Assembly: GCF_006016075.1 (NCBI RefSeq)
Contig: NZ_CP040093.1
Location: 744,001-808,000 of the forward strand
Source of the DNA: Caloramator sp. E03
Lineage (GTDB): Bacteria; Bacillota; Clostridia; Clostridiales; Caloramatoraceae
Direction: 5' to 3'
Length of the DNA stretch: 64,000 bases
Shown here: positions 1 through 64,000 of the stretch, piece after piece
Layout of the letters: every line of letters starts with the position of its first letter
How positions within the stretch are numbered: the first letter of the stretch is position 1
Notes under the pieces: generated by a model
Databases searched by the model: none
What the model was told of the DNA's origin: nothing
What the model saw: only the letters and a program-made list of their open reading frames with translations
Translations under genes and position numbers: made by a program

Positions 1-301
1 TAATATTGCAATACTTGGAAGATATATTATAACTCCAAGTATTTTTGAAATATTAGAGCATACAAAACCCGGGAAAGGTGGAGAAATACAACTTACCGAT
101 GCCCTAAAAGAACTTCTAAATAAGGAAGCAATGTATGCTTATGTTTTTAAAGGCAGAAGATACGATGTTGGAGATAAACTTGGCTTTTTGCAAGCAACTG
201 TAGAATTCGCACTGAAAAGAGATGACCTGAAAAATGATTTTTTAGCATACCTCTCTAAAATAATTAATAAACAACCAAATAACGATTTAGCATCAAATTA
301 A
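1..301 (+). CDS. galU: UTP--glucose-1-phosphate uridylyltransferase (GalU), C-terminal part
   Basis: The first 301 bases encode the last 99 residues of a protein in frame 2, ending with TAA at 299-301; the N-terminal two thirds lie outside the window. The segment has the GalU-type C-terminus: GKGGEIQLTDAL followed by the GRRYDVGDKLGFLQA block, which in this family belongs to the sugar-nucleotide binding region. GalU makes UDP-glucose from UTP and glucose-1-phosphate in the cytoplasm for cell-surface glycans. It converges with the sortase gene on the other strand. The short, well-conserved motif order makes the family call fairly secure, although a related dTDP-glucose pyrophosphorylase cannot be wholly excluded from a fragment. 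Confidence 0.85.
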   Translation, partial: NIAILGRYIITPSIFEILEHTKPGKGGEIQLTDALKELLNKEAMYAYVFKGRRYDVGDKLGFLQATVEFALKRDDLKNDFLAYLSKIINKQPNNDLASN

Positions 302-341
302 CAAAATCTTTAACATAAAAATTATATTCCATACTGATGAT

Positions 342-368
342 AAAACTCATCATTGTTTGATGAGTTTT
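342..368. terminator. Bidirectional hairpin between galU and sortase gene
   Basis: A perfect 11-bp inverted repeat (AAAACTCATCA / TGATGAGTTTT, loop TTGTT) lies between the convergent galU and sortase genes and overlaps the sortase stop codon. The T-run is only four bases on either strand, so it is a modest intrinsic terminator candidate. Confidence 0.5.
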
Positions 369-1108
369 GCATGAACCACTGTTCTTGCATCATTAAATTC
401 ATAGCTGCAAGTAGACAAGGTAATTATTTTATCATCAGAAGTAATTTCTAAATTATTTTTGAAAAGAGATTTACTTTTAGCTTTACTAATATATTCCATA
501 AAATCCTTTGGAGAGCTAAAGGCTGTTATTAAATAATTATCAGAAGAACTTGTTACATAAACAGAAAATATTTCATATATATATTTTTTATTATTTATTG
601 TTATTTCTATGGTTTTATTGTTTTCAAAAAAATTCTTATCTTTAAATTTTATTAAGTCATGAAACATGCTCCCATCATGCATATTATGGCCATAAATAAT
701 TATATTTTTATCTTTTTGCATATCATTCCTGCAATCAATAAATATTGATGCAGCTTTTCTTTTTTTGCGTTCAAAATCATAAATGGTATAATAATCATTA
801 TCTTTTCCTTGAACTACTGGATAGTTGATCTTTGTGTTTTCTATCCTTATCCAAAATTTATAATCACTATTAATTGATTTTAATTTGTCTTCATTTATAT
901 TTATTTTTTCTAAACTGTTGGATACTTTTAAGCTATTGTCAAATTCAATTTTTTTATCCGATTCGTTATAAACAGCACTTTTTACTAATTCACTATACAT
1001 ATCTCTATCTTTTTTGTATTCATAAAATATATAAATCAAATCAATCATTGATATAATAGCAATCAATAAAAAAATAAAACCAAAAGATTTTTTTATATTT
1101 ATTTTCAT
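350..1108 (-). CDS. srtB: Class B sortase
   Basis: A 252-residue membrane-anchored transpeptidase that attaches sorting-signal proteins to peptidoglycan on the outer face of the cell. One N-terminal membrane segment (about residues 9-29) is followed by the sortase fold. The catalytic triad is visible: His141 in YGHNMHDG, Cys234 in TLSTCSYEF and Arg242 in the following DARTVVHA. The TLSTC and YGHNM motifs and the length fit class B rather than class A. The ATG at 1108 is preceded by GAGGTG. The gene diverges from a secreted protein carrying a VPKTG signal, its probable substrate (inference from adjacency). Some clostridial class B enzymes recognise PxTG-like signals rather than the NPQTN of classical SrtB. 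Confidence 0.9.
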   Translation of the reverse strand: MKINIKKSFGFIFLLIAIISMIDLIYIFYEYKKDRDMYSELVKSAVYNESDKKIEFDNSLKVSNSLEKININEDKLKSINSDYKFWIRIENTKINYPVVQGKDNDYYTIYDFERKKRKAASIFIDCRNDMQKDKNIIIYGHNMHDGSMFHDLIKFKDKNFFENNKTIEITINNKKYIYEIFSVYVTSSSDNYLITAFSSPKDFMEYISKAKSKSLFKNNLEITSDDKIITLSTCSYEFNDARTVVHAKLIKQ

Positions 1109-1153
1109 TGTTTCACCTCTTATTAAATAAGTTTTTCTATATAGTTTACATTG

Positions 1154-1179
1154 TTGTTAATAAAATTGTACATTAACAA
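1154..1179. promoter_or_regulatory. Inverted repeat in divergent sortase/esterase intergenic region
   Basis: TTGTTAAT-N10-ATTAACAA is a perfect 8-bp inverted repeat 46 bases upstream of the sortase start, inside the 318-bp divergent promoter region. It could be an operator for a dimeric regulator; no promoter could be pinned confidently to the sortase side. The rest of the 1109-1426 gap is AT-rich without other clear structure. Confidence 0.3.
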
Positions 1180-1363
1180 GTCAATATTCTCCATACGTTA
1201 TATATAGTTTTTATACAAAATATGTTTTTAACTAAACATGGAATTTAAAACACATAATTAAACACTAAATAATATCTAATAAAACACTTTCCTTATCAAC
1301 TTTAAAAAGCTATGATATTTCTCAACATCACTGTTTTGGCATATATATTGCTATATGTAATTT

Positions 1364-1392
1364 TTGGTATTGATGTATAAATTTTATATTAA
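1364..1392 (+). promoter_or_regulatory. Candidate promoter of the tandem esterase gene
   Basis: TTGGTA (1364-1369), a 17-base spacer and TATTAA (1387-1392) lie 35 bases before the esterase start codon. The match to the sigma-A consensus is moderate and the surroundings are very AT-rich, so this is tentative. Confidence 0.3.
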
Positions 1393-1426
1393 TATATTTT
1401 AATTTAAAAATAAAGGAGGTTAAAAA

Positions 1427-4108
1427 ATGAAGGGAAAAATTCTAAAGAGGACAAGAGCATTAATTGCATTTTTCTTAACATTTACAATGATATTTTCTTC
1501 TAACATTAGTGTTCTTGCTGAAACATCAACTTCACAGGAACCATCATACCGTTCTGTTATTGAAATATTTGATTGGGGAGCTGCTATTACAAAAGTAATA
1601 ATTGATATTGGACAAACAATAACTAAAGATTCAGTAACAACTGACACTTTTAAGGTACATGTTGTAAGAAAAAACACAGATTCAGCAAAAACAATATTAA
1701 ATGAAGGAGATCGTAAAATTACAAAGGCTTATGTTTCAGACAAAGATGGTAACGCTGTAGACAGTGGAAATTTTGTAGTACTTGAAATGGAAGTTGGACC
1801 AGAGCTTACTTTAGGTTCACCACTAAACTTCGACATGAAAACATTTTTGAATTCATGGATTAACAGCGAATATACAATTACACAGCAAAAAGATATAACT
1901 ACTAATTCTAAAACAGTTTCAGGGCTTGTTATTACTAATTGTAAAGGTGAAATAAGAAAGATAGTTGATGATTTCACAACAGGAAGTTTTACTAACAGTG
2001 AGGATAATGTTACTTTAACCTTTGCAAGCTTTTCTCCAGCAAATGATAATAAAAAGAATCCATTAATTATCTGGCTACATGGTATGGGAGAAGGTGGAAC
2101 AGACCCAACTATTCCGATTTCTGCAAATAAAGCAGATAATTTTGCATCAAAGGATATACAAGCATACTTTGGAGGAGCATACATTTTAGTTCCTCAGGCA
2201 CCAACTTACTGGATGGATGGATTTAATTCATTTGGAGATGGAACTTCAAAATACGAAAAAGCGCTTATGGCTTTAATAAAAGATTATGTTTCAAAGAATA
2301 ATGATATTGATAAAAATAGAATATACATAGGCGGAGACTCCAATGGCGGGTATATGACAATGCTTATGATTAGAGATTATCCAGAATATTTTGCAGCTGC
2401 AATACCAACTTGTGAAGCATTAGCAGACAAGCTGATAACCGACGCCGATATTCAGAAAATTAAAAACATTCCTATATGGTTTACTGCTGCTAAAACAGAT
2501 ACAGTTGTAAATCCTAATGAATATGTAGTGCCAACATATAATCGATTATTAAAAGCAGGGGCAAATAACATTCATTTTTCATTCTTTGATAATGTTGTTG
2601 ATACAACAGGCTTATACAAAAAAGCAGATGGTACACCCTATGAATACAACGGACATTGCTCATGGATTTATGTTTATAATAATGAGTGCAAAGAAACAGT
2701 AAATGGGAAAACAACAACAATAATGGAGTGGCTTGCTTCTCAAACAAAAGCAAAATCAACTGGCTATACATCTGTAGTTGAAATAAAGGATTGGGGAGCA
2801 GCCATTACAAAGGTAATAGTTGATTTAGGACAAACAGTAAAACAAGGTTCTGTAAATAAAGATAGTTTCTCTGTATTTGTTACAAGAAAAGATAGTAGAT
2901 TAGCAAAACCTCTATTAGAGCAAGGATATAGAAAAGTTTTAAATGCTTATGTTTCTGATTCAAAAGGTAACTCTGTTTCAAGTGGAAGATATGCAGTGCT
3001 TGAAATGGAAATTGGTCCTGCAGTTACATTAGGCTCGCCTTTAAATTACTATAGCGGCTCTAATGTTTGGATAGACTGTAATTACATCATTACTCAAGAA
3101 AAAGATATTATATCAGGTAGTGTAACTGTTTCTGGGCTCGTTGCAAATAAATGCACTAACCAAATACGAATAGGTGTTGATGATTTCAAATTAGGAAAGA
3201 TTAGTTATGATAATGTTACTTTAACCTTTGCAAGCTTTTCTCCAGCAAATGATAATAAAAAGAATCCACTGATTATTTGGCTACATGGTGGTGGTGAAGG
3301 TGGAACAGATGCAACAATTCCCCTTTCTGCAAATAAATCTGTTAATTTAGCATCAAAAGAAATACAAGCATACTTTGGAGGAGCATACATTTTAGTTCCT
3401 CAGGCACCAACTTATTGGATGGATGGATTTACTGGTAAAGCAGATGGAACTTCAAAATATGAGAAAGCTCTTATGGCTTTAATTGAAGAGTATGTTTCTA
3501 AAAACAGCGATATTGATAAAAACAGAATATATATAGGTGGATGCTCTAACGGTGGTTATATGACAATGCTTATGATACGTGATTATCCTGGATATTTTGC
3601 AGCTGCATATCCTGTATGCGAAGGTCTAAAAGATTCATTGATTACTGATGAGGATATTAAAAAAATGATGCAAACTCCAATATGGTTCACTTGTGCAAAA
3701 ACAGATACGGTACTTCCACCTGCAATTAATACACTTCCAACTTATGACCGTTTAATAAAAGCTGGAGCCAAAAATGTTCAATTATCATATTTTGATAATG
3801 TTGTTGATACAACAGGCTTATACAAAAAAGCAGATGGTACACCCTATGAATACAACGGACATTGGTCATGGATTTATGTTTATAATAATGAGTGCAGCAC
3901 AGTAATTAATGGTAAAAATACAACAATAATGGAATGGATGGCTGCTCAAAGGCTTAACAAAGTTTCAACTGAACAAAGCAATGCTACAAAAGAAGTGTCT
4001 GTTCCAAAGACTGGAGATAATACACCAATAGCTTCAATAATAATACTAATGATAGTTTCTATGTTAGGTGCATATTTAACATTAAGAAAGAATAGTATTA
4101 AAAATTAA
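1427..4108 (+). CDS. Secreted, cell-wall-anchored tandem esterase with two Ig-like/alpha-beta hydrolase modules
   Basis: An 893-residue surface protein. A signal peptide covers about residues 1-31. Two modules follow, each an Ig-like N-terminal domain (about 40-165 and 446-575) plus an alpha/beta-hydrolase domain (about 180-437 and 585-840), the architecture of EstA-type carboxylesterases. Both catalytic triads look intact: Ser305/Asp358/His410 in GGDSNGG, KTD and NGHC; Ser707/Asp760/His812 in GGCSNGG, KTD and NGHW. The C-terminus is a sorting signal: VPKTG at 859-863, a hydrophobic stretch and a KNSIKN basic tail. AAAGGAGG precedes the ATG. The likely reaction is ester hydrolysis outside the cell, perhaps deacylation of plant polysaccharides; the substrate is not visible. 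The gene is adjacent to, and divergent from, a class B sortase. Parts of the modules are nearly identical at DNA level. Confidence 0.85.
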   Translation: MKGKILKRTRALIAFFLTFTMIFSSNISVLAETSTSQEPSYRSVIEIFDWGAAITKVIIDIGQTITKDSVTTDTFKVHVVRKNTDSAKTILNEGDRKITKAYVSDKDGNAVDSGNFVVLEMEVGPELTLGSPLNFDMKTFLNSWINSEYTITQQKDITTNSKTVSGLVITNCKGEIRKIVDDFTTGSFTNSEDNVTLTFASFSPANDNKKNPLIIWLHGMGEGGTDPTIPISANKADNFASKDIQAYFGGAYILVPQAPTYWMDGFNSFGDGTSKYEKALMALIKDYVSKNNDIDKNRIYIGGDSNGGYMTMLMIRDYPEYFAAAIPTCEALADKLITDADIQKIKNIPIWFTAAKTDTVVNPNEYVVPTYNRLLKAGANNIHFSFFDNVVDTTGLYKKADGTPYEYNGHCSWIYVYNNECKETVNGKTTTIMEWLASQTKAKSTGYTSVVEIKDWGAAITKVIVDLGQTVKQGSVNKDSFSVFVTRKDSRLAKPLLEQGYRKVLNAYVSDSKGNSVSSGRYAVLEMEIGPAVTLGSPLNYYSGSNVWIDCNYIITQEKDIISGSVTVSGLVANKCTNQIRIGVDDFKLGKISYDNVTLTFASFSPANDNKKNPLIIWLHGGGEGGTDATIPLSANKSVNLASKEIQAYFGGAYILVPQAPTYWMDGFTGKADGTSKYEKALMALIEEYVSKNSDIDKNRIYIGGCSNGGYMTMLMIRDYPGYFAAAYPVCEGLKDSLITDEDIKKMMQTPIWFTCAKTDTVLPPAINTLPTYDRLIKAGAKNVQLSYFDNVVDTTGLYKKADGTPYEYNGHWSWIYVYNNECSTVINGKNTTIMEWMAAQRLNKVSTEQSNATKEVSVPKTGDNTPIASIIILMIVSMLGAYLTLRKNSIKN
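2003..3896 (+). repeat. In-frame tandem duplication inside the esterase gene (offset 1206 bp)
   Basis: Three blocks recur at a constant offset of 1206 bp (402 codons): 2003-2062 with 3209-3268 (no mismatch), 2156-2225 with 3362-3431 (one mismatch) and 2585-2690 with 3791-3896 (one mismatch). Between them the two modules differ markedly, including the Ig-like domains and the residues around the second nucleophile. The pattern suggests an old duplication with later patchy gene conversion. Confidence 0.85.
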
Positions 4109-4124
4109 TATGATTATATAGTAA

Positions 4125-4184
4125 AAATAGCCCTGAGAATAGCATTAGTTAAATAAAACAATGGTATTATTCTCAGGGCTATTT
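4125..4184. terminator. Strong hairpin between convergent esterase and cytochrome genes
   Basis: A perfect 17-bp inverted repeat (4125-4141 and 4168-4184, core AGCCCTGAGAAT) follows the esterase stop and lies before the stop of the opposing gene. The outer arm is AT-rich, so it can serve both strands. Confidence 0.75.
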
Positions 4185-4237
4185 ATTAATATTTTAAAAT
4201 TGTCATACTAACTTAAATAGTTTTTCATATTTTATTA

Positions 4238-5113
4238 TCAATTTTGATATAAACACTTTCTATTTGTTCTCAATCTTATAAAAAGTTTTTCAATATAAAA
4301 TGTAACTATTGCAAAAAATCCAACTATACTAAGGTATGTTCTAATAACACTTAATGCGCTAACGTTTCCGAATCCATTTCCTCCACCTGGCATTTGACCA
4401 CCATGCCCAGGGAAATTGCCCATTCCATTATTTCCATTTTGTGGAGTAATATTGATATTATTTTTATTTTCAAACTGTCCATTATCTCTATTTAGCTGAT
4501 TATTATTTAATCCTCTTTCTATTCCAGGTTTATTAGTTCCATTTATAGCTGAACCTATCATTGCAAACCTTCCAAAGAAATTTGTTGAATAAATGCTATA
4601 TATTCCAGAAGATAGTACAACAAGCATTAATACTTTAGCTACAAAACTTGATATTTTCTTTGAATTTGATATCCCAAATATTTTTTTAAATATATTAATA
4701 ACCCAACTCCAATGAAACCCAATATGAATGCCAATTAATATAAGTGCAGCATAAGCCACAGGCTTATGTGTGATAGAAAAAAAGCTTTCATTTCCAACAT
4801 TTATATTAGGAAATAGTGTCTTAGAAATAAGAATGCCACTAACTATAATATAAGTAAATGAACATAATAAAAGTACATCTACTGCATAGCATATCTTAGT
4901 TCTGAGAGATATTTTTTTCTTTGTTATATTCAATGTCACTTGCTTTATCCATCTCCAGTTTAAAGCTTTATGAATAATAAATACTCCTCCGATACAAAGT
5001 CCTGCCATCTCATGAAATGCTAAACCTGAAATTACCCTCTTGTTATAAAGTAATACCAATACAAGTGTCATAACAATGTCTAATATCATTTTTATTAAAT
5101 TTATTTTTCTCAT
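4238..5113 (-). CDS. DUF4405 / flavinylation-associated cytochrome-like membrane protein
   Basis: A 291-residue integral membrane protein with about four N-terminal helices and one C-terminal helix. Histidines placed for heme b ligation are seen at His34 (GLAFHEMAGL), His48, His116, His130 and His134 (GIHIGFHWSW), the DUF4405 pattern; members of this family are known neighbours of FMN-binding extracytoplasmic electron-transfer proteins. Between helices 4 and 5 lies an unusual loop of about 55 residues very rich in Asn and Gly, with PGHGGQMPGGG. It is the last gene of a three-gene operon behind the NapH/NosR-like protein and probably passes electrons across the membrane with it. Heme binding is inferred from the His pattern only. 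Confidence 0.7.
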   Translation of the reverse strand: MRKINLIKMILDIVMTLVLVLLYNKRVISGLAFHEMAGLCIGGVFIIHKALNWRWIKQVTLNITKKKISLRTKICYAVDVLLLCSFTYIIVSGILISKTLFPNINVGNESFFSITHKPVAYAALILIGIHIGFHWSWVINIFKKIFGISNSKKISSFVAKVLMLVVLSSGIYSIYSTNFFGRFAMIGSAINGTNKPGIERGLNNNQLNRDNGQFENKNNINITPQNGNNGMGNFPGHGGQMPGGGNGFGNVSALSVIRTYLSIVGFFAIVTFYIEKLFIRLRTNRKCLYQN

Positions 5114-5179
5114 TTTACCACTCCTTTCAAATTTTTAATAAATTTTTTTGAATGTGTTTATTTTTAAAAATTAAACCCT

Positions 5180-6448
5180 TTATTTTTTTGCCTGTTTTAA
5201 TGCATCAGCAACAGCATTAATTATTCCAACACTTGTCCTTGTTGCACCTGATACAGTATCAACATTTGTTGACTGGCTGTTTATAATCTCATTTGGAATT
5301 AATTGCATAGGCATTCTTGCATAACTTGGCGTTTCGTTATGATCTACTATATCAATCTTTGTAATCTTACCTCCACTTATTGTTACTTCTACTGTAAGGC
5401 CAGGTTTAAATCCATTTGCAGTACCGGTGTACGTGCCATCCTTATATTCTCCCTCTGTAACTTGAATATTTTCTACCTTTGACTGCATAACCACATGTTC
5501 TCCATGGCCATGTCCTCTAAATCTATTTACTTTATCATTTGAAATACTCTGTTTATTCTCAGTTTTAATTTCATTTGACTCTTCAATTTTTACTGAATCA
5601 ACACTTGGATTAATATAATTTATTTGCCCAGCCAATCCCTTAAATGTTATGAAAATAAATATAAATATCAATAGAACTGCAACTCCATTTATTGCCTTTG
5701 ATGCTATTGTTAATTTAATATTATTTTTTGTACAATCTTTGGTGCAATTCATACATTGAATGCAGTCTAAACTATCAACTCTATTAACTTTATTAAGTTC
5801 TATACCCATGGGACAATTTCTTGTACATATACCACATCCATCTAAACAAATAGATTTATTTTTATTTATCCTAACTATTCTAAAGACTTGAAGTATAGAT
5901 AAAAATGCTCCCAATGGACATAAATACCTACAAAAAAACCTTTCTATTAATAAAGAACCAATCAATATTAAAATTAAAACACTCAGTCCTGTAATACTTG
6001 GAACTGACGGCGGAAGCTGAGTTATTTGTGCAAATGCATTCCAAGGATTCAAATCATTCAACCCACTATATCCTAATGTCCAGACAAAAATAATACAAAA
6101 CAATAGAACTATATATTTAATAAGTTTTAAATATTTATCTGCCTTTTTATTAATCTTGAACCTTATATTTAAAACCTTTGATGACAATTTATATAAAAGA
6201 TCATTTATTGTTCCAAAGGCACATAGATATCCACAAAAAAACCGTCCAAATATCATTGTTAAAGGAATTAAAATTAAAAGATCCATAGTTAATGGTAGTA
6301 TTTTATTTATCTCAAAATCACCATTTATAACATAGATATATATTTGTTTTACTTGCCCAAAAATCAATGTAAAAAGTTCAGGCATAATTATCAAAAACAA
6401 AATCTGAATTACTAATCTGATATATGATACATTATTTCTCTTATTCAA
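5180..6448 (-). CDS. NapH/NosR-type 4Fe-4S membrane protein with C-terminal FMN-binding domain
   Basis: A 422-residue membrane electron carrier. Helices flank two CxxxCP-like motifs (Cys72/Cys76 and Cys173/Cys177), and two classic 4Fe-4S ligand sets follow (Cys201/205/208/212 and Cys229/232/235/239). After a final helix (about 255-275) and a His-rich linker (HGHGEH, 313-318) comes an FMN-binding domain (about 333-422) ending in DTVSGATRTS. Thr403 in SGAT is the expected site for covalent FMN attachment by ApbE. The family moves electrons from the cytoplasm or quinone pool to extracytoplasmic flavin. No apbE is present in the window, so the modifying enzyme must be encoded elsewhere. It is the central gene of the redox operon downstream of the mirrored regulator boxes. 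Confidence 0.85.
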   Translation of the reverse strand: MNKRNNVSYIRLVIQILFLIIMPELFTLIFGQVKQIYIYVINGDFEINKILPLTMDLLILIPLTMIFGRFFCGYLCAFGTINDLLYKLSSKVLNIRFKINKKADKYLKLIKYIVLLFCIIFVWTLGYSGLNDLNPWNAFAQITQLPPSVPSITGLSVLILILIGSLLIERFFCRYLCPLGAFLSILQVFRIVRINKNKSICLDGCGICTRNCPMGIELNKVNRVDSLDCIQCMNCTKDCTKNNIKLTIASKAINGVAVLLIFIFIFITFKGLAGQINYINPSVDSVKIEESNEIKTENKQSISNDKVNRFRGHGHGEHVVMQSKVENIQVTEGEYKDGTYTGTANGFKPGLTVEVTISGGKITKIDIVDHNETPSYARMPMQLIPNEIINSQSTNVDTVSGATRTSVGIINAVADALKQAKK

Positions 6449-6543
6449 TATTGAACCTCCTCAATGTTATGTCAGTACAATTTTCTTTTGACAAAATCTT
6501 TTCCTAAAATATAGTACAAATTAATTTATATCTTCCAGTAAAC

Positions 6544-6936
6544 CTACCTTCTCTTGAAATAGTGGCCATTAAAATCTCTAAAATTATGTTTATCAATTAA
6601 TCTTTTATCTTTGTTAATGTCCTTTACACTCATTACCTGACCTGATAAGTTTTTCTTTATAACTATTTTATCTCCAACCTGTATATTATCTAATGTATTT
6701 ATAAAACTACCTATATCTACAGTTTGGGTTGTAAGATAATTAACTACTGTTATTTTACTTCCATCAATCCTGCTTACATAACCTTTTACTTCAAATGCAA
6801 AAGAATATGTAATTTTTAAAGCAGCAGCTATTATTATTACAATAACTACTTTTTTAAGATTTCTTTTATTAAAAACTCTTTTAATATTTTCCTTTACTTT
6901 TTCATTTTGTAAAAAAGCCATTATTTTTTCCTTCAT
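6544..6936 (-). CDS. Small membrane-anchored protein at head of redox operon
   Basis: A 130-residue protein I do not recognise by family. The start is set at the ATG at 6936 because AAAGGAG lies eight bases upstream; an in-frame ATG further upstream lacks such a site. The N-terminus is basic and amphipathic, followed by one hydrophobic segment (about residues 29-46) and an extracytoplasmic beta-rich part (GYVSRIDGSKITVV, VGDKIVIKKN) that resembles small OB-like or DUF5666-type domains. The tail is His/Arg/Phe-rich. As first gene of the operon, under the mirrored response-regulator boxes, it may be a sensor accessory or redox partner; this is inference from position. Confidence 0.6.
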   Translation of the reverse strand: MKEKIMAFLQNEKVKENIKRVFNKRNLKKVVIVIIIAAALKITYSFAFEVKGYVSRIDGSKITVVNYLTTQTVDIGSFINTLDNIQVGDKIVIKKNLSGQVMSVKDINKDKRLIDKHNFRDFNGHYFKRR

Positions 6937-6995
6937 TTTAATTACTCCTTTCATTTTTAAAAATATAATCAATTGAATTAAATTACTTATAGGCT

Positions 6996-7027
6996 ATTTT
7001 ATTAATAGAACCTTAAATAAACCTTAA
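6996..7027 (-). promoter_or_regulatory. Regulator boxes and -10 of the redox operon
   Basis: On the minus strand two copies of TTAAGGTT(T/C) start 11 bp apart (7027-7019 and 7016-7008). Six bases downstream is TAAAAT (7001-6996), a plausible -10. Direct repeats one helical turn apart just upstream of a -10 are typical sites of OmpR/PhoB-type activators. The arrangement mirrors that in front of the response regulator gene. Confidence 0.6.
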
Positions 7028-7082
7028 ATAGCAAAAAATTTCTTGGATTTGTTCTGTATAATTTAAAAGCTTCCATTTATAT

Positions 7083-7115
7083 TTAAGGTTTAATTAAGGT
7101 TTGCTGTGATATAAT
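7083..7115 (+). promoter_or_regulatory. Regulator boxes and extended -10 of the two-component operon
   Basis: TTAAGGTTT occurs at 7083-7091 and 7094-7102, 11 bp apart, replacing a -35. Seven bases later is TATAAT (7110-7115) with an upstream TG (7107-7108), an extended -10. This fits autoactivation by the OmpR-type regulator encoded downstream. Confidence 0.65.
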
Positions 7116-7153
7116 TAATATTATTAAATCTCAAACAGAGAGGATTGATTTTA

Positions 7154-7831
7154 ATGAGAATATTAATAGTAGAAGATGAAGTTCATCTTGCAGAGGCATT
7201 AACACAGATATTAAGAAAACATAACTATATAGTTGATGCAGTAAATGATGGCAGCAAAGGACTTGATAATGCTTTGAGTGGAATATATGATTTAATTATA
7301 CTTGATATAATGCTCCCTGAAATGGATGGAATAACTGTACTTAAAAATATAAGAAAAGAAGGAATTTCAACACCTGTTATACTTCTTACAGCCAAAGGCG
7401 AAATCTCTGATAAGGTTAAAGGACTGGACAGTGGTGCTGATGACTACCTTGCTAAACCTTTTGCAACAGAAGAGCTACTTGCAAGAATTAGAGCTGCTCT
7501 AAGACGTAAAGGTGAAGTTTTACCTGACAACAATTTAAAGTTTGGAGATATAGAACTAAACACTTCTGCATTAAAATTATGCAAAGGAGATAAGGAAATT
7601 AAACTTATTTTAAAAGAATGCCAGCTTCTTGAACTTCTTATATTAAGAAAATCTTCTGTAACTCCAAAAGAACTTGTGATTGAAAAACTCTGGGGTTTTG
7701 ATTCTGATGCTGAACATAACAATGTAGAAGTTTATATTTCATTTTTAAGAAAAAAGCTTGCTTCTTTAAACTCTAAAGTCTGCATAAATACCGTCAGAGG
7801 GGTAGGCTATATTCTGGAGGTGCAGCCTTAA
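7154..7831 (+). CDS. OmpR/PhoB-family response regulator
   Basis: A cytoplasmic DNA-binding response regulator of 225 residues. The receiver domain (1-120) has the acidic pocket EDE (7-9), phospho-acceptor Asp51 in LDIMLPEMDG, Thr/Ala in LLTAKGE and Lys in YLAKPF. The C-terminal winged helix (about 128-223) ends with the expected NTVRGVGYIL. The ATG at 7154 is chosen because AGAGAGG lies ten bases upstream; a TTG at 7145 is too close to that site. Its stop overlaps the kinase start (TAATG). Paired boxes in front of it and, mirrored, in front of the redox operon suggest that it controls both (inference). Confidence 0.92.
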   Translation: MRILIVEDEVHLAEALTQILRKHNYIVDAVNDGSKGLDNALSGIYDLIILDIMLPEMDGITVLKNIRKEGISTPVILLTAKGEISDKVKGLDSGADDYLAKPFATEELLARIRAALRRKGEVLPDNNLKFGDIELNTSALKLCKGDKEIKLILKECQLLELLILRKSSVTPKELVIEKLWGFDSDAEHNNVEVYISFLRKKLASLNSKVCINTVRGVGYILEVQP

Positions 7832-9102
7832 TGTTTAAGCAACTTAGGAATAAATTTCTTATTCTAAACCTAATTATAATATCAATAATGATGTTTATAT
7901 CCTTTGGAGCAATTTACCTTATAACATATCAGAGCATACGTAGTAGAGTGTATGAAGAACTAATAGATGTTTCAATGTTCTATGGCAAAATGGATGAAAA
8001 TTTTACACCACCAGAATTAACTATAAAAGTACCTCATCATAAAAAGCCTGGAAAGTTTGAAAATATATCAGAGCGTTCAATTTCTTTTTCACTGCTTACA
8101 GACAAGCAGTATAATATTATATCTAAATTATCAACATTTAATATAGATGATGCTCTCTATGAAAATGCACTAAAGAAAATACTATCGCAAAACAAATCTA
8201 TAGGTACCTTTAAAATAGATGAAAATAATTGGGCTTATGTAATTAATCCTATAACAAATGGATATAGGATTGTTTTTATTGACATTACTTCCGAGCAACA
8301 GATTTTATCAAGCATGATATATACATTTATTTTAGTAGCTTTCATTATGCTAATTGTAATTTATTTTATAAGCAGATTTTTTGCAAACAAAGCTATAAAA
8401 CCGGTTAAAGAAGCCTTTGAAAAACAACAGCAGTTTATTACAGATGCATCTCATGAGCTTAAAACTCCTCTTACTGTAATAAATACAAGTGTAGATGTAC
8501 TTTTATCTAATAGCAGCGACACAATTAGCAGCCAGTCAAAATGGCTTTATTATATAAAATCAGAATCTGAAAGAATGGCTAAATTAACAAATGACCTTTT
8601 ATATCTTACGCAAATGGATACATCTAATAATAAAATGTTTTTTTCAAATTTCAACGTAAGCGAAATTGTAGAAAATGTTATTTTGACTATGGAGGCAATA
8701 ATATTTGAACATAATATTTCTTTAAATTATACTATAGAACCTAATTTGATAACTTTTGGAAATAGCGATCAAATAAGGGAAGTTGTTATGATACTTTTAG
8801 ATAATGCTATAAAATATACCAATAATTCAGGCTCAATTAATGTTTCCCTAAAAAAACACAATAATAATATATTATTAACAGTAACTAACACTGGTAAGGG
8901 AATTCCTGAAGAGGATTTAGAAAAAATTTTTGACAGATTCTATCGCATAGATAAGTCACGTTCACGTAATAGCGGCGGATATGGTTTGGGCCTTGCTATT
9001 GCAAAAGCAATTATAAATCAGCATAAAGGTAAAATATATGCTAAAAGCATTATAAATGAGAAAACATCCTTTTATGTTGAACTACCATTTGTTCATTCAT
9101 AA
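7831..9102 (+). CDS. Sensor histidine kinase
   Basis: A 423-residue membrane kinase translationally coupled to the response regulator. Two helices (about 10-32 and 161-182) bracket an extracytoplasmic sensor region of about 125 residues without a domain I recognise; it includes HHKKPG and is Lys-rich. The HisKA domain carries His208 in ASHELKTPLTVI, and the ATPase domain shows the N box (LLDNAIKYT), G1 (NTGKGI), F box (FDRFYR) and G2 (GGYGLGLAIAKAI). There is little room for a HAMP domain between helix 2 and the H box. The signal may relate to the redox operon divergent to it, but nothing in the sensor sequence shows what is sensed. Confidence 0.92.
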   Translation: MFKQLRNKFLILNLIIISIMMFISFGAIYLITYQSIRSRVYEELIDVSMFYGKMDENFTPPELTIKVPHHKKPGKFENISERSISFSLLTDKQYNIISKLSTFNIDDALYENALKKILSQNKSIGTFKIDENNWAYVINPITNGYRIVFIDITSEQQILSSMIYTFILVAFIMLIVIYFISRFFANKAIKPVKEAFEKQQQFITDASHELKTPLTVINTSVDVLLSNSSDTISSQSKWLYYIKSESERMAKLTNDLLYLTQMDTSNNKMFFSNFNVSEIVENVILTMEAIIFEHNISLNYTIEPNLITFGNSDQIREVVMILLDNAIKYTNNSGSINVSLKKHNNNILLTVTNTGKGIPEEDLEKIFDRFYRIDKSRSRNSGGYGLGLAIAKAIINQHKGKIYAKSIINEKTSFYVELPFVHS

Positions 9103-9144
9103 AATATAAGCCTTTGAAGATGAATCTTCAAAGGCTTATATTTT
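9101..9144. terminator. Bidirectional terminator, kinase / dehydrogenase
   Basis: A perfect inverted repeat of about 20 bp (AAAATATAAGCCTTTGAAGA and its complement, loop TGAA) ending in T-runs on both strands lies between the convergent kinase and dehydrogenase genes and overlaps both stop regions. Confidence 0.9.
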
Positions 9145-10399
9145 ATTTCCAATTTTCAAGCAGGTATCTTTCTGCTTCTTTGCACCAAAGTCCATTATTT
9201 CTTTTTACTATTTCTGCAAGCTTTTTAAAGTGTGGATTTGTTTCACCCTTTTTCTCAAAATCATCTATTGCAGTAAGTTCCATATTTATATGTGTATAGA
9301 TAAGTTTCTTTCCTCCAGGAATACCTGGTAAATTTAAAACAGTATCTGCAACTGAATCAATTCCCCCTATATGTGTTACCATAACTGCAGGATTAATAAG
9401 TCCTTTTTCTGTCATTTTTAAAGCTTCAATAAGATCATCAGTATTTCCACCTGTTGTTCCCATTACATGGGTATAAGAATAGTGAACGTTATAGAGATTA
9501 ATTTTAGCAGAAAAATTTGTATCGGTAGGTCCTGCAAAAAAGTTTAAGCATCCATCTCTTCCAAGTATTTTATCGCCCTGCTCAACTACTTCTGAAACAG
9601 GGGCAAAGACAAATACATCATCATATCCCTTGCCGTCTGTTAATGATCTTAAATATTCAACAGGATTGTCTACTTTTTTTGTATTTACAAATATTAACTC
9701 AACATTACATCTTTTAGCTTCCTCTTCAGTAAATATCTGTCTTGCCCTTTTTAATCTTTCTTCATCAATGTCTGTAACAACAAGCTTTCCAGGCCTTCTA
9801 TCACAATGAAGAGCATAATCTATGGCTCCAAGTCCCATAGGTCCTGCCCCTGCAAGTATTGCCATATTACCTCCTTCTACGATGCCCATCTTGTGAACAT
9901 AGTTTCCCATTTCAGTATGATAATTTGCATGGAACGCTCCTATAATACAAGACATTGGCTCAGCAAGCGAAGCTTCATAGTATGCTTCTCCATTGTATTC
10001 TAATAAACATCCTATTTCCATAACTTCTTGAGGTATTATATTATATGTGGCATCTCCTCCAAAATACATATAAGAATATCCTGGAGACCACATAGTTCCT
10101 TTGTAGTTTAACGCTGGTTGAAGTGCAAACTTGCTTCCTTCTTTAAATTTGTCCTTCCACTTTGAACCTACTTTTATGATGTTACCTGCAAACTCATGTC
10201 CTATTATTATTGGATTTTTATCTACATCCTGTGGAACTCTTTTATGTCTTTTGCCTTGAATTACAGCTTTATAAGTAGACATACATACACTATCTGAAAT
10301 TACTTCAACTAATATTTCATCATCCTTTATTTCAGGAAGTTCAAACTCTTCAAGCCTTAAATCATTTTCCCCATATAGTCTTACTGCTTTTGTTTTCAT
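9143..10399 (-). CDS. Zinc-dependent dehydrogenase, sorbose-1-phosphate reductase-like
   Basis: A 418-residue medium-chain dehydrogenase. Catalytic zinc ligands are visible as Cys39 and His68-Glu69 (GHEFAG), and the Rossmann motif is AGAGPMGLGAID. The four-cysteine structural-zinc lobe usual in alcohol dehydrogenases is absent between residues 85 and 115, as in ketose-1-phosphate reductases such as SorE, which the overall sequence most resembles. It is the last gene of the mannitol-type PTS operon and occupies the place of mtlD, so a hexitol phosphate is the likely substrate. Oxidation of mannitol-1-phosphate next to the phosphate carbon would give fructose-1-phosphate for the kinase upstream; that reaction is inference. 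AGGAGG precedes the ATG. Confidence 0.75.
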   Translation of the reverse strand: MKTKAVRLYGENDLRLEEFELPEIKDDEILVEVISDSVCMSTYKAVIQGKRHKRVPQDVDKNPIIIGHEFAGNIIKVGSKWKDKFKEGSKFALQPALNYKGTMWSPGYSYMYFGGDATYNIIPQEVMEIGCLLEYNGEAYYEASLAEPMSCIIGAFHANYHTEMGNYVHKMGIVEGGNMAILAGAGPMGLGAIDYALHCDRRPGKLVVTDIDEERLKRARQIFTEEEAKRCNVELIFVNTKKVDNPVEYLRSLTDGKGYDDVFVFAPVSEVVEQGDKILGRDGCLNFFAGPTDTNFSAKINLYNVHYSYTHVMGTTGGNTDDLIEALKMTEKGLINPAVMVTHIGGIDSVADTVLNLPGIPGGKKLIYTHINMELTAIDDFEKKGETNPHFKKLAEIVKRNNGLWCKEAERYLLENWK

Positions 10400-10421
10400 C
10401 TTTATACCTCCTAATCAACAA

Positions 10422-11345
10422 TTAACTTATGTTTACCATATTCTTATATTTCAATATGTCTTCAATTTTTGGTGGTTGAGTCCCTGGTGATGCAACATTT
10501 GCAGTTGCTGCAGCAACTGCAAGAGAAGCGGAATTTTCAAGGTCATATCCTTTTTCAATAGAATACGCAAGAGCAGCTACCATAGAATCCCCAGCTCCAA
10601 CAGTACTTTTTACATCAACAGAAATCCCTTTTACTCTTAATACCTTTTCTCTACTTACAAAAACTGCACCATCTTCTCCAAGAGATACAACAACTACTTC
10701 AATTCCATAATCTAAAAGTGATTTAGCAGAGCTAATAACATCGTTAATATCATTTATTTTTATATCTAAAATCCTTTCAAGCTCATTAACATTTGGTTTT
10801 ATAACGTATGGACCAGCTTTTATTCCTTCCTTTAAAAGTTCTCCATCAGCATCAAGAAGAACCTTTACCTTATAATCCTTTGCCTTCTCAATCCATTTTT
10901 TATAGATATCCTTTTTAACATTACATGGCACACTTCCTGCAAGAACAAGTATTGAATCCTCTTTTAAATCATTAAATATCTTATTCTCTAACATCATCAA
11001 ATCATCACTTGATACTTCATTTCCTGGCTCGTTTATATCAGTATTTGTATTATTAATTTTATCTACAACTTTTAAGTTTATCCTTGTTTCTCCATTTATA
11101 AATACAAAATCATTTTTTATATCTAATCCATCAAGATAATTTTTAACAAATTGTCCATTTATCCCTGCAAGAAAACCTGTTGCAATGCTATCTCCATTTA
11201 AAACCTTAATAACCTTTGATACGTTAATGCCTTTGCCTCCAGCATCAAGCATAATTGTTTTTATTCTATTTACTGAATTTATTTCAAAATTATCAATTTC
11301 AACAGTCTTATCAATGGCTGGGTTTAATGTTACAGTTTTAATCAT
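10422..11345 (-). CDS. 1-phosphofructokinase / tagatose-6-phosphate kinase family (PfkB)
   Basis: A 307-residue PfkB-family sugar-phosphate kinase. It begins TLNPAIDKT, has DAGGKGINVS at about 34-43 for substrate binding and the C-terminal GAGD (250-253) with catalytic base Asp253. Length and motifs match FruK and LacC, which act on fructose-1-phosphate or tagatose-6-phosphate to give a 1,6-bisphosphate. Its start overlaps the stop of the EIIA gene (TAATG), so the two are translationally coupled. Inside a mannitol PTS operon with a zinc dehydrogenase and no mtlD, fructose-1-phosphate is the most economical substrate, but this rests on context. Confidence 0.8.
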   Translation of the reverse strand: MIKTVTLNPAIDKTVEIDNFEINSVNRIKTIMLDAGGKGINVSKVIKVLNGDSIATGFLAGINGQFVKNYLDGLDIKNDFVFINGETRINLKVVDKINNTNTDINEPGNEVSSDDLMMLENKIFNDLKEDSILVLAGSVPCNVKKDIYKKWIEKAKDYKVKVLLDADGELLKEGIKAGPYVIKPNVNELERILDIKINDINDVISSAKSLLDYGIEVVVVSLGEDGAVFVSREKVLRVKGISVDVKSTVGAGDSMVAALAYSIEKGYDLENSASLAVAAATANVASPGTQPPKIEDILKYKNMVNIS

Positions 11346-11785
11346 TAGTTATCACCTTCTGTTAAAATATTAAGTATTTCATCTTTAGATTTTGCTTTTA
11401 CAAGTTTTTTAACATTATTCTCATCCTGACAAACAAGTGCAATATTTGAAAGTATATTTATATGCTCGTCCCCAACCCCAGCAATTCCAATTAAAATATA
11501 TGCAATATTCCCATCTCCAAAATCAACTCCATTTGGATACTGTGCTACAACTATTCCAGATTTTTTTATAAATTTAATATATTCTGATGTCCCATGTGGA
11601 ATTGCTATTCCATTTCCAATATATGTTGTTACTTCATCTTCTCTTTTTCTCATACCTTCAATGTATTTATCTTCTACATATCCATTATCTTTTAAAATAT
11701 TTCCTACCCTTTCAATTGCACTATATTTATCCTCAGTTTTTAAATTTAATAATATATTATTTTCATTCAATATATGCTTTTCCAA
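11345..11785 (-). CDS. mtlF: PTS mannitol/fructose-type EIIA component
   Basis: A 146-residue cytoplasmic phosphocarrier that passes phosphate from HPr to the EIIB domain of the MtlA-like permease. The phospho-histidine is His64 in GIAIPHGTSEY, the signature of the mannitol/fructose EIIA family. The start is TTG at 11785, seven to eight bases after AAGGAGG; the site lies inside the last codons of mtlR, so translation is coupled. It sits between the regulator and kinase genes, the normal mtlF position. Confidence 0.9.
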   Translation of the reverse strand: MEKHILNENNILLNLKTEDKYSAIERVGNILKDNGYVEDKYIEGMRKREDEVTTYIGNGIAIPHGTSEYIKFIKKSGIVVAQYPNGVDFGDGNIAYILIGIAGVGDEHINILSNIALVCQDENNVKKLVKAKSKDEILNILTEGDN

Positions 11786-13837
11786 TTACATCTCCTCCTT
11801 ATTTATTATATCTACAAGTTTATTTCTAATATCAATTATATCTCCAAACCTTAATGCCTTAGTAAATTCATTATCTTGTACCATTGCAATGCTTATTTTT
11901 CCTAATGTTTCTAAAATATAGCTGCTTTCATTCTTTCTTGCAAGCATAACTAAAATAGTATCTACATTTTCTTTTACAACTCCTACTCCATTCATTTCGA
12001 TAAAATTTTCAAGTCTATATGCTCCTAAATAAGGAGATTCGATTTCTTCTGTCCTTATATGAATAAGGGCAGTATGGCTTCCTGGTACTACTACACTTCC
12101 TTTTTCTTCTCTCTTTCTAATCTGATATTCCACTATTTCTTTTTTATTTATTGTATTTGATTTATAAAGATCATCTACAATTTTAATAATTACATCATTT
12201 ATACTGTTTCCAGATATATTTCTAAGTCTAAAATTCTTCAATATATCATCAGCCAAAATAAAATCATCTCGACTTTCTGATTTTTCATCTTTATAAAATG
12301 GTATAAATAGATTTTTTATATTTTTACCTTCAGATTTTGCTTTGATTAATGAATTTATTTTTTCAACATCATCGTTTTGTAAAAAAGGTGAAATTACAGC
12401 TATATTTTCATACTTTTTATTTATTTCTACCGTTGAAAGGATTATATCGTAATCTTCTTTTATTTTTTCATCCATCTCTCTTAATGAGCAAACATCTATT
12501 TCATTAATCTCTGGAAACCTGTTTTTAATCTTGTTACATAATATTTTTGCAGTACTTATTCCATTAGGGCATACAATTAAAATCTTAAGGTTTTCCTTAA
12601 ACTTACTTTGCCTTTCAATTGCTGCACCTATATGCATAGTTATATAGCCAACTTCGCTATATGGAACAGAAATGTTGTACTTTGAAAAAACAAGCTTGCA
12701 GGCATATTCAACTGTATCAAAAAGCTCCCTATAATATTCTCTAATCTCGTTTATTACAGGATTTCTAATTTCAAGTCCTAATGTAAGTCTGTAAATTGCT
12801 GGATTTAAATGCTGTTTTAACCCTGCCATAAGCTGATTATCGCAATGTAAATAAATATTAAGTCTTTTTGATACTATGTTTATTATTTCATTAATCAAAT
12901 CTTCAATATCAAACCCAAATTCCATATTTTCTTTGTTTTCGCTTAAATTTATATTTTCATCTCCATTTAAGTGAATTGCAAGATAAGCAAGTTCACCCTC
13001 AGGAAGTTTTATTCCATTTTTAATAAATATTTCATCAATGCTTTTTGCTAAATTTCCTCCTTTTAAAGAAAATGCATTTTTTATGAAATGTTCAGGAAGT
13101 TCAATAGCCATATTATTTTCTGTTCTTTCAATTGATAGCAAAATGTGTATGAAAGCACTGAAATAGCTAATATCATTATCCTTTAATATATTTTTATTAT
13201 TATAAAATTCCTTTATAATGTTTTTTGCCTTTAAAATCAAATCATCACCAAACGTAATTTTAAAAAAACTATTCAGCATATAGTCATTGCTGTCTTCATA
13301 TAGATATGATAAAAGCTCAATAATGGAATTATAATCATATAAAAGTTCAACAAAAGCATTTCTTTTGTTCCATTCTGAACCAATAACCTGAATTCCATAC
13401 CCTCGTTTTCTTATTAATTCTAAATTCTTCAATTTAAGATAACTTTCAATTTTATCAAGATAAAACGTAATAGTACCCTCTACAACATTAAACTGATAGC
13501 TAAAAAAAGCAGCTTTAATCGGCTCCTTTGCAAGAAGAAGTTGAGCTGTAATTAATAATTGCCTTTGTTCCTGTGTAAGCATCCATAAGAGTGGTATTTC
13601 ATCAAACATTTTTTTTACTTTTTCAATATTTTCGGTGCTTCCATTTAATTGAATCTTACCACCACAATCTGAAATTCTAAGATTATACTGCTTTATAAAA
13701 CTATTTATTGAAGAAATCTCTCTAAGAATAGTTCTATCACTAACATCGATTTGTTGAGAGAGGCCCTTAATATCTAAAGGGCCTTTCTCTATAAGACTGT
13801 TTAATATAAACTTTTGTCTTACAGTTAAACTCTCCAT
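11786..13837 (-). CDS. mtlR: PTS-regulated transcriptional activator, MtlR type
   Basis: A 683-residue regulator of the BglG/MtlR class. An N-terminal winged helix (LTVRQKFILNSLIEKG, then VSDRTILREIS) is followed by a second helix-turn-helix region and two PRD domains (about 190-410) with the expected His residues (AYLAIHLNGD, YITMHIGAAIE). Then come an EIIB-like domain (ILIVCPNGISTAKIL) and an EIIA-like domain (VVPGSHTALIHI). Phosphorylation of these by PTS proteins sets activity in known MtlR proteins. I chose the ATG at 13837 (AGG ten bases upstream); a TTG at 13858 overlapping the mtlA stop has no ribosome site. It probably binds the inverted repeat at 15338-15360 ahead of mtlA. Confidence 0.87.
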   Translation of the reverse strand: MESLTVRQKFILNSLIEKGPLDIKGLSQQIDVSDRTILREISSINSFIKQYNLRISDCGGKIQLNGSTENIEKVKKMFDEIPLLWMLTQEQRQLLITAQLLLAKEPIKAAFFSYQFNVVEGTITFYLDKIESYLKLKNLELIRKRGYGIQVIGSEWNKRNAFVELLYDYNSIIELLSYLYEDSNDYMLNSFFKITFGDDLILKAKNIIKEFYNNKNILKDNDISYFSAFIHILLSIERTENNMAIELPEHFIKNAFSLKGGNLAKSIDEIFIKNGIKLPEGELAYLAIHLNGDENINLSENKENMEFGFDIEDLINEIINIVSKRLNIYLHCDNQLMAGLKQHLNPAIYRLTLGLEIRNPVINEIREYYRELFDTVEYACKLVFSKYNISVPYSEVGYITMHIGAAIERQSKFKENLKILIVCPNGISTAKILCNKIKNRFPEINEIDVCSLREMDEKIKEDYDIILSTVEINKKYENIAVISPFLQNDDVEKINSLIKAKSEGKNIKNLFIPFYKDEKSESRDDFILADDILKNFRLRNISGNSINDVIIKIVDDLYKSNTINKKEIVEYQIRKREEKGSVVVPGSHTALIHIRTEEIESPYLGAYRLENFIEMNGVGVVKENVDTILVMLARKNESSYILETLGKISIAMVQDNEFTKALRFGDIIDIRNKLVDIINKEEM

Positions 13838-13854
13838 AAAATCACAACCTGATA

Positions 13855-15261
13855 TCAATTTTTTATACTTTTTATAAATTCATCATAAGCTGATTGATCA
13901 AGGAAATTCTTTATTTTAACGATTTTAGCATTAGGTACAACCTGTGCTGCTCTTTGTGCAAGGCTCTCCTGTGTAAATACAACGTCTGCATTTTCAGGTA
14001 TCTGATTTACTGCAGCATGTTTAACTTCTATTTCAAGGCCTGCATCTTTAATCTTTTTCTTAAGTATAGATTCTCCCATTGCTGAAGAACCCATACCAGC
14101 ATCACATGCAAAAACAATAAGTTTAGGCATGTTTATTTCTATCTTTTGTCCTTTACTTTCAGCTTTCATATTGGCAACCATTCTCTTTGCATCATCAAGT
14201 GAATCGTATTCTGATTCATCTCCACTTCTTTTTATAATTACTGAAGCAATTGCAAAAGATACTATTGCCCCAACTGCAATACCTGAAATAACAGGTAAGA
14301 AACCTCCTTTTGGAGTCATCGCAAGTTCTGCAAAGATACTTCCTGGAGATGGAGTTGCTACAAGCCCTGCCTTTGTTATTACAAATGTTAAGTCAGCTGC
14401 CATTCCTCCTCCAATTACTGCAAGAAGAAGTAGAGGCTTCATCAATATATATGGGAAATAAATTTCATGAATTCCACCAAAGAAGTGGATTATAATAGCA
14501 CCTGGTGCTGACTGCTTTGCTGTACCTTTTCCATAAAGCCAGTACGCAAGTAATACTCCAAGACCTGGTCCTGGGTTCGTTTCAAGAAGGAAAAATATAG
14601 ATTTTCCAACTTCTTTAGCCTGTTGAATACCAAGAGGTCCTAAAATTCCATGGTTAATTGCATTGTTTAAAAATAATACTTTTCCTGGTTCAATAACTAT
14701 TGATATTAATGGTAATAGTTTTGCATTTGTAACTGCTGTTGCAAAACTTCCAAGTGCTGTAGAAAAGCCTTGAACTACTGGTTCAACAACTGTATATGCA
14801 AGTAGAGCTAGAATTCCGCCAAGTATTCCTGATGAAAAATTGTTAACAAGCATTTCAAAACCTGTTGGTACTTTTCCTTCTACAAGCTTATCAAATTTTT
14901 TAATCGCCCATCCACCAAAAGGTCCCATTATCATTGCACCAAGAAACATAGGAATAGAAGAACCAACTATAATTCCAAAAGTTGCTATTGCACCTACTAC
15001 TCCTCCTCTTACATCGTAAACAAGCTTACCACCTGTATAACCTATTAGTATAGGGAGAAGATAAGTTATCATTGGGCCAACCAACTTCCCAAGATACTCA
15101 TTAGGAATCCACCCTGTTGGGATGAAAAATGCAGTAATCAATCCCCACGCGATGAACGCTCCAATATTAGGAATTACCATTCCTGCCAAGAATCCTCCAA
15201 ATTTTTGGATTCTTGCTTTTGTTTTAGAAGTATTTTTTAAAGCTGTAGTATTTTGTATCAT
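13855..15261 (-). CDS. mtlA: PTS mannitol-specific EIICB permease
   Basis: A 468-residue membrane permease that imports and phosphorylates a hexitol, most likely mannitol. The EIIC domain (about 15-345) has several helices and the substrate-site motif GGIHE (262-266). The EIIB domain (about 378-468) carries the phospho-cysteine Cys386 in [13 protein letters not shown]. Length and order match the split type in which EIIA is a separate protein (mtlF here). First gene of the operon mtlA-mtlR-mtlF-kinase-dehydrogenase; GGAGGGGG precedes the ATG. The annotation as mannitol rather than another hexitol rests on overall similarity to MtlA. Confidence 0.93.
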
Positions 15262-15290
15262 ACATCCCCCTCCTTATTATTTATACTTTT

Positions 15291-15319
15291 ATAATAAGGC
15301 AGAAGCTCTTGTGTTTCAA
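15291..15319 (-). promoter_or_regulatory. mtlA promoter
   Basis: On the minus strand TTGAAA (15319-15314), a 17-base spacer and TATTAT (15296-15291) form a good sigma-A promoter about 30 bases upstream of the mtlA start codon. Confidence 0.7.
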
Positions 15320-15337
15320 TTTAAAGAAACCTTAAAC

Positions 15338-15360
15338 TTGTCATGAATCTTCAATGACAA
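15338..15360. promoter_or_regulatory. Candidate MtlR operator
   Basis: TTGTCAT-N9-ATGACAA is a perfect 7-bp inverted repeat centred about 30 bases upstream of the mtlA -35. Its half-sites resemble the TTGNCACA arms of known Firmicute MtlR sites, though with wider spacing. The position suits an activator. Confidence 0.55.
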
Positions 15361-15420
15361 ATTTAAATTATTAATAAGTAAAACACTATCTTTATATGCT
15401 TTTTTTTAATTCTTAACATA

Positions 15421-15473
15421 AAAAAACTTCTTTTGTAGCAAAACTTTATTAATAGTATAGCTACAAAAGAAGT
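15421..15473 (-). terminator. Terminator of the thr operon
   Basis: A 14-bp perfect stem (ACTTCTTTTGTAGC at 15426-15439 and its complement at 15460-15473) is followed on the minus strand by six T residues, 16 bases after the hom stop. Confidence 0.9.
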
Positions 15474-15488
15474 AAAGTTATTCATGCA

Positions 15489-16775
15489 CTATTCTTCATA
15501 TATTCTTATAACATTTTCAACACTATTTATTCCTTCTAAAGCTTTTATTTCTTCTAATGAATTGACTATTTGCTTATGCTTTGCTTCATGAGTTATAAAA
15601 ACAAGGTTTACATTATGCTCTTCTAATACATCTTGTGTTACTGACAATATACTTACATTATTATGTCCAAGTATTGCTGCTATCTGTCCTAAAACACCTG
15701 GCTTATCTTTTACATTAAGCCTTACGTAAAATTTTGATACATAATCATTTGAATCTTTAACATTCATTTTATGGTTATTATTTTCATATTGAACAAAAGA
15801 AGTATTGTTAAAATTGCTCCTTATTATTGAAATCACATCGCTAACTACTGCACTCCCAGTAGGTAGATCCCCTGCTCCTCTACCACAGAACAGTAAATCA
15901 CCAACTGCATTACCTCTAATATATATTGCATTAAAAGAATCTCTAATATTTGCTATTGGATGATTTTTATTAATCATTGCCGGATGAACTCTAAGCTCCA
16001 AACTACCTTTTTCCTCCTTTGCTATGGCTAAAAGTTTAATAGCATATCCAAATTTTTTTGCATATTCAATATCGGTTGATTTTATTTTTGTTATGCCCTC
16101 TCTATATATTAAATTTACATTAACAGGTGTATTAAAAGAAAGAGATGACATAATTGCAAGTTTATAAACTGTATCATAACCTTCAATATCTAATGTAGGA
16201 TCTGCTTCAGCATATCCAAGCCTTTGTGCTTCCTTTAATGCATCTTTAAATTCAACACCATCCTCTGTCATTTTGGTTAAAATATAATTTGTTGTGCCAT
16301 TAACTATACCAATTATCTCTTTTATTCTATTTGCAGTTAAACTTTCATTTATGCTGCGTATTATTGGAATACCTCCTCCAACACTTGCTTCATAGCAAAT
16401 CATAACATTATTATCATTTATCACTTTAAAAATCTCTTCTGCATGATTTGCAACAACAAGTTTATTTGCAGTAACAACATGCTTTTTTAATCTTGCAGCT
16501 TCTAATATATATTCCTTTGCAGGATTTTCTCCACCAATTAATTCTAAAACAATTTTTATTTCTTCATCATTAAAAATCTCATTAGGATTCGTTGTTAAAA
16601 TATGCTTCGGAACATTAACTTCTCTTTTTTTATTTACATCTCTTACAAGAATTTTTTTAATTTCAATCTCATGACCACATTTTAAAGCTATTTCTTTCAT
16701 ATTTGAGTTTAATATTTTCCATACTCCTTGACCTACAGTTCCAAAACCTAATAATCCTATTTTAATTTTCTCCAT
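15489..16775 (-). CDS. hom: Homoserine dehydrogenase
   Basis: A 428-residue NAD(P)-dependent enzyme reducing aspartate semialdehyde to homoserine. It has a Rossmann N-terminus (GLLGFGTVGQGV), the catalytic dimerisation domain (GIVNGTTNYILTKM, AEADPTLDIEGYD) and a C-terminal ACT domain from about residue 345 (VKDKPGVLGQIAAILG) that usually mediates threonine feedback. I chose the ATG at 16775, nine bases after AAAGG; ATG codons at 16784 and 16781 are too close to it. Last gene of the operon thrC-thrB-lysC-hom and followed by a clear terminator. Confidence 0.95.
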   Translation of the reverse strand: MEKIKIGLLGFGTVGQGVWKILNSNMKEIALKCGHEIEIKKILVRDVNKKREVNVPKHILTTNPNEIFNDEEIKIVLELIGGENPAKEYILEAARLKKHVVTANKLVVANHAEEIFKVINDNNVMICYEASVGGGIPIIRSINESLTANRIKEIIGIVNGTTNYILTKMTEDGVEFKDALKEAQRLGYAEADPTLDIEGYDTVYKLAIMSSLSFNTPVNVNLIYREGITKIKSTDIEYAKKFGYAIKLLAIAKEEKGSLELRVHPAMINKNHPIANIRDSFNAIYIRGNAVGDLLFCGRGAGDLPTGSAVVSDVISIIRSNFNNTSFVQYENNNHKMNVKDSNDYVSKFYVRLNVKDKPGVLGQIAAILGHNNVSILSVTQDVLEEHNVNLVFITHEAKHKQIVNSLEEIKALEGINSVENVIRIYEE

Positions 16776-16788
16776 AACCATCATCCTT

Positions 16789-17994
16789 TCAGCTTATTTT
16801 TTTGTCATTTATTTCATTTTCAACATTATCAATAAAAACATCATGTAATAAGTTTACTGCAGCCTTTGCATCTTCTTCCTTTACAAGGCACCATATAGTT
16901 GTATGAGAATCAGCTGTTTGAAGCACTTTAATATTTTTACTTCTTAGTGCTTTTAATATCGTTGCCATCACACCTGGCACTCCTCTCATTCTATTTCCAA
17001 CTACTGCTACTTTGCTACATCCCTGTATTATTTCAAACTCAATATTTAATTCTTCTAATATATTTTTAACTTTTTTTTCATCACATTCATTTATTGTAAA
17101 TACTTTTTTCTCTGGAAATATGTTAATCAGATCTATGCTTATATCGTTATCAGCCAAAATCTCAAATATATCATCATTTTCACAGTTAATAGTTACCTGT
17201 GATATTTTATTCGTACATGCAATACCAGTAATTAAATTATCATTATTAGAAACAAAATTTGCTATTAAAGTACCCTTTTCATTTGAAAGAGTATTCTTTA
17301 TTAAAACAGGGACATTTCCTTTCATTGCATATTCAACAGCTCTGGGATGTATTACTTTAGCTCCTTCCTGTGCAAGTCTAAACACTTCATTATAGCTGAT
17401 TTCATCTATTATCTTTGCATCTTTAACCATATTAGGATCTGCTGTCATAATTCCATCAACATCAGTATAAATCTCAACAAATTCTGCATTAAGTGCAGCT
17501 CCTAAAACTGTTCCTGTAATATCGCTTCCTCCTCTTCCAAGGGTTGTAAACTCTCCTTTTTTTGTTGCACCTTGAAATCCAGTAACAATTGGAATCATAC
17601 CACTTTTTAATGTATTTATTATATCTTCAACTCTCATATCGATAATTTCTGCATTTCCAAAATTATCATTAGTTATAATACCTGCTTGAAATCCAGTAAA
17701 AACTTTTGCTTTATATCCCTTTGATGCAAATACATCCGACAATATAACAGATGAAATAATTTCTCCACAGCACATCAATAAATCAACTTCTCTTTTATTT
17801 AAACTATCCTTTTCATTAATTAAAGATAAAAGTGTATCTGTAGCATAAGGATCTCCTTTTCTTCCGATTGCAGAAACTACAACTACTGGGCTAAATCCTT
17901 TATTGATTGCTCCAATTACTTTATCAACAACCATTTCTCTCCTTTTAGCTGTTGATACTGAAGTACCGCCAAATTTTTGTACTATAATCTTCAT
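16789..17994 (-). CDS. lysC: Aspartate kinase
   Basis: A 401-residue kinase for the first step of the aspartate family pathway. It starts with KFGGTSVSTAKRR, has the GRGGSDITGT motif at about residue 155, and ends in two ACT domains (from about 265; VAVVGNRMRGVPGVMATIL) that in this family bind lysine and/or threonine. Placement within the threonine operon behind threonine T-boxes suggests an isoform tuned to threonine supply, but the ACT ligand cannot be read from sequence. It lies between thrB and hom with short gaps. AAGGTG precedes the ATG. Confidence 0.94.
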   Translation of the reverse strand: MKIIVQKFGGTSVSTAKRREMVVDKVIGAINKGFSPVVVVSAIGRKGDPYATDTLLSLINEKDSLNKREVDLLMCCGEIISSVILSDVFASKGYKAKVFTGFQAGIITNDNFGNAEIIDMRVEDIINTLKSGMIPIVTGFQGATKKGEFTTLGRGGSDITGTVLGAALNAEFVEIYTDVDGIMTADPNMVKDAKIIDEISYNEVFRLAQEGAKVIHPRAVEYAMKGNVPVLIKNTLSNEKGTLIANFVSNNDNLITGIACTNKISQVTINCENDDIFEILADNDISIDLINIFPEKKVFTINECDEKKVKNILEELNIEFEIIQGCSKVAVVGNRMRGVPGVMATILKALRSKNIKVLQTADSHTTIWCLVKEEDAKAAVNLLHDVFIDNVENEINDKKIS

Positions 17995-18014
17995 ATTATA
18001 TCACCTTCATTCTA

Positions 18015-18902
18015 TTAATTTCTTATAATATTCGCTCCTTGTTTATCAATATTTAGTTCTTTTAAAAGCCAGTTACTATTTATGCCTTTTAAAAAGCCCC
18101 CCATTTTATTAACAAAGAATTCATCATTTCCCCTTAAAACAGCCATAATAGTTGGACCTGCTCCACTTAAGAACACTCCTATTGCTCCATATTCATAGCA
18201 TTTTTCAACTATATCATCATAATTTGCAATTAATTTTTTTCTGTATATTTGATGCATCCTATCTTCAAGGGCATATTTTACAAAGTCAAAGTTTCCATTT
18301 ACAAGAGAAGAAATAAGAAGAGCTGTTCTGCCAATGTTATACACACCATCACTAAAAGATATTTCCTTTGGAAGTACTTCTCTTGCCTTTTTGGTCGAAA
18401 GCCTAAAATTAGGAATCAATGCACAAAACTTTATATTATCCAATATATTTATTTTTTCAAATATAACATTTTCATCCTGCATTATTGAAACAGTCATTCC
18501 ACCAACTATGGCAGGAGTTGTGTTATCAGGATGCCCTTCAATTTTTGCAGCAATATTTATTATATCTTCTCTTTTTAATATGCCTCCAGATAGTTCATTA
18601 GCAGCCATAACACCTCCAACTATGCATGATGCGCTACTTCCAAGTCCCCTTGAAACTGGAACATTCCCTTCTATTTCAATTCTTAATCCTTTTGGCTTAT
18701 AACCAATAATTTCAAAGGTTTTAATCATAGATGAATAAATCATATTATTTTTATTTTTAAATTCATCTTCACATCCTAATATTTCAACACCATTTTCAAT
18801 CTCTTCAACTTTAAAACTATTATACATATTAAGTGCAATTCCCAAACAATCAAATCCTGGACCTACATTTGCACAAGTTGCTGGAACTCTAACTTTTATC
18901 AT
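18015..18902 (-). CDS. thrB: Homoserine kinase
   Basis: A 295-residue GHMP-family kinase that phosphorylates homoserine for ThrC. The ATP loop VPVSRGLGSSASCI (about 82-95), the N-terminal VRVPATCANVGPGFDCLG and the C-terminal LSGAGPTIMAV motif are all present, and the length is normal. The gap to thrC is four bases; GGAGG in the thrC end region serves the ATG at 18902. Cytoplasmic, second gene of the operon. Confidence 0.95.
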   Translation of the reverse strand: MIKVRVPATCANVGPGFDCLGIALNMYNSFKVEEIENGVEILGCEDEFKNKNNMIYSSMIKTFEIIGYKPKGLRIEIEGNVPVSRGLGSSASCIVGGVMAANELSGGILKREDIINIAAKIEGHPDNTTPAIVGGMTVSIMQDENVIFEKINILDNIKFCALIPNFRLSTKKAREVLPKEISFSDGVYNIGRTALLISSLVNGNFDFVKYALEDRMHQIYRKKLIANYDDIVEKCYEYGAIGVFLSGAGPTIMAVLRGNDEFFVNKMGGFLKGINSNWLLKELNIDKQGANIIRN

Positions 18903-18905
18903 AAA

Positions 18906-20387
18906 TTAAACCTCCAAATAACTTTCAATTATATTCTTCATGTCTTTTTTATTACATGAAATCTTATGAATAACAGGCTTATTTTCAAGTTCTTTAATTC
19001 TTTTTGGTACTTTAATATTCGATAACTTTGATAAGCACTCAACAGCTTTAAAATCATCTAAATCCTTAGTATCAACATTTAAAGCCTCTAAAACACTATT
19101 TGAAAATTTAAATGGACTTGCAGTTGAGGCTATTATTGTTTTTCTATCATCCATAGTATCTTTTACATAATTTTTATAAACAGAATAAGCAACAGCAGTA
19201 TGAGTATCTATTACATATTCATAAGTCTTATAGACTTCAAAAATTGAATATAAAACTTCATCCTCTAATACGTATCCCGAATAAAAATCTGAAAGATTTT
19301 CATTCATCCTACTATCAATTACATACTCTTTTTTTCTATTAAGTCCTTGCATAAGCATTTTAACAACTTCAGTATCTTTGTTGCTTATTTCATACAAAAG
19401 TCTTTCAAGGTTACTTGAAATTAGTATATCCATGGAAGGTGAACTTGTAAGTTTAAGCTCACGCTTTGCATCGTATACTCCTGTTTTAAAGAAATCATAA
19501 AGTACATTGTTTTCATTAGAAGCACATATAAGTTTATTTATATTAATCCCCATCTTTTTTGCATAGTAGGCAGCAAGTATATTTCCAAAATTTCCAGTAG
19601 GTACAACTATATTTATACTATCCTTTGGTGTTATCTTATTTTTTCTAACAAGATCCAAATATCCATAAACATAATAAACTATCTGTGGTAACAGTCTTCC
19701 TATATTTATTGAATTTGCAGATGATAACATATATCCATTTTTTAATAATTTGTCATTAAAATCCTTGTCATTAAAAATATCCTTTACTCCACCCTGTGCA
19801 TCATCAAAATTACCTTTAATTCCAACTACGAAGGTGTTATTTCCATTTTGAGTTATCATCTGCCTTTTTTGAATAAAACTAACTCCATCTTCCGGATAAA
19901 ATACAATAATATTAGTGCCTTCAACATCTGCAAAGGCCTCAAGTGCAGCTTTACCTGTATCACCAGAGGTTGCGGTAAGAATTACAATTTTTTTATCAAT
20001 TCCATTTTTTTTAATTGAAACTTTTAAAAGGTGAGGCAAAAGTGATAATGCCATGTCTTTAAATGCAAGAGTAGGTCCATGATAAAGCTCAAGAAAAAAC
20101 ATATTATCACATTCAGAAATTCCAATAATAGAATCCTTTTCAAACTTATCATCGTATGCCCTTTGAATACATCCATAAAGTTCATCATCATTAAAATCCG
20201 TTAAAAATTTTTTAAGTATATAAAAACACAATTCGTGATATGTCATATTTTTAAGTTCTTCTATAGGTTTATCGATTTTAGGTATTTCAACAGGTACATA
20301 AAGTCCCCCATCATCTGCAATACCTTTTATTATTGCTAAACTTGAAGTAATAAGATTTTTATCCCCACGTGTACTTTTGTAATACAT
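18906..20387 (-). CDS. thrC: Threonine synthase
   Basis: A 493-residue PLP enzyme converting O-phosphohomoserine to threonine. It begins MYYKSTRG, has the PLP lysine in GPTLAFKDMAL and the SGDTGKAALEAF phosphate-binding region, and matches the longer type of threonine synthase. It is the first structural gene after two tandem threonine-type T-boxes, so its expression should rise when tRNA-Thr is uncharged. AAGGAGG precedes the ATG. The operon order thrC-thrB-lysC-hom brings four of the five steps from aspartate to threonine together; asd is elsewhere (53086). Confidence 0.95.
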   Translation of the reverse strand: MYYKSTRGDKNLITSSLAIIKGIADDGGLYVPVEIPKIDKPIEELKNMTYHELCFYILKKFLTDFNDDELYGCIQRAYDDKFEKDSIIGISECDNMFFLELYHGPTLAFKDMALSLLPHLLKVSIKKNGIDKKIVILTATSGDTGKAALEAFADVEGTNIIVFYPEDGVSFIQKRQMITQNGNNTFVVGIKGNFDDAQGGVKDIFNDKDFNDKLLKNGYMLSSANSINIGRLLPQIVYYVYGYLDLVRKNKITPKDSINIVVPTGNFGNILAAYYAKKMGININKLICASNENNVLYDFFKTGVYDAKRELKLTSSPSMDILISSNLERLLYEISNKDTEVVKMLMQGLNRKKEYVIDSRMNENLSDFYSGYVLEDEVLYSIFEVYKTYEYVIDTHTAVAYSVYKNYVKDTMDDRKTIIASTASPFKFSNSVLEALNVDTKDLDDFKAVECLSKLSNIKVPKRIKELENKPVIHKISCNKKDMKNIIESYLEV

Positions 20388-20420
20388 GGTAGCCCTCCTT
20401 CTATCTTAGAATTTATAATT

Positions 20421-20655
20421 ATGCAAAAAGCTCTCGTCCCTAAAAAGGGACGAGAGCTTACACTCCCGCGGTTCCACCCACATTGGTAAATACCCACTTT
20501 ATGCTTTAACGCAGCAAACGTTAGCCTCTACTTAATTCAAAGCTACGCTCTCAGGTGGTTTTCAACCATCCATACTAAGGAAACTTCTCAGCCTTAGAGT
20601 TTCCCTCTCTTTTAGCTGGGCATGATTTACTCGTCCTGATCATCACTTTACTATA
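20421..20655 (-). ncRNA. T-box leader, threonine type (proximal copy)
   Basis: On the minus strand this leader has a stem I region with AGAGAGGGAAAC, the invariant T-box sequence GTGGAACCGCGG (around 20464-20478) and an intrinsic terminator (stem arms 20428-20441 and 20446-20459, then five T). The probable specifier is ACC, a threonine codon, in GAAAACCACC. The codon was located by pattern, not by folding. It immediately precedes thrC. Confidence 0.92.
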
Positions 20656-20667
20656 TTCTTTTATGTA

Positions 20668-20900
20668 TCAAAAAACTCTCGTCCCTAAAAAGGGACGAGA
20701 GTTTATACTCCCGCGGTTCCACCCACATTGGCAAATACCCACTTTATGCTTTAACGCAGCAAACGTTAGCCTCTACTTAATTCAAAGCTACGCTCTCAGG
20801 TGGTTTTCAACCATCCATACTAAGGAAACTTCTCAGCCTTAGAGTTTCCCTCTCTTTTAGCTGGGCATGATTTACTCGTCCTGATCATCACTTTACTTAA
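20668..20900 (-). ncRNA. T-box leader, threonine type (distal copy)
   Basis: A nearly identical second T-box lies 245 bp upstream of the first, with the same AGAGAG, GAAAACCACC (specifier ACC), GTGGAACCGCGG and its own terminator (20675-20686 with 20691-20702, T-run following). Only a few substitutions separate the copies over about 216 bp, so duplication looks recent or is maintained by conversion. Confidence 0.92.
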
Positions 20901-20924
20901 TCGTATAAATATTATTTAATATGT

Positions 20925-20953
20925 ATTTTATAATTTTAAAAATGAGTTGTCAA
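20925..20953 (-). promoter_or_regulatory. thr operon promoter
   Basis: TTGACA (20953-20948), 17 bases and TAAAAT (20930-20925) on the minus strand, about 25 bases upstream of the distal T-box. It is the only strong promoter seen ahead of thrC. Confidence 0.85.
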
Positions 20954-21016
20954 CAAAAAAAATATTAAATATTCTTAAATTATTTATAATAATTTTTTAA
21001 GGCATACTACTATAAA

Positions 21017-21054
21017 GCAAATAAAAGAGGGGCAAAAGCCCCTCTTTTATTTGC
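21017..21054 (-). terminator. Terminator of the spore protein gene
   Basis: A 17-bp perfect stem with core AAGAGGGGC and loop AAAA, directly after the stop codon at 21057 on the minus strand. Confidence 0.9.
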
Positions 21055-21056
21055 TT

Positions 21057-21281
21057 TTAGAATGTGCCGCCTTTTCCAGCAAGGTTCCTCTCATAGGCCT
21101 CAACCATTTTCTTTACCATATATCCTCCAACGGAACCACAATCTCTTGATGTCATATTACCCCAGTATCCGTTGCTTGGTATCTGAACTCCAATTTCACT
21201 TGCTACTTCATGTTTAAATTGGTCAAGACCTGCTTTTGCTTCAGGAACTAATGACCTATTTTTTGAAGTTAAGTTTGTCAT
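21057..21281 (-). CDS. Small acid-soluble spore protein, alpha/beta type
   Basis: A 74-residue spore DNA-protecting protein. It shows the alpha/beta SASP signature: the germination-protease cleavage region around HEVASEIGV and the DNA-binding block GYWGNMTSRDCGSVGGYMVKK. Such proteins coat spore DNA in the forespore and are degraded at germination. AGGAGGTG lies eight bases before the ATG. It is monocistronic with its own terminator. I could not confidently assign a sigma-G promoter in the 240 bp upstream, which otherwise holds the terminator of the next gene. Confidence 0.95.
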   Translation of the reverse strand: MTNLTSKNRSLVPEAKAGLDQFKHEVASEIGVQIPSNGYWGNMTSRDCGSVGGYMVKKMVEAYERNLAGKGGTF

Positions 21282-21481
21282 ATTGTTTACACCTCCTGTT
21301 TGTTTCTAATATTATATTCTCCTGAATTCAACACCTTTAAACAGGAAAGTACAGTTTAATAATAAAAAATATACCAAAATGAATTTTGGATTTTAAGAGC
21401 AAATTATTTATCATATATAAAGCTTGTCCAATATAAATCAAAAAATTTTTTTAAATCGTTGTTTATTAAAAATTTCAATAA

Positions 21482-21521
21482 AAAATAAATTGGGCATTAA
21501 TATCAATGCCCAATTTATTTT
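21482..21521 (-). terminator. Terminator of the hydroxy-acid oxidoreductase gene
   Basis: A 17-bp perfect stem (core AAATTGGGCATT) with a following T-run on the minus strand, four bases from the stop codon at 21525. Confidence 0.9.
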
Positions 21522-21524
21522 TTA

Positions 21525-22544
21525 TTAATAATTATAAAGTACTTTTTTGCTTATGCTCTTTATGTCTTTGCAACCTGTAAGTATCATTGCTACTTTAAGC
21601 TCATTAGCTATTTTATCTATATAAGTTTTAACACCCTCTGCTCCTCCTCCAAATGACGCAGTCACAAAAGGTCTTCCTATTAAAACTCCATCTGCCCCAA
21701 GTGCAAGCATCTTTAATATATCAACTCCTGTTCTAACTCCTCCATCAGCAAGAATTGTAATCCTTCCCTTTACTTTATCAGCAATTTCAGGAAGTACCTG
21801 AGCAACACCAGGAGTTTCATCAAGAACTCTACCTCCATGATTTGACACAACAATAGCACTTGCACCAGTTTCTATAGCAAGTTCAGCATCTTCAATAGTC
21901 ATTACTCCCTTTAATATAAACGGAAGCCTTGTACTATTTACAATTTCTTTTATTTCATCAACGGTTTTAGGTCCAACAGGTTTACCATGAAGTGCTAATG
22001 TTATAAGCCCTGCAGCATCAATATCCATACCAACTGCAAAAGCACCTGTATCCTCTGCCATCTTAACTTTACTTATTACATTTTTATTTTCCCAAGGTTT
22101 TATAATTGCAATACCTTCTCCACCTGCAGCTTTAAGTTCCTCAAGATTTGTAGTAAGAAAAGCATCAACAGCAGTATCTCCTACCATAGGATATATTCCG
22201 CCATCAAGGCACCCTCTAATTACCCATGAAATATATTCCTTTTCGGTAAACTTTCCTCCCATGTTAAGGGTTGTACCAGATACAGGTGCTGCAAATACTG
22301 GTATCCTCATTTTTTTACCAAAAAGAGTTGTTGTCATATCAGGATCCTTAGCATCATGTATAACCCTCATATTGAGTTTAACCTTAGCTAATGCCTCATA
22401 GTTTGCAGTAAAAGCCGAACCTGTTCCTGTTCCTCCCATACCTGGAACTTCTCCTGCACAAACTTTTCCATTGCAAACAGGGCAAACCTTACAACTACCA
22501 TTAAGATTTTCACGTGCTTGTTTTAATATTTCCTTATAGTCCAT
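21525..22544 (-). CDS. FMN-dependent alpha-hydroxy-acid oxidoreductase
   Basis: A 339-residue TIM-barrel flavoprotein of the lactate/glycolate oxidoreductase family. The active-site motif SNHGGRVLDE and the FMN phosphate-binding stretches ADGGVRTGVDILK and LIGRPF are clear. It is shorter at the N-terminus than typical members and begins with a cluster of four cysteines (Cys18, Cys21, Cys24, Cys29 in CKVCPVCNGKVC) not part of the classical fold; this may bind metal or an iron-sulfur cluster. The substrate could be lactate or another 2-hydroxy acid. Its gene stands alone, with its own terminator. GGGGAGG precedes the ATG. Confidence 0.8.
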   Translation of the reverse strand: MDYKEILKQARENLNGSCKVCPVCNGKVCAGEVPGMGGTGTGSAFTANYEALAKVKLNMRVIHDAKDPDMTTTLFGKKMRIPVFAAPVSGTTLNMGGKFTEKEYISWVIRGCLDGGIYPMVGDTAVDAFLTTNLEELKAAGGEGIAIIKPWENKNVISKVKMAEDTGAFAVGMDIDAAGLITLALHGKPVGPKTVDEIKEIVNSTRLPFILKGVMTIEDAELAIETGASAIVVSNHGGRVLDETPGVAQVLPEIADKVKGRITILADGGVRTGVDILKMLALGADGVLIGRPFVTASFGGGAEGVKTYIDKIANELKVAMILTGCKDIKSISKKVLYNY

Positions 22545-22612
22545 ATTTTGGCCTCCCCAACAAACAATTTTATTAATATAAATTTAAACAATTAGTATTC
22601 TTAACATAATTT

Positions 22613-23161
22613 CTACAGTTCTATTTCTTCTATAATACTTTTATTTTCAATATTTATAAACTTTATATTTTTATCATCAATTATAACTATGGATGGAATT
22701 TCATCTCCCTTAGGTACTCCAATGCTTCCAGGATTTATATAATGAATTCCTTTTATATATTCATGTTTTCTTATATGAGTATGTCCTGTTATCATAAACT
22801 TTATATTATAAAATTCAGCCATCCTTTTAAGCTTTTCATCATCTATATCATGTCCATGCATTACCATAAATCTTAAACCATCCTTTTCATAAATAACAAC
22901 TGGAGAAAATACTGGAAAATCTAAAACCATAAGATCAACTTCAGCATCACAGTTACCCCTTGCAATAAGCATTGGTACTTTGACATTTCCTATCATCTCA
23001 ATTAAATCCTTTGGACTATATCCTTCAAGTATTGGATTTCTTGGTCCATGATAGAGTATATCGCCTGCACATAAAATCATGTCACAATCATTGAAAAGCT
23101 CCATTGCTTTTTCAAATTTTTTAGGATAGCCATGAATATCACTAAATACCCCTATTTTCAT
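22613..23161 (-). CDS. yfcE: YfcE-type metallophosphoesterase
   Basis: A 182-residue calcineurin-like phosphodiesterase. Metal-binding motifs occur in order: SDIHG (7-11), AGDIL, ARGNCD, MHGHDID and TGHTHIRK, then NPGSIGVPK, which marks the YfcE/MJ0936 family of manganese-dependent phosphodiesterases. The physiological substrate is not known for the family. GGAGGG precedes the ATG; the start overlaps the end of the upstream acetyltransferase gene by 20 bp, so the two are probably translated together. Confidence 0.88.
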   Translation of the reverse strand: MKIGVFSDIHGYPKKFEKAMELFNDCDMILCAGDILYHGPRNPILEGYSPKDLIEMIGNVKVPMLIARGNCDAEVDLMVLDFPVFSPVVIYEKDGLRFMVMHGHDIDDEKLKRMAEFYNIKFMITGHTHIRKHEYIKGIHYINPGSIGVPKGDEIPSIVIIDDKNIKFINIENKSIIEEIEL

Positions 23162-23684
23162 TACTTTCCCTCCAATTAATCATACTCATAACTATTATAT
23201 TATAATATCTTCCAGATTTGAAATACCTATCACGTAAAATCCCTTCTTTTTTAAATCCAACATTTAAATAGAGATTAATTGCTGCTTCATTATTTTCAAC
23301 TACATTTAAATAAACTATATGCATATTCATATCATTAAATATAAAATCAAGGGCTGTTTTTATTGCATCCTTTGCATATCCTTTTCTTCTTTCTTTTTTA
23401 TCATAAATAACAATTCCTATTTCACAGTTTCTATATTCCCATTTTATTTTATCTATTGTTATTATTCCTATTGGTTTTCTTTCCATGTTGTCAATTATAA
23501 ATATTTTCTTGTTTTGATTTTCATCAGCATCCATTATAAAAGAATCTGCATATCTTTTAGAAATTGGATATATTATATCTAAAAATTCGTTTGTTTCTCT
23601 GTCATTAAGCCATGCTGATATTATCCTTGCATCTTCAAGTTCAGCAGCTCTTAATATAGTCTTCTCTCCCATTATCAATCTCAT
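23142..23684 (-). CDS. GNAT-family N-acetyltransferase (RimJ/RimL type)
   Basis: A 180-residue acetyltransferase. The N-terminus (TILRAAELEDARIISAWLND) and the acetyl-CoA loop region (YDKKERRKGYAKDAIKTALDFIF, here read as the RKGYAKDA element), followed by NVVENNEAAINLYLNVGFKKEG, match GNAT_3 proteins acting on protein N-termini, antibiotics or small amines. The acceptor cannot be told. AAAGGGG lies just ahead of the ATG at 23684. It follows mutS2 in the orientation of the yfcE operon and overlaps yfcE. Confidence 0.85.
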   Translation of the reverse strand: MRLIMGEKTILRAAELEDARIISAWLNDRETNEFLDIIYPISKRYADSFIMDADENQNKKIFIIDNMERKPIGIITIDKIKWEYRNCEIGIVIYDKKERRKGYAKDAIKTALDFIFNDMNMHIVYLNVVENNEAAINLYLNVGFKKEGILRDRYFKSGRYYNIIVMSMINWRESNENRGI

Positions 23685-23702
23685 CAGCCCCTTTGCTTCA
23701 TA

Positions 23703-26072
23703 TCATCTTTTAAGTTCAACAATTGTAACTCCACTTCCTCCTTCATTGATATCACCAATTCTAATGCTTTTTACATAGTGATGCTTTTTTAGGGAAGATT
23801 GTATTCCTTCTCTTAAAACTCCTGTTCCTTTCCCATGAATAATCCTAACGCTTTCAAGCCCTGCAAGGAAAGCATCATCAAGATACTTGTCAAGGTTATA
23901 TAAGGCTTCATCAAGAGTTTGTCCTCTTAAATCAATTGAAGTTGCTACATTATAAACTTTTTGTGATATTAACTTTGTTGTACCTGCTTTTTTACTTTCT
24001 TTTTTCTTATTCAAAACCTTTAAAAGCTTATTTAAAGGTACATTTATTTTCATGGCACCTATTTGAACTGTAACTTCTCCTTTAGAATCAACCAGTGAAA
24101 TTACTTCTCCTTTTTGTGATAGGGTTGTTACAAAAACCTCATCCCCCACCTTAATATTATCGGCAGGTACCATTCCTTCTCTCTCATCAACAATTTCCTC
24201 AGATTTGTCCATTTCATCAAGCCTTTGCTTTAACTTCTTCCTAATATCTTCAGCTTCTTTAATTGATGCTGATTCCTGTGCTTTCATTCTTATATTATTT
24301 ATTTCTTTAATCATAGAATCAGTTTCTATCTTTGCTTGTCTTATTATCTGCTTTGCTTCTTCCTGAGCCTTTCTTATTAAATTTTCTCTTTGACTATCTA
24401 TTTTATACTTTTTCTCAGAAAGTTCCTTTTTAAGCATTTCCACTTCCCTTTTTAATCTTTGTACATCATCAAGTTCCCTTTGCACAAGAAGGGTTTTACT
24501 TTGAAGAGACTGTATTACATCTTCAAACTTTGCGCTATCCTTTGAAACAAAACTTTTTGCTCTATCTATTACATCCACATCAAGCCCAAGTCTTTTAGAT
24601 ATTTCAAAGGCATTGGACTTTCCTGGGATTCCTATTAAAAGCCTATAAGTTGGTCTTAAAGTCTCTACATCAAATTCAACGCTTGCATTTTCAAATCCTT
24701 CTTTTTCCATGGCAAATACCTTAATTTCGCTATAATGAGTAGTTGCAATTATTCTTGCACCTTCTTCATAAAATTTTTCAAGTATAGCCATTGCAAGGGC
24801 TGCTCCTTCCGTAGGATCTGTACCAGCTCCAAGTTCATCAACAAGCACAAGAGATTTATTATCAACATTTTTTAATATATCAACTATATTCTTCAAATGT
24901 GACGAAAAAGTTGATAAACTTTGTTCTATACTCTGCTCATCACCAATATCTGCAAATATCTTTTTGAATACAGAAATTTGAGAACCATCTTTTGCTGGTA
25001 TTGCAAGACCTGCCATCCCCATTAAAGTTAAAAGCCCTGCTGTTTTTAATGTTACAGTTTTCCCTCCTGTATTAGGGCCTGTAATTATAACGGCTTTAAA
25101 AGTATCTCCAAGCCTAATATCAATTGGTACAACCTTTTCCTTGTCTATTAGAGGATGTCTTGCAGATTTAATATTCATTAGTCCTGAATCATTTACTTCA
25201 GGTATACTTCCGTTTAAATCAAGACCAAATTTTGCCTTTGCCATTAAAAAGTCAAGATAAGCTATATTTTCATTATCATACTCAATGTCATCAATATACT
25301 TCATCACCATTTCTGTTAGTTCTGAAAGTATTCTTTCTATTTCAGCTTTTTCCTTTAGCATAAGCTCTTTGATTTCATTATTCATTTCAACAACGACCAT
25401 AGGTTCTATAAAAAGAGTAGATCCACTTGAAGATTGGTCATGTACAAGGCCTGGAACGTTTCCTTTATATTCCGCCTTTACAGGAATTACATATCTATCT
25501 CCTCTTATTGTAACTATGGGATCCTGAAGATACTTTGAATAGGTCTGAATTATCGATTGAAGTTTTTCTCTTATCTTTGAATTTTTTTCTCTTATTGCTT
25601 TTCTTATAGAAAAAAGTTTCTGACTTGCCCTATCATGTATCTCATCTTCACCTGCAATGGCATTATTTATTGAATCTTCAATACTTTTAATTACAAACAA
25701 AGATTCAATTATATCATGTATTATAGGAAAGTTTTCTTTCTTTGAACCGTCCTTCATAAATGTCTTAAGATTTCTTGCACATCTTAAAAGATCGCTAACG
25801 TTTAAAAGCTCCTTAGGACTTAGTACAAATCCCATTCTGCATCTTCTTATTGTATCAGTTACATCCCTTATTCCTTCTAAAGGAAGATTACCCCATTTTA
25901 ATACAACATCCATTGCTTCTCTAGTTTCATTAAGATTGTCGCTAACTTCATGTATATTGTTTGAAGGCCTCAGCTCAACGCACATTTTTTTTCCCTTATT
26001 TGATACTGCATATTTTGAAAGCATGTTTATTATCTTATCATATTCTAAAACCTTAAGGGTTCTATCATCCAT
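23703..26072 (-). CDS. mutS2: Endonuclease MutS2
   Basis: A 789-residue MutS2 protein. The order is an N-terminal lever/clamp region, ATPase domain with Walker A TGPNTGGKT (about 334), the ST-rich DIGDEQSIEQSLSTFSSH motif, Walker B LVDELGAGTDPTEG, a long coiled coil (about 520-625), and a C-terminal Smr nuclease domain (IDLRGQTLDEAL ... IIHGKGTGVLREG). It lacks the mismatch-recognition domain of MutS. Known roles are suppression of recombination and, in Bacillus, rescue of collided ribosomes. The gap to the U32 gene upstream is 19 bp, so they are likely one operon. Confidence 0.96.
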   Translation of the reverse strand: MDDRTLKVLEYDKIINMLSKYAVSNKGKKMCVELRPSNNIHEVSDNLNETREAMDVVLKWGNLPLEGIRDVTDTIRRCRMGFVLSPKELLNVSDLLRCARNLKTFMKDGSKKENFPIIHDIIESLFVIKSIEDSINNAIAGEDEIHDRASQKLFSIRKAIREKNSKIREKLQSIIQTYSKYLQDPIVTIRGDRYVIPVKAEYKGNVPGLVHDQSSSGSTLFIEPMVVVEMNNEIKELMLKEKAEIERILSELTEMVMKYIDDIEYDNENIAYLDFLMAKAKFGLDLNGSIPEVNDSGLMNIKSARHPLIDKEKVVPIDIRLGDTFKAVIITGPNTGGKTVTLKTAGLLTLMGMAGLAIPAKDGSQISVFKKIFADIGDEQSIEQSLSTFSSHLKNIVDILKNVDNKSLVLVDELGAGTDPTEGAALAMAILEKFYEEGARIIATTHYSEIKVFAMEKEGFENASVEFDVETLRPTYRLLIGIPGKSNAFEISKRLGLDVDVIDRAKSFVSKDSAKFEDVIQSLQSKTLLVQRELDDVQRLKREVEMLKKELSEKKYKIDSQRENLIRKAQEEAKQIIRQAKIETDSMIKEINNIRMKAQESASIKEAEDIRKKLKQRLDEMDKSEEIVDEREGMVPADNIKVGDEVFVTTLSQKGEVISLVDSKGEVTVQIGAMKINVPLNKLLKVLNKKKESKKAGTTKLISQKVYNVATSIDLRGQTLDEALYNLDKYLDDAFLAGLESVRIIHGKGTGVLREGIQSSLKKHHYVKSIRIGDINEGGSGVTIVELKR

Positions 26073-26091
26073 AATATCAAATCCTTTCTCT

Positions 26092-28464
26092 TTACTCTGC
26101 TCCTCTATAAAAATGTCCTTTAGTAATTTTACCCTTTAGCTTATCAAGAAGTTTTATCATGTTATCTGATAATGTAAAATCTTTTTTTATACATTTATTT
26201 ATGCCATCTTTAAATGCTGCAACTATTAATGAAGCATCTTCAGGACTTTCATCTAAAAATTCAATAACAAAATAGGAAGCATTTAACTCCATTATATCCT
26301 TAATATGTTCAATCATACAAAGTATTTTAGAATTGTATATATGGCTTTTGCAGTTATAGTCAGTTACAACAGGAAATACCTCTCCTTTTCTATCCTTAAG
26401 GTAATGAATTTTATTTTTGCATAAAGCGTTACATCCTTCTTTACCATCACCAAGGCTACTTCCTACAATACACTGCCTACTTACCATAAGCTTCGTTCTT
26501 CCATAAACATTTACTAAAACATTTTGTTTTGTTTTTGAAATCAAATCTTTAATCTGTTTTAGATTTAGCTCATTAGATATTAAACAGCCACTATTTTTAA
26601 AGGTTTCTAAGGCATAAGAATTAAAAATATTAAATCCTTTATCAAGGTACACATTAAATCCTTTATCTATCAGAAAAGAATACAATCCTAAGTTTCCACA
26701 TAAAGTAGTATTTAAACCAAGTGATTTTAGTCGATCTGCTTCTATCTTTAAGTTTTCGTAGTCCTCGAGTATAACCTCAGGATACCATGGAAAAACATTA
26801 TTATATTTTGTATTTTTTATTATATCCTCAATAGTACCTGAATTTATCCTAAGATTATCTCCTCCAAAAAAAAGCAAATCGCATCCTTCATCTAAACATG
26901 CCTTTGCAATCTCTATTCGTCCAGTTTTAACTGCTATCTTAGGTATTGTATTTTTATCATATATTTTAAAATTTAAATTTACATTTTTATGTTCTTTAAC
27001 ATTTTGAAGATTATCTATTAGATTTTTAATTGCATCTCTCCTTAAGGCATTTATTTTTGATACAGGAATGATAATATTATTATCTATTTCTATATCTATA
27101 TTTTCGAAATAAAAAGGGGTATCCTTGGTTTTTTTAAGGCTTTCTTCAATCTTTTCCCTATTTGTTGAAGTTTTTAATGCAACCTCTGGAGGTTCTGAAA
27201 TAGCTTCTCCTTTAGTTCCTTCTCTATTCTCTATAATTAACTTAGTATTTTGCTCTAAATGTGCAGTTAATTTACCATAAATAGGTATTTTTTTAATGTC
27301 TTTTCCCTTAAAACTTTCTAATGATCTATTCATTAGATTTATATCAAGGGATTTGTAAATTATATCTCCTTTTTTTGCTCCTTGAAGAAAAACCTGTACA
27401 ATCTCCCCTCTTTCTCCACTTTCAACTTGCTTTCCATTAATTTTTATTGATGTTACAGGAACACCTATACCTTTATTAAATATTTCAATCCCATCTCCAA
27501 CATTTAGCTGTCTTTCAAGAAGTATTTGAGCAAATTTACCATCAGACTTTATTACCTTTCCAAGATAAGTTCCCCAATTTTTAGGCCTTTTATAGCTCAT
27601 CATATCAAAGCCTTCTCTGCCCTTTAAAAAGGCATTGGTAAAACCACCTCTATTAAATATCTGAGTTATATCCTCTATATCCTTTTCTTTTATATTTCCT
27701 TCAAGAGCTTTTTTATATGTTGAAACAACAATAGCTACATATTCAGGCCTTTTCATCCTTCCTTCGATTTTAAGAGATGCAACCCCTGTATCCACTAATT
27801 CACTCAAAATATTTAGAGTTGACAAATCTTTAGGACTTAAATAATGGGACTTACTCTTATCATCAAGAACATATTCAAGCCTACATGGCTGAGCGCACCT
27901 TCCCCTGTTTCCACTTCTTCCACCAATTAAACTACTAAAAAGGCATTGTCCTGAAAAACTAATGCATAATGCTCCATGAACAAAAACTTCAATCTCAGCC
28001 TTAGTATTTTTTACTATATGCCTTATCTCCTCAAGAGATAGCTCCCTTGATAGAACAACCCTTTTTATTCCTATGTTGTATAAAAGATTTACAGCATCAA
28101 GATTATGAACTGTCATCTGAGTACTTGCATGTACTTCGAAATCCGGAAGATTTTTTCGGATAAGATATAAAAATCCTATATCTTGTATAATTATAGCATC
28201 AACTCCAATTTTGTACAGAAAAGCTGCATATTCTAAAGCAGGTAGAAGCTCATCATTCCTAAGAAGTGTATTAATAGTTACATAAACTTTAGTATTATAC
28301 GAATGACAAAATCTAACTGCCTCTATTATTTCATCTCTATCAAAATTTCCTGCAAACTGCCTTGCAGAAAATTCCTTTCCTCCTATATATACAGCATTTG
28401 CACCATTTAATACAGCAGCTTTTAAACTTTCAAAATCTCCAGCTGGGGCTAAAAGTTCAACCAT
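26092..28464 (-). CDS. U32-family protein with DUF3656 (RlhA/TrhP-like RNA hydroxylation factor)
   Basis: A 790-residue protein of the U32 'peptidase' family. The start is the ATG at 28464, five bases after AAGGAGAG; the longer reading has no site. It begins VELLAPAGDFESLKAAV and carries the U32 signature EVFVHGALCISFSGQC with the following SGNRGRCAQPCR, whose cysteines hold an iron-sulfur cluster in characterised relatives. A DUF3656 region follows from about residue 380. E. coli RlhA (C2501 of 23S rRNA) and TrhP (tRNA U34) in this family hydroxylate RNA; which target applies here is not clear. It sits directly upstream of mutS2. Confidence 0.85.
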   Translation of the reverse strand: MVELLAPAGDFESLKAAVLNGANAVYIGGKEFSARQFAGNFDRDEIIEAVRFCHSYNTKVYVTINTLLRNDELLPALEYAAFLYKIGVDAIIIQDIGFLYLIRKNLPDFEVHASTQMTVHNLDAVNLLYNIGIKRVVLSRELSLEEIRHIVKNTKAEIEVFVHGALCISFSGQCLFSSLIGGRSGNRGRCAQPCRLEYVLDDKSKSHYLSPKDLSTLNILSELVDTGVASLKIEGRMKRPEYVAIVVSTYKKALEGNIKEKDIEDITQIFNRGGFTNAFLKGREGFDMMSYKRPKNWGTYLGKVIKSDGKFAQILLERQLNVGDGIEIFNKGIGVPVTSIKINGKQVESGERGEIVQVFLQGAKKGDIIYKSLDINLMNRSLESFKGKDIKKIPIYGKLTAHLEQNTKLIIENREGTKGEAISEPPEVALKTSTNREKIEESLKKTKDTPFYFENIDIEIDNNIIIPVSKINALRRDAIKNLIDNLQNVKEHKNVNLNFKIYDKNTIPKIAVKTGRIEIAKACLDEGCDLLFFGGDNLRINSGTIEDIIKNTKYNNVFPWYPEVILEDYENLKIEADRLKSLGLNTTLCGNLGLYSFLIDKGFNVYLDKGFNIFNSYALETFKNSGCLISNELNLKQIKDLISKTKQNVLVNVYGRTKLMVSRQCIVGSSLGDGKEGCNALCKNKIHYLKDRKGEVFPVVTDYNCKSHIYNSKILCMIEHIKDIMELNASYFVIEFLDESPEDASLIVAAFKDGINKCIKKDFTLSDNMIKLLDKLKGKITKGHFYRGAE

Positions 28465-28567
28465 ACAATCTCTCCTTATTTTCACATTAACTTTATTATA
28501 CAATAAATCTTCACATTTACAAATTCCATGTTCTAATAACACCTTTAAACTTAACTTTAAAAATAAT

Positions 28568-28616
28568 AGGGTAATCTTTAAAGCAAGGTTATCTAACCTT
28601 CTTCTCTGATTACCCT
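28568..28616 (-). terminator. Terminator after the acyl-ACP reductase-like gene
   Basis: AGGGTAATC (28568-28576) pairs with GATTACCCT (28608-28616), enclosing a second small hairpin (AAGGTT/AACCTT, loop ATCT). The minus strand then reads into a T-rich run, terminating the gene ending at 28644. Confidence 0.75.
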
Positions 28617-28643
28617 TTAAATAAATTTTATATTATTCAAACA

Positions 28644-29726
28644 TTATGCCGAAAAATTTCTCTTTATTTTAGCATTTCTTTTTATCTGCTCAATTTCTTC
28701 CTGTGATACAGGACGTTCAAAACTTCTAAAACCTGCAAGCCTGAATCCATGTTTTTTAGCAAGCTGTGCTATTTCTCTTACCTTTTCAACTGTTAATTCT
28801 CTACCAAGTGAATAATTTTCAATTCTCCCTTCCATAGCAAGAATCATTGTTTCTGCCATACAAGCATAGCTTGTTTTTGGAGGGAAGCCGAAATTAAAAT
28901 TGAAGTTGACATCTCCTGGTACTTCAACTGCGCCTCCTTCAATAACCAAAACATCATCTCTTTTTTTAGCAACTTCCTTTGAAACATCCCTTGGTCTTGC
29001 TACGTCACAAACTACAGCACCAGGCTTTAAATATTCAGGTAAAATGATAACATCCGTTGAACTTGTTACAGTAATTATTATGTCCGCATTTGAAAGTGCA
29101 TCCTTTACATTTGTAGTTGTATAAACTTTTTTATTATATTTAACTCTAATATAATTTGAAAAATCCCTAAGCTTTTCTTTTTGTCTTGCAACTAAAGTTA
29201 AGCTCTTAACTTCTCCAACAAGGATTTCACAACAAACCTTCCCAATAGAACCAGTGGCTCCAATAACTGCAACATTACACTCATCAATATATTTTCCCAT
29301 AATTTCAGCAGCTTTTTTAGCTCCCTCAATAGCAGTTGCTACAGTATAGCTATTCCCAGATGTGACAGCTATGTTCAAATTTTTTGAAATAGTAATTCCT
29401 GCATCTCCTACAACAGATGTTAATGCTCCAAGTCCTACTATATCAGCACCCAATCTTTCTCCAATTTTCCCTGCCTTTATTATTTTATTAATTACATAAT
29501 CCTCTGGAAGTGAAAGCATCTGATTTGAAATTAAAGGAACAGCTACAAACCAACCCTCTGTTTCCCCAAAATTACTTTTTACCCCAGTAATTTTTGATAT
29601 CTTTAGTGGAGGGAGCATCATAGCAAATTTCTCAACTGTCTTTTGGGAGAAATTTTTTAAAAATTTAAACTTTCGACTTACATCTTCATATTCAATAGGA
29701 TGAATAATAAAGGCAAACCTATTCAT
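28644..29726 (-). CDS. NAD(P)-binding protein of the acyl-ACP reductase / COG5322 family
   Basis: A 360-residue oxidoreductase. The start is the ATG at 29726, preceded by AAAGGAGGG; an upstream in-frame ATG would encode a Cys-rich extension without support. It opens with FAFIIHPIEYEDVSRKF and has a Rossmann fold from about residue 153 (VAVIGATGSIGKVCCEIL), then CDVARPRDVS and VIEGGAVEVPG, as in cyanobacterial-type acyl-ACP reductases and related predicted dehydrogenases. Members in clostridia are not characterised; reduction of an acyl thioester to aldehyde is one possibility. It stands first in a block of poorly known genes between the U32 gene and zapA. Confidence 0.6.
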   Translation of the reverse strand: MNRFAFIIHPIEYEDVSRKFKFLKNFSQKTVEKFAMMLPPLKISKITGVKSNFGETEGWFVAVPLISNQMLSLPEDYVINKIIKAGKIGERLGADIVGLGALTSVVGDAGITISKNLNIAVTSGNSYTVATAIEGAKKAAEIMGKYIDECNVAVIGATGSIGKVCCEILVGEVKSLTLVARQKEKLRDFSNYIRVKYNKKVYTTTNVKDALSNADIIITVTSSTDVIILPEYLKPGAVVCDVARPRDVSKEVAKKRDDVLVIEGGAVEVPGDVNFNFNFGFPPKTSYACMAETMILAMEGRIENYSLGRELTVEKVREIAQLAKKHGFRLAGFRSFERPVSQEEIEQIKRNAKIKRNFSA

Positions 29727-29909
29727 ACAGCATAAACCCTCCTTTCGTGCACATTTTGTACACATTCAATTAATATTTTATCCTAATTTTCCATTATTTT
29801 CAATAATAATACTATAAAATTCCAACATCCTACCGATTTAAAATTAACTTTTTGGGAATATTATTTAATTTAATAAAATAACAATATTTAGAGAATTATT
29901 TAAAAGATA

Positions 29910-29925
29910 GGGACAGTTACTTATT
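29910..29925 (+). repeat. Copy of dispersed 16-mer GGGACAGTTACTTATT
   Basis: This 16-mer differs by one base from GGGACGGTTACTTATT, found as an inverted pair at 47171-47265. It lies 46 bases upstream of the glycosyltransferase-like gene. The rest of the 245-bp gap around it is AT-rich with no other clear element. Confidence 0.6.
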
Positions 29926-29971
29926 TTTTGAATTTAAAATAATTAGCTATCCTTTTTAAAGGAGATTAAAT

Positions 29972-30661
29972 ATGGAAAAGATATTTTTAGGTTGTCCTGT
30001 TCACAATAGAGAATGGATACTCCCTCTTTATCTTAAGCATATTTATAATATTGATTACCCAAAACATAACATTACTCTTTGCTTTATACTAAATGATAGT
30101 AAAGATAGGAGTAAAGAAATACTTTTAGACTTTAAAAAAAGCTATGAAGCTGAATACAGAGAAATAATTGTAAAAGAAATTAATTTTAACATGCCTGATG
30201 ATTTAAGGCAAAATAGAATAAAAAATAAAATATATGAAAGGCTTGCTAATGTTCGAAATGAATTCTTAAGCTGTATAAAGGATGAAGATTATGTATTTTC
30301 AATTGATAGTGATATTTTAGTTCCTAAAGATTCTCTATTGAGGCTTTTATCTCACAAAAAAGATATTGTATCTGCCATTGTATACAATGATCCTAAAAAG
30401 AAGTATCCTAATATATTAATAATTAAAAACGGTAGAATAACTCACTTTATTGATTTTCCCAAAAACTCATTATTTGAAGTTGATATTACTGGGGCCGTTT
30501 ATCTTTTAAAATCAGAGATATGTAAGAAAGTCAAATATGAATATCACTCCTTTGGAGAAGATGTACCATTTTGTATTTCAGCAAAAAAATTAGGTTACAA
30601 AATCTGGTGCGATAGCTCCATATTTTGTAACCATGTAATGTATCCTTATATGTTAAAATAA
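29972..30661 (+). CDS. GT-A fold glycosyltransferase-like protein
   Basis: A 229-residue protein with a family 2-like glycosyltransferase layout: an N-terminal nucleotide-binding start (IFLGCPVHNREWILPLYLKHI), LNDSKDRS, a metal-binding DSD in FSIDSDILVP (about 112) and a second acidic motif in SFGEDVPFCISAKKLGYKIW near the C-terminus. It is short, without membrane segments, so it is probably soluble or loosely attached. Donor and acceptor are unknown. AAAGGAG precedes the ATG. It is the only plus-strand gene between 9.1 and 47.9 kb, flanked by genes of the opposite strand, which suggests a separately acquired or separately regulated unit. Confidence 0.7.
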   Translation: MEKIFLGCPVHNREWILPLYLKHIYNIDYPKHNITLCFILNDSKDRSKEILLDFKKSYEAEYREIIVKEINFNMPDDLRQNRIKNKIYERLANVRNEFLSCIKDEDYVFSIDSDILVPKDSLLRLLSHKKDIVSAIVYNDPKKKYPNILIIKNGRITHFIDFPKNSLFEVDITGAVYLLKSEICKKVKYEYHSFGEDVPFCISAKKLGYKIWCDSSIFCNHVMYPYMLK

Positions 30662-30699
30662 TTGTGTCAAAATTTATCTAAGTGCATATATTATATCAG

Positions 30700-30725
30700 A
30701 AAAAAGTGAGGGTAATCCCCCACTT
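30700..30725 (-). terminator. Terminator of the Cys-rich hypothetical gene
   Basis: AAGTGAGGG-TAAT-CCCCCACTT forms a stem with one mismatch and is followed on the minus strand by TTTTT, 14 bases after the stop at 30739. Confidence 0.75.
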
Positions 30726-30738
30726 ATTATAAATTAAA

Positions 30739-31479
30739 TTAGCAGTCGTAAGGAACTCCACATATAAGAATATCCTGATCAATTCCAAGTTTATCAAGTA
30801 AATCTGCAAATACTGAAATGTGAACCTCGGTTCCATATATAACAGGTGATGTTCCGCAGGTGCATTCACCAAGTACATCATAGTCTGAAGTTATAGATTT
30901 TACAATGAGATGTGTTTGAAGGGTTGGATCAGTAAAGGCACTTGATGGAATTTCACCTTCAAACTCTGAGAGTGGGATGCTCTTAATCCATTTAAACATC
31001 TTACCACATACATCATCTATTATTTCAAGGCACTCATTATTTCCAATTGTCTGTGGACGCTCCTCAATGTCAGTAATAAAGCATGCTTTAGCATCAGGAT
31101 TTGTGCTCATAGCATCATCAGGAAGTACTATGCAACCAAAGCAGTTATTTGTAAAAGTCACAAAGAGAACTACTTTGAATTTTAAAACAAGTTTTACCTT
31201 GTGATTACAAATAATTTCTTCGTCAGCCTCCAAATTAACTACCTTAATATCAGTAATGCATTTTACTGAATATCCATGATAATTATTTTCTGTTACTCCT
31301 GTATTATGAACACAAACTTTTAGTGCTTCTTTAATGTCTATAGGTGTAGTTCCTTCTTTAGATTCTCCAAACAGAATTTGCTCATCTAATCCCTGGTATT
31401 TTGCAAGTATCCTCTTTACATATATATCTAGCTGCTCAAACGGTGCTTCGCATGGTAATTGGATTTGTTTTTCACTCAT
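30739..31479 (-). CDS. Conserved-looking Cys-rich protein of unknown function
   Basis: A 246-residue protein that I do not recognise. The ATG at 31479 is seven bases after AGGAGGG. There is no signal peptide or membrane helix. It is acidic, with cysteines scattered and paired (ECTCG, the end CGVPYDC). The central part alternates strands (EIICNHKVKLVLKFKVVLFVTF) in a way reminiscent of spore-envelope SPOCS/DUF3794 proteins, but I cannot confirm that. The neighbour upstream is a coiled-coil protein, and the local set (31-33 kb) may be sporulation-linked; this is a guess from composition. Confidence 0.65.
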   Translation of the reverse strand: MSEKQIQLPCEAPFEQLDIYVKRILAKYQGLDEQILFGESKEGTTPIDIKEALKVCVHNTGVTENNYHGYSVKCITDIKVVNLEADEEIICNHKVKLVLKFKVVLFVTFTNNCFGCIVLPDDAMSTNPDAKACFITDIEERPQTIGNNECLEIIDDVCGKMFKWIKSIPLSEFEGEIPSSAFTDPTLQTHLIVKSITSDYDVLGECTCGTSPVIYGTEVHISVFADLLDKLGIDQDILICGVPYDC

Positions 31480-31564
31480 CAACAATCCCTCCTATTATGA
31501 TATTTGCTTCATTCATTATAATTACTAATTTATACTATGCACTTAATTTAAAAGCTGTGATATT

Positions 31565-32113
31565 TCATTGCGTCTTTTTAAAAATATTTGATAGAAATCT
31601 CCCTTTATCAACTTGTTTCTCTGAAGTATCTTTCATATTTTGTAGGACCTCAGAAATTAAAAATATTTGATTATTGACTAACTGCTTATATTCTTCAAAA
31701 CTTTTCTTTATATTTTCAATTTCATTTTTCATCTGTAAAATATCAGTATTACCTTTCCTTTGAATTTCCTCAACAACTTTTTTCATTTCATCATTTATGT
31801 CAAATTGTTCATCTTTTTTTTGAATTTTTTCTAATTTTTCTTCTATACTTTTTTCAATTGACAATAATTTCTCTTCTAAATCAGATTGCTTTTTTATAAT
31901 ATTATTAATTAAAATCCTTAATTCTGTGAGGCTTATCTTTAATTCATTTATATTTTGGTTTTCCTTTGAAAAGTCCTCTTTAACCTTTGCTATCTCATCT
32001 TTTAAACTATTAAATTTTACATTTAATTCTGTTTCTACCTTGTTTTCATCAGTTATATTTTTAATCCTTTTCCATCCACTATTATATTCAGCACTTTTGA
32101 AACTCGGTTCCAT
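31565..32113 (-). CDS. Coiled-coil protein of unknown function
   Basis: A 182-residue soluble protein that is almost entirely charged alpha-helix. Heptad patterns run from about residue 28 to 105 (LKDEIAKVKEDFSKE, LEEKLLSIEKSIEEKLEK) and again from 112 to 160. The ends are non-coil: an N-terminal SAEYNSGWKRIKN and a basic tail KGRFLSNIFKKTQ. GAGGTG precedes the ATG. It lies 85 bases upstream of the Cys-rich gene and 83 bases downstream of another protein with a long coil, so the two coil proteins may interact. No family recognised. Confidence 0.65.
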   Translation of the reverse strand: MEPSFKSAEYNSGWKRIKNITDENKVETELNVKFNSLKDEIAKVKEDFSKENQNINELKISLTELRILINNIIKKQSDLEEKLLSIEKSIEEKLEKIQKKDEQFDINDEMKKVVEEIQRKGNTDILQMKNEIENIKKSFEEYKQLVNNQIFLISEVLQNMKDTSEKQVDKGRFLSNIFKKTQ

Positions 32114-32171
32114 CTTATCACCTCACGTACTTATATAGACATATTATGCATTAAGCCTTTTATATGTTACA

Positions 32172-32198
32172 AAAAAAAATAAAAGCCCGTAGGCTTTT
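32172..32198 (-). terminator. Terminator of the long coiled-coil gene
   Basis: AAAAGCC-CGTA-GGCTTTT overlapping the stop codon at 32197, followed on the minus strand by nine T residues (32180-32172). Confidence 0.9.
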
Positions 32199-33105
32199 AA
32201 ACATTATTTATAAATTTTTTTATTTTATCTTTTAAAGTATAATTATCCTTTGTTAGCTTTGATAAAAGTTCGCTGTTCTCTTTTTTTATTTTTTTAAGCT
32301 CATCAATATTTCTTGAGTTCTCAATTTCAAGAAGATTAGCCCTTTTTTGCTCTTTTAAATACTTATCTTCCATTTCCTTTAGCTTTTCTATTAGCCTTTT
32401 ATATTCACCCATAACCCCTTCATCTTTTCTTTTAATTTCATTATACTCCATATTCCTTTTATCAAGCTCAATATGGAGCCTTTTTATTTCATCCTTTAAA
32501 GATTTATTCTCTTCTTCAAGGTCATCAATTTTTTTTAAAACCATCTTCGATATACCTTCAAGATTATTAAGATAACTTTTAACATCGTCTGGTGCATCTT
32601 CGCTACTTATTGCTACCTGCTTAAAGTAGATTTCATTTTTATTGATATTTTCATTCAAAACAATGCACCTCTCTATCATCATATTTATGATTAAAAAACC
32701 TGTTACATCAATTTTTAATATTTTCCCAAATATATCTATATCAAATTTACACTCAAGTTGCCTTACATTTGCAATAAATTCTGATTTCCTAAAATCCTCT
32801 TCAGTAGGTACAGGTTTAAAACTACTTTTATGAATTCTTATTAATATATCTTCATCAAGTACACAAGGATAATTAAAAAGGCTCCCGTTCTCCTCAATAC
32901 AGCAAATATAGTAAATCTCAACATTTAACATTACATCTATATATTTAGGTGTTGCAAAGCATTCAATTTTTATTACTCTTTCTGTATGATATGGTATGTC
33001 TTTAATAATCTTATCTTTACAACTATCGTATCTAATGTTTTTTGATAAAAATGTATGAAATGATTTATACTTTGACTTAACCACCTTTTGGCTGTATAGA
33101 GGCAT
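32197..33105 (-). CDS. Protein with beta-rich N-terminal domain and long C-terminal coiled coil
   Basis: A 302-residue protein. The ATG at 33105 follows AGAGG by seven bases. Residues 1-175 form a beta-rich domain (ERVIKIECFATPKYIDVMLNVEIYYICCIEENG) that resembles SPOCS/DUF3794 modules of spore envelope proteins such as SipL, at low certainty. Residues 185-300 are a continuous coiled coil (KIDDLEEENKSLKDEIKRLHIELDKR). No signal peptide. It is adjacent to zapA but separated by a terminator, so probably has its own promoter. Function unknown; a sporulation role is possible by resemblance and neighbours. Confidence 0.65.
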   Translation of the reverse strand: MPLYSQKVVKSKYKSFHTFLSKNIRYDSCKDKIIKDIPYHTERVIKIECFATPKYIDVMLNVEIYYICCIEENGSLFNYPCVLDEDILIRIHKSSFKPVPTEEDFRKSEFIANVRQLECKFDIDIFGKILKIDVTGFLIINMMIERCIVLNENINKNEIYFKQVAISSEDAPDDVKSYLNNLEGISKMVLKKIDDLEEENKSLKDEIKRLHIELDKRNMEYNEIKRKDEGVMGEYKRLIEKLKEMEDKYLKEQKRANLLEIENSRNIDELKKIKKENSELLSKLTKDNYTLKDKIKKFINNV

Positions 33106-33161
33106 AAGGATTCCTCTTATAATTATTCTATTTATATATATGTACAAAGTTTATTTACTAT

Positions 33162-33207
33162 TTCTAAACGCCATGAAAAATAACAATATTTTTCATGGCG
33201 TTTAGAA
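33162..33207. terminator. Long hairpin after zapA
   Basis: A perfect 20-bp inverted repeat (33162-33181 and 33188-33207, core AAACGCCATGAAA), adjoining the zapA stop. The arms end in A/T runs, so it can terminate the zapA transcript. Confidence 0.85.
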
Positions 33208-33783
33208 TTATTTCCTTTTATTTTGTAAATCTTTAAATTCCTTTTTAACCCTCACCAATTCAATCTGGCTTTCAAGAAGCTGATCTTTTAGATTAGCAAT
33301 TTCATTCCGTAAATTTTCAAGTTCACCTTGAAGAATTTCATTCTTTTCCTTTAATTGTTCATTTTCCTTCTCAAGTCTTTCAAACTCATCATTTCTACTA
33401 ATATAACTTGTATAGAGTTCATCATATTGATTTTTTAACACATTCATGTCATCATCTATTGCCTGCTGTTTAGATTTATATTCTTCATACTCCCTTGACA
33501 TTGCAGTATAGGCATCATATAAATCATCATACTCTGTTTGGAGTTTCTTTAGTTTTTTCTCAGGCTCTTCAATTACCTTTTTTAACTTGAAAAGCTCATC
33601 AGCAACCGTCAAAGCAGCAAGCACAGCAGCAGATGAATTATTATGTTTAGGATTACTCGTAAGCGTTTCTCTTATTTTCTTATCAATATAATTTGCAATA
33701 GAAAACAAATACCCTTCATTTTCATCGCCAGTTAATATATATTCAACTCCATTTATTTTAACCGTTACTTTATTTTTAGGCAT
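33208..33783 (-). CDS. zapA: Cell division protein ZapA with extended coiled coil
   Basis: A 191-residue FtsZ-associated protein. The N-terminal ZapA domain (KNKVTVKINGVEYILTGDE, then SIANYIDKKI and AALTVADELFKLKK) is followed by a long coiled coil from about residue 80 to the end, much longer than the roughly 90-residue Bacillus ZapA but common in clostridia. ZapA bundles FtsZ at the Z ring in the cytoplasm. The ATG at 33783 is five bases after GAGGGGTG. It follows pheT with a gap of 126 bp. Confidence 0.88.
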   Translation of the reverse strand: MPKNKVTVKINGVEYILTGDENEGYLFSIANYIDKKIRETLTSNPKHNNSSAAVLAALTVADELFKLKKVIEEPEKKLKKLQTEYDDLYDAYTAMSREYEEYKSKQQAIDDDMNVLKNQYDELYTSYISRNDEFERLEKENEQLKEKNEILQGELENLRNEIANLKDQLLESQIELVRVKKEFKDLQNKRK

Positions 33784-33909
33784 AACAGCACCCCTCAAAC
33801 TTTATTAAAGCAACTAAACTTTTAAATCATAATTATACAAAACCGTATTAATTATATTTTACCAATTAATCTTATTTTTTTCACTATAATTTTTGAGGGT
33901 TGCATTATT

Positions 33910-36273
33910 TTATCTTAATTGAGCATTAAATTTTTTCTTTAAGGTATCAATTATACTTTCATGTATTTTATTTACTTCCTCATCCTTTAAAGTTCTATCC
34001 TCAGCTCTAAAAGTTATTGAAAAAGCAACACTCTTTAGCCCTTCCGGGATTTGCTTTCCTTTATAAACATCAAATAGCTTTATTGATTCAATAAGCTCAT
34101 TTCCTGATTTTTTAATCGTCTTTTCAAGCTCTGAAACAGTAATATTTTCATCTACTATCATTGCAATGTCTCTTGTAATTGCAGGGAACTTTGGAAGAGG
34201 TTTGTATATCTTTTCAGATTTTGATGCTGAAAATAATGTTTTCAAATCAATTTCTGCCACATACACTCTTTCTTCAATCTCATAGTTTTCAGCAACATCA
34301 GGATGCACTTCTCCAAATACTCCTGCATTCTTTTTCCTTATATTTATTCTTGCTGCTCTTCCTGGATGAAAAATGCTATTATCTTCTTCTCTTTCAAATT
34401 CAACTTTATCGATTCCAAGCATATCTAAAAGATTTTCAACAATACCCTTTAAATCAAAAAAGTCAACTTTTCCATACATACCTATAATAAGTTTTTCATA
34501 TTCATCAGGAAGTGGATTTTCTGATGGAATATAAACCTTTGTTATTTCAAATAATTTAGCTTCTTCATTATCCCTTTTATAATTCCTTGAAAGGCATTCA
34601 AGCATTGATGGAATACCCGTAGTTTTCATAATGCTAAAATCTTCTCCTAGGGGATTTAATATTTTAATGGCATTTCTAAGTTCATGATTTTCAGGAAGAT
34701 TTACAAGATTAAATACCTTAGGACTTACAAAGGAATAAGTCATAGCCTCATAAAGTCCACATCCTACCATAAGGTTTTTAACTTTTCTCGTTAAACTTTG
34801 CTCTAATGACCAAACAGCCTCAACAGCCTCTCCCTTTATCTTATTATTAGGTATTTTATCATATCCATAAATCCTAACTATTTCTTCTGCAATATCTTCT
34901 TTTATTTTTAAATCCTGCCTAAAGGTTGGAACCTCGATTTTAAACTCTTCATCCCCTTCAACCTTCATTTTCAGGCTTTCAAGTATTCTTTTCATATCAG
35001 TAGGGCTTATTTCAATTCCAAGAAACTTATTTATCCAAGATGGCTTAACCTCAATTGTATGAGGCTTTATTACGTTTTCATATATATCTATAGTTCCTTT
35101 AACAACCTCTCCAGCCCCAATAAGTTCAACTAAATAGCATGCTCTTTTTAGTGCTAAATCTATTAAATTAGGATCTATATCTTTTTCAAACTTTGAAGAT
35201 GCATCAGTCCTTAATCCAAGCTTCTTTGAAGTAAGCCTAACATTAGTCCCATCAAAATTTGCAAATTCAAATATAACTGTTGTAGTATCATCTTTAATTT
35301 CAGAATTTTCTCCACCCATAACTCCTGCAATACCTATTGGTCTTTCTCCATCTGCAATGACAAGCATTGAAGAATCAAGATTTCTTTCAACACTATCAAG
35401 GGTTACAAACTTCTCATTATCCTTCGCAGTCCTAACTACTATCTTCTTATCTGTTATATACCTATAATCAAAAGCATGCATTGGCTGACCAAGTTCAAGC
35501 ATTACGTAGTTTGTTATATCAACTATATTATTGATAGGTCTCACATCACATTGTTTTAATCTCTCTTGCATCCATTCAGGAGATGGTTTTATTTTTACAT
35601 TTTTAATCATCTTTGCTGCATATCTTCTGCAAAGATTGCTCTTAATTTCAACAGAAAGATATTTTTTAATATCGTCATCCACTTCATTAAACTGCGTTTC
35701 AAGTTCTTTTAGCTCTTTATTAAACGTTGCAGCTGCCTCTCTCGCAATGCCATATATACTAAAACAATCAGCTCTATTTGAAGTTATTTCAAAATCTAAG
35801 ACTCCTCCATCAAGTCCAAGAACCTTTTTAATATCTTCGCCTATAGGGGTATTCTCTGGAAGTATCATAATGCCATGAACAGAATTTTCATTAGCAATTC
35901 CAAGCTCAGCCTCGGAGCAGAGCATACCATTTGACTCAACACCTCTTAGTTTTCCTTTCTTTATTTTTACTCCTCCAGGTAAACTTGAACCATGAAGTGC
36001 AACAGGAACAATATCCCCTTCTTTTATATTTGTAGCTCCAGTTACAATTTGAATTATTCCATCCTTAACATCTACTTTACATATTGTAAGCTTATCTGCA
36101 TCTGGATGTTTCTCAGTTTTAATTATCTTTCCTGTTACAACCTTTTCTATTTCTTTTCCTGCCTCATAAACTTCCTCAACCTTTGAGCCTGACAAAGTTA
36201 AAGCTTCTGCCACTTCGTTTATATTTTTATCTAAATCAACATATTCACAGAGCCATTTATATGGAACTTTCAT
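33910..36273 (-). CDS. pheT: Phenylalanine--tRNA ligase beta subunit
   Basis: A 787-residue PheRS beta chain. The domains run in the usual order: N-terminal B1 MKVPYKWLCEYVDL, the tRNA-binding OB domain (VVTGKIIKTEKHPDADKLTICKVD, about 45-150), B3/B4 editing region, B5, a catalytic-like core, and the C-terminal ferredoxin-like anticodon-binding domain (LPKFPAITRDIAMIVDE onwards). It forms the alpha2-beta2 enzyme with PheS, whose gene ends 13 bp upstream. AAGGAGGG precedes the ATG. Controlled with pheS by the T-box upstream. Confidence 0.97.
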   Translation of the reverse strand: MKVPYKWLCEYVDLDKNINEVAEALTLSGSKVEEVYEAGKEIEKVVTGKIIKTEKHPDADKLTICKVDVKDGIIQIVTGATNIKEGDIVPVALHGSSLPGGVKIKKGKLRGVESNGMLCSEAELGIANENSVHGIMILPENTPIGEDIKKVLGLDGGVLDFEITSNRADCFSIYGIAREAAATFNKELKELETQFNEVDDDIKKYLSVEIKSNLCRRYAAKMIKNVKIKPSPEWMQERLKQCDVRPINNIVDITNYVMLELGQPMHAFDYRYITDKKIVVRTAKDNEKFVTLDSVERNLDSSMLVIADGERPIGIAGVMGGENSEIKDDTTTVIFEFANFDGTNVRLTSKKLGLRTDASSKFEKDIDPNLIDLALKRACYLVELIGAGEVVKGTIDIYENVIKPHTIEVKPSWINKFLGIEISPTDMKRILESLKMKVEGDEEFKIEVPTFRQDLKIKEDIAEEIVRIYGYDKIPNNKIKGEAVEAVWSLEQSLTRKVKNLMVGCGLYEAMTYSFVSPKVFNLVNLPENHELRNAIKILNPLGEDFSIMKTTGIPSMLECLSRNYKRDNEEAKLFEITKVYIPSENPLPDEYEKLIIGMYGKVDFFDLKGIVENLLDMLGIDKVEFEREEDNSIFHPGRAARINIRKKNAGVFGEVHPDVAENYEIEERVYVAEIDLKTLFSASKSEKIYKPLPKFPAITRDIAMIVDENITVSELEKTIKKSGNELIESIKLFDVYKGKQIPEGLKSVAFSITFRAEDRTLKDEEVNKIHESIIDTLKKKFNAQLR

Positions 36274-36286
36274 ATCATATCCCTCC

Positions 36287-37306
36287 TTAGAATTGCTTTA
36301 AAAACCTTACGTCGTTTTCATAAAAAAGCCTTATATCATCAATTTCAAATTTCTTCATAACTATCCTCTCAAGGCCTAATCCAAAAGCAAAACCGCTATA
36401 AATTTCAGGATCAATTCCACCCTTTCTTAATACATCTGGATGAACCATTCCTGAACCTAATATTTCAATCCATCCACTTCCTTTACATACCCTACAGCCT
36501 TTTCCATCACACACATGGCAGGATATATCCATCTCAGCCGAAGGCTCTGTAAATGGAAAATGATGAGGCCTAAACCTTGTTCTTGTTTTTTCACCAAAAA
36601 ACCTTTTTGCAAAGGTATCTAATGTTCCATAAAGATTTGCCATAGTTATTCCTTTATCTACTACAAGGCCTTCAATCTGATGGAAAGTTGGAGAATGTGT
36701 TGCATCAACTGCATCAGACCTATATACCCTTCCTGGAGCTATAATTCTTATAGGAGGCTTTACTTTTTCCATAGTCCTAACCTGTACAGGAGATGTCTGT
36801 GTTCTTAAAACAACAGAATCACTTATATAAAAAGTATCCTGTTCATCCCTTGCAGGATGATTTTTAGGGATATTTAACGCCTCAAAGTTGTAATAATCAA
36901 GCTCAATGTCTGGACCTTCAGCAATTGAAAAACCCATTCCAAAGAATATCTCCTTTATTTCATCTAAAACTTTTGTAATAGGATGAAGGTTTCCTATCTC
37001 CTTTTTACGTCCTGGCATAGTAATATCAACAGATTCTAAAGAAAGCCTTATATTTTTCTCTTTTTCTTTCACCTGCTTTAAAGCATTTTCAAGGGCACTT
37101 TCAATATCCTCTCTAACTTCATTAGCAAATTTTCCTATTATAGGCCTCTCATCCGGAGATAAATTCCCCATATTCCTTAATATTCCTGTTAATGCACCTT
37201 TTTTCCCAAGAAATTTTACCCTTAGTTCATCAAGTTTTAAACTATCTGTAGCCTTTTTTATTTCCTCTAAAGCCTCTGTTTTTATTTTTTCAATCTGTTC
37301 CTTCAC
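36287..37306 (-). CDS. pheS: Phenylalanine--tRNA ligase alpha subunit
   Basis: A 339-residue class II synthetase subunit that carries the PheRS active site. After an N-terminal coiled-coil tRNA arm (1-85) come motif 1 ([19 protein letters not shown]), motif 2 ([17 protein letters not shown]) and motif 3 ([12 protein letters not shown]). [13 protein letters not shown] cysteine cluster, common in this family, lies before the [15 protein letters not shown] element. The start is GTG at 37306, seven bases after AAAGGAGA; the overlapping ATG at 37308 is out of frame. First gene of pheST-(zapA), behind a T-box. Confidence 0.97.
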
Positions 37307-37333
37307 ATTAATCTCTCCTTTCAGTAAAATAGT

Positions 37334-37550
37334 ACAAAAAAAATAACCTCCATCCCAAGGGACGAAGGTTATCTTCGCGGTACCACCCTAATTGGCAAAC
37401 GCCCACTCATTTTTATAACGGATTACCGTCCCTGCCTACTTAGTTTCAACAGGGAAGCTCCAGAGGGAAACTTCAAATGACCTTTATATAAGAAGGCTCT
37501 CAGTCTTTGACCTTCTCTCCCTGTATATAGTATCATTCTACTTGCCTCTT
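37334..37550 (-). ncRNA. T-box leader of pheST
   Basis: On the minus strand the leader contains GGGAGAGAAGG in stem I, the T-box sequence GTGGTACCGCG (about 37376-37387) and a terminator built from AACCTTCGTCCC/GATGGAGGTT followed by eight T. A TTT/TTC triplet in GAAGTTTCCC is the probable phenylalanine specifier; the exact register was not folded. The 5' end lies close to the end of the upstream methyltransferase gene. Confidence 0.9.
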
Positions 37551-37579
37551 TCAAAGCTTTATATATGTATTTGTATATA

Positions 37580-38350
37580 TTATGTTGTACAAAACCTTTG
37601 GCGTACAACTTCATATATTATAACTCCTGCCGCAACAGAAGCATTTAATGATTCAGCCTTCCCAATCATTGGAATTTTAATTTTTTCATCTACAAGCTCA
37701 ATATGCTCACAAGGAATCCCATTAGCTTCATTTCCTATTATAATAGCAGATTTTTTTCTAAAGTCAACATCATAAATATATTTATCAGCCTCAAGATCTG
37801 CTGCATATAAACTATAGCCTTTATTTTTTATATTCTCAACAGCAATCTTAAAATCATCATAAAACACAATAGGTACATGAAATATTGATCCCATTGTAGA
37901 ACGAAGAGTTTTACTATTATATACATCAACACTTCCCTTTATTACAACAACTGCACCAAAAGCAGCATCACAGGTTCTAATTATAGTTCCAAGATTACCT
38001 GGATCCTGTATTCCATCGCAAACAACTATTAAATTGTTTTCTATATCATCAATAGACCATATCTTTTTATGCACAATACCAATAGCGCCCTGAGGATTTT
38101 CCGTATCAGTAAGCTCTTTTAAAAGTTCATTTGATATCTCATACTTGTCTATTAAAGAGTTTAGTATTCTCTCATAGCCTTTTGTTTCATATACCTTGCT
38201 ACTATATAAAACATATTTTATACTTTCGCTCTTTATAGCCTCCTCAATAAACCTTATTCCTTCAATCAAAAAGAGCCCTTCTTTTTCTCTATATTTCCTT
38301 TGCTTTAGTTTTAAAGCGTCCTTTATTATCCTGTTTTCTCGTGATAACAT
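37580..38350 (-). CDS. TrmH/SpoU-family RNA 2'-O-methyltransferase
   Basis: A 256-residue SPOUT methyltransferase. An N-terminal substrate-binding domain (RKYREKEGLFLIEGIRFIEEA) is followed by the knot domain with motif 1 DPGNLGTIIRTCDAAFG (about 116-132), motif 2 IIIGNEANGIP and motif 3 KIPMIGKAESLNASVAAGV. These proteins methylate rRNA or tRNA riboses using S-adenosylmethionine; the target site is unknown. The ATG is 15 bases from the GGAG at the end of ktrA, longer than usual, so translation may be weak. It probably shares an operon with ktrA and ktrB. Confidence 0.9.
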   Translation of the reverse strand: MLSRENRIIKDALKLKQRKYREKEGLFLIEGIRFIEEAIKSESIKYVLYSSKVYETKGYERILNSLIDKYEISNELLKELTDTENPQGAIGIVHKKIWSIDDIENNLIVVCDGIQDPGNLGTIIRTCDAAFGAVVVIKGSVDVYNSKTLRSTMGSIFHVPIVFYDDFKIAVENIKNKGYSLYAADLEADKYIYDVDFRKKSAIIIGNEANGIPCEHIELVDEKIKIPMIGKAESLNASVAAGVIIYEVVRQRFCTT

Positions 38351-38358
38351 AAAGTTTA

Positions 38359-39015
38359 TTATTTGCTCCTCTCAAGAACTTTTAAATCTTCTGTACCTCC
38401 AATTACTACAAGAACATCTCCATGATAAATTTTATCATCTGCATTTGGAGATATATTAATATCGTTATTTCTTTTAATAGCCATAACGTTTATTCCATAT
38501 TTGCTCCTCATATTAAGCTCCCTTAAGGACTTACCTTCCCATTCATGTATCGCTTCTAATTCCATAATACTATAATCAGGAGAAAGCTCTATATAATCTA
38601 GAATATTTGATGAACAAAGATTGTGAGCAACTCTAACTCCCATATCCCTTTCTGGAAAAACTACTCTATCTGCTCCTATTTTATATAAAACCTTTGCATG
38701 CATTTCATTATGAGCCTTTGCAATAACATATTTTACACCAAGCTCTTTACAAAGAAGGGTTATCATGATACTTGATTGTATATCAGAGCCTATTGTTACA
38801 ACTGCAACATCAAAATTTCTAATGCCAAGGGAACGCAAAGTAGCCTCATCTGTTGCATCTGCCTGTACTGCATGGGTTACACTGTTTGATATACTTTGTA
38901 CTATTTCTTCGTCAGTATCTATCGCAAGTACCTCATTTCCAAGGGAGTATAAAGTTGTTGCAACGCTTGAACCAAATCTCCCAAGACCTATTACAACAAA
39001 TTGTTTTGATAACAT
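38359..39015 (-). CDS. ktrA: Ktr/Trk potassium uptake regulatory subunit (KtrA)
   Basis: A 218-residue cytoplasmic RCK protein. The RCK_N Rossmann domain (FVVIGLGRFGSSVATTL, Asp-rich IDTDEE) is followed by RCK_C (about 140-218, IELSPDYSIMELEAIHEWEGKSL). In the family a ring of such subunits binds ATP/ADP and c-di-AMP and gates the partner channel KtrB, encoded 12 bp upstream. AAGGAGG precedes the ATG. Confidence 0.93.
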   Translation of the reverse strand: MLSKQFVVIGLGRFGSSVATTLYSLGNEVLAIDTDEEIVQSISNSVTHAVQADATDEATLRSLGIRNFDVAVVTIGSDIQSSIMITLLCKELGVKYVIAKAHNEMHAKVLYKIGADRVVFPERDMGVRVAHNLCSSNILDYIELSPDYSIMELEAIHEWEGKSLRELNMRSKYGINVMAIKRNNDINISPNADDKIYHGDVLVVIGGTEDLKVLERSK

Positions 39016-39027
39016 ACAAATCCTCCT

Positions 39028-40389
39028 TTATCCAACAAGCAGCTTATCTTCTGGATATTTAACGTTTGTATTTCCTATCTGTGCCCTTCTTGCAAAGGCA
39101 AAAGTTAATGTTAAAGGTCCTACTCTTCCAGCATACATTGTAATTATTATTATTATCTTTCCTATTAAAGTCAGCCTTGTAGTAAGCCCAAGAGTTAAAC
39201 CTACAGTACCAAAAGCAGAAGTTGCTTCGTATAAATATTCAATAAAATCCCCTTCTTGAGTTATTGAAAGAATCATCGTAGTTAACATTACAAGCCCAAA
39301 GGATATAATTATTATTGCCAACGCCCTGTATACAAGGGATCTTCCTATCCTTTTCCTGAATATCTCAGTATCTTCCCTTCCTCTTATTACAGAAATAACT
39401 GTCATAAAAATAAGGGTAAAGGTTGATGTTTTAATTCCTCCTCCTGTTGAACCTGGAGATGCTCCTATAAACATCAATATTATAGTAAGAAACTTACCTG
39501 CCGTAGTCATATCAGATGTTGATATAGTATTAAAACCAGCAGTCCTTGGAGTTATTGCTGCAAATATACTTGCAAGTATCTTCCCCTTTAAACTTAATGG
39601 CTGCATTGTTTTGGGATTAGCATATTCAAATAGAAAGAATAAAACTGCACCTGATAAAATAAGTATTGCTGTTGTTGTAAGTACTACCTTTGTATGAAGT
39701 GAAAGCCTTTTAAATCCCCTGTTGTTTATAATTTCAGTAACAACTGCAAATCCTATACCTCCAATTACAATTAGAGAACATATCGTCAGATTTATAGTTG
39801 TATTTTCAACGAATGGAGTTAAGCTCTTAAAATCCCCAATAAGGTCAAAACCAGCATTACAGAAAGCTGAAACAGCATGAAATATTCCATAATATATACC
39901 TTTAGCAATCCCATACATAGGTATAAACTGTGTCATTAATATTATAGCACCGATACCTTCAATTGCAAAAGTTATTCCCATAACATAAAGCATAAGCCTT
40001 ACCATGCCTTGAATATTAAAAGCATTAAAAGCTTCCTGCATTATTAGCCTTTCACGAAGTGAAATCCTTCTTCCAAGTATTACTGCAAAGAAGGTCGCAA
40101 AAGTCATAAACCCAAGTCCACCTATTTCAATTAAAATAATAATTATCAACTGGCCAAAAATAGACCAATGTGTTCCTGTATCTAAAGTAACAAGACCTGT
40201 AACACAAACTGCTGATGTTGAAGTAAAAATACAATCGATAAAAGGAGTTGAATTTCCGTCTGCTGAAGATATAGGCAAGCAAAGCAATAGTGCTCCTATA
40301 AATATAACCGTAGCAAATCCAAGGGCAAGTATTTGCACAGGTTCAAGTTTTATAAACTTTAATCTGCCTGCCTCTTCTTTTATAAGCAT
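39028..40389 (-). CDS. ktrB: Ktr/Trk-type potassium channel subunit (KtrB)
   Basis: A 453-residue membrane protein of the TrkH/KtrB family, with four pore-repeat signatures carrying the selectivity-filter glycine: AVCVTGLV, FCNAGFDL, GSTGGGIKTS and SAFGTVGLT. It moves potassium, often with sodium, into the cell together with KtrA. The ATG at 40389 is seven bases after AGGAGG; an in-frame start ten codons upstream is unsupported. It is the first gene of ktrB-ktrA-trmH, downstream of the ribosomal protein operon terminator. Confidence 0.93.
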   Translation of the reverse strand: MLIKEEAGRLKFIKLEPVQILALGFATVIFIGALLLCLPISSADGNSTPFIDCIFTSTSAVCVTGLVTLDTGTHWSIFGQLIIIILIEIGGLGFMTFATFFAVILGRRISLRERLIMQEAFNAFNIQGMVRLMLYVMGITFAIEGIGAIILMTQFIPMYGIAKGIYYGIFHAVSAFCNAGFDLIGDFKSLTPFVENTTINLTICSLIVIGGIGFAVVTEIINNRGFKRLSLHTKVVLTTTAILILSGAVLFFLFEYANPKTMQPLSLKGKILASIFAAITPRTAGFNTISTSDMTTAGKFLTIILMFIGASPGSTGGGIKTSTFTLIFMTVISVIRGREDTEIFRKRIGRSLVYRALAIIIISFGLVMLTTMILSITQEGDFIEYLYEATSAFGTVGLTLGLTTRLTLIGKIIIIITMYAGRVGPLTLTFAFARRAQIGNTNVKYPEDKLLVG

Positions 40390-40463
40390 ACTATAACCTC
40401 CTAAGACAAAAGCATACAAAATCTATTCCTACTAATTCTATCACTTTTATTACATAAAGCAAA

Positions 40464-40484
40464 GAGACCTGAAAAACAGGCCTC
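40464..40484 (-). terminator. Terminator of infC-rpmI-rplT
   Basis: GAGACCTG-AAAAA-CAGGCCTC, an 8-bp stem with one G-T pair just after the rplT stop, followed on the minus strand by a short T-rich run. Confidence 0.75.
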
Positions 40485-40490
40485 GTTATA

Positions 40491-40850
40491 TTATGCATTA
40501 AGCTTTTCTTTTGCAATATTAACAAGTTCAGTAAAAGCTGCTTCATCATTAACTGCAATGTCTGCAAGCATCTTTCTGTTAATGTCAACACCTGCAAGCT
40601 TAAGCCCATTTATAAATTTTGAATATGAAAGACCATTTGCTCTTGCAGCAGCATTTATTCTTGCAATCCAAAGTTTTCTAAAATCTCTCTTTTTAAGTTT
40701 TCTTCCTGTATATGCACTGCTTAATGCTCTCATTACCGCTTGTTTTGCGATTCTATAGAGCTTACTCTTTCCACCATAATATCCCTTTGCAAGCTTCATT
40801 ATCTTTCTGCGTTTTTTATGTGCATGAACTGCTCTTTTAACTCTTGCCAT
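40491..40850 (-). CDS. rplT: 50S ribosomal protein L20
   Basis: A 119-residue ribosomal protein with full-length L20 features: basic N-terminus [28 protein letters not shown] and the C-terminal globular part ([21 protein letters not shown]). L20 binds 23S rRNA early in 50S assembly and in Firmicutes also represses its own operon through the infC leader. Third gene of infC-rpmI-rplT. Confidence 0.98.
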
Positions 40851-40874
40851 AACATTCCCTCCTTCTATTTATCA

Positions 40875-41072
40875 TTATAGATAAGGTAATAACTTCCTTA
40901 TCTTACTTGCTTCTACTTTATTTACATAAGCACCTTTTCTTAAATTTCTCTTTCTCTTTGAACTCTTTTTAGTTAAAATATGGCTGTGAAATGCATGGGC
41001 TCTCTTAAATTTGCCACTTGCAGTCTTTCTATATCTTTTAGCTGCACCCTTATGAGTTTTCATTTTTGGCAT
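40875..41072 (-). CDS. rpmI: 50S ribosomal protein L35
   Basis: A 65-residue basic ribosomal protein with the L35 signature [24 protein letters not shown] and the [14 protein letters not shown] region. It lies between infC and rplT, the universal order. GGAGGAAAA precedes the ATG. Confidence 0.98.
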
Positions 41073-41094
41073 AATTTTTCCTCCTCTCTTAATA

Positions 41095-41607
41095 TCAAAC
41101 TTTCTTAGGACTTAAAATCATTATCATATTTCTTCCTTCAAGTTTTGGTTCTTTTTCTATTAAACTCACTTCTTGGAGTTTTTGTGCGAAATCCTTTAAT
41201 ATTTTTTCTCCAAAGTGAGTATAATCTGCTTCTCTACCACGAAATCTCATAGTTACCTTGACCTTGTCGCCATCCCTTAAAAATTTTTCTGCATTTCTTG
41301 CTTTAACATTAATATCATGTTCTTCAATAACAGGACTTAAACGTACTTCTTTTACATTGATAACCTTCTGCTTTTTTCTTGCTTCCTTTTCTTTCTTCTG
41401 AAGCTCATAGAGAAACTTTCCATAGTCCATAATCTTGCATACAGGTGGTTTTGCCACTGGTGCAATCATTACAAGGTCAAGCTGTTTAGACTCTGCAATT
41501 TGGAGAGCTTCTTTTGATGACATAATGCCAAGCTGGTTACCTTCGCTGTCAATTACCCTAACTTCCTTTTCACGAATTTCTTCGTTAATTAAATATTGTT
41601 TACTAAT
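41095..41607 (-). CDS. infC: Translation initiation factor IF-3 (ATT start)
   Basis: A 170-residue initiation factor that keeps ribosomal subunits apart and proofreads the start codon. The sequence [20 protein letters not shown] matches the Bacillus IF-3 start, and the N- and C-terminal domains ([37 protein letters not shown]) are complete. I place the start at the ATT codon at 41607, eight bases after GGGAGG; this rare start is the normal one for infC and underlies its autoregulation. A longer in-frame reading upstream would translate the leader RNA and is rejected. Confidence 0.95.
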
Positions 41608-41635
41608 AACATTCACCTCCCAAAATTTTGGAAAA

Positions 41636-41752
41636 AAGGCATAGAAAAAGCGAATGGACGCACTCCATCCGCATAATATACACATTACAACTGGGCCTGA
41701 TAACCTTACGAGCCTTGGCTGTAAGGTGAGAAGCGGATGGCTTCTTCTTAAC
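41636..41752 (-). ncRNA. L20-type autoregulatory leader of infC-rpmI-rplT
   Basis: The leader ends in a terminator hairpin (41650-41672, arms GCGGATGGA/TCCATTCGC) followed by T-runs. The upstream segment AAGCCATCCGC (around 41733-41743) is complementary to the 5' terminator arm, giving an antiterminator. A middle hairpin pairs ACCTTAC with GTAAGGT. The layout matches the Firmicute L20 leader, in which L20 promotes termination. Confidence 0.8.
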
Positions 41753-41758
41753 ATTGTT

Positions 41759-41787
41759 ACTATACCATATATATTATTCTGTGTCAA
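41759..41787 (-). promoter_or_regulatory. infC operon promoter
   Basis: TTGACA (41787-41782), 17 bases, TATAGT (41764-41759) on the minus strand, between the thrS stop and the L20 leader. Confidence 0.88.
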
Positions 41788-41797
41788 TAAAATTTTA

Positions 41798-43711
41798 TTA
41801 AATATGGCTTATTTTCTTATCTATTTCTTCTTTTATCTTTGCAAGGAAAGCATTAAATTCCATGCTTCCTAAATCTCCATCTTTCCTTGCCCTAACTGAT
41901 ACATTTCCTGCTTCAACTTCTTTATCACCAAGTATTATCATATAAGGTACCTTTTCAAGCTGGGCTTCCCTTATTTTATATCCTATTTTCTCATTTCTAA
42001 GGTCAAGTTCAACTCTTATATCAAGTTCTTTTAATTTTTCTTCAAGCTGCTTTGCATATTCGTTTGCCCTATCAGTTACAGGAAGAATCTTAACTTGTAC
42101 TGGAGCAAGCCATGTTGGGAATGCCCCTGCATATTGCTCTATTAATATTCCTATAAACCTCTCAATACTTCCAAAGATTGTTCTATGAACCATTACAGGC
42201 CTATGTTTTTCTCCATCTTCACCTACATAAGTCAAATCAAATCTCTCGGGCATTTGAAAATCAAGCTGTATAGTACCACACTGCCATGTTCTTCCTATGC
42301 AGTCCTTGAGGTGAAAATCTATCTTGGGCCCATAAAAAGCTCCATCTCCCTCATTAATCTTATAATCGAGCTTAGCAGCCTCAAGAGCCTCTTTTAATGA
42401 GTTTGTTGCATGTTCCCAGTCTTCATCACTTCCCATTGAATTTTCTGGCCTTGTTGAAAGTTCAACGTGATATTCAAATCCAAAAAGTTTATATACATAA
42501 TCTGTAAGGTTAATAACACCTAAAACTTCATCCTTTATTTGGGATGGCATCATGAATATATGAGCATCATCCTGTGTGAAACATCTAACCCTCATAAGTC
42601 CATGGAGTGCACCGGATATCTCATGGCGATGTACAAGCCCAAGCTCTCCCATTCTAAGAGGAAGTTCTCTATAGCTGTGCATAGTATTTTTATACACTAG
42701 TATTCCTCCTGGGCAGTTCATAGGTTTTATAGCATAATCCATTTCATCTATCTTTGTAAAGTACATATTTTCTTTATAATGATCCCAATGCCCTGACTGA
42801 TGCCAAAGTGCCTCATTTAATATTATTGGGGTTTTAATCTCCTTATAACCTCTCTTAGTATGTTCCTTTCTCCAAAAATCTTCAAGCATATTTCTAATTA
42901 CCATTCCCTTTGGATGGAAGAATGGGAACCCTGGACCTTCCTCATGTATTGAGAACAAATCAAGCTCTTTACCAAGCTTTCTATGATCCCTCTTTTTAGC
43001 CTCTTCAAGCATTTTTAAATATTCATCAAGCTCACTCTTTTTTGTAAATGCCGTACCATAAACTCTCTGGAGCATCTTGTTTTTCTCATTTCCTCTCCAG
43101 TAAGCCCCTGCAACAGATAAAAGTTTAACAGCCTTAACCTTACCTGTTGATGGTACGTGGGGACCAGCACAAAGATCCACAAATTCACCCTGTTTATAGA
43201 AAGATATTACAGCATCCTCTGGAAGATCATTAATAAGCTCAACCTTATAAGACTCACCCTTTTCTTCCATAAACTTTATAGCTTCCTGTCTTGGAAGTTC
43301 AAATCTTTCAAGATTTAAATCCTCTTTTATTATTTTTTCCATTTCCTTTTCTATAGTTTCAAGCATTTCAGGAGTTATTGAAAAATCCGCATCAAAATCA
43401 TAGTAAAACCCTGTATCTATTGCAGGACCTATTGCAAGTTTAACATTTGGATAGAGCCTTTTAACAGCCTGAGCAAGTATATGGGATGCAGTATGTCTAA
43501 GTGCCCATCTTCCATCTTCATCTTCAAAAGTTAAAACTTCAATATTACAATCACTATCTATTTGCGCCATAAGATCTTTAACTTCTCCATTGATTTTTAT
43601 AGCTAATGCCGCCTTATAAAGTCCCATTCCTATTTTCTTTACAACTTCTTCAGCCTTAATAGGGCCTTCAAATTCAAGTACTTTTCCGTCCTTTAAAGTA
43701 ATTTTTATCAT
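41798..43711 (-). CDS. thrS: Threonine--tRNA ligase
   Basis: A 637-residue class II synthetase. The order is TGS domain (1-62), editing/second-additional domain with [16 protein letters not shown] and the conserved [10 protein letters not shown], the catalytic core (motif 2 [12 protein letters not shown]; zinc ligand region [11 protein letters not shown]; motif 3 around [13 protein letters not shown]) and the anticodon-binding domain. The ATG at 43711 follows AAAGGAG; an upstream extension runs into the T-box leader. Controlled by a threonine T-box, matching the thr operon. Confidence 0.97.
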
Positions 43712-43737
43712 ACCTTTTCTCCTTTCATACAAAAAAT

Positions 43738-43965
43738 AAAAAACCCGTCCACTAAGGGACGGGAAATATTCCCGCGGTTCCACCCAAATTGGCAAAGCCC
43801 ACTTTATGCATTAACGCTGCGAACGCCTATCCTTACTTAATTCAGGATGGAGCTTCTGGGTGGTTTTCAATCCACTATGTTAAGGAAACCTTTCAGCCTT
43901 TGGGCTTCCCTCTCTAATAACAATCGTGAATTTACTCGTCCCAGTCATCGCTTCTTACACCTTTG
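43738..43965 (-). ncRNA. T-box leader of thrS, threonine type
   Basis: Contains AGAGAGGGAAGC in stem I, GTGGAACCGCGG, and a terminator (CCCGTCC/GGACGGG followed by a T-run). The GAAAACCACCC segment supplies a probable ACC threonine specifier. The leader is clearly related in sequence to the two thrC T-boxes. Confidence 0.93.
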
Positions 43966-43971
43966 GAATAT

Positions 43972-44000
43972 ATTTTATAATTATTTAAAACTTTTGTCAA
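43972..44000 (-). promoter_or_regulatory. thrS promoter
   Basis: TTGACA (44000-43995), 17 bases, TAAAAT (43977-43972) on the minus strand, the same hexamers and spacing as the thr operon promoter. Confidence 0.85.
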
Positions 44001-44007
44001 CCTTATT

Positions 44008-44934
44008 TTATAATTCGGGTTTTTGAGTCTTTGCTGGTATTTTTAAATTCTTACAGAGTTCACAGCCAGAGCAAATAGTTATCTTATCTAAAAATATGCT
44101 CTTTATAGTTTCCATTGTTTCTTCACATTGCGCATTTTCAATTCCGTGTATGATTATTTTTTTAGGGGAACAAGTTATAAGAGCACTAATTAGCATATCA
44201 TGTTTATTTATTTCACCTTTTATATTGTCAATATCAAAATCTTCAAAAAACTCTTTAGTTATGCTGTTTCCATTTTCATCTTTTATTGTATATTCTCCTT
44301 TTTCATTTATAATTATGTTTATTAAATCATATCTACTTTCTTGTATTTCAACAAAATATTTCAAAAGCTTGATAAACTCACTATATTCTTTTTCAAGTAC
44401 ATATTCCTCAACAACGCCATCAATAATACTTATTATCTCTGAGTTCATTTCCTTTAATCTAAAAGTTATAAATCCATCAAGTATTATCTCATTGCTTTCT
44501 TGTAAAAATTCTTCAATCTTTTTTATCATGTTGTTTTTTCTATTTATAGTAGTTAATATGTTCTCTGCATCAAAAATCCCAAATCCCATAATAACAGAAC
44601 TACATCGTTTTTTTATTTCAGTCAAGTCTTCACCAGATAGATAGCTATATCGCTCCTTTAAAATTTTATCCATTAAAGACAACTCATATTCTTGGCATAT
44701 AAAATCGTATATTATATTTGAAGCATAAAGATAAAACATATCTCGGTAATCTTCGAATAACTTTATGTCATTCTCAGTATCCCTGAGTATACATTTTATA
44801 TTATGCATATTACCTACATCATTTTCAACGATTGCAATATTCATTCCTTTATCCTTGAAGAACTTGCATAAATCTGAAAAACTATTTATTATATCCCTAC
44901 TTTTTCTGCTATATCCAACTGACAGGAGAATCAA
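44008..44934 (-). CDS. ytxC: YtxC-family putative sporulation protein
   Basis: A 308-residue soluble protein. The body (YLYASNIIYDFICQEYELSLMDKIL; VIMGFGIFDAENILTTI; ILDGFITFRLKEM) matches the YtxC family, which is conserved in spore formers next to thrS and called a sporulation protein without known mechanism. The start is TTG at 44934, seven bases after AGGGAGTG. The C-terminus has a CSGCELCKN motif that could bind a metal. Position directly upstream of thrS agrees with the synteny seen in other spore-forming Firmicutes. Confidence 0.8.
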   Translation of the reverse strand: MILLSVGYSRKSRDIINSFSDLCKFFKDKGMNIAIVENDVGNMHNIKCILRDTENDIKLFEDYRDMFYLYASNIIYDFICQEYELSLMDKILKERYSYLSGEDLTEIKKRCSSVIMGFGIFDAENILTTINRKNNMIKKIEEFLQESNEIILDGFITFRLKEMNSEIISIIDGVVEEYVLEKEYSEFIKLLKYFVEIQESRYDLINIIINEKGEYTIKDENGNSITKEFFEDFDIDNIKGEINKHDMLISALITCSPKKIIIHGIENAQCEETMETIKSIFLDKITICSGCELCKNLKIPAKTQKPEL

Positions 44935-44994
44935 GCTTTATCACTCCCTTCAAGAATAGTATATGTGCGCATTAAAATGCTATACAGGAAAAAA

Positions 44995-45768
44995 TTATTG
45001 CATTAATATACTATATTCTTTCAAAGGTATTAATGTCCCCAAGTCAATTATTATATTTTCACTTAAATTAATTACTTTTCTTCCATATTTTTTCACAAAT
45101 GAATATATTTCCTCATGATCCGGATGAAGTTTTAAATTTCCAAAAAAAGCTATTTTGTCTTTAGACAAGTTTCCACAACTACCTCCAATAAAACCATAAT
45201 TGAGATTAAACAATTTTATATGACCAGGAGTGATAAGCAGGGTATTTATATTATATTTGTCTAATTCTTTTTTTATTCCTTTATCAAAGGTAATCACACT
45301 ATTACTATCAACTATACAAATAGAACATTTTGAATAACCTTGTTTAACATTTATCACTTTAACTCCTCTCTTATAAATCTCATGAAGAAGAATCTCATCA
45401 GTAAACCTTTCATTACATACAAGATACTTACCTATTCTTGCAGCATTATAATATATATCATAAGGATATTTTGTATATAATATGCTTTTACCTATAATTA
45501 TGTTAAATCCTTCATTTTCAAGCTGATATACTAAAGAATTGTCTATATTTGGAGCCACAATTATATCCTTCCCTCCAAGATGATGAACCATAATATCAGG
45601 ATGATAAGATATGGCTTCATAAAGGCTCTGAACTTTCTTTGTTTTTATAAGCCTTATATTCATTTTATAAAGCTCCCTTTCAATATCACTTGGTATTCTT
45701 CCGTCAACAATAGCAAGGCTTATATTATTCTCAGGAAGATTTGGTATTTTTACGTAATTTTCCATCAT
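44995..45768 (-). CDS. Uncharacterised protein, possible DUF6873/GME-like fold
   Basis: A 257-residue protein without signal or membrane segments. The start is the ATG at 45768, six bases after AAGGAGAG; it overlaps the end of the MFS gene by 38 bp. Features include VDGRIPSDIERELYKM, MVHHLGGKDIIVAPN, CNERFTDEILLHEIYKRG, KQGYSKCSICIVD and NYGFIGGSCGNLSKDKIAFFGNLKLHPDHEEI. The repeated His/Gly/Asp motifs resemble guanidino-group modifying (amidinotransferase-like) folds, which is where I would place it tentatively. The activity is unknown. Confidence 0.6.
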   Translation of the reverse strand: MMENYVKIPNLPENNISLAIVDGRIPSDIERELYKMNIRLIKTKKVQSLYEAISYHPDIMVHHLGGKDIIVAPNIDNSLVYQLENEGFNIIIGKSILYTKYPYDIYYNAARIGKYLVCNERFTDEILLHEIYKRGVKVINVKQGYSKCSICIVDSNSVITFDKGIKKELDKYNINTLLITPGHIKLFNLNYGFIGGSCGNLSKDKIAFFGNLKLHPDHEEIYSFVKKYGRKVINLSENIIIDLGTLIPLKEYSILMQ

Positions 45769-46984
45769 GTAATTCTCTCCTTCTTGAAAAAAGCAGCAAA
45801 AATCCCATAAATCCAATTACTCCACTTATTATAAAAGCATTGTTTGTCCCTAAAAATTTTGAAACAGCTCCTGCATATAAGCTTCCAACAGGTACAAGAC
45901 CTCCAAATACAAGAGAATATACGCTCATTATCCTCCCCCTCATCTCATCTGGAGAATAGTATTGAAGTACACTGTTTGATGTGGTAGTAAACATAATCAT
46001 AAAAAAACCACAGACAGCTAAAGATAAAAGAGAATAATAATAGTTAGTTATTAATCCCGTTATAATTAAAGCTGCTGAGAGCCCCAAGGAACCTACCAAC
46101 TGATATAAAAACGCCTTTTCTTTCTTTCCTTTTGCTGCAACGGTAAGAGCACTTATTAAAGCCCCAAAACCCAGGCTTGATAGGAGCATTCCAAAGGCCT
46201 TTTCGCTAAGATGAAGAACATCCCTCGTATAAGGTGGAACAAGTATATTAAAGTTTATACAAAATGTAGGTATTATAGCAGTAGATATTATAGTATATAA
46301 AAGCTTTGGAGTTTTTCCGATATATTTTAATCCTTCTATAATCTCTTTTCTTGGATTTATTATATCCTTTTTTGAAGGTTTATCATCCATCTTCATCATA
46401 AAAAGACCTATTATAACTGCAATAAAGCTTATAGCATTTAAAAAGAAGCACCACCTTACCCCAAGATCTGCCATTATCCTTCCTGCAAAGGCAGGACCTA
46501 TAAGCCTTGCACCGTTAAAGGCTGCAGAGTTAAGAGCTATTGCATTTAATAGGTGAGCTCTTCCTTCTACCATCTCAACAACAAAAGCCTGTCTTGCTGG
46601 ATTGTCAAATGTTTGTACCGTTCCAATACAGAATAAAATAAGCAATATTAGTATATAGTTAGTTTTATTAAAGAAAACCATAAAAAACAGTAAAAAAGCA
46701 GCTATAAGCTGAAAAGTTTGAGTTGCTATTATTATTTTTCTCTTTGGATACTTTTCAATAATAAGACCTGCATAAAGAGAAAATAAAAATAGAGGAGTAA
46801 ACTGAACTGCACTCATAAGACCAAGAAGAAATCTATGATTAGTTATCGAATAAACAAGCCAATTTAGAGCAGCGTTTTGCATCCAGCTGCCAATAAGGGA
46901 TATTACTTGTCCAGTCCAAAATAATTTGAAGTTCCTATGAGTAAAGGCAGGATAATATTCCCTTAACTTATCTTTAACATTCAT
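45731..46984 (-). CDS. Major facilitator superfamily transporter
   Basis: A 417-residue membrane protein with about 12 helices. The start FTHRNFKLFWTGQVISLIGSWMQ and the GLIIEKYPKRKIIIATQ loop place it with the MFS_3/enterobactin exporter-like drug and siderophore exporters. Substrate unknown. It overlaps the following unknown gene, so the two probably work or are expressed together. GGGGTGG precedes the ATG. Upstream is a 418-bp gap with palindromic repeats (46985-47402). Confidence 0.88.
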   Translation of the reverse strand: MNVKDKLREYYPAFTHRNFKLFWTGQVISLIGSWMQNAALNWLVYSITNHRFLLGLMSAVQFTPLFLFSLYAGLIIEKYPKRKIIIATQTFQLIAAFLLFFMVFFNKTNYILILLILFCIGTVQTFDNPARQAFVVEMVEGRAHLLNAIALNSAAFNGARLIGPAFAGRIMADLGVRWCFFLNAISFIAVIIGLFMMKMDDKPSKKDIINPRKEIIEGLKYIGKTPKLLYTIISTAIIPTFCINFNILVPPYTRDVLHLSEKAFGMLLSSLGFGALISALTVAAKGKKEKAFLYQLVGSLGLSAALIITGLITNYYYSLLSLAVCGFFMIMFTTTSNSVLQYYSPDEMRGRIMSVYSLVFGGLVPVGSLYAGAVSKFLGTNNAFIISGVIGFMGFLLLFSRRRELHDGKLRKNTKSS

Positions 46985-47073
46985 TTAACACCACCCCCAT
47001 AACATCTTAAACCAATTTGCTAAAATGTACAATACAAAAACGCTGATTTTAGGGACCTGTTAGTGCAAAAAAG

Positions 47074-47114
47074 TTTTCTCCATCCCTGGTGCCTGGCACC
47101 GGAGATGGAGAAAA
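47074..47114. repeat. Palindrome with GGTGCCTGGCACC core
   Basis: TTTTCTCCATC (47074-47084) pairs perfectly with 47104-47114, and inside it GGTGCC-T-GGCACC forms a second perfect stem. The 41-bp structure has almost no loop. It lies 90 bases upstream of the MFS gene and does not look like a terminator for any known gene. Confidence 0.75.
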
Positions 47115-47170
47115 GAAGAAAAATGTTCCACCTAGTTGACAAGTGACAAACTTTTTCAAAGGTAACAGAA

Positions 47171-47265
47171 GGGACGGTTACTTATTATATTAAATAATAG
47201 ACATAATATTTTATGCATGTCCCCCTGATTTTGCAGATATTGTGTATGAAATAAGTAACCGTCCC
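47171..47265. repeat. 95-bp element flanked by inverted GGGACGGTTACTTATT
   Basis: The 16-mer at 47171-47186 is repeated exactly in inverted orientation at 47250-47265, flanking 63 bp of AT-rich sequence without a coding frame. A partial copy (TAACCGTCCC) follows at 47311-47320 and a one-mismatch copy is at 29910. This has the shape of a small non-autonomous repeat (MITE or REP pair). Confidence 0.7.
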
Positions 47266-47360
47266 TTGTCTTGAACTTTTTTCCTTTTTTGTAAATGAAC
47301 ATTTTCACACTAACCGTCCCCTTAAGCTTTTATCATTTTGAAGCTTGTCAATACTTTTAC

Positions 47361-47396
47361 AAAAAAAATAAGCTAAAGATCATCTTCCTTAGCTTT
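47361..47396 (-). terminator. Terminator of the heptad-repeat ORF
   Basis: AAGCTAA (47370-47376) pairs with TTAGCTT (47389-47395) and is followed on the minus strand by TTATTTTTTTT. Confidence 0.75.
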
Positions 47397-47402
47397 AATG
47401 GT

Positions 47403-47717
47403 TTATCTTACAGCTTTGAGCCGTGCAATATCAACCCAGTTGCTAGCCGTAGCCTCTTCGACCCTGCTCAAATCCCTTCTTATTGATTCAATTTGTCCCT
47501 TCATGTATGCTATATCGTTAAGCATATTATCATGTTCAGCTTTATTAACCTGTGCACTATGCTCTAATGCTCTTAATATTTGAGTATGCTCATCTAATCT
47601 CGCATTTACTTCTTGAAACTGTTTATTTACTTCTTTAAACTGTTCCCTTACTTCTTTAAACTGTTCATTTACTTCTTTTTTAAACTCCATAAGCAATTCA
47701 ATAACTTCTTTGTCCAT
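47403..47717 (-). CDS. Small coiled-coil protein with heptad repeats
   Basis: A 104-residue protein starting at the ATG at 47717, after GGAGGTGAGG. The first half is a near-exact heptad series (NEQFKEV, REQFKEV, NKQFQEV, NARLDEH) predicted to form a parallel coil; the second half is also helical (AYMKGQIESIRRDLSRVEE) and ends in NWVDIARLKAVR. Similar short coil proteins are common as orphans in Firmicutes and near mobile elements; I cannot name a function. It lies just upstream (in its orientation, downstream) of palindromic repeats and 162 bp from an insertion sequence. Confidence 0.65.
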   Translation of the reverse strand: MDKEVIELLMEFKKEVNEQFKEVREQFKEVNKQFQEVNARLDEHTQILRALEHSAQVNKAEHDNMLNDIAYMKGQIESIRRDLSRVEEATASNWVDIARLKAVR

Positions 47718-47878
47718 GACCTCACCTCCACAAATATATTTTACCACAAATAACTTATTAATCAAAGGTATATAATCTCTTAAGATAGACATTGCTTGTG
47801 ATGATATATTTAAAACCATTATTATTAATTCAGGAATATGTTTTAAAATGTTATCAATTTGTTGTCACAGGAAAGAAA

Positions 47879-49352
47879 GGTTCTATAATATATGTTGGGG
47901 CGTAGCCCCAGCATATTTTTTTACAAAAAAATATGCACCTGTTTTAGATGCCTGGTAAAATTAAATTAACTACAAAAATATTACCTGAAAGGAGGCATCC
48001 AACAAGTGCACAATAATTATTTTATCAAAAATTTACTGGGTTTTAAAGATGTTATTATAACAAAAGTACTTGATAATGTTTGCTATGAAATTTATTTAGA
48101 AATGAAAAAGAAGCCTCATACTTGTCCTCGTTGTAATTCTGAAACTCGTAGAGTTCACGACTATAGAATTCAACGTGTTAAACATCTTCCTTTTTTCTTA
48201 AAACCTACGGTTCTTATTATTAAAAAACGTAGGTATCGTTGTAATGTTTGTGGTAAGAGATTCTATGAAAGTATTGAATTTCTTCCTCGATATCATAGAA
48301 TCACCAATCTTCTATCTCTGTATGTAATTAATGAACTTGCTAATACTTGTAGTATGTCAAGTGTTGCTAAAAAAGTTAACTTATCTGTTGATACTATAAA
48401 ACGCATTTTCAATAATGTGTCTTATTCTGCTGCTACTACTTTACCTAAAATTATTGCTATTGATGAATTTAAAGGTAATTCTGGTGGTGCTAAATATCAT
48501 TGTTCTATCGTTGACCCTGTTAATAGAAAAATTATTGATATTATTAAAGATAGACAGTTTCACGTCCTATCGGACTACTTTAAAAAAATTAAAAATCGCG
48601 ATAGTGTTGAATATTTTATTTGTGATATGTGGCAACCTTATATTGATTTAGCTAAAACTTACTTTAAAAATGCTATTATTGTTATTGATAAATTCCATTA
48701 TATTAGGCACGCTATGTGGGCTGTAGAAGCAGTTAGAAAACGTGTTCAAAAAGAGCTATCTGTTAAATTAAGAAAATACTTTAAAAGAAGCAAAAAACTT
48801 ATTCTTAAAAGATTTGACTTACTTGATGAAGATTCAAAGTTCGCATTACAAGTTATGTTTTCTTACAATAGCGATTTAGCTATTGCTCATACCTTAAAAG
48901 AAAAACTATTAAAAATAATTGATACTACCTCTTCTTCTAAAGAAGCTCGTACTTTATTAAAGGAATGGATTAAGTTTGCACAAAGTAGCGGCCTTAAAGA
49001 ATTTGAAAGATGTGCTAATACTTATATCAGGTATTTTAATGAAATAGTGAATTCTTTTGATATACCATATACAAATGCTTGCACTGAAGGCTTTAATAAC
49101 AAAATTAAAGTTATTAAAAGAAATGCCTTCGGCTTCAAAAACTTTGATAGGTTTAGAAATAGAATTCTTCATTGCTGTAATTAAAGTAAATTATAATACC
49201 AAATTTTAGAAAACCAACTCACGTTGGTCTTTTTGTCCTGCAATTTTTGTGGGATACTCTCCCCAATCTAACTTATCTTTCTAAAATAACTCTCAAACAA
49301 GATAGGACAGGCATTCTAATCGAATACCCGCCCCAACAATTGACAAAGAGCC
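47879..49352 (+). mobile_element. Complete ISL3-family insertion sequence
   Basis: A 1474-bp element bounded by imperfect 24-bp inverted repeats (47879-47902 and 49329-49352, sharing GG-TCT and GTTGGGGCG). Both sides carry the same 8-bp direct repeat GAAAGAAA (47871-47878 and 49353-49360), the target duplication size expected for ISL3. It encodes one intact transposase. The right end (49185-49328) is non-coding. The clean duplication shows a single, probably recent insertion. Confidence 0.95.
48006..49184 (+). CDS. ISL3-family transposase
   Basis: A 392-residue DDE transposase. It opens with a zinc-finger-like region (CPRCNSETRRVHDYR and CNVCGKRFYE), then a helix-turn-helix (SMSSVAKKVNLSVDTIKRIF), and the catalytic domain with IAIDEFKG (first Asp), FICDMWQPYIDLAKTYF (second Asp) and the C-terminal Glu in YTNACTEGFNNKIKVIKRNAFG. 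All parts appear intact. The start is GTG at 48006, preceded by AAAGGAGG about 13 bases upstream. It is the sole gene of the insertion sequence. Confidence 0.93.
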   Translation: MHNNYFIKNLLGFKDVIITKVLDNVCYEIYLEMKKKPHTCPRCNSETRRVHDYRIQRVKHLPFFLKPTVLIIKKRRYRCNVCGKRFYESIEFLPRYHRITNLLSLYVINELANTCSMSSVAKKVNLSVDTIKRIFNNVSYSAATTLPKIIAIDEFKGNSGGAKYHCSIVDPVNRKIIDIIKDRQFHVLSDYFKKIKNRDSVEYFICDMWQPYIDLAKTYFKNAIIVIDKFHYIRHAMWAVEAVRKRVQKELSVKLRKYFKRSKKLILKRFDLLDEDSKFALQVMFSYNSDLAIAHTLKEKLLKIIDTTSSSKEARTLLKEWIKFAQSSGLKEFERCANTYIRYFNEIVNSFDIPYTNACTEGFNNKIKVIKRNAFGFKNFDRFRNRILHCCN

Positions 49353-49383
49353 GAAAGAAAAATAAAAATCACAAAAAACTTTA

Positions 49384-49412
49384 AAGCCTGTAACCTTTGA
49401 GATTACAGGCTT
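49384..49412 (-). terminator. Terminator of the tRNA cluster
   Basis: AAGCCTGTAA (49384-49393) pairs with TTACAGGCTT (49403-49412); on the minus strand a T-rich run follows. It begins five bases after the tRNA-Cys CCA end. Confidence 0.88.
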
Positions 49413-49417
49413 TTCTT

Positions 49418-49492
<75 letters not shown>

Positions 49493-49497
49493 ATATA

Positions 49498-49573
49498 TGG
49501 AGCGGAAGACGGGACTCGAACCCGCGACGTTCACCTTGGCAAGGTGACGCTCTACCAACTGAGCCACTCCCGC
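49498..49573 (-). tRNA. tRNA-Gly (GCC)
   Basis: A 76-nt cloverleaf with acceptor GCGGGAG paired to the 3' side, anticodon stem CACCT..AGGTG around TGCCA giving GCC, T-loop GGTTCGAGTCC and an encoded CCA. Confidence 0.97.
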
Positions 49574-49578
49574 ATAGA

Positions 49579-49654
49579 TGGTGGCCAGAGCCGGAATCGA
49601 ACCAGCGACACGAGGATTTTCAGTCCACTGCTCTACCGACTGAGCTATCTGGCC
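49579..49654 (-). tRNA. tRNA-Phe (GAA)
   Basis: A 76-nt cloverleaf with acceptor GGCCAGA/TCTGGCC, anticodon loop CTGAAAA giving GAA, T-loop GGTTCGATTCC and an encoded CCA. Confidence 0.97.
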
Positions 49655-49658
49655 ATGT

Positions 49659-49735
49659 TGGCGACCCAGAAGGGGCTCGAACCCTCGACCTCCGGCGTGA
49701 CAGGCCGGCACTCTAACCAACTGAGCTACTGGGCC
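49659..49735 (-). tRNA. tRNA-Asp (GTC)
   Basis: A 77-nt cloverleaf with acceptor GGCCCAG/CTGGGTC, anticodon loop CTGTCAC giving GTC, discriminator G as expected for Asp, and an encoded CCA. Confidence 0.97.
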
Positions 49736-49740
49736 GCAAG

Positions 49741-49816
49741 TGGTGGGAACAATAGGGCTCGAACCTATGACCCTCTGCTTGTAAGGCAGATGCTCTCCCA
49801 GCTGAGCTATGCTCCC
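49741..49816 (-). tRNA. tRNA-Val (TAC)
   Basis: A 76-nt cloverleaf with acceptor GGGAGCA, anticodon loop CTTACAA giving TAC, T-loop GGTTCGAGCCC and an encoded CCA. First tRNA after the cluster promoters. Confidence 0.97.
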
Positions 49817-49836
49817 AAATTCTTGTGACGATTATT

Positions 49837-49865
49837 ATTGTACCATGCATACTCTACTTTGTCAA
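49837..49865 (-). promoter_or_regulatory. Proximal promoter of the tRNA cluster
   Basis: TTGACA (49865-49860), 17 bases, TACAAT (49842-49837) on the minus strand, about 20 bases before tRNA-Val. Confidence 0.88.
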
Positions 49866-49914
49866 CCGCAAACTTCTTTTTTTATTTTAACAAGCTTTGC
49901 AGCGAACAATTAAT

Positions 49915-49943
49915 ATAATAGCTTATAATCTTACTTATGTCAA
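49915..49943 (-). promoter_or_regulatory. Distal promoter of the tRNA cluster
   Basis: TTGACA (49943-49938), 17 bases, TATTAT (49920-49915) on the minus strand. Together with the proximal promoter it gives the tandem arrangement usual for stable RNA operons. Confidence 0.82.
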
Positions 49944-49985
49944 CATCTTTTTAATAAATCTTTTAAAAAACTTTGTGCCCAATAA

Positions 49986-50864
49986 TTATTGGGCACATTC
50001 AATAAGCTTTTCTATTTCATCTTCACTAAAGACATATCTTTCATTGCAAAAATGACACTGCATTTCAATTTTTTTATCTTCATTCTTTATTTTAATAAGC
50101 TCATCCTTCCCAAGGGCAATTAGAGCCTTTTCAACCCTTTCCTTTGAACAGTCACATATATAGTCAACTTCGATTTTCTCATATATTTTAAGATCCATAT
50201 CATCAAATAACATGTTTAATATATCCTCTCCACTTTTACCTTCTGCAATAAGCTTTGATAAAGGTGGTATTTCATGAAGCCTAAAGGTTATTATATCCCC
50301 AAGCATCTCATTGGCACCAGGAAGCATTTGAATTAATATACCTCCTGCTGCTTTAATAGTTGTATCAGTATCGACAAGAACCCCAAGCACTACTGCAGAT
50401 GGTACCTGCTCTGATACTGCAAAGTAATATGCAAGATCCTCAGCTATTTCCCCAGTCTGAATAGGCACCTGACCAACATAAGGCTCTTTTAGCCCCATAT
50501 CCTTAACTACTGTAAGCATTCCATTTTTCCCAACAGCCCCTCCAACATCTAATTTTCCTTTTAAGTTAAGCGGTAAGTCAATTGAAGGGTTTGAAATATA
50601 TCCTTTTACATTACCTTTTGAATTAGAACAAACTACAAGGTTTCCAGTAGGGCCTCCCCCATTCATTGTTATAGTTAAATTATCTTTTTCACCCTTTAAC
50701 ATTACTCCCATAATTGAACCAGCTGTTAATAGCCTTCCTAAAGCTGCTGAAGTTGTTGGACTTAAATTATGAATTTTTCTTGCTTTTTCAACAATATCAG
50801 TTGAATGTACCATAAAAACTCTAATATCACCATTTGAAACAGTAGCTCTTAAAAGATATCCCAT
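49986..50864 (-). CDS. hslO: Redox-regulated chaperone Hsp33
   Basis: A 292-residue Hsp33. The N-terminal core (LLRATVSNGDIRVFMVHSTDIVEKAR; NGGGPTGNLVV) is followed by a C-terminal zinc switch with cysteines spaced CxC (ICDCSKERVE) and CxxC (CHFCNERY). In this family oxidation releases zinc and exposes a client-binding surface that protects unfolding proteins in the cytoplasm. The ATG at 50864 is six bases after AGGAGG; a longer start seven codons upstream lacks a site. It abuts the methyltransferase gene, with which it is probably cotranscribed. Confidence 0.95.
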   Translation of the reverse strand: MGYLLRATVSNGDIRVFMVHSTDIVEKARKIHNLSPTTSAALGRLLTAGSIMGVMLKGEKDNLTITMNGGGPTGNLVVCSNSKGNVKGYISNPSIDLPLNLKGKLDVGGAVGKNGMLTVVKDMGLKEPYVGQVPIQTGEIAEDLAYYFAVSEQVPSAVVLGVLVDTDTTIKAAGGILIQMLPGANEMLGDIITFRLHEIPPLSKLIAEGKSGEDILNMLFDDMDLKIYEKIEVDYICDCSKERVEKALIALGKDELIKIKNEDKKIEMQCHFCNERYVFSEDEIEKLIECAQ

Positions 50865-50865
50865 A

Positions 50866-51600
50866 TTATTCCTCCTTTTTGGCAATGATAACTGCTCTTA
50901 AACTGTCATTTTTAATATCTGACAGGGTATAATCATCAAAGATTTTAATATCCTTAAATCCTATTATTGAGAGATAATGCATAATTTTATCAACTTCATA
51001 AGCTTTTTGAATATGTCTTTCATCAAATCTTTTATATAAAGCTCCTTCCTTTATAAAAAAGGTTATATACATTTCTAGTATATCCCCATCTAAATAGTTA
51101 TCCCAAATATAACAAAGCTTTTCCTCATTAAGTGTAAAAGTATTATTAGCTATTATATTTTTAAGCTTATATGAAGTACTTATATCAAATAAGAAATACC
51201 CATTGGGCATTAGGTGTTTATACACATTATTAAAGCTTTTTATTATATCATCATCTTCTATTACATAATTATAGCCATCACAAAAGCAAAATATATAATC
51301 AAATTTTTTATCTATATTAAAACTTCTTATGTCCTGCTTTAAAAAATTTATCTTCTGCCTGTTTATCCTTGCCTTCTCCTCAGCTATAGATAACATATCT
51401 TCTGATATATCAAAGGCTGTAATATTACATCCTTTCTCTTTAAGACGTAAAGTCATATTTCCAGTGCCACAGGCAAGTTCAAGTATATTTTTATTTTTTA
51501 GACTCCAACTAAAATAGTTTTCAACAAATCTCATCCATTTATCATAATCAATATCAATCATATCATCATATATCTTTGACAATGCTGTATATTGTTCCAT
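50866..51600 (-). CDS. Class I SAM-dependent methyltransferase
   Basis: A 244-residue soluble methyltransferase. The SAM-binding motif LELACGTGNMTLRL (about 40-53) and the following AFDISEDML, KQDIRSF and YIFCFCDGYNYV motifs match the Methyltransf_25/11 group that act on small molecules. The substrate is unknown. It is upstream of hslO with a one-base gap and diverges from manA. AAGGTGG precedes the ATG. Confidence 0.85.
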   Translation of the reverse strand: MEQYTALSKIYDDMIDIDYDKWMRFVENYFSWSLKNKNILELACGTGNMTLRLKEKGCNITAFDISEDMLSIAEEKARINRQKINFLKQDIRSFNIDKKFDYIFCFCDGYNYVIEDDDIIKSFNNVYKHLMPNGYFLFDISTSYKLKNIIANNTFTLNEEKLCYIWDNYLDGDILEMYITFFIKEGALYKRFDERHIQKAYEVDKIMHYLSIIGFKDIKIFDDYTLSDIKNDSLRAVIIAKKEE

Positions 51601-51625
51601 ATATGTCCCACCTTAAATAATTAAT

Positions 51626-51654
51626 TTGTTTCTTTATATATTATAACGTATAAT
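51626..51654 (+). promoter_or_regulatory. manA promoter
   Basis: TTGTTT (51626-51631), 17 bases, TATAAT (51649-51654), 34 bases before the manA start codon. Confidence 0.7.
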
Positions 51655-51688
51655 TTAATATAGAGTAGATATAAGGAGGTTAAATTTT

Positions 51689-52648
51689 ATGCTTTACCCA
51701 CTCTTTTTTGAGCCAATATATAAAAATGTTATTTGGGGAGGAAGAAATTTAGAAAGATTATTCAATCGTTCACTACCTGAAGGAAATATAGGAGAAAGTT
51801 GGGAGATTTGCTGCCACAAAAACGGTACAAGCATAGTATCACAGGGACCATTAAAAGGCTATAGCCTAAAAAATCTTATAGAAAAATACGGCAAGGAATT
51901 GCTTGGAAGCAAAGTATCTAATCATTCAACCTTTCCTCTTTTAATAAAACTAATTGATGCAAAGGACAAACTATCTATTCAGGTTCACCCTGATGATAAA
52001 TACGCTATGGAAAATGAAGGCGAAATGGGAAAAACAGAAATGTGGTATATAATTGATGCAAAGGAAGATGCAAAACTTATATATGGAGTTAAAAAAGGAG
52101 TTAATAAATATGATTTTAAAAATGCAATAACTGAAGGTAAACTCGAAGAATATGTAAATTATGTAAATGTAAAAAAAGGAGATGTTGTATTTATACCTAC
52201 AGGTACAATACATGCAATACTTGAAGGTATAGTAATAGCTGAGATACAACAAAACAGCGATACTACATATAGAGTTTATGATTTTAATAGGGTTGACTCA
52301 AAAGGAAATCACAGAGAACTTCATATTGAAAAAGCCCTTGATGTTATAAACTTTGACTTTCAAGGAACAATAAACAAGCCAAAGACAATATTTTTTGATA
52401 AATACAGCATAGAAAATATAGCAAAATGTGAATATTTTTCAGTAGATAAAATAAAAGTTAATGAAATTTATGAGGATATATGCAATGGCTTTACATTCCA
52501 TGCATATTTATCCATAGAAGGTGAAGGGGAACTTCTACATAATGGTTTAAGCTACAAAATTCCTTTAGGCTGTAGTTTTCTAATACCTGCTTATGCTGGG
52601 GAATATAAAATAAAGGGAGATATCACTCTTTTAAAATCCTATTTATAG
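51689..52648 (+). CDS. manA: Mannose-6-phosphate isomerase, class I
   Basis: A 319-residue zinc isomerase interconverting mannose-6-phosphate and fructose-6-phosphate. The start YPLFFEPIYKNVIWGGRNLERLF, the zinc-site motif IQVHPDDKYAMENEGEMGKTEMWY (His and Glu ligands in its first and last thirds) and VFIPTGTIHAI with the third His are typical of the short Firmicute class I enzyme. It supplies GDP-mannose precursors or feeds mannose into glycolysis. AAGGAGG lies nine bases before the ATG. Single gene, convergent with a spore protein gene two bases downstream. Confidence 0.94.
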   Translation: MLYPLFFEPIYKNVIWGGRNLERLFNRSLPEGNIGESWEICCHKNGTSIVSQGPLKGYSLKNLIEKYGKELLGSKVSNHSTFPLLIKLIDAKDKLSIQVHPDDKYAMENEGEMGKTEMWYIIDAKEDAKLIYGVKKGVNKYDFKNAITEGKLEEYVNYVNVKKGDVVFIPTGTIHAILEGIVIAEIQQNSDTTYRVYDFNRVDSKGNHRELHIEKALDVINFDFQGTINKPKTIFFDKYSIENIAKCEYFSVDKIKVNEIYEDICNGFTFHAYLSIEGEGELLHNGLSYKIPLGCSFLIPAYAGEYKIKGDITLLKSYL

Positions 52649-52649
52649 T

Positions 52650-52883
52650 CTATTTTTTATTCCATACTCTACCACACTCCCTGTTCTTTTGAGTCATAAT
52701 TCCACCTATTCTTCCTGTTTCTTCTGCCGTTAACCCACTCCATCCATATTTTTTAACTTTTTCAGAAAGTCCAAGTTCCTCAGCTATCTCATATTTTATT
52801 TTTTCTCTTTCCTTCTCTTCTTCCGTAAGTTCTTTTTTAGCTTTTATTTTTGCCTTTACTATTTTTTTAAAAGGAGTTGACAT
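52650..52883 (-). CDS. Small acid-soluble spore protein-like, SspF-like
   Basis: A 77-residue basic protein. The ATG at 52883 is seven bases after GGAGG. The second half (KYEIAEELGLSEKVKKYGW, then SGLTAEETGRIGGIMTQK) matches the SASP family pattern in which a helix is followed by Gly-Trp, a Thr-Ala-Glu turn and Arg-x-Gly-Gly-x-Met. It differs from the alpha/beta protein at 21057 by its Lys-rich N-terminus and absence of the canonical GYWGNMTSR block, so it is probably a minor or F-like type. Confidence 0.75.
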   Translation of the reverse strand: MSTPFKKIVKAKIKAKKELTEEEKEREKIKYEIAEELGLSEKVKKYGWSGLTAEETGRIGGIMTQKNRECGRVWNKK

Positions 52884-53022
52884 TAAAATACCTCCTCTCT
52901 TTATTTTTATTATTACAACAACGATAATTTTTATGTACAAATATTTTTGCATAGAAGTAATTTTTATATTATATTTTGCATAAATATAATGTTTTGAATC
53001 TTTATTTCTTTTTTAAATATGT

Positions 53023-53028
53023 TATAAT
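53023..53028 (+). promoter_or_regulatory. Candidate -10 of the asd-dap operon
   Basis: A TATAAT lies 57 bases before the asd start. No good -35 was seen at 16-18 bases upstream. The leader is too short for a lysine riboswitch. Confidence 0.45.
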
Positions 53029-53085
53029 ACTTTTTAATAATCATAAAACATAAAATAAATTGAAGACTTTATAAGGAGGTATATT

Positions 53086-54069
53086 ATGGGAATTAAACTT
53101 GCTGTTGTTGGTGCAACTGGAATGGTAGGAAGAAAATTCCTTGAAGTACTTGAAGAAAGGAATCTTCCAATTGATAAATTCTATGTGTTTGCATCTGCAA
53201 AATCAAAAGGTACAATACTAAAGTTTCAGGGAAAAGAATATGAGGTTGAAGAATTAAAAGAAGATTCATTTGACAGGGGAATTGACATTGCGCTTTTTTC
53301 TGCAGGTGCTTCTACGAGCCTTAAATACGCTAAAATTGCAGCTTCAAAGGGTTGTGTAGTTATTGATAATAGCAGTGCATGGAGAATGGACGATACAGTT
53401 CCACTTGTTGTTCCTGAGGTTAATCCTGAAGATATAAAATGGCACAATGGAATTATTGCAAATCCAAACTGTTCAACTATTCAGGCTGTAGTAGCTTTAA
53501 AACCTCTTGATGATAAATTTGATATTAAAAGAATCGTTTATTCAACTTATCAGGCTGTTTCAGGAGCTGGAATGGGTGGCTATGAAGATCTTGTTAATGG
53601 CGTTAAGGGAATGCCTCAAAATAAGTTTCCACATCCTATAGCCTACAACGTACTTCCTCATATTGATGTATTTCTTGAAAATGGATATACTAAGGAAGAG
53701 ATGAAAATGATAAATGAAACAAGAAAAATAATGCACAAAAAAGACCTTAAAATAACAGCAACGACTGTAAGAGTACCTGTTTTCTATGGACATAGTGAGT
53801 CTATAAATGTAGAATTCAATAAAGATTTTGAACTAAATGAGATATATGATGCATTAAAAAATGCCCCCGGAGTTATTATTGAAGACGATCCTTCATCAAA
53901 TAAATACCCAATGCCAATAAATGCAGCTGGTAAGGATGAAGTATTCGTTGGAAGAATAAGAAGAGATGAAAGCGTAGAGAGAGGAATAAATATGTGGGTT
54001 GTAGCAGATAACATAAGAAAAGGGGCTGCAACAAACGCTGTTCAAATAGCTCAGCTTTTAATTAAGTAG
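53086..54069 (+). CDS. asd: Aspartate-semialdehyde dehydrogenase
   Basis: A 327-residue NADPH-dependent enzyme forming aspartate semialdehyde, the branch point between diaminopimelate and homoserine. It has the Rossmann start VVGATGMVGRKFLEVLEER, the catalytic cysteine in IIANPNCSTIQAV (about 130) and the substrate-binding VPVFYGHSESINVEF with its His. The length is normal. First gene of asd-dapA-dapB-aminotransferase-dapH; AAGGAGG precedes the ATG. It also serves the hom-thrBC genes located 33 kb away. Confidence 0.96.
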   Translation: MGIKLAVVGATGMVGRKFLEVLEERNLPIDKFYVFASAKSKGTILKFQGKEYEVEELKEDSFDRGIDIALFSAGASTSLKYAKIAASKGCVVIDNSSAWRMDDTVPLVVPEVNPEDIKWHNGIIANPNCSTIQAVVALKPLDDKFDIKRIVYSTYQAVSGAGMGGYEDLVNGVKGMPQNKFPHPIAYNVLPHIDVFLENGYTKEEMKMINETRKIMHKKDLKITATTVRVPVFYGHSESINVEFNKDFELNEIYDALKNAPGVIIEDDPSSNKYPMPINAAGKDEVFVGRIRRDESVERGINMWVVADNIRKGAATNAVQIAQLLIK

Positions 54070-54139
54070 TTTTTACTACCATTATTACATATTGAATCAT
54101 ATAATATAAATATATAATAGTTTTGAAAGGATGATTAAA

Positions 54140-55021
54140 ATGAGCCTCTTTAAAGGGTCTGGAGTAGCTATTATAACCCCCTTTAATGAAACTGGCGTTG
54201 ATTTCAAAAAACTTGAAGAACTTTTAGAGTGGCATATAAAAGAAAAGACAGATGCTATAATAGTATGTGGAACAACTGGCGAAGCTTCAACAATGAGTGA
54301 ACAAGAAAGAAAGGAGACTATAAAGTTTACTGTTGATGTTGTTAAAGGTAGAGTTCCTGTTATTGCAGGAACAGGAAGCAACAATACCAAAGCTGCAGTT
54401 GAAATGAGTAAATGGGCAGATAGCATAGGAGTTGATGGCCTTTTAGTTATAACTCCTTACTACAACAAAACTACTCAAAAGGGATGTATTGAGCACTTTA
54501 AAGCTATTGCCTCTCAAGTTACAAAACCAATTATAATATATAACGTTCCTTCAAGAACTGGGCTTAATATACTTCCTGAGACATTATATGAACTATCAAA
54601 AATAGACAACATAGTTGCAGTAAAGGAAGCAAGTTCAAATATTGTACAAATCGCAGAAATTGCTCAGCTTTGTGGTGATAATCTTGATATCTATTCAGGA
54701 AATGATGATCAAATACTTCCTCTTTTATCCCTTGGTGCAAAGGGAGTAATTTCTGTTGTTGCTAATATTCTCCCAAGAGATACCCATGATCTGTGCGAAA
54801 AATACTTTGCTGGAGATATAGAAGGTTCAAGGGCACTTCAACTTAAGATGCTGCCACTTATCAAGGCTCTGTTTATAGAAACTAACCCTATCCCTGTAAA
54901 AGCTGCAATGAATCTTATGGGAATGAACGTTGGATCCTTAAGGCTGCCTCTTGTTGAAATGTCCCCAAAAGGTCTTGAAGTTCTCAAAAAAGAAATGATT
55001 GCTTACGGAATAAATATATAG
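54140..55021 (+). CDS. dapA: 4-hydroxy-tetrahydrodipicolinate synthase
   Basis: A 293-residue aldolase-class enzyme condensing pyruvate with aspartate semialdehyde. It shows the [14 protein letters not shown] motif, the tyrosine in [11 protein letters not shown] and the Schiff-base lysine in [10 protein letters not shown] (about 161). The ATG at 54140 is nine bases after GAAAGG; the in-frame ATG three codons upstream is too close. Second gene of the operon, cytoplasmic. Confidence 0.96.
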
Positions 55022-55031
55022 GAGTGATTTG

Positions 55032-55790
55032 ATGAGAGTTCTTCTTCATGGCTGCAATGGTAGAATGGGCCAGGTAATTACAAGATTGATTTCAGATATG
55101 AGTGATGTAAAAATTGTATGTGGTGTTGACAGCAATATTAATAAAGCTTCTAATAACTATCCTGTTTATACTTCATTAAGTGAAGTTAAAGAAGAAGTTG
55201 ATGTTCTTATAGATTTTTCGAACCATTCCTGCATAAGTGATATATTAAAATATGGACTTGATAAAAAAGTTCCTCTTGTAATATGTACAACAGGATTTTC
55301 AACTGAAGAAAAGCAAAAAATAATAGATGCTTCAAAATATATACCTATATTAAACTCTGCTAATATGTCCCTTGGGGTTAACCTTATTATATCCCTTGTA
55401 AAACAAGCTGCATCAGTATTATACAAGGATTTTGACATAGAAATAGTTGAAAAGCATCATAATCAAAAACTTGACTCACCAAGTGGTACTGCACTTGCTA
55501 TTGCAGATGCTATCAACGATTCACTTAATAACAAATTTGAATATAAATATGGCAGGTATGGTAAAACTGAAAAAAGGGCAAAAAATGAAATAGGCATCCA
55601 TGCTGTAAGAGGTGGAGCAATAGTTGGAGAACATGACGTTATATTTGCAGGTGGAGGAGAAATAGTTGAAATATCCCATCAGGCACTTTCACGTGATGTA
55701 TTTGGATATGGTGCAATAAGAGCTGCTCAATTTTTAATTAAAAAGCAGCCTGGATTTTACAGCATGAAGGATGTTATTGAAGAAGAATAA
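55032..55790 (+). CDS. dapB: 4-hydroxy-tetrahydrodipicolinate reductase
   Basis: A 252-residue NAD(P)H-dependent reductase of the diaminopimelate pathway. It has the nucleotide-binding start VLLHGCNGRMGQVI and the signature EKHHNQKLDSPSGTALAIAD, which includes the catalytic His and Lys. The ATG at 55032 is preceded by GGAG; a TTG one codon earlier is also possible. It follows dapA by ten bases. Confidence 0.96.
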   Translation: MRVLLHGCNGRMGQVITRLISDMSDVKIVCGVDSNINKASNNYPVYTSLSEVKEEVDVLIDFSNHSCISDILKYGLDKKVPLVICTTGFSTEEKQKIIDASKYIPILNSANMSLGVNLIISLVKQAASVLYKDFDIEIVEKHHNQKLDSPSGTALAIADAINDSLNNKFEYKYGRYGKTEKRAKNEIGIHAVRGGAIVGEHDVIFAGGGEIVEISHQALSRDVFGYGAIRAAQFLIKKQPGFYSMKDVIEEE

Positions 55791-55799
55791 CCTTTAGAA

Positions 55800-55834
55800 G
55801 CCCATAATACTTTAAAAATTTTAGTATTATGGGC
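55800..55834 (+). terminator. Hairpin between dapB and the aminotransferase gene
   Basis: GCCCATAATACT pairs perfectly with AGTATTATGGGC (12 bp, 11-base loop), but no T-run follows. It may be a weak terminator or an RNA processing/stability element separating the first three genes from the last two. Confidence 0.5.
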
Positions 55835-55859
55835 ATAATTTATAAGAAGGGATGAAAAT

Positions 55860-57008
55860 ATGGAGCACCTTATAAATAAAAGAGTAAAAGAAATAGAAAT
55901 ATCCGGGATAAGAAAGTTTTATAATCTCGTTTCTCAGTATAAAGATACTATATCCTTAACTATTGGTCAGCCTGATTTTCCAACACCACAACACATAAAA
56001 GATAGTACCAAGTTGGCCCTTGATAACAACAAAACTGCTTATACCCATAATGCAGGTCTTTTGGAATTAAGAACTGCTGCTAAAAAATTTATATCAAAAT
56101 ATAACCTTTACTATGATGAGGATGAAATAATAGTAACAAATGGGGCAAGCGAGGCAATTGATACATCGCTTAGGACAATACTCGAGGAAGGATGTGAAGT
56201 GATACTTCCTGGGCCTGTTTATCCAGGGTATGAACCAATAATAAGACTTTGTGGTGCAAAACCTGTATATGTTGATGTAAGGGATAGTAGCTTTAAATTG
56301 ACAGCAAATAAGATTAAAGAAAAGTTAACATCTAATACCCGCTGCATTATTCTCCCCTATCCTTCAAATCCTACAGGTGTAGTTTTATCTAAAGATGAAC
56401 TTTATGATATTGCACAGCTTATTAAGGATAAAGACATATTTATATTATCAGATGAAATCTACAGTGAGCTTGTGTATGACTATCCACATAATTCTATTGC
56501 TTCAATAGATTTTATTAAAAACAAAGCCATAGTTATAAATGGGCTTTCAAAATCCCATTCAATGACTGGCTTTAGAATTGGATTTATATTTGCTCCTTCA
56601 TATATAACAAAACATGCAATTAAGGTTCATCAATATAATTCAACCTGTGCATGTACTATTAGCCAATATGCAGCTTTAGAAGCTTTAACAAATGGTGCTG
56701 ATGATTCATTAGTTATGAAACTAGAGTATAAAAAAAGAAGAGACTATGTATACGAAAGATTAATTAAGATGGGTTTTGAAGTTGAAAAACCTAATGGAGC
56801 TTTTTACATATTCCCTTCAATTAGTAAATTTGGTATGTCATCCTTTGACTTTGCATTAAAGCTTCTTGAAAGCAAAAAAGTTGCTGTTGTCCCTGGAAGT
56901 GCCTTTTCAATCTATGGAGAGGGTTTCATAAGGATTTCTTATGCATATTCAATGGATGTACTTGAAGATGGACTAAACAGAATAGAACAGTTCGTAAAAT
57001 CTTTATAA
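55860..57008 (+). CDS. patA: Aminotransferase, probable N-acetyl-diaminopimelate aminotransferase
   Basis: A 382-residue fold-type I PLP enzyme. Motifs in order: TIGQPDFPTPQHI, TNGASEAIDTSL, LPYPSNPTGVV, SDEIYSELVYD and the PLP lysine in NGLSKSHSMTGFRIGF (about 233). Its position between dapB and dapH makes it the likely N-acetyl-L,L-diaminopimelate aminotransferase of the acetylated pathway (PatA in Bacillus); the general family alone would only say aspartate/aromatic aminotransferase. It lies beyond a hairpin after dapB. Confidence 0.88.
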   Translation: MEHLINKRVKEIEISGIRKFYNLVSQYKDTISLTIGQPDFPTPQHIKDSTKLALDNNKTAYTHNAGLLELRTAAKKFISKYNLYYDEDEIIVTNGASEAIDTSLRTILEEGCEVILPGPVYPGYEPIIRLCGAKPVYVDVRDSSFKLTANKIKEKLTSNTRCIILPYPSNPTGVVLSKDELYDIAQLIKDKDIFILSDEIYSELVYDYPHNSIASIDFIKNKAIVINGLSKSHSMTGFRIGFIFAPSYITKHAIKVHQYNSTCACTISQYAALEALTNGADDSLVMKLEYKKRRDYVYERLIKMGFEVEKPNGAFYIFPSISKFGMSSFDFALKLLESKKVAVVPGSAFSIYGEGFIRISYAYSMDVLEDGLNRIEQFVKSL

Positions 57009-57034
57009 AATAATCATAAATTGGAGGTATAAGT

Positions 57035-57757
57035 ATGAACAAAGGAAAAAAATATGATTTAACAAATCCATACGAAATAGCAAGATATATAAAAGAAGCA
57101 AAAAAAACTACACCAGTTAGAGCTTACATAGACGGAGATCTTAAAGGAATTAAGGATGATAAAATTGAAATATTTGGTGATAACAGTTTTTACATACTCT
57201 TTGGAGAACATGGGGATATAGATGAATTTATAAAAAATAATAAAGATAAAATCAAAAAGTTCAAAGTTGATTTTGATAGAAGAAACTCTGCAATACCTAT
57301 GCTCGATATTAGAAATGTAGATGCAAGAATTGAGCCTGGAGCAATAATAAGAGAAGGAGTCACTATTGGCAAAAATGCCGTTATTATGATGGGTGCAGTA
57401 ATAAATATAGGGGCTGAAATAGGTGAAGGTGCAATGATTGATATGAACGCCGTTGTTGGTGCAAGGGGCAAAATTGGGAAAAACGTACATGTTGGAGCAG
57501 GTGCTGTAATAGCAGGAGTTCTAGAACCTCCAAGCAGCGAACCTGTTGTTATTGAGGATGACGTTTTAATTGGTGCAAATGCAGTTATTCTTGAAGGTGT
57601 TAGAGTTGGTAAAGGGTCTGTTGTTGCTGCTGGTTCTGTTGTTACAGAAAACGTTGAAAGTGGAGTTGTTGTTGCAGGAACTCCTGCAAAGGTTATCAAA
57701 AGAGTTGACGAAAAAACAAAAAGTAAGACTGCAATACTTGAAGATCTAAGAAAATAA
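57035..57757 (+). CDS. dapH: Tetrahydrodipicolinate N-acetyltransferase
   Basis: A 240-residue left-handed beta-helix acetyltransferase. An N-terminal domain ([27 protein letters not shown]) specific for DapH precedes hexapeptide repeats ([22 protein letters not shown]) and the [22 protein letters not shown] stretch. It transfers acetyl from acetyl-CoA to tetrahydrodipicolinate. The presence of dapH with a PatA-like enzyme shows the acetylase route; the deacetylase, dapF and lysA are not in the window. GGAGG precedes the ATG. Confidence 0.95.
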
Positions 57758-57774
57758 AAATAATGTTTTTACAG

Positions 57775-57817
57775 AAATGCTGCTAAAATAAAATTATTTT
57801 TTATTTTAGCAGCATTT
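57775..57817. terminator. Bidirectional terminator, dapH / ABC exporter
   Basis: AAATGCTGCTAAAATAAAA pairs with its complement ending at 57817; T-runs follow on both strands. It separates the convergent dap operon and exporter operon. Confidence 0.9.
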
Positions 57818-57826
57818 TTATTAATT

Positions 57827-59743
57827 CTATTTTACAAATTGGCTATTATAAAGATCTGCATAGAATCCACCTTTATCGAGAAGCTCTTTATGAGTACCCT
57901 GCTCAATTATTGTTCCATGATTCATAACAAGAATTAAGTCAGCATCACGGATTGTAGAAAGTCTATGGGCAATAACAAAACTTGTACGTCCTTTCATGAG
58001 ATTAGACATAGCTTTTTGTATTAAAACTTCTGTTCTTGTATCAACGTTACTTGTTGCCTCATCAAGTATCAATATTGATGGATTAGCTAAGAAAGCACGA
58101 GCTATTGTAAGTAGCTGCTTTTGTCCCTGTGAAATATTTGATGCCTCTTCATTTATAATAGTATTATACCCTTGTGGTAATGTTCTTATAAAATGATCCG
58201 CATGGGCAGCCTTTGCTGCATTAATAATTTCCTCTTCAGTTGCATTTTCTCGTCCATAAGCTATATTATCCCTTATAGTTCCATTAAACAGCCATGTATC
58301 TTGAAGAACCATACCGAAAATTTTCCTTAGATCTCCTCTTTTCATATCTCTTATGTCAATTCCATCTATTGTTATTCTTCCACCTTTAACATCGTAAAAT
58401 CTCATTAAAAGATTAACCAGAGTAGTTTTCCCTGCCCCTGTTGGACCTACAATAGCAATTGTTTGCCCTGGTTTTACATGTATATTTATATCCTTCATTA
58501 AAATATCATCATCTTTATATCCAAACTTTACATGTTCAAAATTAACTTCACCAAATGGAGATTCTATAACCTTTGCATCAGTCTTTTCTGGAACTTCTTC
58601 CTCTTCATCAAGAACTTCAAAAACACGTTCTGCTGATGCAACTGTTGATTGAATAATATTAGCAATATTTGCAGTTTGAACAATCGGTTGTGTAAATTGC
58701 CTCATATACTGTATAAAAGCCTGTATATCTCCAATTTCAATTTTTCGCTTTGCAACAAAAACTCCACCTACAACACAAACTAAAACATATCCCACATTGT
58801 TTACAAAGTTTAATGCCGGCATTATAAATCCTGACATAAACTGTGCCTTCCATCCAACACTATATAATTTTTCATTTATCTCTTTAAACTTATTTATTGA
58901 ATCTTCTTCTCGTCCAAAAGCCTTGACTATTTTATGCCCTGTATACATTTCTTCAACATGACCATTTAGCTCTCCAATTATCCTTTGCTGCTGTGCAAAA
59001 TACTTTTGAGATTTTTTTGCAATAATAGAAGTAATTATACCAGAAGCAGGAAGTGTAACAAGAGCTATCAGCGTCATAACAGGGCTTATTGAAAGCATCA
59101 TAATTAATATACCTATTATTGTTACAACAGAAGTAATAAGCTGTGTTAAACTCTGTTGCAGTGTTGTTGCTATATTATCCATATCATTTGTTACTCGGCT
59201 TAATATTTCTCCATGGGTTCTTGAATCAAAATATTTTAAAGGCAGCCTATCAAGCTTGTCTTTAACTTCAGAACGCATCTTAAAAACTATCTCTTGAGAT
59301 ACGCTTGACATAACATAAGACATTAAAAAATTAAATAAGGCACTTATTATATATAAGCCTAAAAGTATAATCAATATTCTTCCAATATAGTTATAATCTA
59401 TTGAAGGAACAGGCTGACTTTTAAGTTTAGCTATAACATTTGATGGCATTTTCTTTTGAATTGCTGCTTGAATCTGTAATATATGCACATATTTTGCCAA
59501 TATGCCTTCACCTAATTTTGTTGTTGCTTTTCCCATTATTTTGGGACCAACTATGTTAAATACTGTACTTAAAATAGCAAGGACAAAAACAGCAATGAAT
59601 TTACTCCTCTGAGGCTTCATATATTGAATTAATCTTATAACTGTACCTTTAAAATCCTTTGCCTTTTCTACTGGCATTCCCATAGCAGGTCCCATTGGGC
59701 CTCTATGTCCTGCTGGTCTTTTTACTCCTCTATTCTCACTCAT
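57827..59743 (-). CDS. ABC exporter, fused membrane/ATPase subunit B
   Basis: A 638-residue half-transporter: an N-terminal six-helix membrane domain (from about 35; extended loop 85-115) and an ATPase domain with Walker A GPTGAGKTTLVNLL (about 429), signature NISQGQKQLL and Walker B LILDEATSNVDTRTE. It overlaps the previous ABC gene by four bases (ATGA), as in heterodimeric multidrug exporters of the YheHI/LmrCD type. The N-terminus has a Gly/Pro/Met-rich preface (RGPMGPAMGMP). Last gene of the MarR-controlled operon. Substrate unknown, probably a toxic amphiphile. Confidence 0.92.
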   Translation of the reverse strand: MSENRGVKRPAGHRGPMGPAMGMPVEKAKDFKGTVIRLIQYMKPQRSKFIAVFVLAILSTVFNIVGPKIMGKATTKLGEGILAKYVHILQIQAAIQKKMPSNVIAKLKSQPVPSIDYNYIGRILIILLGLYIISALFNFLMSYVMSSVSQEIVFKMRSEVKDKLDRLPLKYFDSRTHGEILSRVTNDMDNIATTLQQSLTQLITSVVTIIGILIMMLSISPVMTLIALVTLPASGIITSIIAKKSQKYFAQQQRIIGELNGHVEEMYTGHKIVKAFGREEDSINKFKEINEKLYSVGWKAQFMSGFIMPALNFVNNVGYVLVCVVGGVFVAKRKIEIGDIQAFIQYMRQFTQPIVQTANIANIIQSTVASAERVFEVLDEEEEVPEKTDAKVIESPFGEVNFEHVKFGYKDDDILMKDINIHVKPGQTIAIVGPTGAGKTTLVNLLMRFYDVKGGRITIDGIDIRDMKRGDLRKIFGMVLQDTWLFNGTIRDNIAYGRENATEEEIINAAKAAHADHFIRTLPQGYNTIINEEASNISQGQKQLLTIARAFLANPSILILDEATSNVDTRTEVLIQKAMSNLMKGRTSFVIAHRLSTIRDADLILVMNHGTIIEQGTHKELLDKGGFYADLYNSQFVK

Positions 59744-61464
59744 ACCATCTCCTCCTTAAGCTGGGAGGATACTATTTCACGATAAACTTCACAAGTCTTT
59801 AATAATTCATTATGTTTTCCTATCCCAACTATTTTTCCTTCATCTAAAACAATTATTTTATCTGCATCCATAACAGTACCAACACGCTGTGCAACAATCA
59901 AAACAGTGGAGTTTTTAGTTTCTTTTTTAAGCTGCATACGTAGCTGTGCATCCGTTTTAAAATCAAGTGCAGAAAAGCTCTCATCAAATATATAGATCTC
60001 AGGTCTTTTTACCAAGGCCCTTGCAATAGAAAGACGCTGTTTTTGACCTCCAGATAGATTTGTTCCCCCTTGAGATACTAAGGAATCATACCCATCTTTC
60101 ATTTGTGAAATAAATTCACTTGCTTGTGCAACTTCTGCTGCATGTATAATTTCTTCTTCCGTTGCATCATCTTTTCCGTATTTTATATTATCTTTAATTG
60201 TACCAGAAAACAAAACTGCAGTTTGAGGTACAAATCCAATCTTTGATCTCAATTCCTTTTGAGACATTTCCCTAACATCTACACCATCTACTAACACGCT
60301 TCCACTATCTACATCATAAAATCGTGGAATAAGGTTAACTAAAGTAGACTTACCAGATCCTGTCCCACCTATTATAGCAGTAATTTCGCCTGGTTTTGCT
60401 TCAAAGGAAATATCACATAAAGCTGGCTGCTCAGCCTTTGAATAACTAAATGTTACATTTTTAAATTCAACATGCCCTCTTATTTTATAATTATCTTTTG
60501 GTTCTTTAGGATCATTAATCTCTGGTTCTAAGTCAAATATTTCATTAATTCTATCAGCTGAAGCCTGTGCACGAGGAACCATTACAAACATAATTGACAC
60601 CATTATTATTGAAAACATAATCTGCATTGCATATTGAAGAAAAGCCATCATATCACCAATTTCTAATTTGTTATCTCCAATTCTCAAACCTGCAAACCAT
60701 ATTATTGCTATGTTTGTAAAATTCATAAGAAGAATCATTATAGGCTGCATAGCTGCCATTATTTTATTTACTCTAATTGAAGTATCAGTAAGATCTCTGT
60801 TGGCTTTTAAAAACCTTTCTTTTTCTGTTCCAATTCTGTTAAAAGCTCTAATAACGCGTATACCAATTAAATTTTCACGAAGTATTAAATTGAGTTTATC
60901 TAATTTCTTTTGAAGGGATTTAAACATTGGTACAACTTTAGTTGCAAGAATAATAATAGTTGCAACAAATATAGGCAATACAACCGCAAGTATTATAGTT
61001 AGGCTTTTATCCTTTGAATAGGCCATTATTATTCCACCAATACACATTATTGGTGCATAAATCATAAACCTCATCATCATTACAAGCACTGTCTGTATCT
61101 GATTAATGTCATTTGTTGTCCTTGTAATCATTGAAGCTGTACCAATTTTATCAAATTCATTTAATGAATAACTCTCAACCCTTGTAAATACCTTATCACG
61201 TAATATTTTTCCAAATCCAACTGCTACCTTTGCAGAAAGAAAACTACCGACTATTGAGCTTATTGAGCTTGCCCCTGCAACAAGAAGCATATAACCACCA
61301 TACTTCCAAATATAAGCCGTATCCCCTTTCATCATTCCATTGTTAACAATATCAGACATTAACGTTGGAAGATAAAGTTCAGCAATGGCTTGAAAGAACA
61401 TAAAAGTTAAAATAAAAAGAACAAGCCATTTGAATCTATCTAAATATCTAAATAGTTTTATCAT
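59740..61464 (-). CDS. ABC exporter, fused membrane/ATPase subunit A
   Basis: A 574-residue half-transporter with six helices and an ATPase domain: Walker A IGGTGSGKSTLVNLI (about 366), signature TNLSGGQKQRLS and Walker B IYIFDESFSALD. The glutamate after the Walker B aspartate is present, and the H-loop region reads IVAQRVGTV, with Gln where His is usual. A missing H-loop His is typical of one degenerate site in heterodimeric exporters, so this is likely the degenerate partner. It lies 25 bases downstream of the adaptor gene. Confidence 0.92.
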   Translation of the reverse strand: MIKLFRYLDRFKWLVLFILTFMFFQAIAELYLPTLMSDIVNNGMMKGDTAYIWKYGGYMLLVAGASSISSIVGSFLSAKVAVGFGKILRDKVFTRVESYSLNEFDKIGTASMITRTTNDINQIQTVLVMMMRFMIYAPIMCIGGIIMAYSKDKSLTIILAVVLPIFVATIIILATKVVPMFKSLQKKLDKLNLILRENLIGIRVIRAFNRIGTEKERFLKANRDLTDTSIRVNKIMAAMQPIMILLMNFTNIAIIWFAGLRIGDNKLEIGDMMAFLQYAMQIMFSIIMVSIMFVMVPRAQASADRINEIFDLEPEINDPKEPKDNYKIRGHVEFKNVTFSYSKAEQPALCDISFEAKPGEITAIIGGTGSGKSTLVNLIPRFYDVDSGSVLVDGVDVREMSQKELRSKIGFVPQTAVLFSGTIKDNIKYGKDDATEEEIIHAAEVAQASEFISQMKDGYDSLVSQGGTNLSGGQKQRLSIARALVKRPEIYIFDESFSALDFKTDAQLRMQLKKETKNSTVLIVAQRVGTVMDADKIIVLDEGKIVGIGKHNELLKTCEVYREIVSSQLKEEMV

Positions 61465-61489
61465 ATAATCATCCCCAGTGCTATTACTT

Positions 61490-62635
61490 TTATTTTACAT
61501 TTACTGCTGCATTGTCAAATAAGTTATTTACATTTGAAATAGCAACCTTTTCATCCATATTTAAACCACTTATTATTTGACACTGATTATCATTTGTTAC
61601 GCCAACTTCAACAATTCTTTTTTTAGCAATATTGTTTTCTATAACATATACATAGCTTTCTCCATCATTTTGAATGATTGCAGAGCTTGGAATCACTATT
61701 CCTTCCTCCGATGAAATATTTATAGCTGCATGTGCAGAAACTCCAGGTTTAATATTATCAATATTTTTTATACTGATCTCTATTGGAAAATACATCCCTG
61801 TATTTATTGCCATAGGTCCAATGTTGCTTACTTTTCCTTTATAAATTTTATTTGGATAAATATCAACCTGAACATCAATATCCTGTCCAACCTTTACAAA
61901 TGGAATATATTTTTGTGGTATCGTACCTTTAAGTTTAAGAGTAGAAGTATCAGCTATTGTAAAAAGAGGATTAGAGGGTGATGCTAATTCCCCGACATTT
62001 ATGTTTCTATTAACTACAACACCATTTAAAGGGCTTAAAATATTTGCATTTTCAATCTGAACCTTTATATTATTTATATTTGCTTGAGCAGAACTGATTG
62101 CAGCTTTGGCTTGATTTAAAGAAGCACCTGTTGCAAGTTCATATTGCTTTTTAGCAATTTCATATTTTGTAGTCATATCATCCATTTCTACTTTGCTTAC
62201 AGCACCAGAATTGTATAATTCTTTTGTTCTCTCATAAGCTCTTGTTACTGATTCAAAATTTAATTTAGACTGTTCAGCTTGATTTTTAGCTATTTGCTCA
62301 GAAACTAACGCTGAGTTTAATGACGCTTGAGCTTGTTGAAGCTGAGTATTTAAAGTTTTAGTCTCTAAAGTAGCAACTATCTCTCCAGCTTTAACATTAC
62401 TCCCCACATCAGCTCCTATATTTTCCACCTGACCTGTTAATTTGCTAAACACATTAACAGTTTTTACAGGAACTAAAACACCTGAAATGCTTAAAGATGA
62501 ATCAATCTTTTGTTTCTTTGCTGACATTATTTGTACATCTATTATTTTTGAAACATCAGATGTCTTTGTATTACATCCTATTGTAAAAATTAACAATGAC
62601 AAAGCTATTAAAATAACACCTACTCTATTTTTCAT
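61490..62635 (-). CDS. HlyD/RND-type efflux adaptor lipoprotein
   Basis: A 381-residue secreted adaptor. The N-terminus has a lipobox (LIFTIGCNTK), so it is probably lipid-anchored outside the membrane. Then come a barrel/lipoyl half (VSGVLVPVKTVNVFSKLTGQVENIG), a long coiled hairpin (about 105-200, TQLQQAQASLNSALVSEQIA), the second lipoyl half (NILSPLNGVVVNRNINVGE) and beta-barrel and membrane-proximal domains. Such adaptors link transporters to the envelope or, in Gram-positives, assist exporters. It lies between a second adaptor and the ABC pair, so acts with them. Confidence 0.9.
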   Translation of the reverse strand: MKNRVGVILIALSLLIFTIGCNTKTSDVSKIIDVQIMSAKKQKIDSSLSISGVLVPVKTVNVFSKLTGQVENIGADVGSNVKAGEIVATLETKTLNTQLQQAQASLNSALVSEQIAKNQAEQSKLNFESVTRAYERTKELYNSGAVSKVEMDDMTTKYEIAKKQYELATGASLNQAKAAISSAQANINNIKVQIENANILSPLNGVVVNRNINVGELASPSNPLFTIADTSTLKLKGTIPQKYIPFVKVGQDIDVQVDIYPNKIYKGKVSNIGPMAINTGMYFPIEISIKNIDNIKPGVSAHAAINISSEEGIVIPSSAIIQNDGESYVYVIENNIAKKRIVEVGVTNDNQCQIISGLNMDEKVAISNVNNLFDNAAVNVK

Positions 62636-62653
62636 TTTCTGCCACCTCTCAAT

Positions 62654-63352
62654 CTACTTAATATAAATTTTTACAGTTGCATTCATACCAGGCATTAATG
62701 TTAAACTTTCAGCATTTTGAATACCTATCTTAACGGGAATATATTGAGTTTGCTTTGAATATTCCCCACTCGTATTTAAAGACAAATATGATGAGAAGGC
62801 TGATTCCGTTGCCTGTCCAATACTTTTTACATATCCTTCAAAAACTTTACCTGGGTATGCATCTATCTTTATATCTACCCTCTGGCCTTCTTTTACTTTT
62901 AAAATACTTGTTTCTTCAATATTAGCCTTTATATATATATTTGACGTATCTGCAATTTCTGCAATTTCAATTCCTGGAGAAACTACCTGCCCTATAACAA
63001 CACTTGATAATACAACTTTTCCATCTATAGGAGATTTAATATCAGCCTTTGAAATTACCGGATCTGCTGCATTGTTTAAAGATTGTGGGTTTATTGCACT
63101 ATTAGATATAAGAGCACTTATATCCTGATGACCAATAATTTGACCTTTCTTTACAAAATCTCCTTCTTTTACTTTCCATGAATCAATTTTACCAGTCACT
63201 TCTGGAGTTATTGCAACCATATTTGCTGAAACCTGAGCATTATCTGTTATTATGTAGTGGCTATCATTGTAAAAATAATAATATATACCAATACCTCCAC
63301 CAATTAATATTAATAACAAAATTACAACAAATAAGGCTTTTATCTTTTTCAT
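62654..63352 (-). CDS. Short HlyD-family adaptor, membrane-anchored
   Basis: A 232-residue protein with one N-terminal helix (KALFVVILLLILIGGGIGIYYYF) and an EmrA/HlyD-like lipoyl domain (ISAQVSANMVAITPEVTGKID region, then IKSPIDGKVVLSSVVIGQVVSPG) and beta-barrel. The coiled hairpin normally between the lipoyl halves is reduced to about 30 residues, so it is a minimal adaptor. AAGGAGG precedes the ATG. It is the second gene after marR and is followed by a full-size adaptor, an unusual duplication of function. Confidence 0.85.
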   Translation of the reverse strand: MKKIKALFVVILLLILIGGGIGIYYYFYNDSHYIITDNAQVSANMVAITPEVTGKIDSWKVKEGDFVKKGQIIGHQDISALISNSAINPQSLNNAADPVISKADIKSPIDGKVVLSSVVIGQVVSPGIEIAEIADTSNIYIKANIEETSILKVKEGQRVDIKIDAYPGKVFEGYVKSIGQATESAFSSYLSLNTSGEYSKQTQYIPVKIGIQNAESLTLMPGMNATVKIYIK

Positions 63353-63377
63353 TTATATCCTCCTTTTCTATTAATTA

Positions 63378-63803
63378 CTACTGTATTTTGTCAAAAAGTT
63401 TTTTCATTTCCTCAAATATATCATTTAATTTTTTTACGTCTGATTCATCAAAAATTTCTATTTTATTTAATATAACCTGTCTGCTATTTTTCTTATATTC
63501 TTCAATAAACTCTCTACCTTTTTCAGTTATCTTAAGTAAAATTACCCTTCTATCATTGGGATCAAATATTCTTTCAACAAATTTATCTTCAATAAGCTTA
63601 TCCACCAATGATGTTAAATTGGACTTTGGAATCATCATTTTTTCACTATAATAACTCATTGGCCTTTCATTATGACTTTCCAATAAAAACAGAAGCCACA
63701 TCTGTTGTTTTGGTATGCCTGGTCTTATTATATCCTTCATGAGCTTTTTATACAGCATAGGAACAAAGGTTAGTAAATTATCAACCAATTTTTCCCTATC
63801 CAA
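63378..63803 (-). CDS. MarR-family transcriptional regulator
   Basis: A 141-residue winged-helix regulator. The recognition region SYYSEKMMIPKSNLTSLVDKLIEDKFVERIFDPNDRRVILLKITEKGRE is the MarR signature (helix and wing with DxRR). The C-terminal half is helical for dimerisation. The start is TTG at 63803, seven bases after GGAGG. It is the first gene of the export operon and lies directly behind a 53-bp palindrome, the probable site of autorepression; relief by a transported compound is the usual logic for the family. Confidence 0.93.
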   Translation of the reverse strand: MDREKLVDNLLTFVPMLYKKLMKDIIRPGIPKQQMWLLFLLESHNERPMSYYSEKMMIPKSNLTSLVDKLIEDKFVERIFDPNDRRVILLKITEKGREFIEEYKKNSRQVILNKIEIFDESDVKKLNDIFEEMKKLFDKIQ

Positions 63804-63818
63804 ATTTGCACCTCCTTT

Positions 63819-63871
63819 TATGTTACAATATATAATAGTTACTTTTTATAACTATTATATATTGTAACATA
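63819..63871. promoter_or_regulatory. Perfect 23-bp palindrome, MarR operator
   Basis: Two perfect 23-bp arms (63819-63841 and 63849-63871, TATGTTACAATATATAATAG...) flank a 7-bp centre 15 bases upstream of marR. The arms contain TATAAT and TTACAAT, so the promoter is inside the palindrome; a bound dimer pair would block RNA polymerase. Confidence 0.88.
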
Positions 63872-63942
63872 ACTATTTATATCTTCAATATATATTATAA
63901 ACTTTTAATAAAAAATACTTTTCCAAGATATTATTAATAGAT

Positions 63943-63966
63943 CTGAAAAAGGGATACCCTTTTCAG
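63943..63966. terminator. Hairpin near right edge
   Basis: CTGAAAAAGGG-ATA-CCCTTTTCAG is a stem with one bulged A. A second small inverted repeat, GTGAC-N7-GTCAC (63966-63970 and 63978-63982), adjoins it. It may terminate a gene beyond the window edge; nothing coding was seen in 63872-64000. Confidence 0.45.
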
Positions 63967-64000
63967 TGACCTATCTTGTCACATTTAAGGCATCCCCTTC

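Follow-up and report, generated by a model that had tools for sequence, protein, structure and literature searches.

A SorE/YggP-family zinc dehydrogenase in place of MtlD in a mannitol-type operon of Caloramator sp. E03, with a proposed route through fructose-1-phosphate

In a mannitol-type operon of Caloramator sp. E03, a zinc dehydrogenase of the SorE/YggP family has probably taken the place of the unrelated mannitol-1-phosphate 5-dehydrogenase (MtlD), such that mannitol-1-phosphate would be converted to fructose-1-phosphate and then to fructose-1,6-bisphosphate. The known route for mannitol entering by the phosphotransferase system (PTS) passes via mtlD. In the route proposed here, MtlA and MtlF would import mannitol as mannitol-1-phosphate, which the dehydrogenase, using NAD+, would oxidize at the phosphate-adjacent carbon, C2, yielding D-fructose-1-phosphate instead of fructose-6-phosphate. 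The 1-phosphofructokinase (1-PFK) encoded just upstream would convert this product to fructose-1,6-bisphosphate, which would join glycolysis below 6-phosphofructokinase, and fructose-6-phosphate for biosynthesis would be regained via a GlpX-type fructose-bisphosphatase. Two GlpX-type bisphosphatases are encoded in the E03 genome, in which no match to the Bacillus subtilis-type enzyme was found.

Layout of the operon and the search for mtlD

The window analyzed is a stretch of 64,000 nucleotides, in which mtlA, mtlR, mtlF, pfkB and the dehydrogenase gene form a single tight unit on the minus strand, its genes abutting or overlapping with a widest gap of 22 nt. The mtlA gene (13855..15261) encodes a mannitol-type EIICB of 468 amino acids, which scored 523 bits with the mannitol IIC model TIGR00851 (cut-off 468) and 667 with PRK15083 (cut-off 589). 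It overlaps by 4 nt with mtlR (11786..13858), whose 690-residue product is a PRD-type activator with IIB-like and IIA-like domains (Pfam HTH_11, Mga, PRD in two stretches, PTS_IIB and PTS_EIIA_2). The mtlF gene (11345..11785) encodes an EIIA of 146 amino acids and of the fructose/mannitol type (PTS_EIIA_2, 134 bits). An earlier note on this DNA had called these three genes clear, and the profile scores, domains and coordinates agree; it had also placed a 1-phosphofructokinase-like gene and a zinc dehydrogenase gene at the end of the operon, as found here. The former (pfkB, 10422..11345, 307 amino acids) passes TIGR03828, and the latter (9143..10399, minus strand, 418 amino acids), a proposed mannitol-1-phosphate 2-dehydrogenase forming fructose-1-phosphate, contains ADH_N and ADH_zinc_N domains.

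Upstream of mtlA lies the palindrome TTGTCATTGAAGATTCATGACAA (15338..15360, minus strand), a candidate MtlR operator. The form TGTCA-N11-TGACA precedes mtlA in 7/66 dehydrogenase-type and 6/34 mtlD-type loci and was recovered in 0/3000 dinucleotide shuffles; these figures supersede a looser count (10/67 and 10/34) made over a longer stretch with more permissive spacing and plain shuffles. The exact palindrome is absent at 59 of the 66 and 28 of the 34 mtlA genes, respectively, which was counted against the preferred explanation. Just downstream of the palindrome is a candidate sigma-A promoter, TTGAAA-17-TATTAT (15291..15319, minus strand), backed by its position only, as a promoter scan of the region returned 29 matches vs 32.5 expected by chance. 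At the other end, a 22-bp hairpin with a U-rich 3' arm (9099..9146, minus strand), situated between the operon and a convergent gene ending at 9102, is a candidate bidirectional terminator by folding energy (-28.5 kcal/mol vs -7.2 for shuffles, sd 2.6); a terminator scan did not list it.

The absence of mtlD from the operon, reported in the earlier note, extends to the whole genome as far as it was searched. The E03 genome (2.98 Mb, single contig, 97.8% complete) contains no match to the MtlD model NF002652 at E <= 1e-30, and its sole Mannitol_dh_C match is a 485-aa frame of the uxaB type in an operon read as hexuronate, which was rejected as mtlD. The sister species C. quimbayensis also carries the operon, and in its 97% complete genome the only Mannitol_dh_C protein is likewise of 485 aa, and a search there revealed no mtlD. 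Another relative with the operon, G020, encodes a distant MtlD-like protein, whose locus also contains PRD-regulator and IIA homologues; at 143 bits (cut-off 356), this protein was not counted as MtlD. The relevant portion of PMC6110305, citing the species description, notes that C. quimbayensis utilizes mannitol, so that use of this sugar is documented there for the sister species and not for strain E03. Mannitol-1-phosphate dehydrogenase was detected in extracts of Clostridium thermocellum (Patni and Alexander, 1971, as cited in a passage of PMC8091016), although the purity of that strain was later doubted according to the same passage.

The dehydrogenase

Existing annotation describes the enzyme merely as a zinc-binding dehydrogenase. 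No NCBIfam cut-off was passed by this protein, the galactitol-1-phosphate 5-dehydrogenase model giving 34 bits (cut-off 550). Its sequence identifies it as a member of the SorE/YggP zinc dehydrogenase family, with 55% identity to Escherichia coli YggP over 100% of the length and 46-49% to SorE over 99%. At the DNA level, the gene gave one short match when compared with E. coli genomes, and this match lies inside yggP. Residues C39, H68, E69, E147 and D210 do not vary across 30 aligned sequences. They are also common to SorE, YggP and >90% of the family, the latter comparison leaving out four long-branched rows (L093, L098, L099 and L100). Between E69 and E147 there is a single cysteine, C131, and the four clustered cysteines of the structural-zinc lobe are therefore absent, in accordance with the earlier description of an enzyme lacking that lobe. 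The predicted structure adopts a zinc-ADH/polyol-dehydrogenase fold, with galactitol-1-phosphate 5-dehydrogenase (4a2c) among the matches. Residues 97-106, 165-168 and 267-316 are poorly modeled, and the model was therefore used for the fold only; as its matches to many zinc ADHs are of similar quality, it singles out no substrate.

In a quick tree, dehydrogenases encoded next to mtlA fall in one starred clade, separate from two sorbose-type rows (SH-aLRT 99); labels in this tree followed a looser rule, requiring an MtlA piece of at least 90 aa. The two wider-family loci scanned (L077 and L078) contain no mtlA and have as neighbors SDR, 2-oxoacid dehydrogenase complex, aldolase and FGGY kinase genes. 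Such settings indicate that the family is not tied to one substrate. No assayed enzyme from the mtlA-linked clade was found in open-licence literature, and oxidation at C2 is put forward here with moderate confidence.

Exchange of MtlD and linkage of the kinase

A survey of mtlA neighborhoods, suggested in the earlier note, indicates an exchange in place. Of 398 genomes drawn from the phylum, 43 carry an MtlA of this kind; read off coordinates, MtlD stands beside it in 31 (including G307, whose MtlD falls just below the curated cut-off), the dehydrogenase in 11, neither in one, and both in none. In none of the 11 dehydrogenase-type genomes was an MtlD found anywhere (0/11). The substitution is visible in gene orders such as those of L139-L142, where mtlA-mtlR-mtlF-mtlD contrasts with mtlA-mtlR-mtlF-pfk-DH. 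Placing the dehydrogenase label on the MtlA tree requires seven changes, at least four of them on starred branches, and E03 MtlA belongs to a starred 19-row clade with five mtlD-type MtlAs, four of them 75-77% identical. This mixing of both types suggests that the transporter was kept while the dehydrogenase was exchanged. The swap extends outside clostridia to E. coli cmtA-yggP, Photobacterium and a Fusobacteriaceae MAG. The MtlA, kinase and dehydrogenase trees are quick ones without bootstrap, with several long-branched rows, and L212, L214, L215, L220 and L033 (the same as L204) were left out as duplicates. The named survey comprises the best 80 of 359 relatives, and the 66 loci with MtlA and the dehydrogenase exclude those with MtlA < 400 aa.

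The operon kinase scored 337 bits with the 1-phosphofructokinase model TIGR03828 (cut-off 292); specificity for another substrate was rejected, as the models for tagatose-6-phosphate kinase and 6-phosphofructokinase II remained far under their cut-offs. One further 1-PFK over the cut-off is encoded in the genome (G000:C1:2575143-2576057; 52% identical), beside an EIIA homologue. The kinase-dehydrogenase pair recurs near mtlA, as the earlier note had suggested checking: a 1-PFK homologue adjoins 40/66 loci with MtlA and the dehydrogenase vs 0/34 with MtlA and MtlD, where adjacency means a distance of at most 250 bp from either the dehydrogenase gene or mtlA and a homologue is a protein whose best BLAST match among seven reference proteins is the E03 kinase (E <= 1e-6, >= 250 aa). 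All 14 operon kinases scored with TIGR03828 exceed its cut-off, and they do not form one group among 1-PFKs in a quick tree. A sugar kinase (L204:2767, 39%), whose N-terminus is identical to that of a hexuronate-cluster kinase, was excluded from this tree and from the adjacent-kinase count. Fructose-bisphosphate aldolase was sought beside the divergent Faecalicoccus/Faecalitalea kinases and rejected, the three neighbors scanned being two PHP-domain proteins and one leucine-rich-repeat protein. The five genomes of the draw without an adjacent kinase each have a 1-PFK elsewhere; since a 1-PFK occurs somewhere in 11/11 dehydrogenase-type and 28/31 MtlD-type genomes, genome-wide presence does not separate the types. 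A descent-corrected test on starred branches of the MtlA tree yielded three independent pairs (mean 1.8 for, 0 against; sign test p 0.5), and the number of independent events behind the kinase-dehydrogenase link is small. In vivo flux through fructose-1-phosphate is held with moderate confidence.

The lack of an adjacent 1-PFK at 26/66 loci was counted against the preferred explanation and in favor of a rival in which the dehydrogenase kept the chemistry of MtlD, oxidizing C5 to give fructose-6-phosphate, with 1-PFK serving fructose-1-phosphate formed by the same EII. Galactitol-1-phosphate 5-dehydrogenase, a structural match (4a2c) and weak sequence match, likewise by its name oxidizes far from the phosphate. 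Among relatives for which genetic evidence exists, however, the nearest is SorE, whose site of action adjoins the phosphate, and 1-PFK stands at none of the 34 mtlD-type mtlA genes despite their close-kin transporters, which argues that a fructose leak alone does not attract the kinase. Retention of C5 chemistry is therefore considered unlikely.

Related systems and implications

Textbook mtl operons (mtlA-mtlR-mtlF-mtlD in Bacillota, mtlA-mtlD-mtlR in E. coli) share the EII and IIA families with E03, and those of Bacillota also the regulator family, the order of the genes and, in certain cases, the upstream palindrome; E03 differs in having an unrelated zinc dehydrogenase and 1-PFK in the slot of mtlD. 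SorE belongs to the same dehydrogenase family, has the same catalytic residues and acts on a hexitol phosphate at the position adjoining the phosphate. Unlike the E03 enzyme, it occurs with a mannose-type PTS and an SDR, functions as a reductase on L-sorbose-1-phosphate and lies outside the mtlA-linked clade; E03 has MtlA instead of the mannose-type PTS of sor operons. In fructose operons with fruK, a TIGR03828 kinase makes fructose-1,6-bisphosphate from fructose-1-phosphate, as proposed for E03, but there the substrate comes straight from the PTS, rather than from a hexitol phosphate. Mannitol carbon also passes through fructose-1-phosphate and 1-PFK in Haloarcula hispanica, which, as described in the portion of PMC11519228 concerned, differs in taking up mannitol by an ABC transporter and in converting free mannitol to fructose, followed by ketohexokinase, with no mannitol-1-phosphate.

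The substrate pair of SorE, sorbitol-6-phosphate/L-sorbose-1-phosphate, together with the occurrence of the dehydrogenase family in other contexts, could suggest an operon for another polyol, such as sorbitol or arabitol, despite its MtlA-like EII. This is slightly less likely again than C5 oxidation, as MtlA exceeds mannitol-specific cut-offs and is nested among MtlAs that sit with MtlD, and some mtlA genes of either type are preceded by one and the same palindrome. L-sorbose-1-phosphate is not known to be a substrate of 1-PFK. The passage on C. quimbayensis in PMC6110305 adds a mannitol user in which no mtlD was found, and the case for mannitol as the substrate of the operon is strong. Fermenters require NADH sinks and SorE is named a reductase, but operation in reverse, from fructose-1-phosphate to mannitol-1-phosphate as a redox sink or for osmoprotection, is very improbable, since a PTS uptake system with a PRD regulator points to catabolism, the operon has no phosphatase or exporter gene, and 1-PFK would compete for fructose-1-phosphate.

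The E. coli cluster cmtB-cmtA-yggP-yggF resembles the E03 operon in pairing an MtlA-like EIICB with a dehydrogenase from the same clade (55% identity), and differs in lacking 1-PFK; E. coli K-12 also carries mtlA-mtlD. There, yggP is annotated only as a putative zinc-binding dehydrogenase and is followed by yggF, a fructose-1,6-bisphosphatase gene. With somewhat less confidence than for E03 itself, we favor the broader reading that conversion via fructose-1-phosphate is a widespread second PTS-mannitol route, whose enzyme would form a separate SorE-like orthologous group, swapped with MtlD on several occasions in the Bacillota and also underlying cmtA-yggP-yggF, which would give yggP a function. 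Searches of open-licence literature yielded nothing on an E03-type operon or on conversion of mannitol-1-phosphate to fructose-1-phosphate.

Mannitol is a common plant and seaweed sugar. That of brown seaweed has been studied as a feedstock for thermophilic clostridia (in the part of PMC6110305 concerned), and the dehydrogenase/1-PFK pair could therefore have practical use. If the proposed route is correct, genomes with mtlA and this dehydrogenase would use mannitol without fructose-6-phosphate or the 6-phosphofructokinase control point, and E. coli yggP would gain a directly testable function that would also explain the bisphosphatase gene that follows it.

Operon layout and the search for mtlD

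Genes for mtlA, mtlR, mtlF, a PfkB-family kinase, and a zinc dehydrogenase form a single compact minus-strand unit (15261-9143), in which adjacent genes overlap, abut, or lie at most 22 nt apart. The five open reading frames (ORFs) of the operon described in the earlier note are thus in place, with MtlA above the curated mannitol cut-offs in profile scoring and the kinase, which had been called 1-phosphofructokinase (1-PFK)-like, above that of the 1-phosphofructokinase equivalog TIGR03828 (337 vs 292 bits). A palindrome, TTGTCATTGAAGATTCATGACAA (15360-15338, minus strand), and a sigma-A-like promoter (15319-15291, minus strand) lie 5' of mtlA. The operon ends at a 22-bp hairpin (9146-9099; -28.5 kcal/mol vs -7.2, sd 2.6, for shuffles), which is absent from the output of a terminator scan of the region. 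Directly upstream of the operon, four ORFs (15489-20387) are read as a compact threonine operon of homoserine dehydrogenase, aspartokinase, homoserine kinase, and threonine synthase.

The claim that mtlD is missing held in the source genome (one contig, 2.98 Mb), where the MtlD model found no match and the single Mannitol_dh_C protein is a 485-aa frame among ORFs provisionally read as uxaA, uxaC, and a TRAP transporter. Of the 16 genomes in which the dehydrogenase adjoins mtl genes, 11 have Mannitol_dh_C matches. Their frames span 485-622 aa, the sole exception being a 374-aa frame in genome G020, whose ORF encodes a distant MtlD-like protein of 368 aa (143 bits vs a cut-off of 356). About 20 kb before the window, a hexuronate operon (G000:C1:718000-730000, locus L002) has ORFs read as kdgK, uxaC, uxaA, uxaB, and a TRAP transporter.

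A SorE/YggP-family dehydrogenase

The dehydrogenase passed none of the equivalog models against which it was scored; by tblastn it is 55% identical over its full length to Escherichia coli YggP and 46-49% identical to SorE of Klebsiella, Citrobacter, and Serratia. Residues C39, H68, E69, E147, and D210 do not vary across 30 aligned sequences and are also common to SorE and YggP. The first four are the counterparts of the residues that form the catalytic-zinc site in sorbitol dehydrogenases, and D210 marks a preference for NAD over NADP. The four structural-zinc cysteines are absent from the sequence, in agreement with the earlier description of an enzyme lacking the structural zinc lobe, and a structure model (mean pLDDT 80, poor at residues 267-316) resembles alcohol and polyol dehydrogenases of the zinc type (best Z 27).

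A quick tree of 114 rows puts the mtlA-linked dehydrogenases in one clade (SH-aLRT 99). This clade holds 72 rows whose stretch also carries MtlA, 8 whose stretch has a kinase but lacks MtlA, and 2 others; E. coli YggP and a homologue from Photobacterium are among its members. The remaining rows are 28 without MtlA (4 on short stretches), two sorbose-type, and two long-branched. Among these outer enzymes, that of locus L078 is surrounded by aldolase, SDR, and FGGY kinase genes, and that of L077 by SDR, lipoate, and 2-oxoacid dehydrogenase complex genes; scanning of L077:9442-18554 placed a lipoate-dependent complex, a lipoate ligase, a lipoyl-synthase-like protein, and the SDR there, and ORFs matching this set in size alone surround the mtlA-less dehydrogenases of L076, L083, L084, and L239. 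In L083:9104-11657 and L257:8983-12448, on stretches where no mtlA was found, the dehydrogenase gene has a divergent MtlD-like gene next to it or nearby, which scores under cut-offs (best 234 and 274 bits, respectively). On a Lactiplantibacillus plantarum plasmid (L068, NZ_CP094382.1), IS elements flank a SorE-like dehydrogenase, an SDR, and a mannose-type PTS that may form a mobile sorbose cluster; the same match is found in six further L. plantarum records.

In E. coli, yggP is directly followed by yggF, annotated as fructose-1,6-bisphosphatase. An E. coli plasmid record of 188 kb, with the type IncFIA (L067, NZ_CP137739.1), contains an F-prime-like chromosomal block, speA-speB-loiP-tkt-cmtB-cmtA-yggP-glpX to fbaA.

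Exchange of MtlD and linkage of the kinase

The replacement of mtlD proposed in the earlier note recurs in a survey of mtlA neighbourhoods across a sample of 398 genomes drawn from the phylum, which contained MtlA in 43 (E <= 1e-60), MtlD in 39 (E <= 1e-30; 33 above the curated cut-off), and the dehydrogenase in 30 (E <= 1e-30). As judged by combined reading of coordinates, mtlA is adjoined by MtlD in 31 of the 43, by the dehydrogenase in 11, by neither in one (G357), and by both in none; G307, counted as MtlD-type, has an MtlD slightly below the curated cut-off. MtlD was found nowhere in the genomes of the 11 dehydrogenase-type members (G000, the window's own, G062, G130, G192, G214, G256, G293, G334, G355, G421, and G438); G400 has both an MtlD and the dehydrogenase, ~1 megabase apart. 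Loci L139-L142 share the window's gene order save for the last slot (mtlA-mtlR-mtlF-mtlD vs mtlA-mtlR-mtlF-pfk-dehydrogenase).

If the dehydrogenase makes fructose-1-phosphate, a 1-PFK beside it is expected, and the distribution of the kinase agrees with this. The locus set (n=145) comprised 34 MtlD-type loci, 35 dehydrogenase loci taken from plasmid records and genomes, and 76 named loci out of a list of 80, itself the best of 359; 66 of the 145 have a full MtlA and the dehydrogenase. A 1-PFK homologue, defined as the best BLAST match to the window's kinase, is present at 40 of these 66 (26 have no kinase) vs 0 of the 34 MtlA+MtlD loci, always <=250 bp from the dehydrogenase or MtlA gene and in 36 of the 40 on the same strand as the dehydrogenase. 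All 14 operon kinases scored with TIGR03828 exceeded the cut-off, including four just 33-39% identical to the window's (Lachnospiraceae, Erysipelotrichaceae, Fusobacteriaceae, and genome G192). Operon kinases are not one separate group in a quick kinase tree bearing a long-branch warning (4 changes are needed, two or more of them on starred branches), and the pair test on the MtlA tree, with only 3 independent contrasts, averaged 1.8 for and 0 against. A 1-PFK lies elsewhere in the genome in 5 of 5 kinase-less mtlA+dehydrogenase genomes of the draw, but one is also present in 28 of 31 MtlD-type genomes, compared with 114 of all 398.

Substrate and proposed chemistry

On a quick MtlA tree of 104 rows, the dehydrogenase label requires 7 changes (starred branches force 4 or more) and the MtlD label 6 (3 or more), vs ~30 for shuffled labels. 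The window's MtlA is in a starred clade of 19 rows, 13 dehydrogenase-type, 5 MtlD-type, and one (L259) unlabelled because its dehydrogenase is >7 kb away; four of the five MtlD-type proteins are 75-77% identical to the window's MtlA. The palindrome TGTCA-N11-TGACA, a candidate MtlR operator, precedes mtlA at 7 of 66 loci of the dehydrogenase type and 6 of 34 of the MtlD type, compared with none of 3000 dinucleotide shuffles; at most mtlA loci of both types this exact form is missing. Because dehydrogenase-type MtlAs are mixed with MtlD-type rows and the palindrome precedes some mtlA genes of each type, mannitol remains the likely substrate. The same-genus relative Caloramator quimbayensis (NZ_FUYH01000015.1) has the same operon, and MtlD was not found in its genome (97% complete); PMC6110305 reports that mannitol use has been noted for both C. 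quimbayensis and C. boliviensis.

Clostridium sp. cel8 (L219:3380-6418) and C. lacusfryxellense (L224:2336-8000) each have a dehydrogenase-type locus with two mtlA copies. By Pfam, a DeoR-family regulator gene adjoins the dehydrogenase gene in L244:10291-11043 and L248:6289-7050, and in L237, L246, and L281 this slot contains an ORF of equal size. Of the five loci, L244 has an MtlR homologue; none was found on the stretches of L248, L237, L246, and L281. Regulation therefore seems to vary among dehydrogenase loci.

SorE works as a reductase on the L-sorbose-1-phosphate/sorbitol-6-phosphate pair, a pathway also given in PMC13410766. The site of the SorE reaction is the carbon adjacent to the phosphate. 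Mannitol is symmetric, so that D-mannitol-1-phosphate is also mannitol-6-phosphate, and it has the same stereochemistry from C3 to C6 as sorbitol-6-phosphate. A SorE-type reaction on mannitol-1-phosphate would hence yield D-fructose-1-phosphate, the substrate of 1-PFK, whereas MtlD oxidises the far end of the molecule to give fructose-6-phosphate. Fructose-6-phosphate for biosynthesis could be returned by yggF in E. coli or by GlpX-type bisphosphatases in Caloramator, whose genome has two such genes. No description of a fructose-1-phosphate route from mannitol-1-phosphate was found in searches of an open-licence library. Conversion of mannitol-1-phosphate to fructose-1-phosphate is the best-supported reading of the operon, and the predicted pathway would be a variant of known PTS mannitol catabolism.
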